Below are positions 1-64,000 of a stretch of DNA of 64,000 bases, piece after piece (the first letter of the stretch is position 1; each line of letters begins with the position of its first letter). Both the position numbers and the translations under genes were made by a program. This DNA comes from Saprospiraceae bacterium (lineage in GTDB: Bacteria > Bacteroidota > Bacteroidia > Chitinophagales > Saprospiraceae). The notes below the pieces were generated by a model. The model ran no database searches and was not told the DNA's origin. It saw only the letters and a program-made list of their open reading frames with translations. Location: assembly GCA_020629715.1 (NCBI GenBank), contig JAHDCU010000004.1:124001-188000 (forward strand), in the 5' to 3' direction.

Positions 1-1093
1 CGGTACGTGTTGCCTCCTTTGGGGCGCCATACATTTTATAGGATATGATCATAAACTTATATGTTGCATCCTCCAACACTTCATAAGTAGCATCATTTCC
101 TTCTGGGGTTGTGATTTCAAACTCACTTATTTTGGTTTGTTTGATTGCCGGTTCTGTTTTGATTTGATCTATGATTTCCCACTCTGTCTTTGGGTAGTCT
201 TTAAAGTTTGCCATATACTGTGCATTGGGTAGCTCTATTACTTTCCCATCGTTTTTATTTTTCAGTTTCCAAGCGACAATCTGCACATTAGCCATGGCAT
301 CTTCTTCTGCAGACCTCTGCGTTCTTATGTCTGCGCCTTTTTTGAAAGGTCTAAAATCTGTATCTGGAATATCCCATACAAAATTACTGAGGCAGAATAT
401 AAGTGTAACTAAAGTCAATCCTCCCAACAGCCCCCACTCGATCTTACTATTTTTGATCCATTGGTGCATTTCTTTATGCTTAAATAAGAAATAAAAAGCA
501 GGCACTAGCAAGACAAGATCCTTGAAGAAAGATACTTTGGGCTCTAGCTTTAAAAAATCTCCGAAACAACCACAGTCCGTTACTTTCATATTATTGGCAT
601 TATAATCTGCCCAGGATGAAAAGCTAAAGAAATTGACTCCATCTGGGACGTATCCCGTCAAGAATGTAAAGCCTGTCAATACCGTAAAAAACACAACGAT
701 CAATAAGAATAACCATGCCGTCCATTTTGGTTTAGAACCTATGATCAACATTACTCCAAGTACGATCTCAAGCACAATCATGAATACTGAAAACGAACTT
801 GCATACTGAGACAACCATGGAAACATCGGCGCAATAAAACTAAACCAAGTACCCTCAAAAGTACTCTGGAATTCTGTGAAATATTGCTCCATTTTATAAC
901 CCGTACCTAATGGATCTACAGCTTTTACATAGCCCGAAAATATGAATAAAGCTCCACAGAAATTCTGTAAAAAAGTCATCAACCAGCTTTTGTGATTTTT
1001 AAAAACAAAAGCTGTAATCACAGTCAAGATCACCGCAGCAACTGCTACTCCTAAAACTAACTGACTTAAGGTAATGGACATATTGGATAACAT
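1..1093 (-). CDS. DoxX-like (BT_3928 family) membrane protein, partial
   Basis: The reading frame starts at an ATG at 1093 and runs open off the left edge, so the C-terminus is missing. The N-terminal half has four hydrophobic segments, with the DoxX-like stretch GYVKAVDPLGTGYKM followed by an aromatic loop. A CGCFGDF motif after the segments gives a CxC pair suited to redox chemistry. A long soluble C-terminal part follows from about residue 220. In Bacteroidota this family commonly sits directly after a DUF1599 gene, exactly as here (12 bp gap), often before tpiA, which would lie outside the window. The family is clear to me by motif and neighbourhood; the biochemical role is unknown, with a membrane redox role only inferred. 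Confidence 0.8.
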   Translation of the reverse strand, partial: MLSNMSITLSQLVLGVAVAAVILTVITAFVFKNHKSWLMTFLQNFCGALFIFSGYVKAVDPLGTGYKMEQYFTEFQSTFEGTWFSFIAPMFPWLSQYASSFSVFMIVLEIVLGVMLIIGSKPKWTAWLFLLIVVFFTVLTGFTFLTGYVPDGVNFFSFSSWADYNANNMKVTDCGCFGDFLKLEPKVSFFKDLVLLVPAFYFLFKHKEMHQWIKNSKIEWGLLGGLTLVTLIFCLSNFVWDIPDTDFRPFKKGADIRTQRSAEEDAMANVQIVAWKLKNKNDGKVIELPNAQYMANFKDYPKTEWEIIDQIKTEPAIKQTKISEFEITTPEGNDATYEVLEDATYKFMIISYKMYGAPKEATRT

Positions 1094-1105
1094 ACTGTGT
1101 TTATT

Positions 1106-1651
1106 TTATTCTTGTAATTTAATGAGAGCAAACACCGCATAGTTTAGCATATCTTGATAATTTGCCTTCAGTCCCTCGCTGATGAGCGTCTTACCATCAT
1201 TAGATTCTATGCTTTTAGTTCTTAAAATTTTCATTAGAATAAGGTCAGTCATGCTACTGACTCTCATATCTCGCCAGGCTTCACCATAATCATGATTTTT
1301 ATCCATCATGAGTTGTTTGGTTTCTGCTACATAATGATCATAGGACTCCTGCACTTTTTCTGTAGGCCATTCTAGCTGTTGATCAGAGATATGATCAAGT
1401 TGAATCATTGCCATGACGCAATAATTGATAATACCGACAAACTCAAGATCGATAGGATCATCAACCTTGGCAACAGACTTTTCTTCTATAGATCTTATGC
1501 GATTCGCTTTGATGAAAATCTGATCTGTCAATGACGCGGGTCTCAAGATCCTCCAAGAAGTGCCATAATCTATTGTTTTTTTAACAAATATATCACGGCA
1601 TCGATTGATGGCTTGATCAAATTGTTGGCTGGTAAGGTTCAGATCTTTCAT
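1106..1651 (-). CDS. DUF1599 protein (nucleotide-modification-associated family)
   Basis: A 181-residue soluble protein built from two tandem copies of the same motif block: DYGTSWRILRPASLTDQ near residue 29 and DYGEAWRDMRVSSMTDL near residue 120, each followed by an I(M)K..R..SIE segment and an NY.(V/A)(M/F)A(M/L)I(Q/K)L helix. This duplicated DUF1599 architecture is typical of Bacteroidota. The family has been linked by comparative genomics to nucleotide modification, but the reaction is not established. It precedes the DoxX-like gene by 12 bp, so the two are probably co-transcribed. Start chosen at the only well-placed ATG before the first repeat. Confidence 0.85.
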   Translation of the reverse strand: MKDLNLTSQQFDQAINRCRDIFVKKTIDYGTSWRILRPASLTDQIFIKANRIRSIEEKSVAKVDDPIDLEFVGIINYCVMAMIQLDHISDQQLEWPTEKVQESYDHYVAETKQLMMDKNHDYGEAWRDMRVSSMTDLILMKILRTKSIESNDGKTLISEGLKANYQDMLNYAVFALIKLQE

Positions 1652-1742
1652 TTCAATACAAATATAGAAATCGTATATACTTCAAAGATCAAATCTTCGT
1701 ATATGATTTACAGCTAATGAATATCGAATAATTTCGAATAAA

Positions 1743-2636
1743 ATGTTAATCTTCGATCTTACAAACGATTTTATGCTTGTACTAATCATATGTATAGTGA
1801 TCAATGCCCTCATTGGAGTGGCATTCAAGCTATTTGATAAATTTAAGATCAATGTACTGCAGGGCATTGTGGTCAACTACTTCACTTGCGTCCTTACGGC
1901 GTCAGTCGTCTATGGTCAACCTGCTATAAGTCCTGACACCTTTCAAGAGCCCTGGATATGGCATGCTGCCTTTCTGGGTTTACTTTTTGTGATTGCATTC
2001 AATATATTGGGCCGTACGGTGGCTATCGCAGGTGTCATGGTAACCACTATTTTCCAAAAAATGAGTTTTATCATTCCAGTGTTAGTAGCAGTACTACTGA
2101 TGTCAGATAGTTTTGGATACCTCAAATTAATAGGGATACTCCTTGCTATAGCCTCCTTATTGCTTCTACAATGGCCTAAGCGGGAAGATGTATCGAAAAT
2201 GAAAGTTGGCTTATTATGGTTAGGTATTACTTTTATAACAAGTGCTATCATAGACACATACTTATACTTGATAGAAGTATTAGAAATCGCTCCAAATGGA
2301 AATATAAATTTTGTAGCCAGTTTATTCTTTTTTGCAGGACTATATGGCAGTATTGCCGTTTTATACCAGTATTTTACAAACGGGATCACTCTGCAATGGA
2401 AGAATATAATCGGAGGTATATGCCTTGGTATCCCTAATTTTTTCAGTATTTATCTCATCCTATACTTATTGGCACATAATTGGACAGGAAGCGAATTGTA
2501 TCCACTCAATAATGTAGGGGTCATAGCCGTCTCTAGCTTATTTGGGATTGTCCTATTTAAAGAAGGAATCACAACATTGAAAGTACTCGGATTTTTCGCA
2601 GCCGTATTATCGATCATCGCAATTCTATTCGCATGA
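1743..2636 (+). CDS. EamA/DMT-superfamily permease
   Basis: A 297-residue integral membrane protein of about ten hydrophobic segments arranged as two halves, as in drug/metabolite transporters of the EamA group. Substrate cannot be told from sequence. Two ATG starts are possible, at 1743 and 1773; the second (MLVLII) begins right at the first membrane segment and is equally plausible. The stop overlaps the start of the yigZ gene by 4 bp (ATGA), so the two are likely translationally coupled, with coaE also overlapping further on. The functional link among transporter, YigZ and CoaE is not obvious. Confidence 0.8.
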   Translation: MLIFDLTNDFMLVLIICIVINALIGVAFKLFDKFKINVLQGIVVNYFTCVLTASVVYGQPAISPDTFQEPWIWHAAFLGLLFVIAFNILGRTVAIAGVMVTTIFQKMSFIIPVLVAVLLMSDSFGYLKLIGILLAIASLLLLQWPKREDVSKMKVGLLWLGITFITSAIIDTYLYLIEVLEIAPNGNINFVASLFFFAGLYGSIAVLYQYFTNGITLQWKNIIGGICLGIPNFFSIYLILYLLAHNWTGSELYPLNNVGVIAVSSLFGIVLFKEGITTLKVLGFFAAVLSIIAILFA

Positions 2637-3292
2637 TCATTGATGAATATCAAACGATACGCGGAAGATCTGAGAGTATATTTCGAGATCGAGGAAGCAA
2701 ATTTTTAGGTCTTGCCATCAATATTGATCAAAAGGAAGAATTGATTCCAGTCCTAGATACATTAAGAAAAGAACATCCAAAATCCAGGCATCACTGTTAT
2801 GCTTATAAAATAGGAGTAGACGATAATAATTTTAGAATCAATGATGATGGAGAACCTTCAGGTTCTGCCGGACGGCCCATATACGGTCAAATACTCAGTC
2901 AAGAGCTTACTCATGTGGCTGTCATCGTTACGCGGTATTTTGGTGGCACCAAACTAGGTGTACCTGGATTGATCAATGCTTATAAGACTGCAGCTGCCGA
3001 AGCACTTAGTAATGCAGAGAAAATCACCAGGTATCTTTACAACAATTATACACTACGTATGGATTATGGTGCTCTAGGTCCCGCAATGGAACACCTCAAT
3101 AATCTCGATATTGCAATTTTAGAAAGGGTCTATGAAAACGATGTACTCCTCACCATTGGCATGCGAAAAAGTATAACTGAAGAACTGCTATTACGGCTAA
3201 AGGCTAAACTGTTGCAAAAGTCAATCGAAGAAGTAAAAACCTTGAAAACCATACCTGGATTTACTTTCACCAAAATAGAAGATCCATGCTAA
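2633..3292 (+). CDS. yigZ: YigZ/IMPACT family protein
   Basis: A 219-residue protein with the UPF0029 domain at residues 15-125 and a DUF1949-like C-terminal ferredoxin-fold part. The signature DGEPSGSAG lies at residues 72-80 and RYFGGTKLG at 101-109. Bacterial YigZ is the homologue of eukaryotic IMPACT and binds nucleic acid in structural studies; its cellular role remains unsettled. It overlaps the upstream permease by 4 bp and the downstream coaE by 7 bp, giving a compact three-gene operon. Length agrees with the family (about 200-220 residues). Confidence 0.9.
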   Translation: MIIDEYQTIRGRSESIFRDRGSKFLGLAINIDQKEELIPVLDTLRKEHPKSRHHCYAYKIGVDDNNFRINDDGEPSGSAGRPIYGQILSQELTHVAVIVTRYFGGTKLGVPGLINAYKTAAAEALSNAEKITRYLYNNYTLRMDYGALGPAMEHLNNLDIAILERVYENDVLLTIGMRKSITEELLLRLKAKLLQKSIEEVKTLKTIPGFTFTKIEDPC

Positions 3293-3867
3293 AAGTAGGA
3301 ATAACAGGTGGGATAGGTTCGGGAAAGTCAACCGTAGCTAGGATTTTTGAAACGCTACATATCCCCGTTTACTATGCCGATGATCGAGCAAAATGGTTAA
3401 TGCATAATGATCAAGAAGTCATCCAAGGTATCCTAGATATATTTGGAAAAGAAAGCTATAAAAACGGGATTCTCAATAGAGGGTATATCTCTAGCCAAGT
3501 CTTTGGAAATAAAGAACTACTCGCTAGACTTAATGCCGTAGTACATCCAGCGGTCCGACAAGATGCTCATCAATGGCATGAGCAACAAAGTAGTCCTTAT
3601 ACCTTGCAAGAAGCTGCCTTATTTTTTGAGAACGGTAGTTATAGATATCTGGATAAAATTATATTGGTTACGGCGGACAAAGAACTTCGGATAGATCGAG
3701 TCATGAAACGTAATGGTGTCAGCAGAGAGCAAGTCCTATCTAGGATGGACAATCAATGGGAAGATGATCGTAAAAGAGCAATATCTCATTTTGAAGTCAC
3801 TAATAACCATCATATCAGCTTAGTCGATCAAGTGATCAAAATTCATCAACAATTAAAACTTATCTAA
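3286..3867 (+). CDS. coaE: Dephospho-CoA kinase
   Basis: CoaE catalyses the last step of coenzyme A synthesis, ATP-dependent phosphorylation of the ribose 3'-hydroxyl of dephospho-CoA. The P-loop GGIGSGKS is at residues 8-15 and the substrate-side YYADD motif at about 29-33; the length of 193 residues is normal. It begins within the end of yigZ (7 bp overlap). Its 3' end runs 8 bp into the 3' end of the convergent S24 repressor gene, so the two transcripts share their termini. Function is confident by motif and length. Confidence 0.92.
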   Translation: MLKVGITGGIGSGKSTVARIFETLHIPVYYADDRAKWLMHNDQEVIQGILDIFGKESYKNGILNRGYISSQVFGNKELLARLNAVVHPAVRQDAHQWHEQQSSPYTLQEAALFFENGSYRYLDKIILVTADKELRIDRVMKRNGVSREQVLSRMDNQWEDDRKRAISHFEVTNNHHISLVDQVIKIHQQLKLI

Positions 3868-4702
3868 CCGTTCGATTTTGGCGTAATAAGGACTCGATGG
3901 TCGCATTTAAGCTTTGGATCATCGCACTTTGAGAAGCTAAGGTATCTTTCAGTTGATCTAAATCTTGAGAGACCGATTGTCTAGCTGAATTTTTAGCAGG
4001 TAATACAGCACTTATTTTGGTACGTACAAGCCATATTTCAACGATTTCTTCAGCCTGTAAGGTATAAGGCTGGTAATCTTCATTATCAGAAATCAACTCT
4101 ATATAGCCTTTTGTTTCTATATGATTATTGATCCGCTTTACAACCACATCGTTATGGCTGACCACGACGTAAATATTATGTTCTTTTAGATTACGTTTCC
4201 AATCTTGCGGGTCTACAAAACTGCAAACTACTTGGTCGCCAGAATACATAGTCGGCTCCATACTCTCTCCTGAAATATCAAAGCAACGATGAGTCCCCCC
4301 TCGATGTCTAAAGTTTGGTAGATTGAAACTTGGCAACTCTTCAAAATAACTTACATCCGTCACATTGCCACCGTAGCCAGCTTGTGCCGCTATAGGAACA
4401 TGAACTATCTGCTCATTATTTTCACGATCTGTCACTACCGTAAGTATGGGTTTGTCTAGACGATTTTCATCTAAAAACATATCTCCTTTACCACAGAAAA
4501 GGTAATGAGCATTGATCTTATACTTACAGATGGCCTTCCTGCAAAGCTCAATGGTAACATCACGCTTTTGCTTTAGGATTTCGTTTAGACTTTGGGGGGC
4601 GTAATCAAGCGAAGTAGCAAATTGTCTACTAGATCGTACCAGATTATTTTTTTTGAGATAATCATGACATTGTATAAATCTGAGACTTACGACGCTACTC
4701 AT
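3860..4702 (-). CDS. LexA-like S24 repressor with C-terminal coiled coil
   Basis: A 280-residue protein. The N-terminal 70 residues form a helix-turn-helix type domain, though weakly XRE-like. The C-terminal part is an S24 peptidase domain with catalytic Ser in GESMEPT (S147) and Lys in DVVVKR (K189). An Ala-Gly pair at 108-109 (AAQAGYGG) lies about 38 residues before the serine, the arrangement of LexA/UmuD self-cleavage sites. After residue 230 there is a Q/S/L-rich stretch predicted as coiled coil, which LexA lacks. It may be a stress- or DNA-damage-responsive repressor; no phage genes are nearby. Divergent from the LytTR regulator across 267 bp of very AT-rich DNA. Confidence 0.8.
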   Translation of the reverse strand: MSSVVSLRFIQCHDYLKKNNLVRSSRQFATSLDYAPQSLNEILKQKRDVTIELCRKAICKYKINAHYLFCGKGDMFLDENRLDKPILTVVTDRENNEQIVHVPIAAQAGYGGNVTDVSYFEELPSFNLPNFRHRGGTHRCFDISGESMEPTMYSGDQVVCSFVDPQDWKRNLKEHNIYVVVSHNDVVVKRINNHIETKGYIELISDNEDYQPYTLQAEEIVEIWLVRTKISAVLPAKNSARQSVSQDLDQLKDTLASQSAMIQSLNATIESLLRQNRTVR

Positions 4703-4969
4703 TGTTTGGTTTTTCTTTATGAATCAAATATAAAAAATTAATATAAGTTATATTAATAATATGTAATTAATTGCATTAAAAATATTTTAGATATCTAAAC
4801 TACTGATAAGCATATCACTATTCCATAAATGAGATCTCTATATAAACAATTTCATATTATACTTTTTTAACATATAAATGTTTTATAATGTGTATATTCT
4901 GTATCTTTCGCATTGAATAAATAAGTGTATTTACACTATTCACTGAATGAAATTGTAAGAAATAGGGTT

Positions 4970-5671
4970 ATGGATAGACTTAAAGCAATCGTCATTGACG
5001 ATGAAGAAATGGCAAGAAGAGCACTGGAAAGACTATGCGCTAAGTCTGAACGCATCGAACTACTAGATTCTTTTGAAGATGCGAAGTCAGTACTCAAGTT
5101 TATGGAAAGTGAATCCGTCGATTTGCTATTTCTAGATATCGAAATGCCAGAACTTTCAGGCATTCAATTGCTTGATCAGCTAAACTATCTACCTCAAGTC
5201 ATTTTCACAACTGCCAATAAAGAATATGCTTTTGAGGCCTACGAATACGATGTTACTGACTTTATCAAAAAGCCTATTTCACTACAACGCTTTATTAAAG
5301 CTGTAGATAAGGCAGTGCTAAGACAAGATGCATTGCATCAGATCAATGAGCAATCTCAGTATAATGAGATCTATGTAAAAGCAGATGGAAAGCTTACACG
5401 AATACCAATCTCTCAAATTCATTATTTTGAAAATGCGGGCGATTATGTTTTGGTAGTTTCTGATCTTGGGAAACATATCATCTCTGGTACTATCAAAGGA
5501 GTAGATGCCAAGCTAAAAAGCCCAAGGCTTATCAAGGTGCATCGATCCTTTATCATCAACCTAGATCATGTGAAAGATATTGAGGACAACTCTGTATTGG
5601 TGGATTCGAAGATAATTCCTATCAGTAGAGCACATAAATCCATACTGATGAATCACCTGAATATATTGTAA
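4970..5671 (+). CDS. LytTR-family response regulator
   Basis: A receiver domain (residues 1-120) joined to a LytTR DNA-binding domain (about 135-233). The phospho-acceptor is D56 in LFLDIEMPELSG, with acidic residues near D10-D11 and the switch lysine in FIKKP. I place the start at the ATG at 4970 (MDRLKAIVIDDEE) because the receiver fold begins there; an upstream GTG at 4925 would only add a non-conserved tail. No histidine kinase is adjacent, so this is an orphan regulator here. It converges on pfkA with 21 bp between the stops. Confidence 0.88.
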   Translation: MDRLKAIVIDDEEMARRALERLCAKSERIELLDSFEDAKSVLKFMESESVDLLFLDIEMPELSGIQLLDQLNYLPQVIFTTANKEYAFEAYEYDVTDFIKKPISLQRFIKAVDKAVLRQDALHQINEQSQYNEIYVKADGKLTRIPISQIHYFENAGDYVLVVSDLGKHIISGTIKGVDAKLKSPRLIKVHRSFIINLDHVKDIEDNSVLVDSKIIPISRAHKSILMNHLNIL

Positions 5672-5692
5672 GCACCAGCCGATATGGCAATC

Positions 5693-6676
5693 TTACATGG
5701 CCAATATTTTAGCCATCTCTATCATCTCTGATCCTGGCTTTTTAGATTTTGTGATCGCATCTTCAAATGGGCAATAATTGATCTTATCATTGACTACGCC
5801 TACTGCTACTCTATTTTGCCCTTTGAGTAAAGCCTCCACGGCCTCATACCCTAGCCTACTAGCTAAAACTCGATCATGGCAGGTAGGAGATCCACCTCTC
5901 TGCAAATGCCCAATAACTGTAACTTTTACATCATAATCTTTATAGTCCTTTTTTACCTGTGCAGCAATCTCAGCGGCATCACCATTTGGATTTCCTTCCG
6001 CTACAATAATAAGATTGAAGAGCTTTTTTCTATCTCTAGACTCTAAGCCATCCATAAGCTCTTTAACTGTGATCTGATTTTCAGGCATCAGTACATTTCC
6101 GGCTCCACTACCTATACCAGTATGTAAGGCAATATAACCGCTATGTCGCCCCATCACCTCGATAAAAAAGAGTCTATTGTGGCTATCCGCAGTATCTCTT
6201 ATTCGATCTACGGCCTCTATTGCAGTATTAATCGCCGTATCAAATCCAATCGTATAATCTGTGCCATAGATATCATTGTCTATTGTTCCAGGTATACCAA
6301 TCATAGGGATATCATGTTCCTCTGACAGATACTTTGCTCCTGTATAGGTACCATTACCACCTATGGCTATACAAGCATCGATACCATGCTTTTGCAATTG
6401 GGCAAATGCTTTTGCCCTACCTTCTGGAGTACGAAATTCATCACTACGGGCAGTCTTAAGTACCGTACCACCACGATGAATGATATTACCAACTTTATCC
6501 TTAGTAAGTGAAATAAAATCACCATTGATCATCCCTTCATAGCCTCTCAGAATACCGCATACCTCTAGTCCTCTATAAATACTTGTACGTACAACCGCTC
6601 TCGTCGCAGCATTCATACCTGGTGCATCTCCCCCTGATGTAAATACTGCTATTTTTTTGATATTATTCAGATTCAT
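5693..6676 (-). CDS. pfkA: ATP-type 6-phosphofructokinase, atypical GGNG motif
   Basis: Phosphorylates fructose 6-phosphate to the 1,6-bisphosphate in glycolysis. The 327-residue length is that of the short bacterial enzyme. Visible motifs are TSGGDAPGMNAA (14-25), PGTIDNDIYGTD with the catalytic Asp, MGRHSGY, and a GHLQRGGSPT loop for substrate binding. The nucleotide loop reads GGNGTYTGA where the family has GGDG(S/T); the codon is AAT. In E. coli PfkA that Asp (D103) helps hold Mg-ATP, so the change is notable. The following Gly, which marks ATP rather than pyrophosphate use, is kept. The start overlaps the upstream sugar-kinase gene by 14 bp, suggesting one operon for sugar phosphorylation. 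Confidence 0.9.
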   Translation of the reverse strand: MNLNNIKKIAVFTSGGDAPGMNAATRAVVRTSIYRGLEVCGILRGYEGMINGDFISLTKDKVGNIIHRGGTVLKTARSDEFRTPEGRAKAFAQLQKHGIDACIAIGGNGTYTGAKYLSEEHDIPMIGIPGTIDNDIYGTDYTIGFDTAINTAIEAVDRIRDTADSHNRLFFIEVMGRHSGYIALHTGIGSGAGNVLMPENQITVKELMDGLESRDRKKLFNLIIVAEGNPNGDAAEIAAQVKKDYKDYDVKVTVIGHLQRGGSPTCHDRVLASRLGYEAVEALLKGQNRVAVGVVNDKINYCPFEDAITKSKKPGSEMIEMAKILAM

Positions 6677-7496
6677 ATCTACAATGATATTCTATTAGTT
6701 TGTCAATTGGATGTTTAATTATTCCAGTGATCTCGATTTGGAATGCTTTCGCAGAATCTACGAGCTCATCAGCATACAAAGATGCAACACTTCCTACAAA
6801 TCTTATTTGTCGGTGGTCATTTTCTATCAAAGGAATTACTCTATACTCCATAAATCGATTAAAACAACTAGCTAATATTGCTTGACACCATGTCTCTTGA
6901 CGATATTCGTATAGATGATAACTATACGTACTGATTTCTTTAGCTGTATTTCCTTCATATAATTGAGGGAGTAGCTCTTCTCTACGTTTATTTATTTTAT
7001 TTCTCAATTTATTCGTGGCGGCAACGGGCAACATGTTATAGTAAAACCTACGTAAAAGTTCTCTACCTAGATCGATGCCTGATCCTTCATCCGAGATAGC
7101 ATATCCCAGTCCTTGTGAGATTTTTACGATGGATTTGCCATTATAGTATGCCGCAACACTTCCTGTGCCAAGTATTCCTATGAGTCCCGCATCACTGTGA
7201 TAGCTTGCCCTTGCGGCGGCCTTAAGATCTGAGTATATATTGATTTTAGTCTGAGTATCTACCACTCCCGAAATCAATTTTAAGACTTTATCCCTTTGAA
7301 TATCACCTACCACCCCTGCCACGTATAGATATAATACTTTCACAACACGAAGTTGATCTTTAAGTGCCGATGATAAGTCCCAAGAAAATTGATTATTCGG
7401 GTTGAAACCAAGCTCCGAAATACGATGACAGACTTTACTTTCTTGAATAAATACCCATTCTGATTTAGTTGCCCCGCAATCGACTATAGCTATCAC
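6663..7496 (-). CDS. BadF/BadG-type sugar kinase (probable N-acetylglucosamine kinase)
   Basis: A 277-residue ASKHA-fold protein. The phosphate-1 motif DCGATKSEW starts at residue 6, the phosphate-2 region reads GILGTGS, and GLGYAISDEGSGIDLGREL follows, a signature of the BadF/BcrA group that in Bacteroidota is usually annotated as N-acetylglucosamine or glucosamine kinase. There are no Fe-S cysteines of the benzoyl-CoA reductase activator type, which favours the sugar-kinase reading. The 3' end overlaps pfkA by 14 bp. Substrate specificity is inferred from family habit, not from any residue I can identify. Confidence 0.78.
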   Translation of the reverse strand: MIAIVDCGATKSEWVFIQESKVCHRISELGFNPNNQFSWDLSSALKDQLRVVKVLYLYVAGVVGDIQRDKVLKLISGVVDTQTKINIYSDLKAAARASYHSDAGLIGILGTGSVAAYYNGKSIVKISQGLGYAISDEGSGIDLGRELLRRFYYNMLPVAATNKLRNKINKRREELLPQLYEGNTAKEISTYSYHLYEYRQETWCQAILASCFNRFMEYRVIPLIENDHRQIRFVGSVASLYADELVDSAKAFQIEITGIIKHPIDKLIEYHCRYESE

Positions 7497-7549
7497 TTGA
7501 TTTCTCTATTTTTAATCTTTTATTGCATCTAAGTTAACCAAGATTTTTT

Positions 7550-8437
7550 ATGAAAAATATAACTGTAATCGGAGCCGGCACCATGGGAAATGGCATTGCT
7601 CATGTATTTGCTCAACATGGCTATCAAGTAACACTATGTGACATCTCAGAGACTGCTTTAGAAAAAGCCATGGCGACTATTCAAAAAAATCTTGATCGAC
7701 TGGTGAAAAAAGAAAAAATAAGCGAAAAGGATAAGCAATCCTGCTTAGATCATATCTCCACCTCTACCACCCTGGCTAAAGCTTGCAGTCAGGCCGATCT
7801 CATCGTAGAAGCCGCAACTGAAAACGAAAGTATAAAACTCAAGATCTTCCAAGAAATAGATGAAGCTGCGCCAGAGCATTGCATTTTGGCTAGTAATACT
7901 TCATCGATTTCCATTACCAAAATAGCAGCTGTGACTGCTCGTCCCGACAAGGTTATCGGTATGCACTTCATGAATCCGGTACCTATAATGAAATTGGTAG
8001 AAATCATCAAAGGATATAGTACTAGCGAATCTACCACAGCGACTATCATCGAAGTCTCTAAATCATTGAATAAAGTACCATTATCAGCTAATGATTACCC
8101 CGGATTCGTTGCAAATAGAATACTCTTACCGATGATCAATGAAGCGATTATATCTCTGCAAGAAGGCGTAGCTGGAGTCGAAGAAATTGATGGCATCATG
8201 AAACTCGGGATGGCGCATCCTATGGGACCTCTCCAATTGGCAGATTTTATTGGTTTAGATGTCTGTAAATCTATCCTAGAAGTATTATATGAGGGACTCG
8301 GCAAAGATAAATATGCTCCTTGCCCTCTGCTCAACAATATGGTCATGGCTGGTAAGCTAGGTCGGAAATCGGGAGAAGGGTTTTACCTATATACACCAGG
8401 CTCTAAGGATCTAAAAGTGTCATCTCAATTCGCATAA
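7550..8437 (+). CDS. hbd: 3-hydroxybutyryl-CoA dehydrogenase
   Basis: A 295-residue NAD-dependent 3-hydroxyacyl-CoA dehydrogenase. The Rossmann motif GAGTMGNGIAH is at residues 8-18. The catalytic-His segment GMHFMNPVP is near 140, and NDYPGFVANRILLPMINEA near 182 is the family signature leading into the all-alpha dimer domain. Length matches stand-alone Hbd/PaaH enzymes rather than fused FadB. It is followed with no gap by a hotdog-fold gene, fitting a short acyl-CoA metabolism operon. Choice between butyrate-type and phenylacetate-type roles cannot be made from sequence. Confidence 0.88.
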   Translation: MKNITVIGAGTMGNGIAHVFAQHGYQVTLCDISETALEKAMATIQKNLDRLVKKEKISEKDKQSCLDHISTSTTLAKACSQADLIVEAATENESIKLKIFQEIDEAAPEHCILASNTSSISITKIAAVTARPDKVIGMHFMNPVPIMKLVEIIKGYSTSESTTATIIEVSKSLNKVPLSANDYPGFVANRILLPMINEAIISLQEGVAGVEEIDGIMKLGMAHPMGPLQLADFIGLDVCKSILEVLYEGLGKDKYAPCPLLNNMVMAGKLGRKSGEGFYLYTPGSKDLKVSSQFA

Positions 8438-8899
8438 ATGCATCTCAAAAAATTTAGAAGACTAGTCAAATTAATGAATTGGTATCCCCCATTTTGGGGA
8501 GCAGGTGTACGAGTATCGGAAGTCAATCCCAGCTGTACTCGATATGTAACGACTATGAAATTACGATGGTGGAATAAAAATATTTATGGCACTCACTTCG
8601 GCGGCTCTCTATATGCGATGTGTGATCCATTTTATTGTTTTATTGTATACAATCATCTCGGCAAGGATTATATCGTTTGGGATAAAGCTGCCAGCATAGA
8701 ATTTGTCTCCCCCGGTAAATCCAAAGTCACAGCAATATTTGAAGCGGATGAGCGGACACTTTCTGATTTTAAAACCAAAGTTGATCTAGAAGGAAAAGCA
8801 ACTATAGAATTCACGACCACTGTGAGAGGAATAGATGATAAAATCGTCGCTAAAGTGCAGAAGACTGTATATGCACGAAGGAAAAATAGCATTAAATAA
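8438..8899 (+). CDS. DUF4442 hotdog-fold protein (thioesterase-like)
   Basis: A 153-residue protein of the DUF4442 family, a hotdog-fold group related to acyl-CoA thioesterases. Typical features are the N-terminal WYPPFWGAGVRV stretch, a central NIYGTHFGGSLYAMCDPF helix-entry motif, and a C-terminal YAR.K tail. It starts at the base following the dehydrogenase stop, so it is translated from the same mRNA. Acyl-CoA hydrolysis is a reasonable guess given the neighbour, but no catalytic residue assignment is secure. Confidence 0.8.
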   Translation: MHLKKFRRLVKLMNWYPPFWGAGVRVSEVNPSCTRYVTTMKLRWWNKNIYGTHFGGSLYAMCDPFYCFIVYNHLGKDYIVWDKAASIEFVSPGKSKVTAIFEADERTLSDFKTKVDLEGKATIEFTTTVRGIDDKIVAKVQKTVYARRKNSIK

Positions 8900-8906
8900 T
8901 GCTCCC

Positions 8907-9734
8907 CTACTCACTCAGATATCGTTGCCATATTTTATACTTAGCATCGAGGTACGAGATGTGCTGCCGATCCTTAAATCTATCATCTAAAAATACAATC
9001 CCAAAGTAATAGCAATCGATCGTTGCACTTACCTTATTGTCATTCTTAATCTTCTCCCATGCCCTCTGCATGCCAGCTGACCAATAAATATCATCTATCA
9101 CCAGGATAGCTTGATTGCTACATTTCTCTAATATCCGTTGAAAATAATCTACAGTCGCCTCTTCTCGATGATTGCCATCGATAAATGCCAAGTCAACTTG
9201 ACCGACCATACTTAATGCATCGTCAAGTGTCTGGTCAAAGTTGCCCAATATTGGACAGATATGATCATATCCTAATTTAGCCCAAAGCTTCTGAGCAATA
9301 TCTAAGGATGATGAATTCCCTTCTAAGGTATACACTTGCGATGCTAGATTTCCAGCTGCCATATAAGCACAACTAATACCCAAACTTGTACCGATTTCTA
9401 ATACCGTTTTAGGATTTTGAAACTTGACAAGTTTGAAAAGTATTTCACATTGCCATGGACTGGATAGGCTCGTTTTTGCAATTTCTGAGATTTTACGTTT
9501 GGTGAGTGCAGTATTACCGGCACCTAATTCTAAAAAATCTATATCCTTATGGCTCTGAAGTAAAATCTGGCGCTCGGTCTCGATATATTCAAATGCATAG
9601 TATCGATCAGACTCGTCTAATACTTGAGTACAAAATTCAAAAAGAAATGGTGAGTGGATCTGATACACTGATTTGGCCCGCCAATAATAGCTGAGCACAG
9701 AACGCATTTGGTTGTATATACTTGAAAACGACAT
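8907..9734 (-). CDS. Class I SAM-dependent methyltransferase (O-methyltransferase-like)
   Basis: A 275-residue soluble protein with the SAM-binding motif VLEIGTSLGIS in the middle (about residues 116-126), an acidic post-motif VYTLEGNSSS and an AFIDGNHREEAT segment resembling metal-dependent O-methyltransferases of the class 24 type. The N-terminal 100 residues begin with a helix that includes YWRAKSVYQIHSPF, commonly seen in Bacteroidota homologues. Substrate unknown. It converges with the hotdog gene (7 bp between stops) and diverges from the FG-GAP gene. Confidence 0.8.
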   Translation of the reverse strand: MSFSSIYNQMRSVLSYYWRAKSVYQIHSPFLFEFCTQVLDESDRYYAFEYIETERQILLQSHKDIDFLELGAGNTALTKRKISEIAKTSLSSPWQCEILFKLVKFQNPKTVLEIGTSLGISCAYMAAGNLASQVYTLEGNSSSLDIAQKLWAKLGYDHICPILGNFDQTLDDALSMVGQVDLAFIDGNHREEATVDYFQRILEKCSNQAILVIDDIYWSAGMQRAWEKIKNDNKVSATIDCYYFGIVFLDDRFKDRQHISYLDAKYKIWQRYLSE

Positions 9735-9833
9735 CTTGAACGAAAAGGTACTATTAATGTTACGAAACTACGCAGCACTAATCGTAGAAGCTACATATTC
9801 TTAGTACTTTAATGTCATAATCGAAATTCAATC

Positions 9834-12653
9834 ATGAAGCACATATATCTCCTTATTTCAACTTGTATCGTACTTCCTCTTCTAAGTACAGGACAATCTT
9901 TATTTGAGCTTTCAGATAAGTTTAATACCGATGAAGTATTTAGAGCAAACTATACGGTAGGGATGGTAGATCTAAACGGGGACTTTAAAGACGATTTACT
10001 TTTTCTCAATGGTGGTGATCAACTTTTCGTAGGATATCAAGGTGGTGCAGATAGTGATGTGAAAATCGAGTCTGTAGGTGTGGTACCTGGTGGAAATGCT
10101 TGGACAATCATGGCTGGTGACATAGACAATGATGGAATAAATGAGATTATGGTATCTGGCTTTTATGATGGCCTCAAAGTATATAAACGCGATGATAAGG
10201 ATAGTCCATTTGAGAGTTTCTACACCTCCAATTCTGATTTTTTCGCACAAGGATCTAATGTTGTAGATATCAACAATGACGGATGGGTAGATGTCTTTGT
10301 ATGTGACGACGATGCCGAAAGTGAAATATTTATCAATGACCAAAACGGAAATATTGCTCCTGCCAATGAGATGATCGATATGACTACCACACCAGCATCG
10401 GATAACTCTGGCAACTATGGGAGTACGTGGATAGATGTAGACAATGATCGAGATCTTGACTTATATATTGCAAAATGTAGAGGCTTTGTCAATGACCCGA
10501 GTGACCCTCGTCGGATCAATGCATTATTCATCAATGATGGCAATAACCAATATACCGAACAAGCAGAAGATTATGGTCTGAAGATTGGATGGCAAAGTTG
10601 GTCCGCTGACTTTGGAGATATAGATAATGATGGTGACCTTGACTGCTACATCGTCAATCATGACTTTAAATATCAGCTACTTATCCAAGAAGAGGATGGT
10701 AAGTTTTATGAAAAACAAGACTACATTAGTCAAGACATCACGGGCGGAGACATACAAGGTATTTTCGTAGATTTTGATAATGATGGATTCTTGGACATTC
10801 TTATTGGTGGAGGTCGAGATTATCTGCTGATGAATAATGGTGATCAGACTTTTACACAAAATACTGATCCATTCTCGAGTAATAATGCCAATAGCTTTGC
10901 TGTAGGTGATATCAATGATGATGGTTTTCGAGATGTACTGGTCAACTATGGCACAGGATTTTCAGGTACAGGAGCTTCCGCAGACGAACTCTACATCAAT
11001 AAAACAAATGATAATAACTGGATCGGTTTTCACCTTACAGGAACTAACTCCAACGCCTTAGCCATAGGCACTAGACTAGAGCTGCATGGCCCATGGGGAG
11101 TGCAGATCAGGGATGTAAAAGCAGGGCAATCCTATGGTATTATGAATAGCCTGAGCCCATTGTTTGGGCTTGGAGAGTATACTGTAATTGATAGCTTAAA
11201 TATTTTCTGGCCCTCTGGTCAAACAAGTCATTTCGAAGATCTGGATGCCAATGAAAAATACTATATCTCTGAAAATAATTGCATCAAAAAACAAGAAAAA
11301 ATCGTCATAGACGGACCATCCACGATATGCCCCGGAGAAGTAGTAAACTTAAGTATTAATAGCACTGCTGATATCACTTGGTCCAATGGAATGACAGGAA
11401 GCAATATATCCATAGACCAACCTGGTATTTACTATGCCAAAATATTAGAAAATGGCTGTCAAAGTACTAGTCAAAATATAGAAATCAGAGCTGCCGCTAA
11501 CATCGAGAGCCCAACCATAATAGCAGAACATAATGCCCCGCTATGCTCAGGAGATGAACTATCATTGAGTATAAGCAGCGGTAATAATGCCACCTGGTCA
11601 AATGGGGACTCAGGAAATACTATATCAGTAACTGAATCGGGTAATTATTATGCAGATGTGATGGAAGCCTGTGGCGTCATCCGTACCGAGGAGATCGCAG
11701 TATCCTTCATCAACTCAGAAGATTTTGAAACTGAAAATGATACTCTACTAAGCACTGGTATTGCTAATCTCTCCGCCACTGGAGATTCTATTTTATGGTA
11801 TGACGACTATCTTGCTACCATGCCAGTTGGCTCAGGCAATAGCTTTGTCACTCCAGTACTCGATATTAGTACAGCTTACTATGCCGAGCATATTCTTTCA
11901 GTAGGTGGCAATCAGGCGCTCGTCGGAGAATCTGATTTTCAAGAAGATAGCCCTTATAGCGGCGATCAGTTTAATGGAGGATTGATTTTTGATGTAATAG
12001 CCCCTTTTACACTGCAGGAAGTCACGATGAATACAGATACCCCTGGTGAACGTAGAGTTGTATTGCAAGATAGCGACGGCAATGAACTTGCCACTCAGTT
12101 GGTCAATTTAACTACTGGAGTGCAGACCGTAGAGCTTAACTTTTATATCGAAATAGGTAATGATTATCTACTTACTACAGATACGGAAGTCAATAATACT
12201 ACCCTAGGGACCAATTCTCCTAGAATAGTCAGAAACTCCACAGGTGTAGATTATCCGTATACGCTGGAGGATATTGTAGACATCAAAAATTCACCATACG
12301 GTACTCAATATTATTACTATTTCTATAATTGGAAAATTCTAGAAGATGGCTTCAGCTGCATCAGTAAAAGAAGACAAGTCATGGCTATAGTAGATGGTAC
12401 GGTCAATACTAATCAGATTTCTGATATAGGTATAGAAGTATTTCCAAATCCTACGAGTGACTACCTACAACTGAGTCATATTGACGAAAAGTATGCGGTT
12501 AGAATCACCGATCAAAAAGGAGCGTTATTAAAAAGTATAAATATCAATACCAGTCAGCAGATCGATATACAAGATCTACCAAGTGGATCATATACCTTGA
12601 GCTTGATTAATGAGAATGGAGAGCAGTATACGGCTTCCATATCAAAAATATGA
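9834..12653 (+). CDS. Secreted FG-GAP/ASPIC protein with T9SS sorting domain
   Basis: A 939-residue exported protein with a signal peptide ending near residue 20 (LLSTGQS). Residues 40-360 carry at least six Ca-binding FG-GAP/VCBS-like repeats of the form D(I/V/F)(D/N)NDG..D (for example DIDNDGINE, DINNDGWVD, DIDNDGDLD, DFDNDGFLD), a beta-propeller surface. An ASPIC/UnbV module follows (FHLTGTNSNALAIGTRLEL; NIFWPSGQTSHF), then two Ig-like blocks with the repeated pattern CPGEVVNLSI / CSGDELSLSI and TWSNG. The last 80 residues, from IEVFPNPTSDYLQL to ASISKI, are a T9SS type A sorting domain. Likely cell-surface attached; ligand unknown. Confidence 0.88.
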   Translation: MKHIYLLISTCIVLPLLSTGQSLFELSDKFNTDEVFRANYTVGMVDLNGDFKDDLLFLNGGDQLFVGYQGGADSDVKIESVGVVPGGNAWTIMAGDIDNDGINEIMVSGFYDGLKVYKRDDKDSPFESFYTSNSDFFAQGSNVVDINNDGWVDVFVCDDDAESEIFINDQNGNIAPANEMIDMTTTPASDNSGNYGSTWIDVDNDRDLDLYIAKCRGFVNDPSDPRRINALFINDGNNQYTEQAEDYGLKIGWQSWSADFGDIDNDGDLDCYIVNHDFKYQLLIQEEDGKFYEKQDYISQDITGGDIQGIFVDFDNDGFLDILIGGGRDYLLMNNGDQTFTQNTDPFSSNNANSFAVGDINDDGFRDVLVNYGTGFSGTGASADELYINKTNDNNWIGFHLTGTNSNALAIGTRLELHGPWGVQIRDVKAGQSYGIMNSLSPLFGLGEYTVIDSLNIFWPSGQTSHFEDLDANEKYYISENNCIKKQEKIVIDGPSTICPGEVVNLSINSTADITWSNGMTGSNISIDQPGIYYAKILENGCQSTSQNIEIRAAANIESPTIIAEHNAPLCSGDELSLSISSGNNATWSNGDSGNTISVTESGNYYADVMEACGVIRTEEIAVSFINSEDFETENDTLLSTGIANLSATGDSILWYDDYLATMPVGSGNSFVTPVLDISTAYYAEHILSVGGNQALVGESDFQEDSPYSGDQFNGGLIFDVIAPFTLQEVTMNTDTPGERRVVLQDSDGNELATQLVNLTTGVQTVELNFYIEIGNDYLLTTDTEVNNTTLGTNSPRIVRNSTGVDYPYTLEDIVDIKNSPYGTQYYYYFYNWKILEDGFSCISKRRQVMAIVDGTVNTNQISDIGIEVFPNPTSDYLQLSHIDEKYAVRITDQKGALLKSININTSQQIDIQDLPSGSYTLSLINENGEQYTASISKI

Positions 12654-12657
12654 TCGC

Positions 12658-14613
12658 TCAACTTACGATATTGACTAAGTGCTCGTAGAGCATGACCATC
12701 GCAAGCGTATCTAACTCACAATAGCGCAGTAGAGCTTTTTTGATTTCTTCTCTCTCTGTAGCATGTACCTCTGTAAATTGCAATTGCGCATAAGCTGTCA
12801 TGGCGGCACTACCGTCCCCTACAAGATCTAGTTGTGTGACGAGCTTATCGAGTTCTTCTTCGGACCATTCTTGATAAAGCGGCGGTAGTATTTTATAAGG
12901 ATTGATCCACTCATCATTTTCTTGACGTAGCCAGATATGGTCTTTCTCAAAGTTTTTGGAGCTAAGCCCTATGCTTCCAATGGTCTGTGAATATTTGTTT
13001 TGGATCTTAGGATCCGTATTCAATACCGCTGGCAAGACGTACTTCAAAGAATTAGAACCCCGAGTATGGGGATTGTAGTAATATCGCTTCACGACATCCA
13101 GCAAATCAATCATATCTCGATCTCCTTTCCACTTGATAGCACTATCCTGTTTATTGTGACTGATCGTTTCTATAAACGCCATCAACTCCAGTTTGTCAGA
13201 TTGATCAGAGTCCAACAATTGAGAATAGATAGCATTCAGGATGGTATTCTCATGGGAAGAATACATAAATATCGATCCCTGATTTTTAGACAAATTATCT
13301 CTGAGACTCCTGATAAAATCAAAATTGGGGAATACTCCAGGTTCCACGTTGATAAATTCTGATTGATGCTCTACTCGACCGTCTCCATGGATAATATGAT
13401 GAGAATATTGAAATGCAATGGACTCATAAGGCTTCATTCCTTTATGAAATGGAAGCGCCACGGTACAGGTCTCGAAGTCTATCATATTGAGTGGAAACTG
13501 CCAAGTATTCATCTCCTCTTGCAGCTCATCTTTCAGGATGTAAGGTGTATCATCCTGATTAAGATCCTTTTGTATCTGTATCCACTGTCGTTCTGTACGT
13601 GATATATGATCATCGGCTTCTTTATGTCCTAGATCATCGAGCGAGAGATCTTCTTTAAAGACCTTGCCCTCTTGCATGCATGTATTACCTCTTCTAAAAT
13701 CCCAAATATCCAATGTATTTGGCTTTTCAAAATCGGCCTCTGACCATCCCAACTGTCCAGTAAAACATTCCTTAAAACCTGATCTCTGTCCTCGGTCTGT
13801 AACCTCTGACTTGATTTTAAATTCACAAGTTTTACATGCTGAAAAAATAGGAGTTGCGGAAGCAAATGTATCATCTACATAATGTTGCTTGAGATACTCC
13901 AATGACTCTAAAAAGGACTTATGAGGTAGTACATCATGGACACCTTCAATAATCGCAGATACAACACCACTCATATTGGTAGTCCCTAATACAGAATCAC
14001 CCAACTGATTTAGATCATGGTTAACTACATGGATACCCGTCCTACTATCATCATTAGAAATTTTGAAATTCTGATTAAGTCCATCAATACTGGCAACTTT
14101 GGATTTATCAGCCAACATAAAATAAGAATCTATCTTCCAGTGCGGATTGCACAACTGCATTACGTATTTCTGAAAACTGATGTCATATAGATAGGACTTC
14201 CAAGTAGACTTCAAGCCTCCCTTCTTGCCTATAAAAGTATATTGATCATTTGGATCAAATGACTTAGACTTTACCTCGATCAACTTGACATAATCACCTT
14301 TTTTCACCAGAATATCAGTCCTGATAAAGAGACCGTCGTGCAGAAATGCTGCTTCATAAATGATCACATCCTCCTGTTGCAACAGTTCTCGCGTCCTCTC
14401 TGCCAAATGATCATAATCATAGCCATCATCTATCAAGACACCTCCAGGATAATGCATACGAGCATGCTCCTCTACCTGAAAGCCACCCTTTGCCAGTCGC
14501 TCCAAAAATGGATTTTCAAGTTTGTTGTTAGCATACTCGGGCTTACGAGTATAATACAACTTATTAGGGCATTCTATCCCGAGTTTAAATCTTGATTTGG
14601 TTAGTAGCCTCAT
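12658..14613 (-). CDS. DUF2779 protein: Cas4/RecB-like nuclease plus exonuclease-like domain
   Basis: A 651-residue protein. The N-terminal third has a PD-(D/E)XK core with D100 and EVK (E113, K115). Four cysteines at C15, C260, C263 and C283 match the one-plus-three pattern of Fe-S clusters in Cas4/AddB-type nucleases. The C-terminal part is DUF2779, with MIDFETC (D379, E381) resembling a DEDD exonuclease motif I and LRYCELDTLAMV near the end resembling motif III. Two nuclease-like domains in one chain suggest nucleic-acid processing. It lies 63 bp after hsdR on the same strand, so it may belong to the defence block. Role in defence is inference. Confidence 0.82.
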   Translation of the reverse strand: MRLLTKSRFKLGIECPNKLYYTRKPEYANNKLENPFLERLAKGGFQVEEHARMHYPGGVLIDDGYDYDHLAERTRELLQQEDVIIYEAAFLHDGLFIRTDILVKKGDYVKLIEVKSKSFDPNDQYTFIGKKGGLKSTWKSYLYDISFQKYVMQLCNPHWKIDSYFMLADKSKVASIDGLNQNFKISNDDSRTGIHVVNHDLNQLGDSVLGTTNMSGVVSAIIEGVHDVLPHKSFLESLEYLKQHYVDDTFASATPIFSACKTCEFKIKSEVTDRGQRSGFKECFTGQLGWSEADFEKPNTLDIWDFRRGNTCMQEGKVFKEDLSLDDLGHKEADDHISRTERQWIQIQKDLNQDDTPYILKDELQEEMNTWQFPLNMIDFETCTVALPFHKGMKPYESIAFQYSHHIIHGDGRVEHQSEFINVEPGVFPNFDFIRSLRDNLSKNQGSIFMYSSHENTILNAIYSQLLDSDQSDKLELMAFIETISHNKQDSAIKWKGDRDMIDLLDVVKRYYYNPHTRGSNSLKYVLPAVLNTDPKIQNKYSQTIGSIGLSSKNFEKDHIWLRQENDEWINPYKILPPLYQEWSEEELDKLVTQLDLVGDGSAAMTAYAQLQFTEVHATEREEIKKALLRYCELDTLAMVMLYEHLVNIVS

Positions 14614-14676
14614 GTGTTAAGCCCTTATTACCGTTAAATTATAATTACCTAGATATAAGATAACGGAATCCATAAA

Positions 14677-17600
14677 CTATACACTTCGATGCTTTTTAAA
14701 ATTCTCTGCTTGCTCAAATATATCCCCATAAACTTCATCTCTCTCTACTGGGGGATAACCGTATTCATCTAAAAGGATTATTAATCCAACCTTCAATGAT
14801 GCCTTAATATCATCTCGTTTATTCCAATCTGGAAATTTAGCTTGCTCGTCCACTAAGTATTTCACCGCTTTAGCTAAGGCGATTAATTTATCTTCTGGGT
14901 AAATGAAATCATACTTTTTGCATAGTTCTAATAAGATGTCATAGAACGCTTTTTCCTCGAAGTCGATTCCTAAATCATCACCTGCTGAAAACTCTTTGTG
15001 CACCTCCCAAATCAAATCAGTTAATTGGTCTGCCATTTCTTCGTAGACTTCACTTCTTAATACATCATTCTCCTCTCGTTCGTTATATTTAGCGACTAAG
15101 GATTCCATTTTCTTGGTGAAGTCTATGCCTTTGACTTTGTTTACCTTTTTGATTTCACCAATGACTTTCGCCAATAGCTTTTGCAGCAATTTGATTTTAG
15201 TATTTGGTAATTTGATTTTATCAATCTTTGCGAGATAATCTTCATCAAATAAATCTTGCTCAGTTGTAGATTCTTCACCAAGTTTAAATATTTCTTCTAC
15301 TCCATCACTTTCCAAAGCATTTTTGATCATCTCTGTCACCTTGGCGTTCATCTGAGCGGTATCTGGAGCCGAGCCTTTTGTTAGTTTGAATACGATGGAT
15401 TTAACAGCTAAGTAGAAATGTGTTTGGTCTCTTTCTTCTTGGGTGAGCAATTCACTTCCCGTACAGATATCGTATGCGGCTTTTAGTCTTTTGACCAAGC
15501 CCATAAATCGTGTTTCTAATTCTTTGGTGGCTTGCACATATTCGGCAGCCATATTCAAGGTATTCAATTGCTCTAAGGCCATACCATTGTAATACTTCGA
15601 AGCATCAAAGTTGGACATCAATTTTGCCAAAAGTTCTAAATGATTGCGGACGACAACCAATGATTGAGCAATGTCTTCAAAGTTTTGTTCTTCTCCTTTG
15701 CTGTATTTAGCTAAGGCAAGATTCATTTGTTTTTTGATACCGATGTAATCAACAACCAATCCTTTGTTCTTGCCTTGATATTTTCGATTGACTCTCGATA
15801 TAGCTTGTATCAAACTGTGTTGCTGAATCGGCTTGTAGATATACATGGTATCTAAGAACGGCACGTCAAAACCTGTCAACCACATATCTACCACAATCGC
15901 AATTTTGAAGTTGGATTTTTCATTTTTAAATTGGCGGTCGAGTTCTTTTCTGTATTCTTTAGTGCCTAAGGCATCATACATTTCCTTAGGATCATCCTTG
16001 CCTCTGGTCATTATCATTTTGATACGTTCCATCGGTTTGATTTCTTTTTGCTCTTTTTCTGTGAGCACGGCACCTTCTTCAGCTACTTTCACTTCTGCCC
16101 ATTCTGGTCGTAGTTTGATGACTTCTTGATAAAAGTTAAAGGCAATTGGACGACTACTACAAACAAACATTGCCTTTCCCTTTACGCTTGATCCTTCTTC
16201 TATCCGCTTTTCGTAATGCTCTACAAAGTCTCGGGCTATCTCTGCCAATACCTCAGGATCACCTAAGATGGCATTCATCGTGGCAGATTGCTTTTTACTT
16301 TCTTCTATCTGATACTCATTGGCACCTGCTGCTGCGGCTTCTTCATAGTAGGCTTCTATTTTTGCCAACTCGCTATTCTGCAAGGCGACTTTTGCTGCTC
16401 TTCCTTCATAAACGATCCGAACGGTGATTTCATCTTTTACAGATTCCGTCATTGTATAGGCATCTACCACTTTACCGAAAACATCTAAAGTGGCATCCAC
16501 AGGTGTACCCGTAAATCCTACATAGGTGGCGTTGGGTAGCGAATCGTGTAAGTACTTGGCAAAGCCATAGGTTTTCTTGACACCTTTTTTCGTGACACGT
16601 ATTTTCTGATCTAAATTGGTTTGGCTTCTGTGAGCTTCATCGGAAATGCAGATGACATTAGATCGTTCGGTCAATAACTCAATGTCTTCTGAAAACTTAT
16701 GGATGGTAGTCAAGAATACACCACCGCTTTTTCTGACCTGCAATAATGCTCTGAGTTCTTTTCTGCTTTCTACACTGATGATGGTATCATCTCCTATATA
16801 TTCTTTGGCATTGGTGAATTGTCCAGAAAGCTGATCGTCCAAGTCTGTTCTGTCTGTGATTAATACAATCGTTGGATTTTCAAACTCTACACTTTTCATC
16901 AAGAGTCTGGTCAAGAAAAGCATCGTAAAACTTTTTCCGCAGCCTGTCGCTCCAAAGTAAGTCCCGCCTTTTCCGTCTCCTTCTGGCTTTTGAGCTTTCT
17001 TGATATTATCGTATAAGGCTCTTGCCGCATAGTACTGCGGATAGCGACAAACGATCTTTTCATCTTTTTTCGATGAATCAGGAATGTAAATGAAGTTTTG
17101 AATGATGTCTCTGATACGAGATTGATTCAACATTCCTTGTACCAAAGTAAACATACTGTCTATACCATCAACATCTTTGGCTAATCCTGCAATCCGCCTC
17201 CAAGCATAGAAAAACTCATAAGACGCAAAGAATGAACCTGCCTTATTATTGACACCATCGCTGATGATGCAAAAGGCATTGTAAATAAATAGCTGTGGTA
17301 TATCCCGTTTATATCGAGTGGTTAATTGCACATAAGCATCGTGAATGGTTGCATCTTCTCTTATGGCAGATTTGAACTCTAATACCACTAAAGGCAATCC
17401 ATTGATATAGATAATACCATCGGGAATTCGCTTTTGAGTACCAACTATCTCCAATTGATTGACAAAACGATAGATGTTTTTGTCTTCGCCATATTTTGAG
17501 TCAGGCTCTGCTGCAATATGAGTTAGGTTGTCCTTTTTATGTTGTTGTTTGGAAAGTCCTGTATAATCAATGAGTTGTATGTAAATGTCTTTTTGGCTGC

Positions 17601-17895
17601 GGTCTTCTCTTTTGAGTATGAAGCCATCTGATAGCATTCGGATAAAGGACTTGTTACTTTCGTAAATGTCGGTATCTGATAAAGACGACAATTGTAGAAT
17701 GATGCTATCAATTTCTACATCGGTGATATTTTCGGATTGATACCTTTCCTTTAAGTAGTGTCTCAAATCATCTTGTATGATGACTTCATCTTCTTTCCTA
17801 TCCAATGTTGTCCCAAGGGTATGCGGATAGCCTTCTTGGGCTAATAATTCAATAAATGTCTCTTCTAACTTATATTCTGTGAATTTTCCGCTCAT
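14677..17895 (-). CDS. hsdR: Type I restriction enzyme, R subunit
   Basis: The motor and nuclease subunit of a type I restriction complex, 1072 residues. The PD-(D/E)XK nuclease is visible as D159 (RIPDG) and VLEFK (E173, K175). The translocase has Walker A GATGCGKS at 315-322, DEAH at 419-422, and GFTGTPV. The C-terminal 250 residues are helical and bind the methylase core. All key residues are present and the frame is intact, so the enzyme looks functional. The start is the ATG at 17895, preceded by an 87-bp tandem repeat and 173 bp after the AlbA_2 gene. It resembles the product of the short remnant at 19526-19672. Confidence 0.95.
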   Translation of the reverse strand: MSGKFTEYKLEETFIELLAQEGYPHTLGTTLDRKEDEVIIQDDLRHYLKERYQSENITDVEIDSIILQLSSLSDTDIYESNKSFIRMLSDGFILKREDRSQKDIYIQLIDYTGLSKQQHKKDNLTHIAAEPDSKYGEDKNIYRFVNQLEIVGTQKRIPDGIIYINGLPLVVLEFKSAIREDATIHDAYVQLTTRYKRDIPQLFIYNAFCIISDGVNNKAGSFFASYEFFYAWRRIAGLAKDVDGIDSMFTLVQGMLNQSRIRDIIQNFIYIPDSSKKDEKIVCRYPQYYAARALYDNIKKAQKPEGDGKGGTYFGATGCGKSFTMLFLTRLLMKSVEFENPTIVLITDRTDLDDQLSGQFTNAKEYIGDDTIISVESRKELRALLQVRKSGGVFLTTIHKFSEDIELLTERSNVICISDEAHRSQTNLDQKIRVTKKGVKKTYGFAKYLHDSLPNATYVGFTGTPVDATLDVFGKVVDAYTMTESVKDEITVRIVYEGRAAKVALQNSELAKIEAYYEEAAAAGANEYQIEESKKQSATMNAILGDPEVLAEIARDFVEHYEKRIEEGSSVKGKAMFVCSSRPIAFNFYQEVIKLRPEWAEVKVAEEGAVLTEKEQKEIKPMERIKMIMTRGKDDPKEMYDALGTKEYRKELDRQFKNEKSNFKIAIVVDMWLTGFDVPFLDTMYIYKPIQQHSLIQAISRVNRKYQGKNKGLVVDYIGIKKQMNLALAKYSKGEEQNFEDIAQSLVVVRNHLELLAKLMSNFDASKYYNGMALEQLNTLNMAAEYVQATKELETRFMGLVKRLKAAYDICTGSELLTQEERDQTHFYLAVKSIVFKLTKGSAPDTAQMNAKVTEMIKNALESDGVEEIFKLGEESTTEQDLFDEDYLAKIDKIKLPNTKIKLLQKLLAKVIGEIKKVNKVKGIDFTKKMESLVAKYNEREENDVLRSEVYEEMADQLTDLIWEVHKEFSAGDDLGIDFEEKAFYDILLELCKKYDFIYPEDKLIALAKAVKYLVDEQAKFPDWNKRDDIKASLKVGLIILLDEYGYPPVERDEVYGDIFEQAENFKKHRSV

Positions 17896-17898
17896 TTT

Positions 17899-18065
17899 AG
17901 CTTTCCGAATTCTAATTAAATAAAAACTCTTTGATTATCAATGAGTTACACCTATTGTCTGTATCCGAATCAAATAAGGCATTCTGAGTTTCCGAATTCC
18001 AATTAAATAACAAATATTTGATTATCAATGAGTTATGTTCTGTGTGATTTTTCAAATCAAATAAG
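17899..18065 (-). repeat. 87-bp imperfect tandem repeat directly upstream of hsdR
   Basis: Two copies with a start-to-start period of exactly 87 bp: 17899-17978 and 17986-18065. Each holds, in the minus-strand sense, TTATTTGATT, a variable middle, AACTCATTGATAATCAAA, a TTATTTAATT block and GAATTCGGAAA. The second copy ends just before the hsdR ATG; the first ends at a matching position where it reads CAGAATGCC. A 69-codon open frame here only reflects the repeat. It fills the gap between the AlbA_2 gene and hsdR and could hold a promoter or a regulatory leader. Confidence 0.85.
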
Positions 18066-18068
18066 ATT

Positions 18069-19529
18069 TTAGGCCCAATAAGGCACATAAACACTAAATT
18101 TTTTGGACACATTATCAGCATCCTTTGGCTTTATTTTACCAATCTCAATCGCTTCCTTGATCAATAATGAGATCTGAGCAGCTTGTTTATCATGCATGCC
18201 GAAACGCTTTCTCAATGAAGCATTGTTAAAACCACCATTTCCAAAGTACTCTATAATACTGTGCTGATAACAGGCTTCGATTCGCTCCTCTACTGACATC
18301 TTCGCATAAGGTTTAGGAGCAAACATGGTCACCTTAAATGAGTTTTCAAACTCTTCAAATCGTAAAGGTGGCAAACCATATAACTCGATATTAATAACGG
18401 CCTTTTCAAATCCAGAACCTCGTTCTTCACAGATATTGTATCTCCTAAAAGCTGAAGCCAATACTTCATTTCTTGACTCTGGAGTTGTACGGATCAACCT
18501 ATCAATATTCTTTGACGGAAGGAGTTTGCCAGGATTGGTAAAGACTATTCTATCATTAAAAATCTCTATCATAGGACCTGCTCCTCGAACCGAAAAATCT
18601 TGATGAATCAATATGTTGGCAATCAATTCTCTCAAAGCTATTTCTGGATAGATCGAAGTGTCCACTCGTAAGGCATTCTTAATCACTTCACTGTCTTGTA
18701 ATAGTCCTTGCGTAAACCTGATCAATCCTTCAAAGCCAATAGCATATCCTTTATGCCCTGGAAACTCTTTACTACTACCAGCTTTATTGACACCTTCATA
18801 CTTGATCAATCGAACAGACTTTCTGCTCAATCCATCAAACTGTCTCAAGTCCTTTGCAGCCGCTACTGCTCCAAAATTGGTAATGTAGTAACCCTTTCCA
18901 TCTACATTGACAATCATCTTTTCATCTTCCATCCATTTAAGGATTTCGTCTAAATCACGTGGAATAGGCCGACCCAACAATTCTAATATTTTACCATACT
19001 CTAATAGGGTGATGACCTCTGTAGCTGAAAGTAATTTAGATGCATGTAGCTCTTCCCAAGTCGGAGATTTGCTATTGAGCATCAAGGCTCCTACTTCTTG
19101 GCGAGAAGCCTCTCGGGTAGTGCCTCCACTACGTATAAAACTTTTCTCAATTGTCTGACCTGCCAAATGAACAGGCTTAACTGCACTTTCTTTTATATAG
19201 ACAAAAAGGATACTCTCACCTCTAAATTCTTCTATTGAGTGATCTATACGTACCAAGGGATCGACACCATCTCTACCTAATGAAGCCAACTTATCTACGA
19301 TAGCATTTGCTTGCTCTCTCTTGATCCCAATTAGCTTCGCATTTTTATTATCTATGCCAAATGCCAGAAAACCTCCACCTGGCTGATTAGCAAAAGCAGA
19401 CAGATGCTTACATAGCTTCTCATTATTGGGAGATAGGTCTTGTTTCCAATCTATCTCATTGAGCTCGATTGGAACTTTACCCAAGGATTTATCTAAGTAG
19501 GCATATGCTTCGGTTATCCAATCTTTCAT
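18069..19529 (-). CDS. AlbA_2 (Schlafen AAA-4-like) ATP-binding protein
   Basis: A 486-residue protein. The N-terminal AlbA_2 domain shows ELNEIDWKQDLS and LCKHLSAFANQPGGGFLAFGID (residues about 22-58). A middle region is followed by an HATPase_c_4-type segment with ALRELIANILIHQDFSVRGAG and FNDRIVFTNPGKLL, and a C-terminal winged-helix-like end. Such proteins are often annotated as transcriptional regulators and are frequent inside type I restriction loci. The start ATG (19529) overlaps the stop of the hsdR remnant by ATGA, so it is translationally coupled to the hsdMS operon. It may regulate or modulate the system; that is inference. Confidence 0.85.
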   Translation of the reverse strand: MKDWITEAYAYLDKSLGKVPIELNEIDWKQDLSPNNEKLCKHLSAFANQPGGGFLAFGIDNKNAKLIGIKREQANAIVDKLASLGRDGVDPLVRIDHSIEEFRGESILFVYIKESAVKPVHLAGQTIEKSFIRSGGTTREASRQEVGALMLNSKSPTWEELHASKLLSATEVITLLEYGKILELLGRPIPRDLDEILKWMEDEKMIVNVDGKGYYITNFGAVAAAKDLRQFDGLSRKSVRLIKYEGVNKAGSSKEFPGHKGYAIGFEGLIRFTQGLLQDSEVIKNALRVDTSIYPEIALRELIANILIHQDFSVRGAGPMIEIFNDRIVFTNPGKLLPSKNIDRLIRTTPESRNEVLASAFRRYNICEERGSGFEKAVINIELYGLPPLRFEEFENSFKVTMFAPKPYAKMSVEERIEACYQHSIIEYFGNGGFNNASLRKRFGMHDKQAAQISLLIKEAIEIGKIKPKDADNVSKKFSVYVPYWA

Positions 19530-19672
19530 ATTACAGACACTTTTAAATATGATTTTATTACAGCATCTTCTTTTCTATCCCGTGTAGTCCCAAGTGTATG
19601 CGGATAGCCTTCTTGTGCTATCAACTCCGTGAAAGCTTGTTCCAATTTTTCTTCTATAAATTTCCCCTTCAT
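19526..19672 (-). pseudogene. hsdR': Remnant of an hsdR 5' end (48 codons)
   Basis: A short open frame whose product begins MKGKFIEEKLEQAF and contains EGYPHTLGTT then DRKED. This aligns with the first 36 residues of the intact HsdR (MSGKFTEYKLEETF, EGYPHTLGTT, DRKED), then departs into an unrelated tail ending VSVI. The nucleotide sequence differs at many third positions from the intact gene, so this is not a recent copy of it. Its ATG overlaps the hsdS stop (19669-19672) and its stop overlaps the AlbA_2 start (19526-19529), both as ATGA. It marks where an original hsdR directly followed hsdS. Confidence 0.8.
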
Positions 19673-20913
19673 ATGGCATTGGCTTTTTGCAATGATTTAT
19701 CAGTTGCCATTTTAGAAAGAAGAAGAGATTTTAACAATGTGAGATTTTCATTGGTATTGGTATTTTTCTTAATTGAATTAAATACTTTCTCTACTTGAGT
19801 ATTGAATACGTGCTGAATGTGGTTTGGTGGCACTATCAACGGAATCTGCTCAATGTTTCCTTTGTTAATTTTTGGCTGTGCTGCACCAGTAACTAAATGT
19901 GCTACATTAATATTTTGAAGTGACAAATAAATCATTTCATTGGAATAATTTTTTTTCTCACTTAGGACATGTGCATGATTATTGACCCAAAATTTTCCCC
20001 AAACATATTGTAATGAAGGATTTCCGTTTTCATTAATAACATAAACTCCATCTTCTGCCATTAGCACGTAAGTACCATCAAAGCTATATTCGTTTATATG
20101 GTCTACTATTCCCATAGCTCCATAATAAGGGTATTCTCCTTGTATCTTCTCTCTTTCTATGCTTGATATTGGTTTTCTCTTGTGATTTAAAATGTTGATT
20201 ACTTGATTAAGTTTATTCACCTCCCATCCCTCAGGCACCTCCTTCTCCAACTCCTCATTCCAGACCATCTTGCCACCAGAAGATTTATAAGGCTTTCCAT
20301 CTAAATCGGGCCTGCCTATCGAAGCAGCATATTCTGCGGAGATAGGAAATTCAAAATCTACAAACCAATGTCTGTACAAAGTCTGAGCTGTTTCTTCCAG
20401 TTTGGCATTGATTTGTTCATTGAGTTGGATGCGGTCGGTGACGGTTTGGTACTCGGCTACGATGGCTTGTTGTTCTGCTATGGGTGGGATGGGGAGTTCT
20501 ACTTCACACATTTCATCCCAATCAAAAGTTTCTCTTGTACTTCCGTGACTCATAAATCTTGCATAGCGATCAAACTCTGGTCGAGAAAACCACATCATCA
20601 AATAATCAGGTTTTAATTCATCCGTGTCTACTATTTCGAAAACTTTATAAGATTGAGAAATAATGGCTTTGTCATATTCTTTTAGAATAGCAACAGATAT
20701 TTTATCTCCATTTCTTGATGTTACTGGCCCATAGGCGAACTGATTCTTTTCAATGATTTTGTATTTGGACATATCGGAACCAATAGTATTAGCAATAGAT
20801 GGAATTAATATCTTTTGTATGCTAACACCTAAAAGTGTTTCTACTGATAAATCAGTATTCTTTACAGTAACTTCTTGTATGTATCTGCCAAGCCGCTTAT
20901 AGTTTGATCTCAT
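19669..20913 (-). CDS. hsdS: Type I restriction enzyme, specificity subunit
   Basis: The DNA-recognition subunit, 414 residues, with two variable target-recognition domains separated by a conserved helix. The end of the first domain is marked by LPIPPIAEQQAIVAEY and the spacer by LNEQINAKLEETAQTLYRHW (about residues 130-180). The second domain begins after PEGWEVNKLNQV near residue 235 and ends with a matching IPLIVPPNHIQHVF and a C-terminal helix. The gene overlaps hsdM by 17 bp, so both are translated together. Target sequence cannot be read from the protein. No simple repeat for phase variation is present. Confidence 0.93.
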   Translation of the reverse strand: MRSNYKRLGRYIQEVTVKNTDLSVETLLGVSIQKILIPSIANTIGSDMSKYKIIEKNQFAYGPVTSRNGDKISVAILKEYDKAIISQSYKVFEIVDTDELKPDYLMMWFSRPEFDRYARFMSHGSTRETFDWDEMCEVELPIPPIAEQQAIVAEYQTVTDRIQLNEQINAKLEETAQTLYRHWFVDFEFPISAEYAASIGRPDLDGKPYKSSGGKMVWNEELEKEVPEGWEVNKLNQVINILNHKRKPISSIEREKIQGEYPYYGAMGIVDHINEYSFDGTYVLMAEDGVYVINENGNPSLQYVWGKFWVNNHAHVLSEKKNYSNEMIYLSLQNINVAHLVTGAAQPKINKGNIEQIPLIVPPNHIQHVFNTQVEKVFNSIKKNTNTNENLTLLKSLLLSKMATDKSLQKANAI

Positions 20914-22456
20914 ACCCTAAGTTTTTAAAAACCTCTTGAAGCTTGGAGTTTGATTCGACTTGCTTTTGCAATAAATCAGTTAATTCAGATTGAAGTCCAT
21001 TCATTTTCTCGTCAAAGTCAATATTCTCATCTCGATTTATAAATTCGATGTACTTGCTTGGCACAAGAGAGTAATCTTTTTTGATGACTTCTTCTATTTT
21101 GGCAGCATAAGAATATTCTGCCTCCTCTTCATACTCTCCACCTTCACTTTGCCATTGATGAAAAGTGTTAGAGATTCTATTTACTTGTTCTTCCGAGAAC
21201 TGAATGTATTTCTTCTCAAATGGAATTCCGATTTGGCGTAAATCCATAAATAGGATTTCATCTTCTCTTTTTCTATATTTCCAAGTGATATCTCCAATCT
21301 TCTTTTCTTGTTCCTTTTTGTTTCTGTTAAGAATCCAAAGTGTCACACTTATATCTGTGGTATAAAACATATTCCTTGGAAGAATGATAATAGCCTCTAT
21401 CAACTTATTGTCAATCAGTTTCTTTCGAATTTTATACTCTTCGCCACCTCCCGATAATGCTCCATTTGCCAAGATGAATCCAGCTACACCATTGACTGAC
21501 AGTTTGCTCACCATATTGAGTATCCAAGCATAATTAGCATTGCTTTTTGGTGGCACATCATAGCCTTTCCATCTGGGATCGTCTTGCAGTTCATCTTCCG
21601 CTCTCCACGCCTTTTGATTGAAGGGTGGATTAGCCATTATGTAATCTGCTTTCAAGTCTGGATGCTGATCTCTGTGAAAGGTATCTGCTGCTCTTTCACC
21701 TAAGTTGGCTGAGATGCCACGGATCGCCAAGTTCATCTTGCCCAGTTTGTAGGTGGTATTGGTGAGTTCTTGTCCATAGATGGAAACCTCCTTTTTGTTT
21801 CCGTTATGAGCTTCTATGAATTTGATGGATTGCACGAACATACCACCAGAGCCACAAGCGGGATCATAGATGATGCCTTTGTAGGGTTGTATCAGTTCAG
21901 CGATCAGATTGACAATACTCTTTGGAGTATAGAATTCGCCCTTCCCTTTTCCTTCTTTCAGGGCAAACTTGCCTAAGAAGTACTCATAGACCCGACCTAT
22001 GAAGTCTTGTGATTTATCTTGTTGGGTATCTATCAGGTTAATCGTATCCAATAAGGCAGACAACTTACTCTTATCCAATCCTAATCTTGAGAAATAGTTA
22101 TCAGGCAATGCCCCTTTAAGGATTGGATTGTTCTTTTCTATTTGGTGTAGTGCTGAATCTATCTTTAGAGCAATATCATCTTGCTTGGCTTGAGAGATAA
22201 TATAAGACCATCGAGAAGATTCTTCCAGAAAAAAGACATTCTTCATTGTGTAGAAATCTTTCATCTCTACATACTTGTCTTTTCCTTCTGCTATCAGTTC
22301 TTGCTTCCGCTCTTCAAATTTGTCTCCTGCATACTTTAAAAAGATAAGTCCTAAGACAACGTGTTTGTACTCCGCAGATTCGACCGACCCACGGAGTTTG
22401 TTAGCTGAATCCCAAAGTGATTCTTCTATTGATTTAGTTTTTATGTTTTTACTCAC
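20897..22456 (-). CDS. hsdM: Type I restriction enzyme, N6-adenine methylase subunit
   Basis: The modification subunit, 519 residues, that methylates adenine in the HsdS-defined site. The N-terminal helical HsdM_N domain spans about residues 10-140. The methylase core has GKGEFYTPKSIV, the SAM-binding DPACGSGGMF (198-207) and the catalytic NPPF (276-279, in MANPPFNQ). The start codon is GTG at 22456. It is the first gene of the minus-strand defence block and lies downstream of the tRNA-Arg gene and repeat region. All catalytic motifs are intact. Confidence 0.95.
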   Translation of the reverse strand: MSKNIKTKSIEESLWDSANKLRGSVESAEYKHVVLGLIFLKYAGDKFEERKQELIAEGKDKYVEMKDFYTMKNVFFLEESSRWSYIISQAKQDDIALKIDSALHQIEKNNPILKGALPDNYFSRLGLDKSKLSALLDTINLIDTQQDKSQDFIGRVYEYFLGKFALKEGKGKGEFYTPKSIVNLIAELIQPYKGIIYDPACGSGGMFVQSIKFIEAHNGNKKEVSIYGQELTNTTYKLGKMNLAIRGISANLGERAADTFHRDQHPDLKADYIMANPPFNQKAWRAEDELQDDPRWKGYDVPPKSNANYAWILNMVSKLSVNGVAGFILANGALSGGGEEYKIRKKLIDNKLIEAIIILPRNMFYTTDISVTLWILNRNKKEQEKKIGDITWKYRKREDEILFMDLRQIGIPFEKKYIQFSEEQVNRISNTFHQWQSEGGEYEEEAEYSYAAKIEEVIKKDYSLVPSKYIEFINRDENIDFDEKMNGLQSELTDLLQKQVESNSKLQEVFKNLGYEIKL

Positions 22457-22822
22457 TTTTCAAAAGTTTATTTGGAGTAACACTTATTAATGGAATTTAT
22501 AAATGTGATTTCTCAACCTTATTCTTCACATCAATTCTAGTGTTCACCCTTTTTAAGAATCTGTAAACTCCAAAAGTTATTAATTACCTGCCTCCCACCC
22601 ATTCATTTCTTTAAAGATAATCGACTTATTTTTAAAATAACCTATGACGTTTTTAATTTCCTTGTCACCTTACTACACCCTATCCTTGCTATAAAGATAA
22701 TGGCTCTGTGGATATGCTGGTCATCTGATGCTGGTTCTATAATGTTTTTAGAGCATATGGTATATAGCATAGACTTGTCGGCCTTTGATAAGATACTTTG
22801 TCCAACAATCATAAGTAACCGT
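22457..22822. other. Gene-free region upstream of hsdM
   Basis: This stretch holds no convincing gene on either strand. It should contain the hsdM promoter, but I find no clear TTG-N19-21-TAnnTTTG match; the closest on the minus strand is a TAACTTTTG near 22580, one base too long in the spacer part. A 73-codon frame on the plus strand at 22700-22921 is not supported, since it reads into the terminator and repeat. Confidence 0.5.
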
Positions 22823-22857
22823 AAAAAAGAAAGAGTAATCGGGGAGATTACTCTTTC
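22823..22857 (-). terminator. Rho-independent terminator
   Basis: A perfect 12-bp stem (22829-22840 with 22846-22857) around a 5-nt loop, followed on the minus strand by six T residues. It would end minus-strand transcription coming from the repeat region and tRNA-Arg before it reaches hsdM. Confidence 0.8.
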
Positions 22858-22866
22858 GAATAAAAG

Positions 22867-22917
22867 GGTTGTTGTTATGTATTTCCCCTCACGAGGAAAA
22901 GGTTGTTGTTATGTATT
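22867..22917. repeat. Short direct repeat GGTTGTTGTTATGTATT
   Basis: The 17-bp sequence GGTTGTTGTTATGTATT occurs at 22867-22883 and again at 22901-22917. Between them lies CCCCTCACGAGG, which can form a small hairpin. Purpose unknown; it sits between the terminator and the first unit of the four-unit repeat. Confidence 0.75.
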
Positions 22918-22998
22918 ATAAAGATAAGCATAAATGATGCCTAATTGCAAGTATTGACTTCGTCCATCCTGATAAGATCCAAGGTCAAAATGTCAAAC

Positions 22999-23034
22999 CT
23001 AGAACGTGTCGTTCTTTTGGGCTTTCTCTTTCAT
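22999..23034 (-). other. Micro-ORF B2, 11 codons (MKEKAQKNDTF)
   Basis: The codons spell MKEKAQKNDTF and end in TAG. AAGGAGG lies only 3 nt before the ATG, strong in sequence but closely spaced. The same GGAGG can pair with CCTCC about 35 nt upstream, which could hide the ribosome site. The coding stretch also folds as a hairpin (GAACG/CGTTC). Translation is unproven. Confidence 0.3.
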
Positions 23035-23122
23035 ATGCCTCCTTGAGTAAACTCAATACGTCCTATGAAATGTAGGAGGATTGACTGCGTCCATCCTGAG
23101 AAGATCCATGTGTAGATAAAAG

Positions 23123-23161
23123 CTATAGTTGCCATGGGCAACTATTCTGGCTTTTTTTCAT
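23123..23161 (-). other. Micro-ORF A2, 12 codons (MKKSQNSCPWQL)
   Basis: The codons spell MKKSQNSCPWQL, with AGGAGTGGA directly before the ATG. The coding stretch is itself a hairpin (ATAGTTGCC/GGCAACTAT). On the plus strand the same hairpin is followed by seven T residues and would act as a terminator, so the open frame may be incidental. Confidence 0.3.
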
Positions 23162-23222
23162 TCCACTCCTAAAAGGATTGACTGCGTCGATCCTGATTGG
23201 ATCCAAGGTCAAAATGTCAAGC

Positions 23223-23258
23223 CTAGAACGTTCCGTTCTTGTAGGCTTTCTCTTTCAT
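23223..23258 (-). other. Micro-ORF B1, 11 codons (MKEKAYKNGTF)
   Basis: The codons spell MKEKAYKNGTF and end in TAG. It differs from B2 at two residues (Y/Q and G/D). AAGGAGG precedes the ATG by 3 nt. The hairpin formed by this stretch is complete here (AAGCCTA and GAACG stems), whereas the B2 copy has one mismatch and one wobble pair in the outer stem. Confidence 0.3.
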
Positions 23259-23346
23259 ATGCCTCCTTGAGTAAACTCAATACGTCCTATGAAATGTAGG
23301 AGGATTGACTGCGTCCATCCTGAGAAGATCCATGTGTAGATAAAAG

Positions 23347-23385
23347 CTATAGTTGCCATGGGCAACTATTCTGGCTTTTTTTCAT
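23347..23385 (-). other. Micro-ORF A1, 12 codons (MKKSQNSCPWQL)
   Basis: Identical to micro-ORF A2, but preceded by GGGAGGAGTGGA, which places GGAGG 6 nt before the ATG, an ideal spacing. It lies about 40 bp past the tRNA-Arg terminator on the same strand. The upstream hairpin here is CCCAAGTTTACTTGTGGG. Confidence 0.35.
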
Positions 23386-23423
23386 TCCACTCCTCCCACA
23401 AGTAAACTTGGGTCGTGTAGAAA

Positions 23424-23455
23424 GAAAAAAAGCCAATTACCAGAGGTAATTAGCT
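23424..23455 (-). terminator. Terminator of tRNA-Arg
   Basis: An 11-bp stem (23431-23441 with 23445-23455, one G:T-type pair) around a 3-nt loop, followed on the minus strand by a run of seven T residues. It begins 12 bp past the tRNA 3' end. Confidence 0.85.
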
Positions 23456-23466
23456 TTTCTCGTTTG

Positions 23467-23540
23467 TGATCCAGCCAGGATTCGAACCTGGGACCTACAG
23501 ATTAGAAGTCTGTTGCTCTATCCAGCTGAGCTACTGGACC
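23467..23540 (-). tRNA. tRNA-Arg (anticodon TCT)
   Basis: A 74-nt cloverleaf on the minus strand. The acceptor stem pairs GGTCCAG with CTGGATC (one G:T), the D arm has AGCTCAGCTGGATAGAGC, the anticodon arm ACAGA-CTTCTAA-TCTGT gives anticodon TCT for AGA codons, and the T arm contains GGTTCGAATCC. The discriminator is A and the CCA end is not encoded. A terminator follows and a clear promoter precedes it. Confidence 0.97.
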
Positions 23541-23555
23541 GTTCTTTTGAGGCTG

Positions 23556-23586
23556 CAAAAATATACCGTTTTTTAATATTTCACAA
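23556..23586 (-). promoter_or_regulatory. Bacteroidota-type promoter of tRNA-Arg
   Basis: On the minus strand TTG (23584-23586) is separated by exactly 20 nt from TATTTTTG (23556-23563), matching the phylum consensus TTG-N19-21-TAnnTTTG. The -7 box ends 15 nt before the tRNA 5' end, leaving room for a short leader removed by RNase P. Confidence 0.75.
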
Positions 23587-23617
23587 TACATGCAGCTTTT
23601 ATTATAATTTAGTATTC

Positions 23618-24298
23618 ATGGAAGCAAAAGCTGTACAGATAGAAGCGTCGTGGAAATCACTCTTAAAGGACGAATTTGAAAAACCCTACTTTGCTGATAT
23701 CAAGACTCATCTACAAGCATTTAAGAGGCAAGGTAAGGTCATATATCCACCGGGTAAATTGATTTTCAATGCATTTAATAGCACTCCTGTTGATCAGGTC
23801 AAAGTGGTCATCTTAGGCCAAGATCCGTATCATAATCCTGGCGAAGCCATGGGATTGAGTTTTTCTGTTCCTCAAGGAAAACGCATACCACCCTCTCTTA
23901 AAAATATATTTAAAGAGCTACAGCAAGACGTCGGTTGCTCGATACCTGCTCACGGAGATCTAACAAGCTGGGCCCAGCAAGGAGTATTGCTCCTCAATGC
24001 GATGCTGACCGTCAATCATAACGAAGCTGGATCTCATCGCAAGATAGGATGGCAACAATTTACAGATGCTGCGATACGCAATCTATCAGCTCATAGTTCA
24101 GGAATAGTTTTTATGCTTTGGGGTAATTTTGCGAAAGCTAAAGTATCTCTTATCGACGAGCACAAACATCTGATCTTGACAGCTGCCCACCCTTCACCAT
24201 TAGCCAGAGGGGCATTTTTTGGAAGTCAGCATTTTTCTAAAGCCAATGCTTACCTAAAGGAACATGGTAAAGCACCTATTGATTGGCAAATCAAATGA
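23618..24298 (+). CDS. ung: Uracil-DNA glycosylase
   Basis: Removes uracil from DNA as the first step of base-excision repair. The catalytic water-activating motif GQDPYH holds D69, and the second motif HPSPLARG begins at H191. Also present are the LLLNAMLTV strand with the uracil-binding Asn and a C-terminal SKANAYL helix. The start is set at ATG 23618 (MEAKAVQIEASW), giving 226 residues, normal for family 1; the longer open frame beginning at 23513 would run through the tRNA gene. It diverges from tRNA-Arg. Confidence 0.94.
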   Translation: MEAKAVQIEASWKSLLKDEFEKPYFADIKTHLQAFKRQGKVIYPPGKLIFNAFNSTPVDQVKVVILGQDPYHNPGEAMGLSFSVPQGKRIPPSLKNIFKELQQDVGCSIPAHGDLTSWAQQGVLLLNAMLTVNHNEAGSHRKIGWQQFTDAAIRNLSAHSSGIVFMLWGNFAKAKVSLIDEHKHLILTAAHPSPLARGAFFGSQHFSKANAYLKEHGKAPIDWQIK

Positions 24299-24311
24299 TA
24301 CACAAATTGCA

Positions 24312-25070
24312 CTACTGATCGATCCAATCTTTGAACGATCTTACTTTTTCTCTACTTACGATGATGTCTTGATCATTTTTGGTAATAAGCTCTAGCTTAA
24401 GTCTTGTATTGCTGAAGGAATGCATCTTTTCGATAGCCTTGATATTGACAATATGCTTTCGGCTGACTCTGAAAAACTGGGCATGATTCAATTCTTGAAA
24501 AATCTGATCTAGCGTTTTATCTATAATATGTCTACGTCCTGCTTTATCTAACATAAAGCTAATACCATCTTCGCTATAGGCCAGCTGCAAGTCATCCACG
24601 GCTAGATACCCATAAGATTTACCATTTTTAATTAAGAATCGTTGTCTGAAACTAGGCATATCCATCTGAAAATTGGAAGCAATACGTTGCCAGTCAAACT
24701 GTGGATGCTCCACCCCTTTGAGCCTTTTCAATTTATTGACCGCTCGATCAAGTTCAGCTTCTTCTATCGGCTTCAATAGATAATCTATACTATTGACCTT
24801 GAATGCTTCTAAAGCATATTCATCAAATGCAGTAATAAATATAATAGGACATGTGACCTCTACCTCATTGAATATATCGAAGCTCAATCCATCTGCCAGT
24901 TGAATATCTAGGAATGCAATATCTGGCTGCTCATGGTTTTGAAACCATGAGATGCTATCCTCTACGGTATCGATGATATCCAGCACTTCCATATCTGTAA
25001 AATGCTCTGTCAGCAACTGCTGTAGGCGCTTGGCGGCATAATGCTCGTCCTCGATAATCAGTACTTTCAT
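24312..25070 (-). CDS. LytTR-family response regulator
   Basis: A 252-residue regulator with receiver (1-120) and LytTR DNA-binding domain (about 150-250). The phospho-acceptor is D55 in AFLDIQLADGLSF, acidic residues sit at E7-D8, and the switch lysine is in YLLKPIEEAE. The start is taken at ATG 25070 (MKVLIIEDEHY), where the receiver begins; an in-frame ATG at 25121 adds 17 unlikely residues. It lies 134 bp after the LytS-type kinase on the same strand and is most likely its partner. Confidence 0.9.
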   Translation of the reverse strand: MKVLIIEDEHYAAKRLQQLLTEHFTDMEVLDIIDTVEDSISWFQNHEQPDIAFLDIQLADGLSFDIFNEVEVTCPIIFITAFDEYALEAFKVNSIDYLLKPIEEAELDRAVNKLKRLKGVEHPQFDWQRIASNFQMDMPSFRQRFLIKNGKSYGYLAVDDLQLAYSEDGISFMLDKAGRRHIIDKTLDQIFQELNHAQFFRVSRKHIVNIKAIEKMHSFSNTRLKLELITKNDQDIIVSREKVRSFKDWIDQ

Positions 25071-25204
25071 GTGTTTAATTTTTTTTTGCGCTGCGCAATT
25101 TCCAAAAAAAAAGTTTTGCACCCATGGAACCCGCTACGCTCTCACATAACCTAATTTAATCATTTCCTTTGGTGATATTATGATGAAATAAGATCATGTC
25201 CGTT

Positions 25205-26242
25205 TTATAATCTAATATTTTGGATCAGGGGTAGTTTCACAATAAACTCTTTCTCTGTTTCAATAATCTCTATACTCTCATGAGCGATGAGGTCATATCT
25301 TGACTTTATGTTGGCAAGACCCAATTTGGTTGAGCTACTTACTTGACGCTTTCGTTGAAGATTATTCCTGATAATCAAAAAACCATCATCGACTTCAATT
25401 TTGACCTGAAGTGGTCGAGCGTTGGATACGATGTTATGTTTTACAGCATTTTCAATCAGTATTTGTAGGCTCAGCGGCAAGACTAAAAAGTCCTTAGTAT
25501 CTATATCTAAAGCATTCTGGATGTCAATCTTTCCTTGAAATCTAGTTTTCAATAAGTAGATATAAGATTCCAGTGCATTGAGCTCCTTTTGGAGGGTTAT
25601 CAATTTTTCATCCCTCAGGTCTAATATAGTCCGGTAGGTCTTTGATAACTCCTGTACGAACCTTACCGCCATCTTTTCATCCTCAGGTATCAATGTTACA
25701 AGTGTATTGAGACTATTAAATAAAAAGTGTGGATTTACTTGATTTTTGAGGGTATTTAATGATTGCTCCGTAGCTAATCGCTCTAGTTCAGTACGTTTGG
25801 ATTCTGATGCTCTAAAGCGATTATAGTAATACAATCCTTCATAGATAGCCAACATCAAGAGTATGATCAATATCGTAGCTATAGTAATAGCGGTATTTTC
25901 CTCATCAGTCAATAATACTTCAGGAAAAACAAAGATAACGATCCTTCCTACAACGGCATTGACTACTACGTAAGAAGCAATTATTACCACTGCAAACCAT
26001 ATAAGGCTCTTCCATTGCGTTACTTGATCTTTGAATCGTTTGTGATACTCAATAATAATCGTGCGGTAGACAAACCAGAAGCATACAGTAAATATGCCAC
26101 TAATCAATAGACTTGGTTGACACGTACCATCAGTAGAAAACTCCTCCGGAATTAACGAAACCACTAATGCCACCAGCGGTATACCAATAATGGTAATCCA
26201 CTTATCATCAAATCCTAAATATTTCTGTACTCTTGATTGCAA
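25205..26242 (-). CDS. LytS/YehU-type sensor histidine kinase
   Basis: A 345-residue membrane kinase. Four hydrophobic segments lie within residues 15-140 with little extracytoplasmic sequence, then a short coiled coil, then the His_kinase domain with the H-box NPHFLFNSLNT (H172) and an HATPase region with IENAVKHNIV and KLGLANIKSRYDLI. This is the family that signals to LytTR regulators. It starts 6 bp after the TonB receptor stop, so receptor and kinase are co-transcribed. The signal sensed is unknown. Confidence 0.9.
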   Translation of the reverse strand: MQSRVQKYLGFDDKWITIIGIPLVALVVSLIPEEFSTDGTCQPSLLISGIFTVCFWFVYRTIIIEYHKRFKDQVTQWKSLIWFAVVIIASYVVVNAVVGRIVIFVFPEVLLTDEENTAITIATILIILLMLAIYEGLYYYNRFRASESKRTELERLATEQSLNTLKNQVNPHFLFNSLNTLVTLIPEDEKMAVRFVQELSKTYRTILDLRDEKLITLQKELNALESYIYLLKTRFQGKIDIQNALDIDTKDFLVLPLSLQILIENAVKHNIVSNARPLQVKIEVDDGFLIIRNNLQRKRQVSSSTKLGLANIKSRYDLIAHESIEIIETEKEFIVKLPLIQNIRL

Positions 26243-26248
26243 AATGTG

Positions 26249-28648
26249 CTAAAATTCTAATTTGTAAATAAAGTTAGGAAAGAATCCTATCTGTAGGATA
26301 TCATTGACCTCATTGGTATTTCTATTATATGCACGTCTGAATATATTATCCTGATTGGTTACGTTTTGGATATCAAAGAAGAAAGATTGTGAAAACTTCC
26401 TCTTCGTACTATTGAGCTTTACACCAATTTTCAAATCCCATCTAAAGTAACTGGTATTTTGTAAGCTAAATGCCTCTTCTCCAATAAATACCTCACTCAT
26501 ACGCTCTCTGGATGCATCTAAATCTACAGGTGTATAAAATCGTCCACCGGCAGTAGTTAGTTTTGTATCTATCGTGAACCTGTGTTGCTTCAATTTTCCC
26601 CACTGGAACTCTTTTCCTGCCAAAGCATTGAGCACGTATTGGTTATTAAATGCGGTATTACGCTCTATCCCATCAAAGCCCGTATACTTACTATCAAATA
26701 CAGAACCCGTAAAAAGTACATAATATCCTTGATTAAAGAACTTTTCCAAGGTAAGCTCTACTCCCATATTGCGGCCAGTCCCTTCATTGACCAGGTTATC
26801 CTTATCCTGTGGAAATCCAAAATCAGCCCCTACATTCAGGGCCGAAAAACTACCTTCTTGAGGATCTACAGGTACATTTTGGATGCTTTGCATATAGACC
26901 TCCACTTTAGATCTCCACGAGCTATTGATTTTAAAATCATGACCTAATACAAAATGATGACTTTGTGTAAAATCAAGATCAAGGTTACTAAGTACAGGAT
27001 TACCAGATTCATCCGTGCTTTCTAAGAGTTGAATCGGAAGCACTTGATTTTGATGATGCAATCCATATCCCAAGGACAATGTATGTTTCGGAGCGGCTTT
27101 CCAGCTAATACCCAATCTTGGTTCAGCAACAAATTTCTCGTTTAGGTTACTGTGCAGACCATGCAATCCAGCATTGATGGTCCAGTCAGAATTAAATTTA
27201 TACTGAACTTGAGCAAATGGCTGAGTTGTGACTGCGGAGCCATCGAAATCATAAGCTGTGATAAGGTTTTGTTGACCAACAGGGCTCTCGGTATCTAAAT
27301 CCGCAGATAAAAACTGTAATCCGATACTGGTCCTTTCTATCAAAATACCCGATCGCAAGGTAAGACGAGCATTGAACTTACGGTTGTAAAAACTAGAGAT
27401 TGATAATTTATCAAGACTATCATCAGCTCGGTCAAAAGGAAGAGTGTATTCTTCTGATGTATCTTGATTAAAATACCGATTAGTAGAGAATGTAGTACCC
27501 GTGGTTGACAAAGCTATTACAGTACGTACATAACTTTTATCATTCAGCAATAAGTTGTGTTTTAAACCTAATACCCCAAACTGAGAATCAGCAAATGCAT
27601 CTTCATCTTGCTGTGCAAAAAGATCTTGATCATCCGTCTCATCATGCAAAAACTCGATATCACTCGTACCTCCTATTCCGAAGAGTGTAAATTGACCTAA
27701 AGGAGTCCGACCGAAATTAAATTTAAATGATAAGTCTTGATAGTTAGGCACTGCATTCGTCCCTATATCCAGACCTAAAGCAGTAGCCGCTCCCAAAAAT
27801 GAATACCGCCCAGCGATAATAAATGAACCATTTTTTGTCCCTTGGATCGGGCCCTCGATCATACCTTCAAATCCTGTGACAGCACCAAGCTGAAACATGT
27901 ATTCCATCTCATCCTTATTTCCATTTCGAAAGCCTAAGTCAAATACCCCAGATAGGGCATCGCCATATTCTGCAGCAAAAGCACTCGTCATAAAGTCAGA
28001 ATTTGACAATAAATTAGGATTGAGAGCACTTACCGGACCGCCCGTGGTGCCAATGGTTGAAAAATGGTTAGGAGACGGTATCGGGATACCCTCTAATCGC
28101 CATAGTACTCCAGTAGGACTGTTACCCCTGATTACGATATCATTACGGCTATCGTCTGCTGTACTTACTCCTGCAAAATTACCAGCCAGACGGCCCACAT
28201 CCGATCGTCCCCCTGAAAATCGGTTGACTTCCTCCATGCTAAACTGCCTTGCAGATACTGTTGCCATTTCATTTTGGGGTCGATCTTTATCTACACTTGC
28301 CGTGATGACAAGTTCCTCCAATTGTACTAGTGACTCTTGCATTCCGATATTGAGCATCACCTCTTTTCCGGCACTTACCTCTACATTAGGAACTGTCACT
28401 GTTTCATACCCAAGGTAAGATACTGAAAAAGCCTGTCGACCTACAGGTACTCCATCTAACACAAAATATCCATCGAAGTCGGTTTGGGTTCCTAGTGCAT
28501 CATTCCCAATAAGCTCTATAGTAGCACCTATCAATGGCATTTCTGATTGTTGATCGATGATCTGACCTTTGACAGTTTGTAGTCCATCTTGAGCGGTTGA
28601 CAAAAAAGGTAAAATGAGTATCGAAAATAATAGGTAGTAGATTTTCAT
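26249..28648 (-). CDS. TonB-dependent receptor with carboxypeptidase-regulatory-like N-domain
   Basis: A 799-residue outer-membrane protein with a signal peptide ending near residue 19 (LPFLSTAQDG). A CarboxypepD_reg-like Ig domain covers about 20-105 (VKGQIIDQQSEMPLIGATIEL; QTDFDGYFVLDGVPVG), followed by a TonB-box-like ELVITAS stretch, the plug (RGNSPTGVLWRLEGIPIP; AAEYGDALSGVFDL) and the beta-barrel ending in FIYKLEF. No SusD partner lies nearby, so this is not a typical polysaccharide locus. It heads a receptor-kinase-regulator operon. Substrate unknown. Confidence 0.9.
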   Translation of the reverse strand: MKIYYLLFSILILPFLSTAQDGLQTVKGQIIDQQSEMPLIGATIELIGNDALGTQTDFDGYFVLDGVPVGRQAFSVSYLGYETVTVPNVEVSAGKEVMLNIGMQESLVQLEELVITASVDKDRPQNEMATVSARQFSMEEVNRFSGGRSDVGRLAGNFAGVSTADDSRNDIVIRGNSPTGVLWRLEGIPIPSPNHFSTIGTTGGPVSALNPNLLSNSDFMTSAFAAEYGDALSGVFDLGFRNGNKDEMEYMFQLGAVTGFEGMIEGPIQGTKNGSFIIAGRYSFLGAATALGLDIGTNAVPNYQDLSFKFNFGRTPLGQFTLFGIGGTSDIEFLHDETDDQDLFAQQDEDAFADSQFGVLGLKHNLLLNDKSYVRTVIALSTTGTTFSTNRYFNQDTSEEYTLPFDRADDSLDKLSISSFYNRKFNARLTLRSGILIERTSIGLQFLSADLDTESPVGQQNLITAYDFDGSAVTTQPFAQVQYKFNSDWTINAGLHGLHSNLNEKFVAEPRLGISWKAAPKHTLSLGYGLHHQNQVLPIQLLESTDESGNPVLSNLDLDFTQSHHFVLGHDFKINSSWRSKVEVYMQSIQNVPVDPQEGSFSALNVGADFGFPQDKDNLVNEGTGRNMGVELTLEKFFNQGYYVLFTGSVFDSKYTGFDGIERNTAFNNQYVLNALAGKEFQWGKLKQHRFTIDTKLTTAGGRFYTPVDLDASRERMSEVFIGEEAFSLQNTSYFRWDLKIGVKLNSTKRKFSQSFFFDIQNVTNQDNIFRRAYNRNTNEVNDILQIGFFPNFIYKLEF

Positions 28649-28795
28649 GATGATAGTTGACAGTAATGAAGCAAAATCGTATTAGACTTTTATAGCGCTA
28701 AATACAAGCTTATGAATGTGAAGATGATCTTCTAGTTGAATATCGCATACCTAAAAAGAGATGAACTGCGTAGTTTAGTATTTGAATTGTAACAT

Positions 28796-29314
28796 ATGCT
28801 AATCATTGAACCCGTGCTACCAAACGAATTAATGGATCTCCAGGAAATTATGGCTACTACCTTTCGCGATAGCTATGAGAACATAGATGGTAAACAAGCG
28901 ATTGATTTATATATCAAAGAACACTTTAGTCAAGATAGATTGAAAAAACTCATTTCCAATGGAAAGCAACATTTGTATTTCGTCAAAATAGACAAGACTA
29001 TCATTGGATATATACAAATCAACGAACCTGGATATCAATCCGATTTAGATGAACAAAACTGTATTGAGATCCAGCGCATTTATCTTAATAAGGAGGTCCA
29101 AGGTAATGGATACGGAACTCAAATGATGGCATGGGTAGAACGCGAAACAAAAAACTTGGGATATTCCAGAATATGGCTTGGTGTATGGAAGCTCAACCCA
29201 CGTGCTGTCCAATTTTATATAGATCAAGGTTTTTCGATATTTGGCACTCACTCCTTTCCCATGGCAAGTGGACAAGATTCGGATTACTTGATGGAAAAAA
29301 TATTGGCTGAATAG
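28796..29314 (+). CDS. GNAT family N-acetyltransferase
   Basis: A 172-residue GNAT-fold protein. The acetyl-CoA-binding loop is EVQGNGYGTQMMAWVE (about residues 101-116), preceded by the beta-4 strand CIEIQRIYLN and followed by IWLGVWKLNPRAVQFYIDQGF. These resemble spermidine/diamine or protein-N-terminal acetyltransferases of the RimI-like group, but the acceptor cannot be named. It diverges from the TonB receptor gene across 147 bp. Length is normal. Confidence 0.88.
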   Translation: MLIIEPVLPNELMDLQEIMATTFRDSYENIDGKQAIDLYIKEHFSQDRLKKLISNGKQHLYFVKIDKTIIGYIQINEPGYQSDLDEQNCIEIQRIYLNKEVQGNGYGTQMMAWVERETKNLGYSRIWLGVWKLNPRAVQFYIDQGFSIFGTHSFPMASGQDSDYLMEKILAE

Positions 29315-29389
29315 TCTTCAATGCGCAGCCTTTACTTGCAGAAGCCTATATACATATATAGTATCTTGTTGAAAAAATAGCCCTGTACT

Positions 29390-31915
29390 ATGAGACCATT
29401 TGTGTTGTTTACTTTTGGATTGTTGATCATTATTAGCTGTTCTGACCCAGTAGTTGATTATGAGACTTTGAAGGGGCCTGCTCTGCTCCCTGCAGAAGAT
29501 CATTTTTATCAGAGAAACTATCCTGATACAGATTTTGATCATAAGCATTATTTCAAAACGATAGATCAAGCCATAGAAAAGTCTTACACCCGATCAGTCA
29601 ATGGTACATGGGTAGATCAAGGTCCTGGCAATATGGGCGGCCGTATCAATAGTATGGCTATACATCCAACAAATGATGACATAATCTATATGGGCTTTGG
29701 CCGTGGTGGTTTGTATAAAACTATAGATGGAGGTGATAACTGGATTAGCGTTTTTAATGAGTTTACTTTCTTATCGATATCGCATATCTCCATTGACCAG
29801 AACAATCCTGATATCGTATACATTGCTACTGGTGATGAAAATATTTCTGGCTACCCACAATTGGGCAGAGGTGTATATAAATCTGAGGATGGTGGAAGTA
29901 CCTGGCAAAATATCGGTCTACAAGCCGAGACTATCATTTCTGAAGTCTATGTAGCTCCTACAAACTCTGACATCTTATATGCCAGCGCCATGGGCCTGCC
30001 CATGGAAAAGAATAATAATCGAGGGGTATATAAGTCCGTCAATGGTGGGCAAGACTGGAGTCAATCACTCTTTATCAATGATAGTACAGGAGTAATAGAT
30101 ATCGCCGTAGATCCTACCAATCCTGATATCGTATATGCTGCAGGATGGAATCGTCTTCGCAGTGACTATGCCTCTAAAATATCAGGTCCCGATGCCAGAA
30201 TATGGAAAACTATGGATGGGGGTGAAAACTGGGATATGTTGACCAATGGACTCCCAGAAGGAAACATTACCAGAATAGGACTAGACATGTTGGGTGACAA
30301 TAGTGATGTCATGGTAGCATGCTATAGTGCAAGTCTAGAGTTTGGAGAATGCGGCGACAGTGGCAATCAATTCTATGGAGTATATATGACAGAAGATGGC
30401 GGTGACTCTTGGTATCCACTGCCAACAAGTCAAGAACAAAACGGGCTGCAATGTGGATTTCAAGGAGGCTTTGCATGGTACTTTGGTCAGGTCAGAATCA
30501 ATCCGAATAACATCGATGATATCACAGTACTGGGAGTTACAAGCTGGAGAACGCTAGACAGAGGTGAGTCTTGGTTTCCGCTGGTAACAACAGGTGGAGT
30601 ACATGTGGACTATCATGAACTGATCTATCATAATGATAAAATCTATATAGGTACTGACGGCGGTGGTTATACCCAAGAGGGAGATGAATTTTCGGAGTGG
30701 ACAGATATAGAAAATATATCTACCAATCAGTTCTATCGAGTCGCTGTAAATCCTCATCGTCCTGATGAATATTATGGAGGCCTTCAAGATAATGGCTCTG
30801 TAGGCGGTAGTGCCGAAGACATCACTGGATGGAGAAGATACTATGGAGGTGATGGTTTCCAAATGGCATTTCATCCACAAGATGCAAGTATTTGGCTGGC
30901 TGAATATCAACGAGGCGGATTGAGTATATCCTATGATGAAGGAGAAAGTTTTGAGTGGTTCGCAGATGGGCTAGATGGTACTAAAAATTGGGACATGCCC
31001 TATATTCTGAGTCCACACAACCCATACAAAGTGATCGCAGGTTCGGATCGGTTGTATGAACGTACCATTTTTGTTGATGAAGAATTTTCCGAAATCTCAC
31101 CTGTTGTGATCAATGAAGATGACGACAATCCATTTTTCCAACGTACCATTTCTACGATCTCTGAGTCCCCAATTACCGAAGGTATCATATTCGCAGGTAC
31201 GAGCGATGGACAAGTTATGGTCGGTCATCCTATTGAAGGATGGAGAAACATCAGCATGGAGCTACCTAATAGATATATCACAAGTGTAAAAGCATCTGAA
31301 GTCGATGAAAATCGAGCATACGTTACGTTAAGTGGATTCAAATTGAACGATAATGAAACTCATGTCTATCGTACCGATGACTTGGGAGACACTTGGATAG
31401 ATATCAGTGGAGACCTACCGAAACTACCGATCAATGATCTAGTGATCATGCCAAATACGGATGAACAAGTTCTATTTGTGGGAAGTAACTCTGGGGTTTA
31501 CTTTACAGAAGATGCGGGTGATACTTGGAATAGATTAGGAGATAACCTCCCTTTTATACCTGTATATGATATGGAGTACCAGGCAGCTAAAAACTATTTG
31601 GTAGCGGGTACCTTTGGCAAAGGATTACAAACCTTTGATCTGGAGCAGGTAGGTATCGGCATCGAGAGCAGTAGTCAAGACCTTGCACAAGATACATTTG
31701 AGGTCTACCCTACTGTGACAGACGGCTTGGTTAATATTGTGAATACTTTAGCAGGTAAACGAGGTTATCGGGTGGTGAGTGCTACTGGTGCTGTTATCGA
31801 ATCGCATAGTCCAAATGTAAATCAGATTGATTTATCTAGCTTGCCTTCTGGAATGTACTATTTGGTAGCAGATTTGGGTGATAGAAGTGAGGTAAGGAAG
31901 GTGATTAGGAGTTGA
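29390..31915 (+). CDS. Secreted BNR/sortilin-like propeller protein with T9SS sorting domain
   Basis: An 841-residue exported protein. Repeated blocks such as YKTIDGGDNWISV, YKSEDGGSTWQNI, YKSVNGGQDWSQS and WKTMDGGENWDML are BNR/Asp-box-like units of two beta-propellers, as in sortilin/VPS10-type proteins. The last 75 residues (VYPTVTDGLVNI to RKVIRS) are a T9SS sorting domain. The N-terminus is odd: LLIIISCSD fits a lipobox with Cys at 17, so the protein may carry a lipoprotein signal as well as a T9SS tail. Possible roles are surface binding or glycan/protein recognition; catalytic residues are not evident. Confidence 0.85.
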   Translation: MRPFVLFTFGLLIIISCSDPVVDYETLKGPALLPAEDHFYQRNYPDTDFDHKHYFKTIDQAIEKSYTRSVNGTWVDQGPGNMGGRINSMAIHPTNDDIIYMGFGRGGLYKTIDGGDNWISVFNEFTFLSISHISIDQNNPDIVYIATGDENISGYPQLGRGVYKSEDGGSTWQNIGLQAETIISEVYVAPTNSDILYASAMGLPMEKNNNRGVYKSVNGGQDWSQSLFINDSTGVIDIAVDPTNPDIVYAAGWNRLRSDYASKISGPDARIWKTMDGGENWDMLTNGLPEGNITRIGLDMLGDNSDVMVACYSASLEFGECGDSGNQFYGVYMTEDGGDSWYPLPTSQEQNGLQCGFQGGFAWYFGQVRINPNNIDDITVLGVTSWRTLDRGESWFPLVTTGGVHVDYHELIYHNDKIYIGTDGGGYTQEGDEFSEWTDIENISTNQFYRVAVNPHRPDEYYGGLQDNGSVGGSAEDITGWRRYYGGDGFQMAFHPQDASIWLAEYQRGGLSISYDEGESFEWFADGLDGTKNWDMPYILSPHNPYKVIAGSDRLYERTIFVDEEFSEISPVVINEDDDNPFFQRTISTISESPITEGIIFAGTSDGQVMVGHPIEGWRNISMELPNRYITSVKASEVDENRAYVTLSGFKLNDNETHVYRTDDLGDTWIDISGDLPKLPINDLVIMPNTDEQVLFVGSNSGVYFTEDAGDTWNRLGDNLPFIPVYDMEYQAAKNYLVAGTFGKGLQTFDLEQVGIGIESSSQDLAQDTFEVYPTVTDGLVNIVNTLAGKRGYRVVSATGAVIESHSPNVNQIDLSSLPSGMYYLVADLGDRSEVRKVIRS

Positions 31916-31986
31916 GTTATCCGAAAGATTCTGGAGATGTTGGGGCTTAATTACTTAGCACCAAACGCGATACGAGTTCCATACTT

Positions 31987-32034
31987 GAGTTTCATCTGAA
32001 AAATATGTTTTTACATACTTTTCAGACTAAACTC
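31987..32034. terminator. Bidirectional hairpin between convergent genes
   Basis: An interrupted palindrome of stems GAGTTT/AAACTC, TCTGAAAA/TTTTCAGA and ATGT/ACAT around TTTT. It lies between the stop of the BNR protein gene and the stop of the SLC13 gene and could end both transcripts, though it lacks a long T run on either strand. Confidence 0.6.
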
Positions 32035-32052
32035 ATGCAATAAAAATACTCT

Positions 32053-33501
32053 TTAAAACACCCAAGGAATCAAATATGAAGCAGCCAAAATGATCAAAAT
32101 AATAGATACCACATTGAGGATCACGCCAACTTTCACCATATCAAATACTTTGATATAACCGCTTGCAAAAACAATGGCATTGGGTGGAGTGGCCATAGGT
32201 AACATAAAAGCGCAACTAGAAGCTACTGTAACTGGTATACAGAGATAGAGAAGATCAAAATCTATACCTATGGCAATACCTGCGACTACAGGTATAAATA
32301 TTGCCACCAAGGCAACATTACTCATCAACTCAGTCATAAACAACATCACTGAAACTAATAACACAAGGATAATACTGACTGTCACGCCATCAATCGAAGC
32401 AATAGTCTCTCCTACCATATCAATGATCCCAACATCGGCCAATGCACTCGCCAAAGCGAGCCCTCCTCCAAACAAAATTAATATACCCCAAGGCAGTCGC
32501 TTAGTATCTTCCCATTGCAAAATCATCTCACCTTTACTAAAATCATGAGTAATACAAAACATAGTAAATGCCCCTAACATACTTATACCTGAATTGGATA
32601 ATGAAATGAATGGTAACACAAGCTCAATAGGTGACTTGAAGATCCACAATATAACCGTGAAGATAAAGACAATAAGCACTTTAAACTCTCTCATGCTAAG
32701 GCTGCCCATATCTGATAATTCGCTTTCGATATACTCTTCTGCCCCACTCAGAGTACCAAGATTACTTCTATATATCCACTTGACAATAACTATATACGAT
32801 ATAGCTAATAAAGTCAAAGCGAAGGGAACTCCAAAAATCATCCATCTAAAAAATGAGATTTCGATATTATATTGTTCTTCTAGAAAGCCAGCCATAACAA
32901 TATTAGGAGGAGTACCTATCAATGTTGCCGTACCGCCTATATTAGCAGAAAATGCAATGCCCAGCATTAGGCTTAGCGCAAAAATTCTATCTTTCTTCGA
33001 GTAACCATCTACATCTCTACGTAATATCTCTATGACAGATAGCGCAATGGGTAACATGACAACTGTACTTGCAGTATTACTGATCCACATACTTAGTAGA
33101 GCGGTACCGATCATAAACCCTAATACGATACGATCAGGAGATGTACCAGTAAGCTTAATAATGTTTAGCGCAATCCTTCGATGTAGATTCACTTTTTCCA
33201 GAGCTAATGCCAAAACAAAACCACCAAAAAATAGAAAGATGATATGGTTTCCATAACTGGCTGACACCGTTTTTATGTCGACAATACCAAATAATGGAAA
33301 AATTACAAGAGGAATCAACGCAGTGATAGATATCGATACCGCTTCTGTAATCCACCAAATGATCATCCAAATAGCAACTCCAACTACAGAATCCGCATCA
33401 GCAGAAATTAGCTCTTGATTACTAAAGTGCAATATGAAGAAGATTATCGGACCTAGTATAAATCCGACTTTTTTAATCATACTGGATCCGTCAAGTTTCA
33501 A
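32053..33501 (-). CDS. SLC13/DASS-family sodium-coupled anion transporter
   Basis: A 482-residue inner-membrane protein with about eleven hydrophobic segments. The two helix-hairpin motifs of the family are visible: GTATLIGTPPNIVMAG near residue 200 and LPMATPPNAIVFASGY near residue 440, which hold the sodium and substrate sites. Members carry dicarboxylates, citrate or sulfate; the SNT motif is here GTATLIGTPPN, closest to dicarboxylate or general anion types, but specificity is uncertain. It diverges from the SSS symporter, 134 bp apart. Confidence 0.88.
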   Translation of the reverse strand: MKLDGSSMIKKVGFILGPIIFFILHFSNQELISADADSVVGVAIWMIIWWITEAVSISITALIPLVIFPLFGIVDIKTVSASYGNHIIFLFFGGFVLALALEKVNLHRRIALNIIKLTGTSPDRIVLGFMIGTALLSMWISNTASTVVMLPIALSVIEILRRDVDGYSKKDRIFALSLMLGIAFSANIGGTATLIGTPPNIVMAGFLEEQYNIEISFFRWMIFGVPFALTLLAISYIVIVKWIYRSNLGTLSGAEEYIESELSDMGSLSMREFKVLIVFIFTVILWIFKSPIELVLPFISLSNSGISMLGAFTMFCITHDFSKGEMILQWEDTKRLPWGILILFGGGLALASALADVGIIDMVGETIASIDGVTVSIILVLLVSVMLFMTELMSNVALVAIFIPVVAGIAIGIDFDLLYLCIPVTVASSCAFMLPMATPPNAIVFASGYIKVFDMVKVGVILNVVSIILIILAASYLIPWVF

Positions 33502-33635
33502 ATCGTTGGCTGGTTTAAATCAAAAAATATAGCCTAATATACTAAATGCCATTTATCCGTCAGCGAGCAATGCTGAACTTAATAGCTATGATCTAGACCA
33601 TAATGCATATCTTAACGATATACAAAACGAAACTC

Positions 33636-35411
33636 ATGAATCTCTCTTCCATAGATTGGATTATCATCATTTTATTTTTTGTTGGGACCTTAATTATTGG
33701 TCTCTGGGCTAGTAAAAAAGCTGGTCAAAGTAGTAAGGAGTTTTTTTTATCAGGACGTTCTATGCCTTGGTGGTTGATCGGAGTTTCGATGGTTGCAACT
33801 ACATTTTCAGCAGATACACCCAATCTTGTGACCAATCTTGTGAGAAAACATGGAGTGGCAGGTAACTGGGCTTGGTGGGCATTTCTATTGACAGGAATGG
33901 CGACGGTCTTTATATACGCCAAACTTTGGCGTCGGTCAGGTATTACCACTGATCTAGAGTTTTATGAACTTAGATATGGAGGCAAGGAAGCCGCTTTTTT
34001 GAGAGGGTTTAGAGCCATTTACCTAGGTGTATTTTTTAATGTGCTCATTATGGCAGGAGTGATGCTAGCTGGTATCAAAATAGCTAGTGTCATGTTGGGT
34101 ATGACTGCAATGCAGACCGTATTATTAGTATCACTAGTGACAGTCGTCTATTCTTCGCTGGGTGGATTAAGGGGTGTCATGCTCACTGACTTTTTCCAGT
34201 TTATATTAAGTATGATCGGTATGGTGGCTGCCGCAATTTTTATCATACAAATGCCAGAGATCGATGGTCTTTCAAATCTAATAAATCATCCTAATGTAAG
34301 TGTCAAATCCGATTTCATACCTGATCTCAATGATCCAACGGTAGCTATCCCATTATTCTTTGTACCGCTGGCCGTTCAATGGTGGAGTGTTTGGTATCCT
34401 GGAGCAGAACCCGGTGGTGGTGGCTATGTCGCTCAGCGTATGCTATCTGCCAAAGATGAAAAAGATGCTACCAAGGCTACCTTGCTTTTCAACATTGCAC
34501 ATTATGCTTTGAGACCATGGCCCTGGATATTAATAGCTCTAGCATCACTGATTATTTTTCCTGATTTAGAAAGTATTAGAGCAACATTTCCATTGGTAGA
34601 TGCAAGCATCATACAAGACGACATCGCATTTAGTGCCATGCTTACGCTATTACCTTCAGGATTATTGGGCTTAGTTATAGCATCCTTGACAGCAGCTTTG
34701 ATGTCTACTATAAGTACACATCTCAATTGGGGATCTAGTTACGTGGTACATGACTTCTATCTAAGGTTTATTGATCGTAATGCTTCTGATAAACAACAAG
34801 TATTAATCGGTCGATTATCCACGATTTTGATCATGATACTATCAGCATTGTTAGCTTTATATCTATCAGATGCTCTAGAGGCTTTCAATATATTACTACA
34901 AATAGGAGCAGGCACCGGTCTATTATTTATACTCCGATGGTTTTGGTGGAGGATTAATGCTTACAGTGAAATCACGGCAATGGTCGTTTCATTTTTAGTA
35001 GCAGTTTTCTTTAAGTTTATTCTCGATGCAGATTTGGCAGAAGGTGAAGAGAGCATATTAGCTGATCATGAGAAATTAGTGATCGGAGTGATCGTTACAA
35101 CCATCTCTTGGATCGTAGTGACTTTTCTTACTAAACCAACGGATAATAAGATTCTTCAATCCTTTTTTGAAAAAATACGACCTCATGATTTAGGATGGAA
35201 GCCAATATCGAAAAACATGAATCTACAAAAGCCGAGTAACTCGAGCCTCGGAAAAGAAATTGCTATAATGATGATCGCAGTATTTATGGTGTATGCAATT
35301 TTATTCGGTGTAGGATTTGTACTTTATGGTAATCTGCTTTTTGCATCCATATGCTTTGTAATCGGTTTTATATTTAGCTTCATAATATCGTATCTCTGGA
35401 AGCTGCATTGA
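33636..35411 (+). CDS. Sodium:solute symporter (SSS family)
   Basis: An inner-membrane symporter with about fourteen hydrophobic segments. Family signatures are LSGRSMPWWLIGVSMVATTFSAD near the N-terminus and GGLRGVMLTDFFQF in the middle, with TAALMSTISTHLNWGSSY late. The start is set at ATG 33636 (MNLSSIDWI) because the first membrane segment follows at once; an upstream ATG at 33603 would add 11 residues. Homologues in this phylum are often annotated as glucose/galactose or sialic-acid-type symporters, but substrate cannot be inferred here. Confidence 0.88.
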   Translation: MNLSSIDWIIIILFFVGTLIIGLWASKKAGQSSKEFFLSGRSMPWWLIGVSMVATTFSADTPNLVTNLVRKHGVAGNWAWWAFLLTGMATVFIYAKLWRRSGITTDLEFYELRYGGKEAAFLRGFRAIYLGVFFNVLIMAGVMLAGIKIASVMLGMTAMQTVLLVSLVTVVYSSLGGLRGVMLTDFFQFILSMIGMVAAAIFIIQMPEIDGLSNLINHPNVSVKSDFIPDLNDPTVAIPLFFVPLAVQWWSVWYPGAEPGGGGYVAQRMLSAKDEKDATKATLLFNIAHYALRPWPWILIALASLIIFPDLESIRATFPLVDASIIQDDIAFSAMLTLLPSGLLGLVIASLTAALMSTISTHLNWGSSYVVHDFYLRFIDRNASDKQQVLIGRLSTILIMILSALLALYLSDALEAFNILLQIGAGTGLLFILRWFWWRINAYSEITAMVVSFLVAVFFKFILDADLAEGEESILADHEKLVIGVIVTTISWIVVTFLTKPTDNKILQSFFEKIRPHDLGWKPISKNMNLQKPSNSSLGKEIAIMMIAVFMVYAILFGVGFVLYGNLLFASICFVIGFIFSFIISYLWKLH

Positions 35412-35908
35412 GCATTTTAGGATTTCTTAAGCTCATCTCTTTTGCCAATATTTCTAAAAGGCTATGTATGCAGAAATCGTAATAGTTGAATAAGCTATTA
35501 AAAACCATAGACTAATCTACAAGACTAACTTAATGACAGTATTAACAATACGCTAACCACTAGTCACATCCGAAAAAAAGAATAACATTCATGCGAAAAA
35601 TAAAATTCTGCACTCATGAATTCTTACCATACAGCTAATTAAATCTGCTTATAATAAAATATTCAATATTATATTTTACATACACCCATTAATTCAGTCT
35701 ATATGTGATATATGTTTTCAAAACACCACTACCACATATTTTTTCAGTGAATTACGTTTTTTGGGTTGTTTTAGCTGTTTTTAATAAATAATTGTAAAGT
35801 AGCTTGCAGTATTTGCCATCTGAAGCTGAGTTTCACAACTCCAAGTCCATTACATTTATAATATCATTCATAGAGTAACAAACTCTTGAAGAAAAAATTT
35901 TAAATAGG
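35412..35908. other. Gene-free AT-rich region
   Basis: About 500 bp without a supportable gene on either strand. It must hold the promoter and leader of the small secreted protein at 35909. I see no repeat, RNA gene or strong hairpin; several short A and T runs are present. Confidence 0.6.
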
Positions 35909-36292
35909 ATGTTTATGAGAAATGCAATTAACACATTAGTATGCAGCGTTTTGATCTTATTATCAAATTCTGCTTTTGGAAACACTGATCCTCAACCAGT
36001 TACTTTCACTTTAAATGAAACAACTTTTACCCTTACGGTGAATAAGGATGATAATAATTATTTTAAAAGTATTGAGTATAATGAACTAAGTGAAAAAATT
36101 AGTTTTAATTCAAAAGCAACTATTAATGTGGTGCAGGTTCTCGATACCAATAATGAAGTTGTCATGTTTTTACCTATAGCGGGAGAAATGATGCACCTTT
36201 CAATCGAAGAATTAGCTGTAGGTGATTATAAAGTAAATATCATCTTAGATGGTGTTTCGGATATCATAGAAACTAATATTACCAAGAAATAA
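35909..36292 (+). CDS. Small secreted protein, beta-rich
   Basis: A 127-residue exported protein with a signal peptide of about 24 residues (MRNAINTLVCSVLILLSNSAFG). The mature part is predicted all-beta and includes KATINVVQVLDTNNEVV followed by LSIEELAVGDYKVNII, a layout like the DUF3244/T9SS-sorting-domain type sandwich, though it stands alone without a larger cargo. A second possible start is the ATG at 35915. A good terminator follows, so it is a single-gene transcript. Not recognised as a named family. Confidence 0.7.
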   Translation: MFMRNAINTLVCSVLILLSNSAFGNTDPQPVTFTLNETTFTLTVNKDDNNYFKSIEYNELSEKISFNSKATINVVQVLDTNNEVVMFLPIAGEMMHLSIEELAVGDYKVNIILDGVSDIIETNITKK

Positions 36293-36337
36293 TTATCCAA
36301 AAGGATAGGATAAAGAGTATTGTTATTGATAGCACTG

Positions 36338-36372
36338 AAAGACCAAGTCTCAAGAGATTTGGTCTTTTTTTT
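36338..36372 (+). terminator. Rho-independent terminator
   Basis: Stem AAAGACCAA-TCTC / GAGA-TTGGTCTTT with a single internal mismatch and a 2-nt loop, then a run of T residues. It lies 45 bp after the small secreted protein gene and would end its transcript. Confidence 0.85.
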
Positions 36373-36529
36373 AATATAACTAGTTACTTTCCACTACTAA
36401 AATAGCCATAAGTTAATCTCCTACATACCGCGTTGACTTCATGTTTCAACCGGTAAGCCAAGATAAATGACTAAAATTAATGCATCTTCATAAAGCTGAT
36501 CTCTTTCTAGACGAGCCGGTATATTACTT

Positions 36530-37672
36530 TCATATTTGCCGCCATTTCTCGGTAAGTTTTTCTGCTAATATGTTAAAAGCCATAACCACTAGAAAGATAG
36601 CAAGACCAGGAAATACGACTAACCACCAGGCAGAAAAATTAGTGCGAGCCTCTGCCAACAGACTACCCCAGGTCTGCTCTACGCCACTAAATCCTAATCC
36701 TAAAAATGATATGGTAGATTCTAGTAAAATAGAGGAAGAAATACTAAAGGCTGCTGTAATTAGTACTGGTGGTAAGGCGTTTGGTAGCACATGTCGCCAA
36801 ATAATGAATATATCAGACATTCCGCTTGCTTTGACCGCAGTGATATAATTTTTAGTCTTAGCATTTATCATCTCTGCTCTCATAAACTGTGTAAGCTTGG
36901 GCCACATGAGTAGCGCTATGGTCATACTCATACTCAACATTCCTCGTACCTGAAAGACACTTAACAGAACCAAAATCAATAATAAGCCAGGTAGTACATT
37001 CATCACTTCGATCGAACGCATGATAATTTTATCTAAGGGTATACTGATTTTTCGATTTTTACGATCAACTATCCTAATGATTGTGAAAAGTAAGCATGAA
37101 ATCATAAAGAGCCAAAAACTAGAGAATATGTGATATGTCAATTGGTATGACCAAATGCATAACATCATAATAAGGCATACTAGCTCCATCCACGATATTT
37201 TGAAATCTCGATCTCCATAATAACCTGCAGCCGATCCTAATACTATAGCTATAAACAAGGCGATCAATGCAGCTGATAGACCAACAAAAAGTGCCACTCT
37301 AGTACCATAAATCATGGAAGAAAAGACATCTCTACCCAACTGATCAGTTCCTAGCCAATGTTCAAACCAAAAAGAAGATTCTTCAGAGGTAAATGGAGCC
37401 TGAGCACCAGAGGCATTCGTATCTATGTATAGCGGACTATAAGGCATCAATGGTCCGATTTGCCATTCAATATTTCGGTCTACCATGAATAAATCGTCGC
37501 TAAAAAAAGTATGAATACCAGTCTGATCTTTCCAAACTATCGGATTAGGTCCAACCAAGAGCTTACTTAGACTTCCTATGATGACAAAAAAAACGATAAC
37601 AACCATCGCAAAACGTAATCGCTTATCTGCAACTTTCCAAAATGATCTCATATTTTGAGTAATAGCAATCAT
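36530..37672 (-). CDS. ABC peptide-type importer, OppC-like permease
   Basis: A 380-residue inner-membrane permease. It has an N-terminal membrane segment, a long periplasmic loop, and the C-terminal transport domain with the coupling-helix motif KASGMSDIFIIWRHVLPNALPP (about residues 285-306), and an LGTDQLGRDVFS motif near 100 typical of DppC/OppC. It overlaps the OppB-like gene by 4 bp. It is longer than the usual 300 residues because of extra sequence between segments, with a hydrophobic insertion around 160-190. No ATPase gene follows. Confidence 0.88.
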   Translation of the reverse strand: MIAITQNMRSFWKVADKRLRFAMVVIVFFVIIGSLSKLLVGPNPIVWKDQTGIHTFFSDDLFMVDRNIEWQIGPLMPYSPLYIDTNASGAQAPFTSEESSFWFEHWLGTDQLGRDVFSSMIYGTRVALFVGLSAALIALFIAIVLGSAAGYYGDRDFKISWMELVCLIMMLCIWSYQLTYHIFSSFWLFMISCLLFTIIRIVDRKNRKISIPLDKIIMRSIEVMNVLPGLLLILVLLSVFQVRGMLSMSMTIALLMWPKLTQFMRAEMINAKTKNYITAVKASGMSDIFIIWRHVLPNALPPVLITAAFSISSSILLESTISFLGLGFSGVEQTWGSLLAEARTNFSAWWLVVFPGLAIFLVVMAFNILAEKLTEKWRQI

Positions 37673-38886
37673 CTAGAAAGTCTGATTTTAGGATTAGCCC
37701 ATGCATATAGAAGGTCTCCAAGCAAGAAGGCTACAATTGTCACAAATGTACTTAGTAAGACTATAGCCATAACAATATTCCAGTCTCCTTGATAAAGACT
37801 TTCTAAGAGCAATCTTCCCATGCCGGGAATATTATAGATAGTTTCTACCACGATTGCACCAGAAATAATCACAGGTATACCAATCACAAATATAGTGATC
37901 ATAGGAATCAATGCATTCCTCAAAATATGTTTCATAAACAAATCGAATAAGCCAACACCTTTAGCCTTAGTCGTCATAACATAGTCCTGCAAAAATTGCC
38001 TTTTGACACTCGCTTTTATTTGTATAATATCAAAGGCTAGAGAATGAATGACTAAGCAAAAAACAGGCAGAATTAAATGACTAAGTGAATCCATAATACG
38101 ATACCATGCTGATGTCGTAGGACTGGGTCGGATACCGACACTTGGGAATAGATTAGTCCAGGAGCCATATTCCTCTGTAGTGAAAAAAACGACCAATAGA
38201 GTAGCTAACCAAAAAACTGGTATCGAATGAATTCCATAAAGAAAGGTAGATATCCAATCTTCTTTCATTTTGCTGCGAAAACTGGCCACATAGGTACCTA
38301 ACGGAATACTAATGAGCGCTGATAGAAGTAGAGCCATCAAACCAAGAGAGATCGTCCAGGGTAGAGCTTCAGATATATGTTCACTCACCGGCCTACCATC
38401 TACGATAGATAAACCAAAATCAAATTTAAGAGCGGAATACATCCAAAGATGGTACTGATTTTCAACTCCATACCAATGCACTTTTGGTAAATACCAAAAA
38501 GCTTCCTTTTTCTTTACCTCATTATAATTTTCAAGTATAATTCCATCATTATCAACTAGACTTTCAAATTTATATCCTTGATTTAATTGCTTGGATAAAA
38601 TATCTTGCTCACTTTGAAATAATGCTGGACTCCATTGCGATGGATAATTAGAAGGAGCTATCTTGAAGTAAAATGTAGACAAATGTTTACCCTGTTCAAC
38701 AGAAGTCCTTCTATATTCTTTACGATATTCTTCTAGCCCCTCTTCTTCTTGATAAAATCCTGATCTAGCAAGAGATTGATCTACGGGATCATTTTTGATA
38801 AATGAAGAAAAATTAAACGTCAGATAGGATATCACCAAGAGCGTGATAACAGAAACAAATATCCTATGCATCAAAAATCTCAACAT
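37669..38886 (-). CDS. ABC peptide-type importer, OppB-like permease with large periplasmic insert
   Basis: A 405-residue inner-membrane permease. After the first membrane segment a periplasmic region of roughly 120 residues (about 35-150) is inserted, much longer than in E. coli OppB or DppB (about 310 residues). The C-terminal domain is normal, with the coupling motif TKAKGVGLFDLFMKHILRNA and PGMGRLLLESLYQGDW. It starts 37 bp after the binding-protein stop and overlaps the OppC-like gene by 4 bp, so all three form one operon. Confidence 0.88.
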   Translation of the reverse strand: MLRFLMHRIFVSVITLLVISYLTFNFSSFIKNDPVDQSLARSGFYQEEEGLEEYRKEYRRTSVEQGKHLSTFYFKIAPSNYPSQWSPALFQSEQDILSKQLNQGYKFESLVDNDGIILENYNEVKKKEAFWYLPKVHWYGVENQYHLWMYSALKFDFGLSIVDGRPVSEHISEALPWTISLGLMALLLSALISIPLGTYVASFRSKMKEDWISTFLYGIHSIPVFWLATLLVVFFTTEEYGSWTNLFPSVGIRPSPTTSAWYRIMDSLSHLILPVFCLVIHSLAFDIIQIKASVKRQFLQDYVMTTKAKGVGLFDLFMKHILRNALIPMITIFVIGIPVIISGAIVVETIYNIPGMGRLLLESLYQGDWNIVMAIVLLSTFVTIVAFLLGDLLYAWANPKIRLSR

Positions 38887-38923
38887 ATAGAGGCAGCTGC
38901 AAACTTTGGTAATGAAAAATCAG

Positions 38924-40669
38924 TTAACGCAAGGAAGCGGTATTTGCAAAATAGCCTGGACGCTTGGGACTTGCAGACAATTCTATCCTGTTATTAACGA
39001 TAATTTTTTCAGTAGGTGAGTACAGGAATATTGCAGGTTGCTCCTCATATAAAATTTCTTGAAACTCTAGATAATACTCTCTACGCTTTTCCGCATCCTT
39101 CTCTGCAGATATTAGCTCCATAAGTTCATCAGCTCTTTCATTACTAAATCCAGTATGATTCATCTTATTGATGCCTACCAGATTACTATGCCATCGTTGT
39201 ATCGGGTTATCCACAGCAGCGGATAGCGTCATGGCCGAGGCATATATATCGAATTTACGTGGTCTTATATGTTCGTTAATAATGGCTCGATTAGCTTTTT
39301 CTATAATATTGATTTTCACCCCTGCCTTAGCCGCATCTTGTTGGAAAATGAGCGCAACATTTTTACCTAAGGCTGAGCCTGTTATATATATATCAAATTC
39401 AAGCTTAATTTTCTTTCCCGATTCATTTTTTTCCAAAATTCCATCACCATCATCATCAGACCAACCATCACTAGATAATAACTCTTTAGCTTTATCAATA
39501 TTAAATTCTATCGGAGCCAACTCTTTGTGATAATATGATTTTGAAGGGTGGAAATGCCCTATTGTCCTCGTAGCAGTACCATTTTCTAAGGTTTTAATCA
39601 TCTCCTCCACATGCGTCAAATGAGCAAGCGCTCGCCTTACAATTTTACTATCCAAGCCCTCAGATCGATTATTCAATAGGAGGTAATAATATCTCATGAT
39701 CTGTGGGGTCAAGCCATATAAGCTCTCTCCGAATGCTTCGTCTTCTAATACACTCTTATAGCCATTGGCGCTAAGGTTGGGCAAAATATCTAATTCACCA
39801 CCCTTCATCATGCTTAATGCTGCTGTTTCATCTTTGATTATCAAAAACTCCATTTGAGACGCATGAGCTTGTAGAAAAGCATTTTGAGGATAATTATTGC
39901 CCCAATAATCTTTTTGCTTATCTAATATCAGATATTGATTAGTTTTCCAACTGGTCAGCGTATAAGGTCCTGCACCTACTACAATATCGCGGCTATAGCT
40001 TGCTGAATTGAATTGCTCGGCAAAATGATATAAACTGCTATCTTTTTCCAATTCTTGATCGTAAAAGTCATCTTCACGCAATTGATCGATCGTATAGTTA
40101 TCCAGAACATTTTGAGGATCATAAATATGCTTAGGGTATAATTGAACTGTACTCGCAAGCTCTAGTGCCAAGAGATTTACCTCCTCATCGATAGTTACTG
40201 AAAAAGACTTTCGATCATCAGGATCTATAGTTATGTTTTGTATATACTTTAAATAATTCCTCCATTTTGTAGCATCCACTCCCGATACTAGTGCTGTTTT
40301 TATAGTAGAAACATAATCATCGGCATTGATGATTTCACCATCAGACCACAAAGCATCATCTTTAAATCTAAAGTTAAATGTAATGGCATCTTCCCTGACT
40401 TGTCCTTCTGGGAGCTTGTCAATGAGAATAGGACTCAACTCTAAGTTGACTGGATCATAATCTGCTAAGGGTAGAAAGATATACTGCATTACCTGTCTAG
40501 GTACAGATTTTATCAAAATCATAGGATTGAGCCTCTCTGGATCTTCTGCAAGCCGGATAGACAACTTAAAATCATCATTTTCTTGCGCTTGTCTATCTTC
40601 TGAACAAGAGAATGTAGCAAGGCTGACTAAAAGCAAGATCAATAATCGGTAGATATTATGTAGTCGCAT
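38924..40669 (-). CDS. Peptide-type ABC transporter binding lipoprotein (SBP_bac_5)
   Basis: A 581-residue extracytoplasmic binding protein of family 5 with a lipoprotein signal: LATFSCSED with Cys at 22. Typical segments are LSIRLAEDPERLNPM, FRFKDDALWSDGEIINADDYV and GAGPYTLTSWKTNQYLILDK. Near the C-terminus, NHTGFSNERADELMELIS and EEQPAIFLYSP match the family end. It heads an operon with OppB- and OppC-like permeases. Ligand is presumably a peptide or small solute. Confidence 0.9.
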   Translation of the reverse strand: MRLHNIYRLLILLLVSLATFSCSEDRQAQENDDFKLSIRLAEDPERLNPMILIKSVPRQVMQYIFLPLADYDPVNLELSPILIDKLPEGQVREDAITFNFRFKDDALWSDGEIINADDYVSTIKTALVSGVDATKWRNYLKYIQNITIDPDDRKSFSVTIDEEVNLLALELASTVQLYPKHIYDPQNVLDNYTIDQLREDDFYDQELEKDSSLYHFAEQFNSASYSRDIVVGAGPYTLTSWKTNQYLILDKQKDYWGNNYPQNAFLQAHASQMEFLIIKDETAALSMMKGGELDILPNLSANGYKSVLEDEAFGESLYGLTPQIMRYYYLLLNNRSEGLDSKIVRRALAHLTHVEEMIKTLENGTATRTIGHFHPSKSYYHKELAPIEFNIDKAKELLSSDGWSDDDGDGILEKNESGKKIKLEFDIYITGSALGKNVALIFQQDAAKAGVKINIIEKANRAIINEHIRPRKFDIYASAMTLSAAVDNPIQRWHSNLVGINKMNHTGFSNERADELMELISAEKDAEKRREYYLEFQEILYEEQPAIFLYSPTEKIIVNNRIELSASPKRPGYFANTASLR

Positions 40670-40811
40670 AAATATGGTTTTACATCTAGTTAGGTGAAAG
40701 ATACCTATTATTCAAATTCTTAGATGGACTCTATCTAAACAATTCGTGGATAACTTTTTTTAAAGAGTGAATGATCGATAACAGATCCTCATTACCAATA
40801 CAAAGTAGCAC

Positions 40812-41729
40812 ATGAAAGAACATATCGTAATTGCAGGCGGCACTGGACTTGTAGGATCCAGACTTATCCAATTAATGGATAAAACCAAATATGATATCAC
40901 CATCCTAACCCGTGGAAAATCCAAGTCTCAAAATGACATTGTACACCGCCAATGGTCTCCTACAGATGGTACTTTTGATCTAGACATCACCGGTGTAGAT
41001 CATGTAATCAATCTTGCAGGTGCTGGTATCGCTGATGCTCGTTGGACCGGTAATCGGAAGCAAATATTGATACAATCAAGAACAAAGAGTACTCAGCTTT
41101 TGGCCAGTCAATTACAAACTCACCAACATGCTCTCAAAACATATATTGGCGCAAGTGCCATAGGTTATTATGGTGATCGCGATGATGAGATCCTCACTGA
41201 AAACTCAGAGCCTGGCACAGGATTTATGGTAGAGTGCTGCCAATTGTGGGAGGAGGCTCACCAACTCGTAGTCAACCATACCGAAAGCTCTACTATATTA
41301 CGGATAGGAATAGTTTTATCTACCAAAGGGGGAGCATTTGAAAAAATATACTTACCAATGAAATTGGGTATGGCTAATTATTTTGGAAATGGAAAGCAGT
41401 ACTACTCCTGGATACATATTGATGATTTATGTCAAATGATCATCAGTCAATTATCTCCGAGTCAAAAGAACCATGAAATATGGAATGCAGTTGCACCTAA
41501 GCCACTAACCAATAAAGATTTTATAAAACAAATTAAAAATGGTCTTCAGTCTCGTGCTATAGTAGCACCGGCACCTGCTTTTGCTCTAAAACTTATGCTC
41601 GGAGAAATGTCTCAAGTAGTCTTGAATAGCAACCGCGTCATGCCCAATATCCCTATTTCAAAACACTTCCCGTATGAGTATCCTAATCTTCCTGAGGCTG
41701 CTCAAGATATCGTTGCTCGAGGAATCTAG
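40812..41729 (+). CDS. TIGR01777-family NAD(P)-dependent epimerase-like protein
   Basis: A 305-residue extended-SDR-type protein. The nucleotide-binding motif GGTGLVGSRL is at residues 9-18, GASAIGYYGDR at about 117-127 carries the active Tyr region, and a DUF1731-like C-terminus includes LGEMSQVVLNSNRVMP. The group is called YfcH or SulA-like in some genomes; its reaction is not known. The 3' end overlaps the convergent HAD gene by 4 bp. Confidence 0.87.
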   Translation: MKEHIVIAGGTGLVGSRLIQLMDKTKYDITILTRGKSKSQNDIVHRQWSPTDGTFDLDITGVDHVINLAGAGIADARWTGNRKQILIQSRTKSTQLLASQLQTHQHALKTYIGASAIGYYGDRDDEILTENSEPGTGFMVECCQLWEEAHQLVVNHTESSTILRIGIVLSTKGGAFEKIYLPMKLGMANYFGNGKQYYSWIHIDDLCQMIISQLSPSQKNHEIWNAVAPKPLTNKDFIKQIKNGLQSRAIVAPAPAFALKLMLGEMSQVVLNSNRVMPNIPISKHFPYEYPNLPEAAQDIVARGI

Positions 41730-42151
41730 TCGTCAAAAACCTCTATCTCCTTATTCTTAACGATAAGGTCTGTAAACTTGCCTTTAAATCTGGTACCTCT
41801 TACCATATGATTATCTATCCAGTGGTAGTTTCCACCTCTAGGTTTACCCATAAGCAGCCCGTGATATTTAAATCCGTTTTCGTTTAGCCATGTCTCTGTT
41901 ACGGCCCTATGTTCCTCAGTTCTAGAGGTAAAAAATGTAATGATATGACCCTCATCATACCACTTATTAAGTATCTCTAGCGCATCTGGATAAAGCTCTG
42001 CGGTCACCATTCTTTCAGGTTCTTCATTTGGTATATCATCGCAGATGGTACCATCTATGTCAATAAGATAGTTTTTGATATGCTCAGGTAAAATAGGACT
42101 TAGTAACTCCCCATTCTCGTTAAGGATTTCTTTTAATTCAAAATCGCTCAT
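41726..42151 (-). CDS. HAD-superfamily phosphatase-like protein
   Basis: A 141-residue small HAD protein. Motif I is LIDIDGTICDD (about residues 31-41) with both nucleophile Asp and general acid Asp, motif II is FFTSRTEEH, and a WIDNHMVRGTRF segment stands near motif IV. Similar Bacteroidota proteins are sometimes annotated as phosphoheptose isomerase, which I think is a naming error since the HAD motifs are clear. It is 15 bp after the M23 peptidase gene and may be co-transcribed. Substrate unknown. Confidence 0.82.
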   Translation of the reverse strand: MSDFELKEILNENGELLSPILPEHIKNYLIDIDGTICDDIPNEEPERMVTAELYPDALEILNKWYDEGHIITFFTSRTEEHRAVTETWLNENGFKYHGLLMGKPRGGNYHWIDNHMVRGTRFKGKFTDLIVKNKEIEVFDD

Positions 42152-42166
42152 GGTTTCATTTAATTT

Positions 42167-42964
42167 TCAAAGTGAGACAAAAGTAATGGGATTTATTGGA
42201 TTTTGTTGATACCACAACTCAAAATGTAAATGTGGACCATCAGTTAATATCCCGGTATTACCTATAATAGCTATAGCCTCTCCTTGAGCAATACGATCTC
42301 CCTTTTTCTTTAAAAGTTTTGAGTTATGCTTATATACTGATATCAAATCATGATCATGTTGAATACTGATTACATAACCATGTTTCATCGTATAATTTGC
42401 AGTAATTACAACACCAGCATCTACGCTCTTGATCGGCATATCTGCAGCACCGAGTATATCTATTCCGTAGTGCTCGGTTTCATAATCAAATGGGGCACTG
42501 ACCTCACCTTTAATGGGTGCTATCAGTATTCTGTCAAACATTGAGGCATTCTCTTCCTGAATATCCCTTTCATCATTATTTGTTGCACTAGAAGTTTCTA
42601 CTTTTTCCAATCCATCGACTTCAGCTTCTACACCATTGAGCATATTTTTGAGTCCATCGATGTAGGTATTTTGTTGTTTTACCAAAGATTCCAATTCCGA
42701 AATCTTATCAGTCATCTGCAAAAACTCGGGGTTTGCTTCGATCTTGCCGTAGCCTGGAATCCAAGTTCGAAGAGGAGTAAAACTTAAAAGCACAATCGTA
42801 GCTATAACAACCAATGTGGCTAAAACAAAGACGGCTATCGCTACCATAAGTTTACTCGCTTCAAACGATCTAATCTTCTTTAAGGTATCTGGTTCCATCA
42901 CAACAATTCGATAGTCCTTTTGCCAGCGCTGAAGCCTACTATTTTGTTGCTTTTTTTCTGCCAT
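42167..42964 (-). CDS. M23-family membrane-anchored peptidoglycan hydrolase-like protein
   Basis: A 265-residue protein with a cytoplasmic N-tail, one membrane segment at about 39-61, a coiled coil at about 84-120, and a C-terminal LytM/M23 domain. Zinc ligands are visible as H165 and D169 (HYGIDILG) and HLHFEL with H245 and H247, so the domain is probably catalytic. The layout matches envelope cell-wall endopeptidases of Bacteroidota. It diverges from sprE across 259 bp. Confidence 0.88.
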   Translation of the reverse strand: MAEKKQQNSRLQRWQKDYRIVVMEPDTLKKIRSFEASKLMVAIAVFVLATLVVIATIVLLSFTPLRTWIPGYGKIEANPEFLQMTDKISELESLVKQQNTYIDGLKNMLNGVEAEVDGLEKVETSSATNNDERDIQEENASMFDRILIAPIKGEVSAPFDYETEHYGIDILGAADMPIKSVDAGVVITANYTMKHGYVISIQHDHDLISVYKHNSKLLKKKGDRIAQGEAIAIIGNTGILTDGPHLHFELWYQQNPINPITFVSL

Positions 42965-43223
42965 GGTTTATTTGACTTATCTTATAATAATAAAGATAAA
43001 AATGAGTTATATAGCTTGATTGTATAAAAGTAATCGAATTACAGTGCAAAGGCAGTACAGATGTATTTAATAAATCTTTAAAATTTATTTATACAGCTTC
43101 ACGATTTCAAACCTTGAATAGTAAAATATTAGTCTAAATTTATGACTATCAGATAGTATACATATTGTACTTTTACATCAGGCGAAAAAATCAGAATGCC
43201 CGACCATTTAATATAATTAAGAA

Positions 43224-46200
43224 ATGAATCGTAATCATATATTTTTTCTTTTTGGTCTACTAATAGCAAATATGGTCTTAGGAGGCTGTGCCACAAAACG
43301 AAAAAAAGGAGAGACTGGAAAAGTAAAAACATTTTTTCATAACATGAATTCGAAATACAACGGATATTTCAATGCTGATGAAATCATGAAAGAAAGTCTC
43401 GTGACACTAGAAACGAGTAATTCTGATAATTACTACGAAATACTAAATGTATATCCCTACGGCAATACAAGTGCTGCCAAGTCTGTAAGTCCTGATCTTG
43501 ATATCGCCATAGAAAAAGTAACGACGGTAGCTACACTCCATAAGCCAAGTCATTGGGTTGATGACTGTTATGTACTTATGGGTAAAGCTCAGTTCCTCAA
43601 GCAAGACTATGAATCAGCTGAGGAGACATTGGAATATTTTCAAGAAGAATTTGATCCAGGTAATCCATATGGAAGAGCATATGATAAGAATAAGGGTAAA
43701 AAATCTGCTAAAGAAGTAAAAAAAGCTAGAGAAGAAGAGAAAAAAGAGGAAGCCAAAAAACGAGAAGAAGAAAGAGAGGAAAGAGAAAAAGAGAAAAAGG
43801 AAAAAAGAGAACAAGAACAAAAAGAAAGAGAAGAAGCAAGAAAGCAGAAAAAGAAAGAACAAGAAGCCAAGAAAAAAGCTAGAGAAGAAGAGCGTAAACG
43901 AAAAAAGAAAAAAGAAAAAAAACGTAAGGGTAAAAAAAGAAAAGAGCGAACTCCAAAAACAGAAGAAAACACCAGTAACCAAGCTAATGATAAAACTGAG
44001 ATAGAAACTACTGAAGTAAAAAATGCAGGTGATAACACTCATAAAAACACTTCCCCCACCAAGGATGAAAGAAAAAAAACGGAGGATGACAAAGAGGAGA
44101 AGGCAGAGCTCGAAGAAGAAAGAGAAAGTAAATCAGCTGATAGGAAAAAACCAATCACTAGATACCCTGATGGTGATGTGGGTATATTCGGCCATGCGCC
44201 TTCTTTCTATGAAGGTGTATTATGGTTATCAAAAACCTACATGGAAAGAGAAAAATACTCCTATGCGGAATATTTGCTCAACAAACTGGAAAATGAATAT
44301 CCTAGTGGATCTGATATTGCCAAAGCTATCCCAGCAGCACGTGCTCATCTTCATCTAAAACAAGAGCAATATAATGCGGCGATAAATATGCTTAATGAGG
44401 CTATAGATATAGAAAAAGATAAAACAACTAAAGCTAGATACACTTACATTATAGCTCAGATTCAAGAAAGAAAAGGTGCATACTCTGAAGCGTTAGGATC
44501 TTATAAACGAGTAAAATCCTACAAGCCTACTCAGACCATGGAATTTAATGCACTACTTAATACCATAAAATTAGATGCTAGATTAAATAATGATTCTAAT
44601 ATTGTCAAACAGCTAGAAAAGCTGCTCAAAGAATCAAAATATGCTGAGTATAAGGATCAAATATATTATACGCTTGGAGAAGTCAAATTTTTGAACAATG
44701 ACAAAGAAGGAGCTATTGCAGCCTTTGAGAGCAGCCTAGAATATTCTACAGACAATAAAATACAAAATCTAGAAAGTAATTATCGCCTAGCTACCCTACT
44801 CTATCAATCAGAAGATTACGTAGCTGCTAAAAAATATTATGATAGCACTGTACAGATTATGGATAAAGGTGATAGTCGATACATGGAGGTAAAACGCTTT
44901 GCAGATAGCTTAACTGATATTGCTAAAAATATAGAAATCATTAGCTTACAAGATAGCCTTATCACGATTGCAGAAATGTCAAAGGAGGATCGTATGGAGC
45001 TTGCTAAAAAATTAAAGGAGGAAGAGAAAAGCGCTGAACCTCTAAACGATAATAAAGAAACAGGAGCAACCAGTAAAGGTATAGTACGAAGTGGACTTAG
45101 AGGCAACTCAACTTTTTTCGCGTATAATACCGCAGCCAAAATAAACGGTGCTCAAGTATTTCAAACAAAGTGGGGAGATCGAGTTCTCGAGGATAATTGG
45201 AGAAGATCTAAAAAACTGGGAGGGAATCAGATAGCAGAATCCGATAATGAAGAAATCGAATCTGTAGAAGAGGAAAATCAGGATTTATCAGATGCCGAGG
45301 TATTAAGGATATTTCGAGATGTTCCGTTTTCGGAAGTACAACGAGTAAAAGCAAATAAAATGCTTAGAGATGCATATTTTGATTTGGGAGTAGCATTTAG
45401 AGATCAGATCAAGAACTACCAAAAATCAAATGAATCTTTAGGTATTTTAGAATCTAAATTTCCGAAGAATCCCAGAGAGCAAGATGCTTTTTACTATCAA
45501 TACCTCTCTTATAAAGATCTCAATGATATGGCTAAGGCAAATGAATATAAAGCTAAAATCATATCTAGATATCCCGATTCTAAGTTTGCACTTATCCTAA
45601 ATGATCCAAGCTATGCTAACCAGCTGCTGACCTCCGAACAAAAGTTACAAAACTACTATGACGAGACGTATTCACTTTTTCAAGGTCATAAATACGATGC
45701 TGTAAGAGAGCGTCTAAGTTCTGTAGATGAAATGTACGACAGTAAGCATCCACTTAAATCAAAATTTGCTCTACTTGAAGCTATGACTATAGGACAATCC
45801 GATGGTAAGGAAGCTTATCTTTCTGCGTTAAAGAACGTGACCACTAGACATCCAAATACTCCCGAAGAAAAAAGAGCTCAAGAAATTATTCGATTTTTAC
45901 GAGGCAATCAAAATGCATTTGACGAAGTTCTTTATGATGAAGCTCTAGAGAAATTTTCATTAAGCGACAATAAGCTTCACTATGTCATCGCAGTATTATA
46001 CGATAGTAATGATACAAAGAAACGAGATGCCAAGATTGCCATTACAGGGTACAATAAAAAATATCATAAACTAGATAAACTCAGAGTTACTGATATATAT
46101 CTAAGTACGAAGGATAAAACTCAAATAGTACTCGTAAGAAAATTTAAAAATAGAGATAAGGCGATGGAATACTATAGCTCTGTGATGGAGAATAAATCAG

Positions 46201-46328
46201 AGTATATAGATAGCTCTATCTCCTACGAACTATATGCTGTAACGCAGAAAAACTATAGAGAAATCATAAAACAAAAGTCCATCGATGAGTATAAGGTTTT
46301 CTTTGATGCAAAGTATCTTGAGAAATAG
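43224..46328 (+). CDS. sprE: SprE/PorW-like T9SS lipoprotein with TPR repeats
   Basis: A 1034-residue lipoprotein needed in the family for type IX secretion and gliding. The lipobox is MVLGGCATK, followed by FFHNMNSKYNGYFNADEIM, a family hallmark. TPR-like helices fill the rest (FHVLMGKAQFLKQDYESAE type; WLSKTYMEREKYSYAEYLL; YTLGEVKFLNNDKEGAIAAF). An insert at about residues 157-308 is almost entirely K, E, R and Q, and must be a long charged helix or disordered linker. The C-terminus has a DUF-type cell-surface domain. Its presence matches the T9SS cargo in the window. Confidence 0.9.
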   Translation: MNRNHIFFLFGLLIANMVLGGCATKRKKGETGKVKTFFHNMNSKYNGYFNADEIMKESLVTLETSNSDNYYEILNVYPYGNTSAAKSVSPDLDIAIEKVTTVATLHKPSHWVDDCYVLMGKAQFLKQDYESAEETLEYFQEEFDPGNPYGRAYDKNKGKKSAKEVKKAREEEKKEEAKKREEEREEREKEKKEKREQEQKEREEARKQKKKEQEAKKKAREEERKRKKKKEKKRKGKKRKERTPKTEENTSNQANDKTEIETTEVKNAGDNTHKNTSPTKDERKKTEDDKEEKAELEEERESKSADRKKPITRYPDGDVGIFGHAPSFYEGVLWLSKTYMEREKYSYAEYLLNKLENEYPSGSDIAKAIPAARAHLHLKQEQYNAAINMLNEAIDIEKDKTTKARYTYIIAQIQERKGAYSEALGSYKRVKSYKPTQTMEFNALLNTIKLDARLNNDSNIVKQLEKLLKESKYAEYKDQIYYTLGEVKFLNNDKEGAIAAFESSLEYSTDNKIQNLESNYRLATLLYQSEDYVAAKKYYDSTVQIMDKGDSRYMEVKRFADSLTDIAKNIEIISLQDSLITIAEMSKEDRMELAKKLKEEEKSAEPLNDNKETGATSKGIVRSGLRGNSTFFAYNTAAKINGAQVFQTKWGDRVLEDNWRRSKKLGGNQIAESDNEEIESVEEENQDLSDAEVLRIFRDVPFSEVQRVKANKMLRDAYFDLGVAFRDQIKNYQKSNESLGILESKFPKNPREQDAFYYQYLSYKDLNDMAKANEYKAKIISRYPDSKFALILNDPSYANQLLTSEQKLQNYYDETYSLFQGHKYDAVRERLSSVDEMYDSKHPLKSKFALLEAMTIGQSDGKEAYLSALKNVTTRHPNTPEEKRAQEIIRFLRGNQNAFDEVLYDEALEKFSLSDNKLHYVIAVLYDSNDTKKRDAKIAITGYNKKYHKLDKLRVTDIYLSTKDKTQIVLVRKFKNRDKAMEYYSSVMENKSEYIDSSISYELYAVTQKNYREIIKQKSIDEYKVFFDAKYLEK

Positions 46329-46353
46329 TATTTTACTTTTTTGTGAATAATCC

Positions 46354-46400
46354 TATATATCAGAAATGAGTTCTGATATATAATAAGAACTCATTTCTGA
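46354..46400. terminator. Overlapping inverted repeats between convergent genes
   Basis: Two mutually exclusive perfect palindromes: TATATATCAGAA/TTCTGATATATA (46354-46365 with 46371-46382, 5-nt loop) and a 15-bp stem (46360-46374 with 46386-46400, 11-nt loop). They lie between the ends of sprE and the small membrane protein gene and probably end both transcripts. Confidence 0.65.
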
Positions 46401-46428
46401 AGCTATAAGGTTTTAGTTATATAAATGA

Positions 46429-46827
46429 TTATGCATTCAAAGCCATAGCATCTTTATTTTGACGCAGCATAAAGCTTACCTCATATATCGTAAAAGTGAT
46501 ATAAACGATGATAAAGCTTAGCAGTATAGATTTACTTACTGCTAGAAAAATAAATTTGGAAACAAGTAAGATGATGACTGCGATGATCATTTTTAGCAGC
46601 ATATTCATCACGATAAAGCCTAGGTAAAGGCTTTTATTTTTTCTTTTGAGCACGTAACCGCCAAGAATATAGGTGATAAGACATAGTACCACGAAGCAAA
46701 CTATACCTAAATAAGATGGTCGTGCATCATAAGAGAGGTTGGAGTAGATGTTATTAAAACAATGTATCTGAAATATATTCAAAGCAACGACGCATACACC
46801 TCCCCATAAAAACACCCTTTTCTTCAT
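46429..46827 (-). CDS. Small membrane protein following atpZ
   Basis: A 132-residue protein with four hydrophobic segments. In Bacteroidota the position after bactofilin and atpZ and before atpB is taken by a poorly conserved four-segment protein, an AtpI-like subunit; this gene overlaps atpZ by 4 bp and fits that position. However, no atpB follows: the next gene is the convergent sprE. Function is unknown, with a link to the ATP synthase inferred only from position. Confidence 0.65.
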   Translation of the reverse strand: MKKRVFLWGGVCVVALNIFQIHCFNNIYSNLSYDARPSYLGIVCFVVLCLITYILGGYVLKRKNKSLYLGFIVMNMLLKMIIAVIILLVSKFIFLAVSKSILLSFIIVYITFTIYEVSFMLRQNKDAMALNA

Positions 46828-47042
46828 TGATCACTTTTGATTAAATCATAATATAAGCGTATCATATAAAGAGTAAAAAATACTAAAATGCATAAAATGG
46901 TAACAAGGGGTTTTTCATTCCCCATTTTTTCATCAACCCATTGTCCAAAAAAAAGACCTATCAACACCATAGCCACAAGCTGGAAAGCTATACCAGAATA
47001 TTTTAGATAAGCTTTGGCGCGATTATGTGACTGCTTGTTCAT
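46824..47042 (-). CDS. atpZ: AtpZ/AtpI-family small membrane protein
   Basis: A 72-residue protein with two hydrophobic segments (GIAFQLVAMVLIGLFFGQWVD and VTILCILVFFTLYMIRLYY) separated by DEKMGNEKP, the usual AtpZ hairpin. In other bacteria AtpZ and AtpI assist assembly or magnesium supply of the F-type ATP synthase. It follows bactofilin by 13 bp and overlaps the next gene by 4 bp. The expected atp structural genes are absent from the window. Confidence 0.82.
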   Translation of the reverse strand: MNKQSHNRAKAYLKYSGIAFQLVAMVLIGLFFGQWVDEKMGNEKPLVTILCILVFFTLYMIRLYYDLIKSDQ

Positions 47043-47055
47043 ATGAAATCAAACA

Positions 47056-47475
47056 TTACGCATTGTTCTTGGCGTTAGTTTCTTTTTTATTCTTGATTTT
47101 GCGGCCTCCCATATCACAGTTCACGTTAAATACTGCTCCAGACTGAATAAGAAGCTTATTGGTTGAAACATCACCATTGACATCAGCAGATTCTCTTATA
47201 TCTAATAGTTCCTTGACATTGAGTTTACCTATAAATTTGCCTTCTATAATAGCATTTTGACAATCTACCTCTCCATCTATTACGCCCGATCCACCTATGA
47301 TTAGTCTTCCTGCACATTCCAACTTACCGTTGAGCCGACCATCTATACGGATATCACTATTAGCCTTTAGCGAACCCTCCACAGAGGTACCTTGCACAAG
47401 GCTATTGGAGCCACCCGATGCGGATATAGATCCAGATTGAAAACTATTTTGATCTGATTTATCTTTACCGAACAT
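47056..47475 (-). CDS. Bactofilin
   Basis: A 139-residue polymer-forming cytoskeletal protein. The central right-handed beta-helix is seen as regular hydrophobic steps: VEGSLKANSDIRIDGRLNG, LIIGGSGVIDGEVDCQNAII, FIGKLNVKELLDIRESADV. Flexible N-terminal (Ser/Gly-rich) and C-terminal (KKETNAKNN) tails flank it, as usual. Bactofilins polymerise without nucleotide and organise envelope-linked processes. It probably heads the short operon with atpZ. Confidence 0.9.
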   Translation of the reverse strand: MFGKDKSDQNSFQSGSISASGGSNSLVQGTSVEGSLKANSDIRIDGRLNGKLECAGRLIIGGSGVIDGEVDCQNAIIEGKFIGKLNVKELLDIRESADVNGDVSTNKLLIQSGAVFNVNCDMGGRKIKNKKETNAKNNA

Positions 47476-47578
47476 TTGCTTTTATTGATGTGATAGAATA
47501 CAACAAGAACCTTAGCAGATCATAGAGATCAACGTATAAACTGCTCTTATTTACCTTGAAACAGACTAAATCCTAAAT

Positions 47579-48658
47579 TTAAAATCTAGGACAATAGACA
47601 GCTCTTTTTTCAGGACCACAGATAAAGTAGTTCAATGAAAACTCAAACGAGCCTACCGCGTTGCCGCCTTGTCTGAGGTCCGAGATAGTTGAGTCATAGC
47701 TAAAACCTATACCAAACTTATCATAGTTAAATCTAGTAGAAAGTATGATAGCATCCGCATGGAAACCACCACCTGACTCTTCTTGAGTAATTTGATCAAT
47801 TACAGTAGCCTGAGTACCTGCTCTAAACCAAGCTCCGACTTGCCATGATTGTGGCACTGACCTAGTCCCTGTATCAAATCGAAAGCTAGTACCTAAGTTA
47901 TATTCTCGTTGCTTACCTTGAAAGAATAATACGGCCGCAGGAAGTATACTGATATCTCGTGTCAATTCTAACTGAGCACCAGCATGAAAAGTATTTTTAG
48001 TATACAATGTAACCGCGTCATCACCTTGATAAAAACTAATATTTGGCTGATTGACATGTGCAAGGGCCGCACCTACATACCAGTTATTTCTCTCATCCGT
48101 AACATTGAAAAATAATATACCTACAGATACATCAGCGTAAAGAAAGTCAGGATCTAACACTGGTTCGCCTGAAGAAAGTGACCCATTAAATCCACCATTA
48201 CCATCATGTTGCGTACCCCATCTGAAATCACCATCACGTACTCTTCGTTGAGTAACACCTGCATCGGCACCCACTACGAGATATTTTGCTGCTTTTCTGT
48301 AGCCACCTACTTTTTTACTATAGGAAAATGACATTCTTGCTTGGGAAGATCCAAATCTAGTCTCCCCAGCTACGTCACCCCACAGTGTACCACCGATACC
48401 GAAATAGTCAGATCTACCGACAGCTACTTTCTGGTCATAACTTACGGAGTATGTATTATATGCATCTGAGCCGATCACACTAGCCCATTGATTTCTATAG
48501 TTTGCTACAAGTCTCGTTTTACAATTATTGACTCCTGTAAGAGCAGGATTCAAATTGAGCGGGCTCATGTAAAATTGAGAAAAATGTATATCCTGTGCCA
48601 TCATTGACAAGCAAGATCCAAGTATTAGCGCTAGTGTAAAAAAACGTTTATTGAACAT
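47579..48658 (-). CDS. PorP/SprF-family outer-membrane protein
   Basis: A predicted outer-membrane barrel of the type IX secretion-associated PorP/SprF family. After a signal peptide ending at about SMMAQD comes the signature DIHFSQFYMSPLNLNPALTG, then LVANYRNQWASV and repeated strands ending in a FELSL-type C-terminal strand before the tail. The start is set at ATG 48658 (MFNKRFF), since an upstream ATG at 48694 lacks signal-peptide character. Related proteins anchor T9SS cargo, and the cargo proteins in the window fit that role. Confidence 0.88.
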   Translation of the reverse strand: MFNKRFFTLALILGSCLSMMAQDIHFSQFYMSPLNLNPALTGVNNCKTRLVANYRNQWASVIGSDAYNTYSVSYDQKVAVGRSDYFGIGGTLWGDVAGETRFGSSQARMSFSYSKKVGGYRKAAKYLVVGADAGVTQRRVRDGDFRWGTQHDGNGGFNGSLSSGEPVLDPDFLYADVSVGILFFNVTDERNNWYVGAALAHVNQPNISFYQGDDAVTLYTKNTFHAGAQLELTRDISILPAAVLFFQGKQREYNLGTSFRFDTGTRSVPQSWQVGAWFRAGTQATVIDQITQEESGGGFHADAIILSTRFNYDKFGIGFSYDSTISDLRQGGNAVGSFEFSLNYFICGPEKRAVYCPRF

Positions 48659-48798
48659 GAAAAATCTTTTAACAGTTTCGGGGATAATCGTCATTGAATA
48701 AATTTAGGAATATTATATTACATCTGTTGAAATAGCCTGATTAATAATTGACATTTAACTTAAATAGGGTAAATAATACATTGAATTAAATTTTAATA

Positions 48799-49887
48799 TT
48801 AAGATTTTCTTCTAAATGTAGCTCCATATTTATCGACTAGTATATTATCATAGTGATCGGCCGCAGAAAACAATTGATCAAAATGTGTCTTTGCTAAATT
48901 CCATTTAATATACTGATCATAGGACAGCCAAGTAATAATAATCTTGGAATCCTGAACTGAAAATGAGAAATCACTGAAGTTATAGTTTTCTTTCAGCATA
49001 TAGGTATATAACTCTTTCAATCCTTGTTGAGGTAGATTACAGATATGTGCATCTGCTATGATAAGACCAGATTTTTCATGATAACTGATCTCTATGGTCG
49101 CACTTCCTCGCAGAATACTCCAATGATTGAGCCCTCTTCTACTATATGCAGGATTATAACCTAGCTCTTGTAGTAATCTTTCAATTTGCTTACATACCCC
49201 ATAGGGCTCATAAGGTTCAAAATCTTTTATAAACTGCACTTTATGTCCACAATTATTACAGTATTTGGTGCTATGTTCTTTTTCTACTAAAACCAACCTA
49301 CATGAGTCACACCTTACACTTTGGAACCTTTGAATAGCATTAAATAAGTTGTAGTCTTCATCTATATATTCTACTGGCAGTGAAAATCCAATACTATTTC
49401 CCTGCCTCATTATAAAGGTATTAATACCGAGCAATGCGCCATCTTTATCGATAAGTGGTCCTCCGCTATTACCTGGATTGAGTGCCGCATCATGTTGTAT
49501 GTAAGCTACCTCTCCTCTGAAATATGAAGTACTAGATATGACTCCCTCTGTCGCTGTATATTTCAAACCAAAGGGGTGTCCGATAGCAATTATTTGAGCA
49601 CCTTCTATATATTTTTTTGATTTTGATAATTTACTTATTGAGCTTTTAAGTTCAGCAGATAGGGATAAAAATGCTAAATCATAAACCTCGTCGATAAATA
49701 AAATCTTTGAGACATACGTTTCGTCATCATGACCTTTTATAAGGACCTCTTGATTTCCACGTACTACATGCTCATTAGTCAATATTATGTTTCGACTGGG
49801 CATAATAAATCCTGTACCAGTGCTAAATGGAGTGGCTATCTGTACCACTAAATTTCTGTAATCCTCTATGACTTTGGTCGTACTCAT
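48799..49887 (-). CDS. Cytoplasmic trypsin-like protease with zinc ribbon and C-terminal module
   Basis: A 362-residue protein with no signal peptide or membrane segment. Residues 1-190 form a trypsin-like S1C domain: H40 (LTNEHVV), D70 (VYDLAFL) and S141 (NPGNSGGPL) make the triad. A zinc ribbon follows, C193-x2-C196 and C210-x2-C213. Residues about 225-355 form an alpha/beta module resembling the YbjN/secretion-chaperone fold, ending DNILVDKYGA. No PDZ domain is present, unlike DegP. It begins 1 bp after the partner gene, so the two are made together. Target unknown; regulated proteolysis in the cytoplasm is likely. Confidence 0.75.
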   Translation of the reverse strand: MSTTKVIEDYRNLVVQIATPFSTGTGFIMPSRNIILTNEHVVRGNQEVLIKGHDDETYVSKILFIDEVYDLAFLSLSAELKSSISKLSKSKKYIEGAQIIAIGHPFGLKYTATEGVISSTSYFRGEVAYIQHDAALNPGNSGGPLIDKDGALLGINTFIMRQGNSIGFSLPVEYIDEDYNLFNAIQRFQSVRCDSCRLVLVEKEHSTKYCNNCGHKVQFIKDFEPYEPYGVCKQIERLLQELGYNPAYSRRGLNHWSILRGSATIEISYHEKSGLIIADAHICNLPQQGLKELYTYMLKENYNFSDFSFSVQDSKIIITWLSYDQYIKWNLAKTHFDQLFSAADHYDNILVDKYGATFRRKS

Positions 49888-49888
49888 T

Positions 49889-51229
49889 TTAGTTTACATC
49901 TACGTGATCCACTCTATTCAAATTAAGATTCAATACGGCATGTACAAGTGACTGGCAAAAGGGAAAAAGTGATTTTGTACTCAACTCCGCAGTATTGATT
50001 CTTAAAAATTTATAAATTCTTGTATTCTCACTCTCTATCTTTTTAAAATGCTCTTTGATCAAAAAATCATCTAGTTCTCCATTTTCTTTGACTAAAGGTT
50101 GAAAGTCTAAATCAACAAAAAACTTCGACTCCCTTACTCTTAAATACAAATGAAAAAGTTGAGATATAGGACGCGATAGTCCATAGTTAAAAAGGCAGTA
50201 TCCGATTATAAAATCAAGAATAGCTTGAGCGACATCATAGTGTTGATGCTTTATATACCAATCTAGCTGTTTTAACTCGGATTCTATAAACGAAAACAGC
50301 TGTTCAGAAGATACAGGACTAGTAACTCCAAAAGAAGATATACCTACATATAACTCTTGTTCATTTTGCTCATAGCTTCGATCTGCGATTTCTTTTAATT
50401 CTTTTTTGATCAACATGTTGGTTTTGACACCTGTAGTCTGCTTACTATGGTAAAAATGGTTGTGAATAGTCTCAAACTTTTCCAACATAAACCCCTCAGG
50501 ACTTATCAAATAATCAAGAATATAAGTAGCTGACAATAACAGATATGATTCGGCAGAAGGATATTGACCTAAATCTAATTTTGTGCTATCAATCAGTTCA
50601 AAAACTGATTCTATCTTATCTGTAATAAAAGTATGCTTAATCTTCTTTTCATTTTCTGATAGTTCTTTGACATGCCCAGTATTGATCATAGTAAGCTCAT
50701 CAAACTCATCTACCAATATGTCATCCAACTTATCTGCATGTATGGCTAATTCTTTAAAGCCATAATATAGCTTGTATGGAGAGGCTTCAGAAGCCCTTGA
50801 ACAATAAATAATCGTAACATTATGTTCTTCATCTAGGGCATATTTGCAATATTTTAGAAGGTAATTTTCTTCAATCAATCGTCGCAGAAAGCCTACATGA
50901 AACCCATTGGTTTTAGCTATTTTGGCTTCTACAAAGAGTCCTTCAGCTGTCCAGACACCTTCTAGCCTTTTAGAACCTTGATAAATTTGAAATTCTACCT
51001 CATCTCCTACCTCAGTATACTTGACATTATGCTGATCATCGTCTTTAAGATAGTCTAAAAAAGAGGTAAAAGCTAAACGATAATTTGCACGACCGAATTC
51101 TTTTATTGCGATATCCCAATAGTCATATTTTACTGGCGCCTTAAAACTATCAGAATACCGACCAAAGGAAACTGTAGGTTCATCCTCTTGCAGGATAGAT
51201 CTTGAAAATATGCTATCAAAAAAGCCCAT
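49889..51229 (-). CDS. Partner protein of the trypsin-like protease, unknown function
   Basis: A 446-residue soluble protein without a signal peptide. Residues about 40-180 look like the same YbjN-like module that ends the neighbouring protease: both show an ENY motif (EENYLLK here, KENYNFS there), a strand with CS or WLS, and the end motif DDILVDEF (here) or DNILVDKY (there). The C-terminal 250 residues are predicted helical without recognisable motifs. The N-terminus MGFFDSIFSRS is short and basic. I do not recognise a named family. It precedes the protease by 1 bp and is its most likely substrate, adaptor or sensor. Confidence 0.65.
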   Translation of the reverse strand: MGFFDSIFSRSILQEDEPTVSFGRYSDSFKAPVKYDYWDIAIKEFGRANYRLAFTSFLDYLKDDDQHNVKYTEVGDEVEFQIYQGSKRLEGVWTAEGLFVEAKIAKTNGFHVGFLRRLIEENYLLKYCKYALDEEHNVTIIYCSRASEASPYKLYYGFKELAIHADKLDDILVDEFDELTMINTGHVKELSENEKKIKHTFITDKIESVFELIDSTKLDLGQYPSAESYLLLSATYILDYLISPEGFMLEKFETIHNHFYHSKQTTGVKTNMLIKKELKEIADRSYEQNEQELYVGISSFGVTSPVSSEQLFSFIESELKQLDWYIKHQHYDVAQAILDFIIGYCLFNYGLSRPISQLFHLYLRVRESKFFVDLDFQPLVKENGELDDFLIKEHFKKIESENTRIYKFLRINTAELSTKSLFPFCQSLVHAVLNLNLNRVDHVDVN

Positions 51230-51308
51230 GACTTACAAAGATGTAAAAATCATAGTTAAATCAATATAATTAGAATTGATACCTTCGATACAGTAGATAT
51301 TTTAAAAC

Positions 51309-52295
51309 ATGAAATTCAGGACTCAGATTCAGCTTAAGCCTCGGAACGAACTTATAAATTTAGATTCATCTTTGTTGTTCCTGGGTAGTTGTTTTTCACA
51401 AAATATCGGCAACCAATGCCAACGTAATGGCCTTCACACGGTAATAAACCCTACTGGGATCATATTCCACCCTCAAATTATCCTTGATCATCTTACCAAT
51501 TCATTAGATCAATCTGACATCCTTTTTACCCGATCTGCAAGTGGAGTGAGTTATCACCATTTGTTTCATTCTACCATTAATGCTAATAGTAAAGAGGCAC
51601 TTTCTAATCTCTGCATCGATGCACTAAACTCTCTTGACTTCGCTGTACGTGACTCTCAACACGTTTTTATTACGTTGGGCTCTGCTTGGTATTTCAAACT
51701 CATTGAGTCTCAAAAAATTATCAATAATTGTCATAAAAAGCATTCAAGATATTTCCGTAGAGACTTAAGTACCTTCGAAGAATCCAAAGAAATTTGTCAA
51801 CATATCGTGTCTGTGATTAAAAGTAAAAGTCCAGCGGCTCATGTTCATTTTACATTAAGTCCAGTAAGACATATCAGATATGGAACTATAGAAAATGCTA
51901 GAGCCAAAAGTATACTTCATGCTGCCATTCACGAAGTAGTATCAGATCAAGATGCAGTAAGCTATTTTCCCTCTTATGAAATTATGATGGACGATCTTAG
52001 AGATTATAGATTTTACGCATCAGACATGATACACCCAAGTGCTTTAGCCATAGACTATATCTGGCAGTATTTCCAAAAGTATTATTTCAAAACTGAGGAT
52101 ATTTCTAGCATGAAAAAGGTAGCTAAATTCGTTGAACTACTGCATCACAAACTACTTGACCAGTCATTGCAAAATAGAAATCAACATCAAGAAATTATTG
52201 AACAAAAATTAAATGAGCTTATCGTCTCAGTATCAAAAAAAAGAGCTTCAAATATACTTAGTATGTACAATCAATGGAAGCTCAATAATCCATAA
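51309..52295 (+). CDS. GSCFA-domain protein
   Basis: A 328-residue protein of the GSCFA family, named for its motif; here LGSCFSQNIGNQ at residues 25-36. Also present are ITLGSAWYFK, FTLSPVRHIRYG and YRFYASDMIHPSALAIDYIW, which suggest an SGNH-hydrolase-like fold with Ser in the motif and a late Asp-x-x-His. The family is common in Bacteroidota and its substrate is not known. It diverges from the protease-partner gene and converges with the amidohydrolase. Confidence 0.88.
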   Translation: MKFRTQIQLKPRNELINLDSSLLFLGSCFSQNIGNQCQRNGLHTVINPTGIIFHPQIILDHLTNSLDQSDILFTRSASGVSYHHLFHSTINANSKEALSNLCIDALNSLDFAVRDSQHVFITLGSAWYFKLIESQKIINNCHKKHSRYFRRDLSTFEESKEICQHIVSVIKSKSPAAHVHFTLSPVRHIRYGTIENARAKSILHAAIHEVVSDQDAVSYFPSYEIMMDDLRDYRFYASDMIHPSALAIDYIWQYFQKYYFKTEDISSMKKVAKFVELLHHKLLDQSLQNRNQHQEIIEQKLNELIVSVSKKRASNILSMYNQWKLNNP

Positions 52296-52300
52296 TCGCT

Positions 52301-53485
52301 CTACATAATCCGCTCTACTCTGGCCGCTTGAATATCTAAACCATTTTGTGTCATGGTAGCTCCTGACAAATGTAATAGTCCTGGAGATTTACCTATATCA
52401 ATACTACCTAATCGATCTTGAAACGAGAGTGCTTCTGCACCATTAAGTGTAGCCCACTCTAGTACTTTTTCAAAGCTTAAATAAGATTGATATTTCAATA
52501 TAGTTTTGATTTCTTCTAATATACATAGCTGCCAGTTAGATGTTAAGCTATCGGTACCTATAGTCATTTTTGCACTTTGATTTATGAATCTTTGATAAGC
52601 TGGTAGCCTATTTTCTATGTATAGATTAGCATTTGGGCATGTAGCCCAATACACTTGATTTCCCCAACTTTGAGCATGGGATATATCTGCCTCACTAGTA
52701 CAGGTATTATGAACAAAAAGAGTTTTATTCTTTGGATTCAATAGCTTAGTGAGATAATGTATAGATGAGTGTCCTATAGCTTCAAAGTGCTCTAAAGAAA
52801 ACCCAAAGTTTTTATAGAATTCTAAAAATGCTCCTCGTTTTTGCCGAAACATCAAATCTTCTTCTGGGGTTTCTTGATTATGTATACTTATAGTTGCAGA
52901 GTCATCATTCGCTCCAGCTATGTACTTTAGTAATTCCTGCGATACGGTATAAGGAGCATGAGGTACTTTAGATTTTTTATTATTACCTGTCGTGGATTGG
53001 TCCTTATATACCTGCTCATATTGTGCTATAGTATTTGCGGTCATTGATGATTGCATAAAATCAAACATTTCGACAAAACTGTAATAGTCGATTTTACTCC
53101 TTGATTTAACCAGCGCAGTATCTACCTTATTACAAATATCTCCAACTGCCATGATACCATTATGCCACATTTCCTGATCAGCATCTTCTATTTTTTGGTC
53201 TATTTCTTCTTGTGATATATCTCGAAACTGCACTACGTTTTGAAGAAAAGGGAGCAAGCTTGTGCCGGTATCGACCTTACCCTTCATATGAGATAACTCA
53301 AGATGACAATGTGTATTGACGAATCCTGGTATAATATCTCCTATTTTAACATCAACAGTCGAGAGATCATGGTTTTCCACAGGATCAATATCTAAAATAC
53401 TACCCTGCTGGTCAAATATGATGACATGATCAGTTAATATGCCTTGACTCACAGTATGTATTCTATCTGCGCTTACTTTCTTCAT
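52301..53485 (-). CDS. Amidohydrolase of the cytosine/nucleoside-deaminase-like group
   Basis: A 394-residue metal-dependent hydrolase. The metal motif is PGFVNTHCHLELSH, with a later HNQETPEE (His ligand and Glu), LEHFEAIGHSS and TIGTDSLTSNW (Asp ligand). The features fit the TrzA/AtzA and aminofutalosine/SAH deaminase branch, so a deaminase in menaquinone or nucleoside metabolism is possible, but specificity is not readable. It follows DUF1015 by 15 bp on the same strand. Confidence 0.85.
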   Translation of the reverse strand: MKKVSADRIHTVSQGILTDHVIIFDQQGSILDIDPVENHDLSTVDVKIGDIIPGFVNTHCHLELSHMKGKVDTGTSLLPFLQNVVQFRDISQEEIDQKIEDADQEMWHNGIMAVGDICNKVDTALVKSRSKIDYYSFVEMFDFMQSSMTANTIAQYEQVYKDQSTTGNNKKSKVPHAPYTVSQELLKYIAGANDDSATISIHNQETPEEDLMFRQKRGAFLEFYKNFGFSLEHFEAIGHSSIHYLTKLLNPKNKTLFVHNTCTSEADISHAQSWGNQVYWATCPNANLYIENRLPAYQRFINQSAKMTIGTDSLTSNWQLCILEEIKTILKYQSYLSFEKVLEWATLNGAEALSFQDRLGSIDIGKSPGLLHLSGATMTQNGLDIQAARVERIM

Positions 53486-53500
53486 GTATATGTTGTTGTT

Positions 53501-54607
53501 CTATAGTTTTTGGACGATCATACCATTTTTTATCCTAGGTACGAATGCAGTACTCTTGGGTGGTAGTGGTATACCTTGATCGGCTAGAGCAATGAGTTCT
53601 TGCTTGGTAACTGGGTACAAGCAAAAACCTACACTTGATATACCGGAATCCACCTTATTTTCAATAGAATCAATACCAGATATACCTTCTACGTATTCAA
53701 TACAACTAGCTGATCGTACATCCTCAATCCCCAGTATTTTCTTTACTATTATTTCATTAAATACCTGATAGTCGATGATGGTATTCTCTTGTCGAAATAG
53801 ATTCAATGTTTTTTTCTTCCATTGCATCTGATACCACTGATGATCAATATAGAAGTTGAGCCTAAATTTTTTAGAAGGCTTAGCTGCGCTTTTTATAGAT
53901 TTCAGATTTGCATACTTAGATAATTTCACGATAAACTCAGTAGATGACATAAAGTCCTCTAAGGATATCACTCTGTTGAAATCGTAAATTTTAAGCTGAG
54001 ACCAACTGAAGTATGCACTCAAAATAGAACTGTCGTGACCCTCTCCTATTTGAATATCCTTTTCACCATATAGCCTTGCCATCGTGGAGCACCGGTGATG
54101 ACCATCTGCCACATAGACCTTATCTATTGCCTTAAAACAATCTACAACTACATCAATTTCCTTAGGCTTTGAGAGCTTCCAAAAGCGATGCACCTCAGCT
54201 GATTCTTCCAAAAAAATGTCAAGAAATGTATTTTCCTTACTACAAGTTTTTTTAATAAAATCATTGAGCCTATCATTATCCTGATAGGCGAATAATGTAG
54301 GTTTGATCTGTGCTTGCCTTTGCAACATAAGATGTATCATATGCTGTTCTTTAGCCGCCAGGGTCTTTTCGTGAGGTATGATCCTTCCATTAGCGATATC
54401 AGACACATGGGTACTGGCTACTATTCCTCTCCTAATGGTAAAACTATCATTAATCTCATATACAAAAATAGAAGGTTCCTCATGTTCTGTATAGAAACCA
54501 CTAGTCACATATTTAGGGTATCTCTCTTTAGCATATCTAAAAAAGGAAGATGATTCTGTTATTAGGTTCAAGGAGGGCGTAAGCGCTTTGACGGGCAGTA
54601 ATTTCAT
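53501..54607 (-). CDS. DUF1015 protein
   Basis: A 368-residue protein of the DUF1015 family, recognised by YVADGHHRCSTMARLYG in the middle (about residues 168-184) and the N-terminal start LLPVKALTPS. Related proteins are sometimes annotated as kinases from serine metabolism, such as SerK of Archaea, an ADP-dependent serine kinase. That link may not hold here. No Rossmann or Walker motif is visible. It is probably co-transcribed with the downstream amidohydrolase. Confidence 0.85.
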   Translation of the reverse strand: MKLLPVKALTPSLNLITESSSFFRYAKERYPKYVTSGFYTEHEEPSIFVYEINDSFTIRRGIVASTHVSDIANGRIIPHEKTLAAKEQHMIHLMLQRQAQIKPTLFAYQDNDRLNDFIKKTCSKENTFLDIFLEESAEVHRFWKLSKPKEIDVVVDCFKAIDKVYVADGHHRCSTMARLYGEKDIQIGEGHDSSILSAYFSWSQLKIYDFNRVISLEDFMSSTEFIVKLSKYANLKSIKSAAKPSKKFRLNFYIDHQWYQMQWKKKTLNLFRQENTIIDYQVFNEIIVKKILGIEDVRSASCIEYVEGISGIDSIENKVDSGISSVGFCLYPVTKQELIALADQGIPLPPKSTAFVPRIKNGMIVQKL

Positions 54608-54701
54608 AGTTGACTTATCGCTGATTTTGCCTACAATTTAATCAAAATAAGCTTATCCTCATTAGAGTTACAAAATACTGGAATTACTACAAGAAAAATA
54701 A

Positions 54702-55202
54702 TTATCTCATCATCTTCATCGCTCCGCTCAGAATCCATTTGGATTTGAAACTAGATAGATTGATAAGGGCCTTATCCGCACGTTGTGAAAAATGGCGTAG
54801 ATCAGTCAAGACTTTATGAAATTCGTTACTCTCTGGACACGTCACCTCTACATCAGATAGATGATCTAATAGTGACACCATAGGGTCAAGTTCCCTCTTT
54901 TTCCGATTGATAATGATTTTACTGAATATGGTCCACATATCCTTCTCTGCTACAAAGTGATCTTTTCTTGATCCCGATATTGGCATTTTACTAATCAACT
55001 CCCATTCCATCAGGGTATTTAGACTGATATTTGCACTACCTGCGCTAATGCCTAATTCAGCCTTGACATCTTCGGCCGTCATAGGTTTGGAACTTATCAA
55101 TAGAAGGGCATGAGTTTGTGCCATTGACTTATTGATCCCCCATGAGATGCCTAGTCTACCCCATTCTTCTATAAACTTATTTTTACCATCAGCAATTTGC
55201 AT
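54702..55202 (-). CDS. GbsR/MarR-type transcriptional regulator
   Basis: A 166-residue winged-helix protein. The helix-turn-helix lies at about residues 33-75 (KPMTAEDVKAELGISAGSANISLNTLMEWELI), followed by a wing with KMPISGSRKDHF and a C-terminal helical dimer region. The GbsR subgroup regulates osmoprotectant or membrane functions in other bacteria; the target here is not evident. It lies between gcvT and DUF1015 on the same strand with 87-94 bp gaps. Confidence 0.83.
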   Translation of the reverse strand: MQIADGKNKFIEEWGRLGISWGINKSMAQTHALLLISSKPMTAEDVKAELGISAGSANISLNTLMEWELISKMPISGSRKDHFVAEKDMWTIFSKIIINRKKRELDPMVSLLDHLSDVEVTCPESNEFHKVLTDLRHFSQRADKALINLSSFKSKWILSGAMKMMR

Positions 55203-55289
55203 GGATCTTAATAGTTACATTATTCTTCTTCCTAACTGCAAGCGCTAAGATTTGTTGAAAATGATAATAATTTTTCTGACTCTTCTGTA

Positions 55290-56393
55290 TTAACTTTTGT
55301 AGAATGGAGCTTTAACAATTTCAGCTGGATAATACTTTTTGCCCATTTTAATTTGAATGGTCTCTCCTAAAACTGCATATTTTTTGAGTACATAACCCAT
55401 CCCAATTGGGTAGCCTAGAGAAGGGGACATAGTACCTGAAGTCACTGCTCCAATCTGATTATCACCATGATCATTAATCTGATATCCATGACGTGGCACT
55501 CGTTTGCCATCAAGCTTAAATGCTATAAGTTTACGATTGACTCCTTCTTGATTTTGCCTAATAAATATCTCCTTTGATGGAAATGCATGGTCTCTTTTCA
55601 ATTTAGTAATCCAAGATAATCCAGCTTCCAACGGAGAGGTATCATCATCGATATCATTTCCATATAGACAGTATCCCATCTCAAGACGCAAAGTATCTCG
55701 AGCTCCTAATCCCATTGGTTTTACTCTTCTGTCCATCAAAGCATCCCATAATACAGTAACATGATCTTGATCAAGGTACAACTCAAAACCACCCGCTCCT
55801 GTATATCCTGTTGCAGATATCAATACGTTATCCTTTCCTAATACGGTACCTTTGGTAAAAGTATAATACCCCAATTGATCTAGATCGACATCGGTCATAG
55901 TTTGCAATACTTGAGCAGCATCTGGACCTTGCACTGCCAATAAAGCCGTACGATCAGAAATATCAATCATTTTAGCTTGATATGTATTTTGAGAAGATAA
56001 CCAATCCCAATCTTTTTGAATATTACTGGCATTGACTACTAGCATATAGGCCTGCTCACCTTCACTGCATTGATCTTGAAAAAGTCGGTATACCAATAGA
56101 TCATCTACAATACCCCCTTGATTATTTGGAATACATGAATATTGTGCTTCACCAGGTGAAAGCTTACTGACATCATTACTTAGTACGTGAAGCAAAAATT
56201 GTGTTGCCTCCACTCCTCTCACAATAAATTCACCCATATGTGAAACATCAAAAACACCACAGGATTGTCTAACTGTCAAATGTTCTTCTGTAATAGTGGA
56301 GTAACTTACGGGCATATTAAATCCTGCAAAGGGCATCATTCTAGCTCCTAATGTTATATGTCTTTGGGTAAGTAGCGTATTTCTTAATTCCAT
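55290..56393 (-). CDS. gcvT: Glycine cleavage system aminomethyltransferase
   Basis: T-protein of the glycine cleavage system, which moves the aminomethyl group from H-protein to tetrahydrofolate. The 367 residues include MPVSYSTITEEHL, GVFDVSHMGEF, SATGYTGAGGFELYLD and LGARDTLRLEMGYCLYGNDI, all family signatures that shape the folate site and conserved Asp. Length is normal. Its ATG shares one base with the stop of the upstream HEAT-cyclophilin gene. No gcvH or gcvP is nearby. Confidence 0.93.
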   Translation of the reverse strand: MELRNTLLTQRHITLGARMMPFAGFNMPVSYSTITEEHLTVRQSCGVFDVSHMGEFIVRGVEATQFLLHVLSNDVSKLSPGEAQYSCIPNNQGGIVDDLLVYRLFQDQCSEGEQAYMLVVNASNIQKDWDWLSSQNTYQAKMIDISDRTALLAVQGPDAAQVLQTMTDVDLDQLGYYTFTKGTVLGKDNVLISATGYTGAGGFELYLDQDHVTVLWDALMDRRVKPMGLGARDTLRLEMGYCLYGNDIDDDTSPLEAGLSWITKLKRDHAFPSKEIFIRQNQEGVNRKLIAFKLDGKRVPRHGYQINDHGDNQIGAVTSGTMSPSLGYPIGMGYVLKKYAVLGETIQIKMGKKYYPAEIVKAPFYKS

Positions 56394-58414
56394 TATTTGG
56401 TTATGATTACGTCAACAATCTTATCGCCCTGTTCTATATTATGTACCACGTCCATACCTTTGATGACTTTTCCAAATATAGTATATCGCATATCAAGATG
56501 AGGTGTAGGTCTATGGGTGATAAACCATTGAGTTCCCTCAGTATGTCTTCCAGCCGATGCCATGCCTAGGTAGCCCTCGTCATCATAGATCGCCTCCGCT
56601 AGTTCACTATGAATGACATAATCCAATCCTCCATAACCATCGCCTCTTGGACAACCTGTTTGAATCACAAAATTGGGTACAACTCGATGAAATACTTTTT
56701 CATCGTAAAAGTTATCATTGATGAGGCTTATGAAGTTGGCGACTGATTCAGGAGCTCTGAGTGGAAATAAGGCTACACTGATATTTCCTTTATTGGTTTT
56801 TATTACCACAACGGTACTATCATTTACTGTCTCTAAAGCAGTCCAGTTCAATTTTTTCACCTCATTCTGGAGCTTTGTTTGTTGCTCTTGGTCATTCACA
56901 AAACTCAATGCTTTTGACAACTCTTGATGTGCTTCTATTTGTCTTGGTATTTGTAGTCTACTGATTGCTTTTGATATAAACTCTGTACTATCGATCAGAG
57001 GTTTTAATCCTGATTTTTCATCCGCAATAGAAGTTCCTATGACAGCGGACATACCACTGTCGTTTTGTGCCAACAGATCCTTGTAGATATTAAGGATATT
57101 CTTTCTTACTCCTCGGATTCCAGCTTTGAAAGTATAAACTGTTTTTTGATCTTTTAATATGGCCGCAAGAGCTTGCGTAATCGTGGTCTTTACGACATTA
57201 CTATTTTCTTCCTCATACATTACTTCCAATACTCTATAGCTTAAAGGATCATAACCCAATGCTTCGATGTAAGCAGCCTTAACATACTCATCATCTGTAG
57301 AAGATATCCTTTCAAGGATATCATTACGCAATTGGGTCCGTGAATTAGTATAATAATGTGGAAGTTGATTTAAGATAGCTCGATACACCTTAGACTCGAC
57401 CATAGGTGGTAAGCTATCCTTGAGGGATGTTTTATATATCAGTGCATCAGCAGGTTGACCAAATAAATACATGTAATCTGCTGCTGCTGAGGCTATTCTA
57501 GAATCTCTATTTTTCAGTAACTCAAAAATATCATCAATCACCTCGATATAAGGATAATTACCGTAGGCTTTGATAATATTAAGCTTTACTCGATAATCCT
57601 TTTCAATGGCGAATTGATTTTTTAAATAACTCAAAATCTGAAGATCATTGATCTTTCCGAGAATGCTGGCAAGCTCCATTCGGATAAGGACATTCTCTTC
57701 TCTTGTAAATACCTCAGCTAATCTAAACTTGTAATCCTCGAGTGAGATATCCTTCACTCTACTCAGGTAATGTGCAGACACTAGGCGAATATCTTCAGAT
57801 ATCTCATCATTCGTGAGATTATCAATCATAAGTGCCGTCCCTTTCTCATTGATAATGCCTCTTAGCATAAATTGATAAATACTACGAGCTTGCCCCAATA
57901 AGAGTAAATTATCCGATTTTCGATATGTTTTGGTGCTAGCTATAAGATCAAGGTATTGCTCATCCCCTAGCTTACCCACAGCTTCTAGAATAGTTTGATT
58001 AAACTTGTTGTTGACATCAGTGGTATCTTGTGTTTTAAAAGAATTAACCAGCGGTGATAGACCTTTATTTGCACCTAGCTGACCAAGCGCTTTTGCCGCT
58101 TCTACACGAACATCAATCACTTTATCATCAAGCAAGGTTACTAGACTATCGGAAAGCAAGCCCGTTTCTAAAGAACTAAAAGCACGTGCCGTGAGATATC
58201 TACGATTAGCGTTTGGATCACTAAAAGTATAACTAAGACTGTCTATTTTTTCGTCTACTATAAAATCAGTAACCTCTCTAAACAAAGATGGATCAGCTTT
58301 TAAATCAATGGAAGTGACCTCTTTTTTAATTTCAGGTACACAAGAGCAAAAGATACAGCTCATTGAGATGAACAAAATATGACGAAACCTGATTTCCCTA
58401 ATAGATAATATCAT
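56393..58414 (-). CDS. HEAT-repeat lipoprotein with C-terminal cyclophilin domain
   Basis: A 673-residue protein. A lipoprotein signal ends IFCSCVPE with the modified Cys near 25. Residues about 60-500 are HEAT-like helical repeats (LDDKVIDVRVEAAKALGQLG; VLIRMELASILGKI), and residues about 530-673 are a cyclophilin-type peptidyl-prolyl isomerase (FHRVVPNFVIQTGCPRGDG; GMASAGRHTEGTQWFITH). Several active-site positions are kept, so isomerase activity is plausible. Probably a periplasm-facing folding factor. It is coupled to gcvT by a one-base overlap. Confidence 0.87.
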   Translation of the reverse strand: MILSIREIRFRHILFISMSCIFCSCVPEIKKEVTSIDLKADPSLFREVTDFIVDEKIDSLSYTFSDPNANRRYLTARAFSSLETGLLSDSLVTLLDDKVIDVRVEAAKALGQLGANKGLSPLVNSFKTQDTTDVNNKFNQTILEAVGKLGDEQYLDLIASTKTYRKSDNLLLLGQARSIYQFMLRGIINEKGTALMIDNLTNDEISEDIRLVSAHYLSRVKDISLEDYKFRLAEVFTREENVLIRMELASILGKINDLQILSYLKNQFAIEKDYRVKLNIIKAYGNYPYIEVIDDIFELLKNRDSRIASAAADYMYLFGQPADALIYKTSLKDSLPPMVESKVYRAILNQLPHYYTNSRTQLRNDILERISSTDDEYVKAAYIEALGYDPLSYRVLEVMYEEENSNVVKTTITQALAAILKDQKTVYTFKAGIRGVRKNILNIYKDLLAQNDSGMSAVIGTSIADEKSGLKPLIDSTEFISKAISRLQIPRQIEAHQELSKALSFVNDQEQQTKLQNEVKKLNWTALETVNDSTVVVIKTNKGNISVALFPLRAPESVANFISLINDNFYDEKVFHRVVPNFVIQTGCPRGDGYGGLDYVIHSELAEAIYDDEGYLGMASAGRHTEGTQWFITHRPTPHLDMRYTIFGKVIKGMDVVHNIEQGDKIVDVIITK

Positions 58415-58526
58415 ATGTCAAAAGTAATGATATTGCACATATAAGAGTCTTTACCAATTCTAATATTTTTATCAGTCAACTGGTATCATTAAAAATTATA
58501 ATTTTACCATTATAAATTTACAAACA

Positions 58527-59954
58527 ATGAAATACTGCCTAACTATTCTTTCAGCACTATTTATTTTAAACACATCGTTTACACAAAAACTTGTAAGCTT
58601 TGAAAAAGTTGGTGTATTTCCAAAGGCCCAAATCCAAAGCATATACTTTGTTGCTGCAGAATATGATATAGATTTGTACAAAGTGACTTATAGAAGTGTA
58701 GATATCAATCAGGATAGCACTACCATTTCAGGACTAGTAATGGTACCCGTAGATGAGGACGCAGTATTCCCGATGCATTGCAATCAACATGGCACTGTAG
58801 CAGATAGAAATGATGTGCCCTCCGCCCTTGAAGGTGGATATGAACTTGGGATGATCATTGCCTCGTTTGGCTATGTGACCATAGCTCCTGATTATTTAGG
58901 ATTGGGGATTTCTGAGGGCCCTCACCCCTATATACATGCAGATAGTGAAGCATGGGTTGCTGTAGATATGCTAGACGCTGTCAAAAGCGCAGCTGATGAG
59001 ATTGGATTTAATGTGAATGACCAATTATTCATAAGCGGATATAGTCAAGGTGGGCATGCAGGTATGGCACTACACAGAGAACTCCAGCAAAATCATAGCG
59101 ATAGATATACTGTAACCGCAGCCTCTCATATGAGTGGTCCATATAGCGTTTCTGATAGGATGATTGAATTTACTTTGGGTGATACAGAATATTTTTTCGT
59201 TGGTTACCTAGTTAATGTTTCTATCGCCATGAAAATAGCCTACCCCGAATTGCTTGGTGATTATGAGTTATCAGATATATTTCGTCCTGAATATCTCGGG
59301 GATATCACCGAATTTGAAAATGAAAATATAGATCTTTTCGAACTAAATAATCGAATGATCGATACATTAGTCGCTCGACATGGCATGTCCATACCAAAAC
59401 TTACCATGCAAGACAGCATCAGTGATGCTATTATCAATAATCCAGATCATCCATTTAGTGTTGCACTAGCAGATAATGATGTTTATGATTGGGCTCCAGA
59501 ATGCCCTACAAAACTCTATTACTGTAAAGGAGATGATCAAGTCACGTGGCGAAATTCAGAGCTAGCGCTCGAAGTAATGACTGCAAATGGTGCAAGTGAT
59601 TTAGAAGCTGCTAACCTCGGTGATGATAGAGATCACGGAGGATGTGTACAGCCAGCACTTTCACAGACTATCGCTTTTTTTAATTCTTTAAAGCAAATAA
59701 CTAGTGATACGAAGGATATCAACAATTATCAATCTGCTGACTTCTTAAGCCCCAATCCTACCGATGGCATTCTTAACATCGCTAGCGATTACGATATTTC
59801 TTCATTAGAGATTATTAATGTCGTAGGTCAATCTGTATTTAAAACAGATAAAACGCAAAATATAGATATATCACAATTGGACTCAGGCATATACTTAGCC
59901 ATTGTGAGTACAGCAAATGATAAAAAAGTAATTCAGAAACTTATTAAAAAATAG
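58527..59954 (+). CDS. Secreted alpha/beta-hydrolase with T9SS sorting domain
   Basis: A 475-residue exported enzyme with a signal peptide ending near residue 20. The nucleophile elbow is GYSQGGHAG (S173), like secretory lipases and esterases, with acid and His candidates in YYCKGDDQVTW and DDRDHGGC near the C-terminus. SPNPTDGILNIASDYDI through KVIQKLIKK form a T9SS type A sorting domain. Substrate is probably an ester or lipid; activity is inferred. It is monocistronic and diverges from the HEAT-cyclophilin gene. Confidence 0.87.
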   Translation: MKYCLTILSALFILNTSFTQKLVSFEKVGVFPKAQIQSIYFVAAEYDIDLYKVTYRSVDINQDSTTISGLVMVPVDEDAVFPMHCNQHGTVADRNDVPSALEGGYELGMIIASFGYVTIAPDYLGLGISEGPHPYIHADSEAWVAVDMLDAVKSAADEIGFNVNDQLFISGYSQGGHAGMALHRELQQNHSDRYTVTAASHMSGPYSVSDRMIEFTLGDTEYFFVGYLVNVSIAMKIAYPELLGDYELSDIFRPEYLGDITEFENENIDLFELNNRMIDTLVARHGMSIPKLTMQDSISDAIINNPDHPFSVALADNDVYDWAPECPTKLYYCKGDDQVTWRNSELALEVMTANGASDLEAANLGDDRDHGGCVQPALSQTIAFFNSLKQITSDTKDINNYQSADFLSPNPTDGILNIASDYDISSLEIINVVGQSVFKTDKTQNIDISQLDSGIYLAIVSTANDKKVIQKLIKK

Positions 59955-59980
59955 GTTTTAGATAAAATCTTGATATTCAT

Positions 59981-60325
59981 CTAAACCTGCGGCTTTCTCA
60001 AGAATAGCAAGAAACGTATCGATATGCTCAGCATCGAAATGATCATGAGCCCTAATAGATAAAATGTAAGTGCTACTATGTACCCTTTTGCATTTTCTAT
60101 ATAATAGCAGAAACTCAAGTATATCAGCAGTACTAGATTGAGCGAGAGCGATACCCTTACATTATTGACAACACCAGCTCGCAAGCCATTGGTCAATACT
60201 AGCATAATGACGGCTGCCATAATAGGAAACAGGAAGTAAAGCTCCTTGCCTACTTCCTGCATACCGTAATATGATGCACCTGCCAACACCAAGATGTTGA
60301 GCACGTGATGATTTCCTAAATTCAA
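59981..60325 (-). CDS. Small membrane protein, unknown
   Basis: A 114-residue protein with four hydrophobic segments and no recognisable motif. It lies 12 bp after a second small membrane protein on the same strand, so the two are probably co-transcribed. No family is recognised. Confidence 0.6.
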   Translation of the reverse strand: MNLGNHHVLNILVLAGASYYGMQEVGKELYFLFPIMAAVIMLVLTNGLRAGVVNNVRVSLSLNLVLLIYLSFCYYIENAKGYIVALTFYLLGLMIISMLSISIRFLLFLRKPQV

Positions 60326-60337
60326 AAGTGTATTATT

Positions 60338-60712
60338 TTATTCGCCAGCCGCTTCTCTTGCTAGTCGTGCATCTCTAAAGCTCTTAATGAAATATACCAT
60401 CGCAAAAATACTACTGAGGATCATCAATGCTAATCGAACTACTCCCATGGTATTTCCTTTGCCCATAGCTCCTTTTAGTGGCATTCCTAAAGCAAAAATA
60501 GTCAAGAATGTCAGAAGAACCGCTATATGTGCTATGACCTTGTTTTCAGATTTTACACCGCCATTAAGTAATAACAGGACAACTCCAATCCCAACTGGAA
60601 TAAAAGCAGTCGGTGATCCGCCACCTCCAAAAGATCCGCTGGCATAAGCGCCCCAAAGTCCCATTAAAATTAGTACTGCGGCGTTGATAAAACTTGCTTT
60701 ATGTGCATTCAT
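60338..60712 (-). CDS. Small four-helix membrane protein, unknown
   Basis: A 124-residue protein with four hydrophobic segments, a Gly-rich loop (GSFGGGGSPTAF) after the first and a charged tail (FRDARLAREAAGE). The pattern of NAAVLILMGLWG, then PVGIGVVLLLLNGG and NKVIAHIAVLL is a common small membrane family of uncharacterised role. It lies 123 bp after the PBP1A gene on the same strand and 12 bp before another small membrane gene. Confidence 0.65.
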   Translation of the reverse strand: MNAHKASFINAAVLILMGLWGAYASGSFGGGGSPTAFIPVGIGVVLLLLNGGVKSENKVIAHIAVLLTFLTIFALGMPLKGAMGKGNTMGVVRLALMILSSIFAMVYFIKSFRDARLAREAAGE

Positions 60713-60835
60713 GATTATGTGTTTTGATTATTTGTATTAAGATTTTAGATTATTAGATGTTAGATTTCAGACGTCGTTTGATAGTCGGGTTTAGTTGTTC
60801 GATTACTGAGTATCGACTCACGAATATCGAAATCA

Positions 60836-63433
60836 CTAAAACTCCTCCTCAAATTCTTCTTCTTCAAACTCCTCTTCAAATTCGTCCGACCGTACTTTTT
60901 CTTCAAGAATTTGAGACTGCTCATCCTCTACTGCTACTTGTTTGAATCTAGCACAATCTACTAGATCAAAATATTCCTTAGGTGGTTTAACAAATTTGGC
61001 ATTTGGGTTGTAGCCGCTGTCTTTATCTGCCTCCAATGCTTTGAGCAATTTCTGTGCTATAGGACGTGCTAACACGAATCCTTGTCCATTTTCTAAAGTC
61101 AGAAAACGGATCCACTTATCATCACCACCTACCCATACGCCCACTACAAGCTCAGGAGTAATACCCATAAACCAACCATCAGCATAGTCATTGGTCGTAC
61201 CTGTCTTACCGCCTACATCCGATTTGATTCCGAATCCTCCACCAATATTATTTTTGAGCATATCCACCATCACAGCGTTATATGCTGGATTGATCGCCAC
61301 GTTTCTATCGGGTACACCCGAGTAAATTACTTTACCATTTTTGTCCTCAATACGATTGATAAATATAGGCTCCGTATAGACTCCATTGTTGGCGAAAGTC
61401 GTGTATGCTCCAGACATCTCCAATAAAGTCAGATCCGCAGCACCTAAACACATAGATGGTAACCTCGGCACTGCCAATCTGCCACCATCCAAGCGCTTAT
61501 CCTTCGCTATACCGACATTGTCCAGTAGCTCTCGGATAACATCTACATTACCCATCTCCTTGACGATACGTACGGTGATTGAGTTTTTACTATATAGCAA
61601 GCCTTGATAAAGATTGTACTTATTACCCGTAAAGAGTCCATTGGCATTGGCAGGTGACCATTGCTGATCCATATCAAAATTAGCATCTCCTGGTGCTATA
61701 CTATATTGAATATCGTCATACTCTTGACACGGAGATATTCCTTGCAACGCTATTGCTGTGGTATATACAAATGGCTTGATGGTAGACCCTACTTGTCTGC
61801 GGGAGTTGACATGATCATACTTAAAGTACTTGTGGCCTACTCCACCAACCCAGGCTTTGATATAACCTGTCTTCGGATCTACGGCCAAGCATCCTGCTTG
61901 TAAGTGCTTATTATGATATCTTACAGAGTCGTAGGGAGTCATTTCCTTTTCTACCTCGCCTTGTTCATTATAGTCAAAGACCATCATTTTGAACTTGGTA
62001 TCTCTAAACTCTTTCTTATATGCAGCTTGAAGATTATCCCAATTGGCAGCCAGTGTTTGCCATGATTTAGACTTTAGGACACTTTGATAAAAGTCTCGAT
62101 ATTTCTTTTTGAGCTTACCACTACTCTCTTCTGCTGAAAATCCAGATTTATTATCACTAATTTTGACCAAAGCCTTGATGACATTATCAGACATCGGCAC
62201 TTCTTTATAGTCTTTTCTGATCTCACTGATCGCACTATCTAGATATCTGGATCTCAACGACAGGTAACGATCACTGGACTTGACTTTGCGTTCAAGTATG
62301 TCATAACGCAATGCTTTTTGTGCCTCGTCGGCCTCAAATGACCATGGGTCTTTACGATCCCATACTCTCCAGAAAGCTGCCTGATTGACCTTCATATGCT
62401 CCTTCACCGCTTTCTCTGCTTTTTCTTGATAGTTAAGATCAATAGTGGTATATATCTGGAGTCCATCTTTGTAGATGTTGTATGTACCGCCCTCCGGCTT
62501 TTGCATTTCTTCTCTTGCAAAAAGATCTTTGAGCCACTTCGTCAATTCTGATCTGAAATATGGTGCCATCCCTTCACTCTGCGACTCTCTTTTGAATCGA
62601 GACATATCCACTGCCTGATCGTACAACGTGTCTAGGGCCTCTTGATCAAGATGACCATATTTATTCATCTGCGAGAGTACAATATTCCGTCTATTCTTAG
62701 CCTTATCGACAAATCGTTTAGGATTATAAAGCGATGGATTTTTGAGCATCCCGACTAGTACAGCACTTTCGGATACACTGAGTTCGTCTTGACGTCTATC
62801 GAAATACGTCTCAGCTGCTGCCTGTATACCATGAGCACCATTGATAAACTCAAATTTATTGAGATACATCGCCATGATTTCCTCTTTGGTGTAGCTTTTC
62901 TCCAATCGTACCGCAGTGATCCACTCTTTGAGTTTGATCTCTATCAGTTTCTTTGTTCTTTGAAGTTTATTTAACCCCCTTAGATTAGGTCGCTTGAATA
63001 ACAACTTAGCCAACTGCTGTGTAATCGTTGATCCACCACCCGAGTCTTCATTACTAAGTAAGACGGTTTTCACCCCCACTCTAAACAATGCTCTAACATC
63101 AATCCCTTTATGGCTAAAAAAACGAGCATCTTCTGTAGACACCAACGCATTAATGATATTGGGAGATAACTCTTCGTATCGTACGGGCTCGCGGTTTTCG
63201 ATATAGTATTTTCCAAAAGTCTTATTGTTGGCATCATAGATGATCGATGCCAAATCATACTGTGGATTTTCTAGCTCTTCGAAACTTGGTAAATCACTAT
63301 TGGACAGGCTGTAAAAAATATAGGCTAATGCAAAAACACCTATAATCATCAGTGTCCACATCGCGATAATGATATACTTTACCCAACTCGACTTTTTAGT
63401 CGGCTGGTTATCGTGCTCAGGTGAGTGCTCCAT
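60836..63433 (-). CDS. Class A penicillin-binding protein (PBP1A)
   Basis: A bifunctional peptidoglycan synthase, 865 residues, with one membrane anchor at about 19-41. The glycosyltransferase domain has the catalytic E101 in STEDARFFSHKG. The transpeptidase has S550 in GSTIKP, SKN at 615-617, and KTG at 743-745, so both activities are intact. The C-terminal tail is highly acidic (EEEFEEE repeats over the last 17 residues), an unusual feature of unknown role. Located in the inner membrane. Confidence 0.93.
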   Translation of the reverse strand: MEHSPEHDNQPTKKSSWVKYIIIAMWTLMIIGVFALAYIFYSLSNSDLPSFEELENPQYDLASIIYDANNKTFGKYYIENREPVRYEELSPNIINALVSTEDARFFSHKGIDVRALFRVGVKTVLLSNEDSGGGSTITQQLAKLLFKRPNLRGLNKLQRTKKLIEIKLKEWITAVRLEKSYTKEEIMAMYLNKFEFINGAHGIQAAAETYFDRRQDELSVSESAVLVGMLKNPSLYNPKRFVDKAKNRRNIVLSQMNKYGHLDQEALDTLYDQAVDMSRFKRESQSEGMAPYFRSELTKWLKDLFAREEMQKPEGGTYNIYKDGLQIYTTIDLNYQEKAEKAVKEHMKVNQAAFWRVWDRKDPWSFEADEAQKALRYDILERKVKSSDRYLSLRSRYLDSAISEIRKDYKEVPMSDNVIKALVKISDNKSGFSAEESSGKLKKKYRDFYQSVLKSKSWQTLAANWDNLQAAYKKEFRDTKFKMMVFDYNEQGEVEKEMTPYDSVRYHNKHLQAGCLAVDPKTGYIKAWVGGVGHKYFKYDHVNSRRQVGSTIKPFVYTTAIALQGISPCQEYDDIQYSIAPGDANFDMDQQWSPANANGLFTGNKYNLYQGLLYSKNSITVRIVKEMGNVDVIRELLDNVGIAKDKRLDGGRLAVPRLPSMCLGAADLTLLEMSGAYTTFANNGVYTEPIFINRIEDKNGKVIYSGVPDRNVAINPAYNAVMVDMLKNNIGGGFGIKSDVGGKTGTTNDYADGWFMGITPELVVGVWVGGDDKWIRFLTLENGQGFVLARPIAQKLLKALEADKDSGYNPNAKFVKPPKEYFDLVDCARFKQVAVEDEQSQILEEKVRSDEFEEEFEEEEFEEEF

Positions 63434-63536
63434 ACAGTAGACAAAGGTAGCTAAACCGCTTTAGTTTTGTGTTATGTAAAGTTAGGGTTCTGGAAAAACT
63501 ATTGTATTCTGAGAATTACAATCATTGGAAAATTAC

Positions 63537-63638
63537 TCAATAATGGTATCTACAACTCAATATCAGCAATTCATCTTCGGTAGCTCGATATACTAATCGA
63601 TGTTCTTTATCTATTCTTCTTGACTGATCTAATTTCAT
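63537..63638 (-). pseudogene. yoeB: YoeB-type toxin with internal deletion
   Basis: A 33-codon frame beginning [24 protein letters not shown] and ending CRYHY. YoeB toxins begin MKL and end with the segment [14 protein letters not shown]...CRYHY, so about 50 codons between the first three codons and SRRID are missing. The retained part has the catalytic Arg in EHRLVYR and the terminal His-Tyr, but the general-base Glu and most of the fold are gone. The ATG overlaps the antitoxin stop (ATGA), as in intact pairs. It is probably inactive. Confidence 0.85.
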
Positions 63639-63886
63639 TCTTCGATAAGTTCATGATATTGCTGCTGACCATGGCTCACTTCTTTCAAAGATTCTAGAAT
63701 GATACCGCGATTTTTCCCTGACAATAAGTAATTAGTCTCCACTAAAGCGTTATACTTCTCCAATGAAATAAGCACCAAATCCTTTTGATCTTTTCGCTTA
63801 ATGATGACCTCTTCCGTCTCATCAAAAAAGGAGTCTAACCAATGTTTAAGATTTAAACTTAACTCGGTGAAATTGATGATTTTCAT
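63635..63886 (-). CDS. yefM: YefM/Phd-family antitoxin
   Basis: An 83-residue antitoxin. The N-terminal Phd/YefM DNA-binding region includes [38 protein letters not shown], a family signature, and the C-terminal toxin-neutralising tail ends [12 protein letters not shown]. It should repress its own operon. Because the adjoining toxin is deleted, it may now act only as an orphan repressor. Confidence 0.88.
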
Positions 63887-64000
63887 TTTGTAAAATAATT
63901 AGCTACAAAGAAAAAGTAATTTCTACAATGACGACTAATAAATTCAATTTATTGCTATCAGAAGAGTTAGTAGATAGACATAGTTTGATCGTCTGATAAA

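Follow-up and report, generated by a model that had tools for sequence, protein, structure and literature searches.

A structured, tRNA-anchored repeat family in Saprospiraceae with tails that imitate the T-stem of the host tRNA

The array behind tRNA-Arg(TCT)

The window, by which we mean the whole 64,000-nucleotide stretch of Saprospiraceae DNA that was analysed, carries an array of two 224-bp copies at 22949-23396 on the minus strand, directly behind a tRNA-Arg(TCT) gene. TRF reported a period of 224, 2.0 copies and 95% matches over 22949-23394, and by our own count the two copies are identical at 212 of 224 bases. Each copy holds two related units, B and then A in the direction of the tRNA, which gives four units in all. 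They are listed below from the tRNA onwards, together with the terminators on either side; bit scores come from R2, a covariance model built on an alignment (A2) that includes the window locus and has the unit A1 tail as a seed sequence.

23466..23540, minus strand: tRNA-Arg(TCT), the anchor of the array, called by ARAGORN and by Rfam RF00005; its 3' end reads ...GGTTCG and then AATCCTGGCTGGATCA
23424..23455, minus strand: intrinsic terminator of the tRNA, AGCTAATTACCTCTGGTAATTGGCTTTTTTTC (from the sequence)
23342..23379, minus strand: unit B1 hairpin, AAAAGCC...GGCAACTATAGCTTTT, with T7 following in plus-strand reading (from the sequence and its fold)
23300..23334, minus strand: unit B1 tail, degenerate block CATGGATCTTCTC plus T-arm-like hairpin AGGATGGACGCAGTCAATCCT at 23301-23321 (R2, 25.9 bits)
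23219..23248, minus strand: unit A1 hairpin, AAGCCTACAAGAACGGAACGTTCTAGGCTT (from the sequence)
23173..23214, minus strand: unit A1 tail, TTTTGACCTTGGA TCCAATC AGGATC GAC GCA GTC AATCCT, hairpin at 23174-23194 (R2, 57.0 bits)
23118..23155, minus strand: unit B2 hairpin, identical to that of B1 (from the sequence)
23076..23110, minus strand: unit B2 tail, hairpin at 23077-23097 (R2, 25.9 bits)
22995..23024, minus strand: unit A2 hairpin, AAGCCCAAAAGAACGACACGTTCTAGGTTT (from the sequence)
22949..22990, minus strand: unit A2 tail, the last of the array and slightly decayed (AATACT), hairpin at 22950-22970 (R2, 45.1 bits)
22823..22857, minus strand: intrinsic terminator beyond the array, GAAAGAGTAATCTCCCCGATTACTCTTTCTTTTTT (from the sequence)

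An earlier note on this DNA had described four tandem units in two copies of period 224, and both the TRF result and the identity of the copies bear this out. Its view of A and B as paralogous units was right, all four units do end in the same tail hairpin, and the two minus-strand terminators that it took to bound the array read as it said. The common order that it gave for the units holds in part: judged by eye, the small GTTTAC hairpin precedes the first B unit and both A units, and has been lost before the second B unit. We considered a leader peptide starting from the GGAGG and ATGAAA motifs and rejected it, since the frames found by eye run to only 11-12 codons.

When the minus strand of the array (471 bases) was compared with 100 dinucleotide shuffles, its fold was better than that of every one (z -3.95), and the plus strand does almost equally well (z -3.78), so that folding energy alone picks no strand. 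The terminator of the tRNA contains AAAAGCTA, which can pair by eye with TAGCTTTT just ahead of the first tail. At gathering score the tRNA was the sole Rfam match across the window; the best permissive match over the array was snoR136, with an E-value of 0.021 and below the gathering score.

Behind the array, in the same direction, lie type I restriction-modification genes for HsdM and HsdS and then an AlbA_2/RecG-like gene (18069-22456), and on its other side a uracil-DNA glycosylase gene. Among the five neighbouring window proteins scanned there was no integrase or transposase, in agreement with the earlier note; the search that it proposed for further copies elsewhere in the source genome (99% complete) found none. 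A sister genome (G001) has one 224-bp B+A pair at the same place where the window has two, and by eye the roughly 400 bp that its contig holds beyond the array differ from the window flank. Elsewhere in the window, TRF also picked out low-complexity AG/A-rich tandem repeats at 43728-43920.

The tail and its link to the host tRNA

Across the family a unit extends from the 3' end of a tRNA through the trailer and terminator to a conserved tail. On the tRNA strand the tail consists of the block TTTTGACCTYGGA, some free bases and a hairpin of the form AGGAT-x-NNN-GNA-NNN-A-ATCCT, in which an outer stem imitating the T-stem is followed by an inner stem, usually of 3 bp, and mostly a GNA loop. The block comprises 13 conserved bases and is spaced 7-8 bases from the hairpin. 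In the A units AGGAT pairs with ATCCT, and inside this stem lie a C.A mismatch, a stem of 3 bp and a loop of three bases; in the B units the hairpin is kept and the front block is degenerate. Covarying secondary structure, a feature looked for in small-RNA genes, is present in the tail: among 19 hand-chosen tails (MAFFT alignment A1, excluding the B units, L029 and one near-identical L065 copy) we counted 24 cells changed on both sides of the hairpin, against 8.2 after shuffling, and the first pair of the inner stem is GC in 10 tails, AU in 8 and UA in 1. The 111 tails aligned with the model give the same picture, in an alignment that is biased towards that model.

Tails were compared between host RNAs in 98 of the 111 matches, after dropping one duplicate locus and the weak or partial matches, including the B tail of G001. 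These contain 76 distinct parsed tails, of which 47 have a GNA loop and 6 a GNNA loop, by a parse that maximises pairing and thus flatters it. Seven loops have four letters, six of them GNNA and one of these six GNRA. Loops of the GNA and GNNA type are very stable in DNA, and their prevalence is a hint, not a proof, that the tail has a role as DNA. Perfect hairpins of at least 5 bp with C(GNA)G or C(GNNA)G loops are found 26 times on the tRNA-sense strand of the units and 3 times on the other.

The position and sequence of the tail are tied to the RNA gene upstream. The distance from that gene to the start of the first listed tail is 101-132 bp in 36 of 41 arrays; in the window and G001 the first listed tail is an A tail (251 and 253 bp), with the B tails at about 131-133 bp. 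The outer stem matches the antisense of bases 59-64 of the locus's own tRNA at a mean of 5.0 of 6 positions, compared with 4.38 of 6 when tRNAs were swapped and a maximum of 4.68 in 2000 shuffles; these counts retain four rows (L090, L015, L029 and L122) in which the hairpin parse was misplaced. Thus AATCCC of a tmRNA is answered by GGGAT, AATCTCG by CGAGAT, and AATCCCC of a tRNA-Ala by GGGGAT. We also considered whether the block GACCTYGG imitates the acceptor stem. It resembles antisense tRNA-Arg acceptor ends, yet it is similar behind tmRNA, Ala and Ser genes, and we therefore claim only the T-stem imitation.

Beyond the hairpin, many tails run directly into a copy of the 3' end of their own tRNA. 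The 79 tails that we scored come from the 41 arrays in which ARAGORN called the RNA gene, so that tails whose tRNA is split or missing are not among them. At 32 of them at least 14 of 18 bases of the tRNA end follow, at 22 at least 16 of 18, and at 47 no copy was found at the 14-of-18 level; controls gave 0.035 with shuffled letters and 7.0 with tRNAs drawn at random from the set. The copy starts at A58, in the T-loop just after TTCG, and the exact 18-mer from A58 follows a tail in unrelated loci. In the window units all that is left of the tRNA end is AATCCT.

A similar construction is known from the tRNA-linked repeats (TLRs) of E. coli, first described in 1978 according to the excerpted text of PMC8144298. 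These also lie behind a stable-RNA gene, have their boundary at A58 and carry an antisense T-stem copy before each copy of the 3' end. At tyrT three copies of AATCCTTCCCCCACCACCA are spaced by 178 bp, each following GGGGAAGGAT, the antisense of its start; at rrnB, GGCAG can pair by eye with the copied CTGCC. Since the tyrT repeats follow the same plan, the A58 boundary is common to two phyla. In an informal comparison we noticed no sequence common to the two families beyond the tRNA letters, and unlike the E. coli repeats the Saprospiraceae units have the TTTTGACCTYGGA block, an inner hairpin with 3 bp and a GNA loop, and occasional genes between tails. The window array resembles a TLR in lying behind a tRNA gene and in its direction, but where a TLR shares 18-19 bp with the 3' end of the upstream tRNA it has AATCCT alone. 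Because it has no long copy of the tRNA end, we regard it as built like a TLR and do not file it as a strict E. coli TLR.

The trailer provides a further link, in that 31 of 38 first units can form a stem between trailer and pre-tail sequence (score 7 or more), compared with 12% when units are swapped; as the stem sequences differ between loci, this is covariation. On the tRNA-sense strand its cells include 33 G.T or T.G and 6 A.C or C.A pairs, a strand signal that is weak because about 20 of the G.T cells represent one repeated position (by eye). These stems, the strongly covarying tail and the strand preference of the C(GNA)G and C(GNNA)G hairpins would suit tRNA-linked small RNAs, in which read-through of the terminator would yield an RNA of about 150 nt with a T-arm-like tail, its 3' end made by tRNA-processing enzymes, that would act like rrA, rrB and rrF of E. 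coli. The latter belong to repeats of the same plan and, in the excerpt of PMC8144298, are described as transcribed RNAs that bind both Hfq and CsrA in vitro, while the TLRs outside rRNA operons are there said to have no known function. We think it unlikely that small RNAs account for the units, which lie behind a strong terminator and in some genomes have genes between their tails. The tetraloops, with one GNRA among six GNNA, fit DNA at least equally well, and Rfam at gathering score returned only tRNA and tmRNA in 20 unit-bearing loci.

Distribution, gene content and known mobile elements

The earlier note had raised the possibility of a structured repeat family and held that a lack of homologous units in related genomes would speak against its reading; with the covariance model we found such units behind tRNA and tmRNA genes in relatives. 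An exact tail pattern matched 20 stretches in a collection of 84,980 species. Eleven of these (10 genomes) belong to Saprospiraceae or Lewinella(ceae), and by eye the hairpin follows in all of them; the other nine are scattered elsewhere and lack it, again by eye. Seven of the first 11 have a tRNA called by ARAGORN, and the scattered nine have none. A first version of the pattern, with the wrong spacing, was discarded: it matched 43 of 398 genomes, and among 30 loci only L029, L040 and L043 were true, the rest having no tRNA.

With the covariance model, whose E-values are rough, matches at 1e-8 or below were obtained in 32 of 298 Saprospiraceae genomes, in 10 of them by construction since these genomes gave sequences to the model, and no match at this level was found in the other 266, so the arrays are patchy. 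At the loose level of E <= 0.05, which includes chance matches, the figure is 236 of 298. A draw from the order gave 9 of 198 genomes at E <= 1e-5, four of them from other families of the order and one of these (G088) in the model; a draw from the phylum gave 5 of 247, with one weak match outside the order. The window array is thus a member of a structured, tRNA-anchored repeat family present in a minority of genomes from many genera. The earlier reading is partly supported; it missed the imitation of the T-stem and the copies of the tRNA 3' end that bound units in relatives. Among the literature matches listed, whose coverage lay outside most subscription journals, there was no description of such units in Bacteroidota.

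Of 30 loci inspected, 24 immediately follow a tRNA or tmRNA gene, whole or fragmentary. ARAGORN placed such a gene within 1.5 kb in 21; three follow a split or displaced tRNA (L009/L082, L136/L089 and L130/L104), two are separated from an upstream tRNA-Arg by 2 and 10 kb (L127/L086 and L075/L080), and in four (L093, L094, L095 and L101) there was no tRNA or tmRNA within the sequence examined. The host genes are tRNA-Arg (TCT, TCG and ACG), tRNA-Ala(GGC), tRNA-Ser(TGA), tRNA-Lys(TTT) and tmRNA, types that resemble known integration targets. Behind the tmRNA of G438 (L068, about 220-345, minus strand) a trailer stem and TTTTGACCTAGG are present with no T-arm hairpin after them, which suggests a half-decayed or an alternative unit. 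We further observed, in three genomes, tRNA-Arg genes that by eye appear split in the anticodon region, with tails behind them (L009, 1254-1461; L135, about 1419-1958, minus strand; and L136). For the first there is a match to RF00028, the model of group I introns, that stays below gathering (35.7 bits, E 1.4e-7), and the split gene of L135, which gave no group I intron match, adjoins a gene for a PD-(D/E)XK endonuclease (PF11645).

In five places genes lie between the tRNA and a tail. In L201 a tmRNA and a first tail are followed by a HipBA toxin-antitoxin set, with genes for HTH_3 (HipB) and the N-terminal and C-terminal parts of HipA, and by a weak tail-like hairpin (21.6 bits) 24 bp past the HipA_C stop; the DNA following both tails is nearly identical. 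We do not call this a compact cassette, because the second tail has no TTTTGACC block and about 730 bp separate the first tail from hipB. L181 has a tail, a gene for a 516-aa LRR/Por-secretion protein, and a second tail that shares the same pre-tail hairpin and precedes an apparent decayed tRNA 3' end, and L218 has two units, two family-less ORFs on the opposite strand and a third tail, followed by CTGCCGGGATCACC of the tRNA. Two cases are looser: in L127 two tails are preceded by a 2-kb stretch that contains a small ORF and a gene with an OmdA domain, and in L075 9.7 kb lie ahead of a tail. When 38 downstream stretches were searched with the model, gene-bearing intervals were found in L201 and L218 only; that search left out L210 and L223, and L181 came from a separate one.

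These arrays recall several known systems. Like integron cassettes, the units stand in a row at one anchor with a folded end site and a variable interior, and a few of their intervals hold genes, one of them a toxin-antitoxin set; unlike integron cassettes, most carry no gene. At the recombination point of attC sites the R' and R'' boxes read GTTRRRY and RYYYAAC. Membership of the units among attC sites was rejected, as R-box motifs were found at 0 of 79 tail junctions and none of 20 array genomes yielded an integron integrase (TIGR02249 over cut-off). Over the curated cut-off there is one in 298 family genomes (G030, C40:3592-4530, 421.9 bits), and this genome has a single, weak tail match (E 0.024). 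By eye, integron-integrase-like genes occur commonly in genomes of the family whether these have arrays or not, and show no visible link to the arrays, and in 5 of the 20 array genomes the only recombinase matches have a weaker, XerC/D-like score pattern. One genome (G068; L226, 1183-2731) has an integron-integrase-like tyrosine recombinase without the integron patch directly behind its SSB gene; recombinases of this kind recur often in the family, in some cases next to a small cysteine-rich protein.

REP/REPIN elements with RAYT are likewise short hairpin repeats with a conserved flank, but the Saprospiraceae units differ from them in being anchored at a tRNA or tmRNA gene. We rejected membership here because Y1_Tnp (PF01797), present in 12 of 15 array genomes, was not found in the other three (G001, G190 and G282), although G190 has 11 tail matches.

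The likeness to Islander-type islands is that the 3' end of a tRNA is seen at the gene and again displaced downstream, in a subset of arrays (for example L165 and L085, and by eye L218; in the window it is decayed). According to the excerpted part of the Islander paper (PMC4383910), tRNA islands leave a regenerated target and a displaced fragment, which is how the A58 copies look. In contrast to such islands the units measure about 150 bp and not kilobases, have no integrase, and have a conserved hairpin as their right end. Tails might then be att scars of ordinary tRNA-targeting islands with integrases of their own, given the same target genes, the direct repeats and the presence of islands in some of these tRNAs (L130 and L134). 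We consider this very improbable: among the loci inspected no island ends in a tail as its attR, and a mere remnant would not be expected to preserve a hairpin that covaries and lies at a constant distance.

The proteins scanned next to units include no integrase that could be assigned to the units themselves. Integrase genes lie about 317 bp from a tail in L130 and L134 and were dismissed as recombinases of the units, as they belong to elements that split or displace the upstream tRNA, clearly so in L130 and less so in L134. In L130 (3172-4650) the tyrosine integrase gene lies beside a displaced 3' half of tRNA-Arg(ACG) that has carried its repeat unit along; the position of this half between gene and tail suggests that the integrase acted at the anticodon arm and not at the T-loop, a further point against att scars. 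In the genus of G175 we also searched 14 genomes for an empty site between matching flanks, and inspected the loci of G376, G034 and G322. By eye G175 and G376 carry a unit at tRNA-Arg(TCT) and G034 has none, but the flanks are not shared and so the comparison failed. The same genus has a dispersed, IS-end-like match of 35-40 nt, which we take to resemble an IS21 family end.

Origin of the units

Errors of replication behind a heavily transcribed tRNA gene could produce arrays passively, template switching giving inverted copies of the tRNA 3' end and perfecting the hairpins and slippage multiplying them, with no dedicated enzyme or function. The units are imperfect palindromes of local sequence with locus-specific trailer stems, their copy numbers vary, and the 224-bp repeat of the window is a plain tandem duplication. 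We nevertheless doubt that passive duplication is the origin, because the TTTTGACCTYGGA block with its spacing, the distance of 101-132 bp and the GNA loop recur across tRNAs and genera, and because the exact 18-mer from A58 turns up after tails in loci unrelated to each other.

The explanation that we favour, and put forward tentatively as one with a substantial chance of being correct, is that the array is a row of miniature elements, cassette-like but without genes, which arrived at the 3' end of tRNA-Arg by integration at the T-loop. The unit would exist free, probably as a circle, and be joined to the T-loop by a recombinase acting in trans that recognises both the T-arm of the tRNA gene and the hairpin resembling it in the unit. 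With every insertion the tRNA would be rebuilt from the left end of the unit and the old 3' end pushed downstream, and the gene-bearing intervals between tails may reflect the same process with cargo. The window array probably grew by a later tandem duplication of 224 bp, as suggested by the single B+A pair of the sister genome, and its old copies of the tRNA end would have decayed to AATCCT. We prefer integration at the T-loop because it explains the A58 copies, the cargo and a right end that is fixed, being conserved across different tRNAs. The steady distance of the first tail from the RNA gene, the T-stem match to the host tRNA, the kinds of RNA gene used and the differences in copy number between relatives also speak for it. 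Several observations count against it, namely the 47 tails without a copy of the tRNA end, the rarity of gene intervals, the failure to find an empty site and the patchiness of the arrays. That no recombinase is linked to the arrays also counts against mobility, and the variation of inner sequences between species with the structure kept is more in keeping with selection in place than with recent mobility.

A broader proposal, which we regard as quite unlikely, is a cassette system outside integrons in which T-loops of tRNA and tmRNA genes serve as anchors, hairpins copied from the T-arm are the folded single-stranded sites, the recombinase is unlinked, and the E. coli TLRs are relics of the same kind of process. 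In such a system a XerC/D or integron-integrase-like protein would stack cassettes of 50-400 bp, mostly empty and sometimes with genes such as HipBA, behind essential RNA genes.

A second TLR-like family in another phylum, with the A58 boundary, the T-stem imitation, a 13-base block and cargo, makes the origin of TLRs testable. Finders of integrons and islands generally rely on integrase genes or attC motifs. Should the units prove mobile, the T-loops of tRNAs would anchor a cassette system that is not expected to show in current finders.
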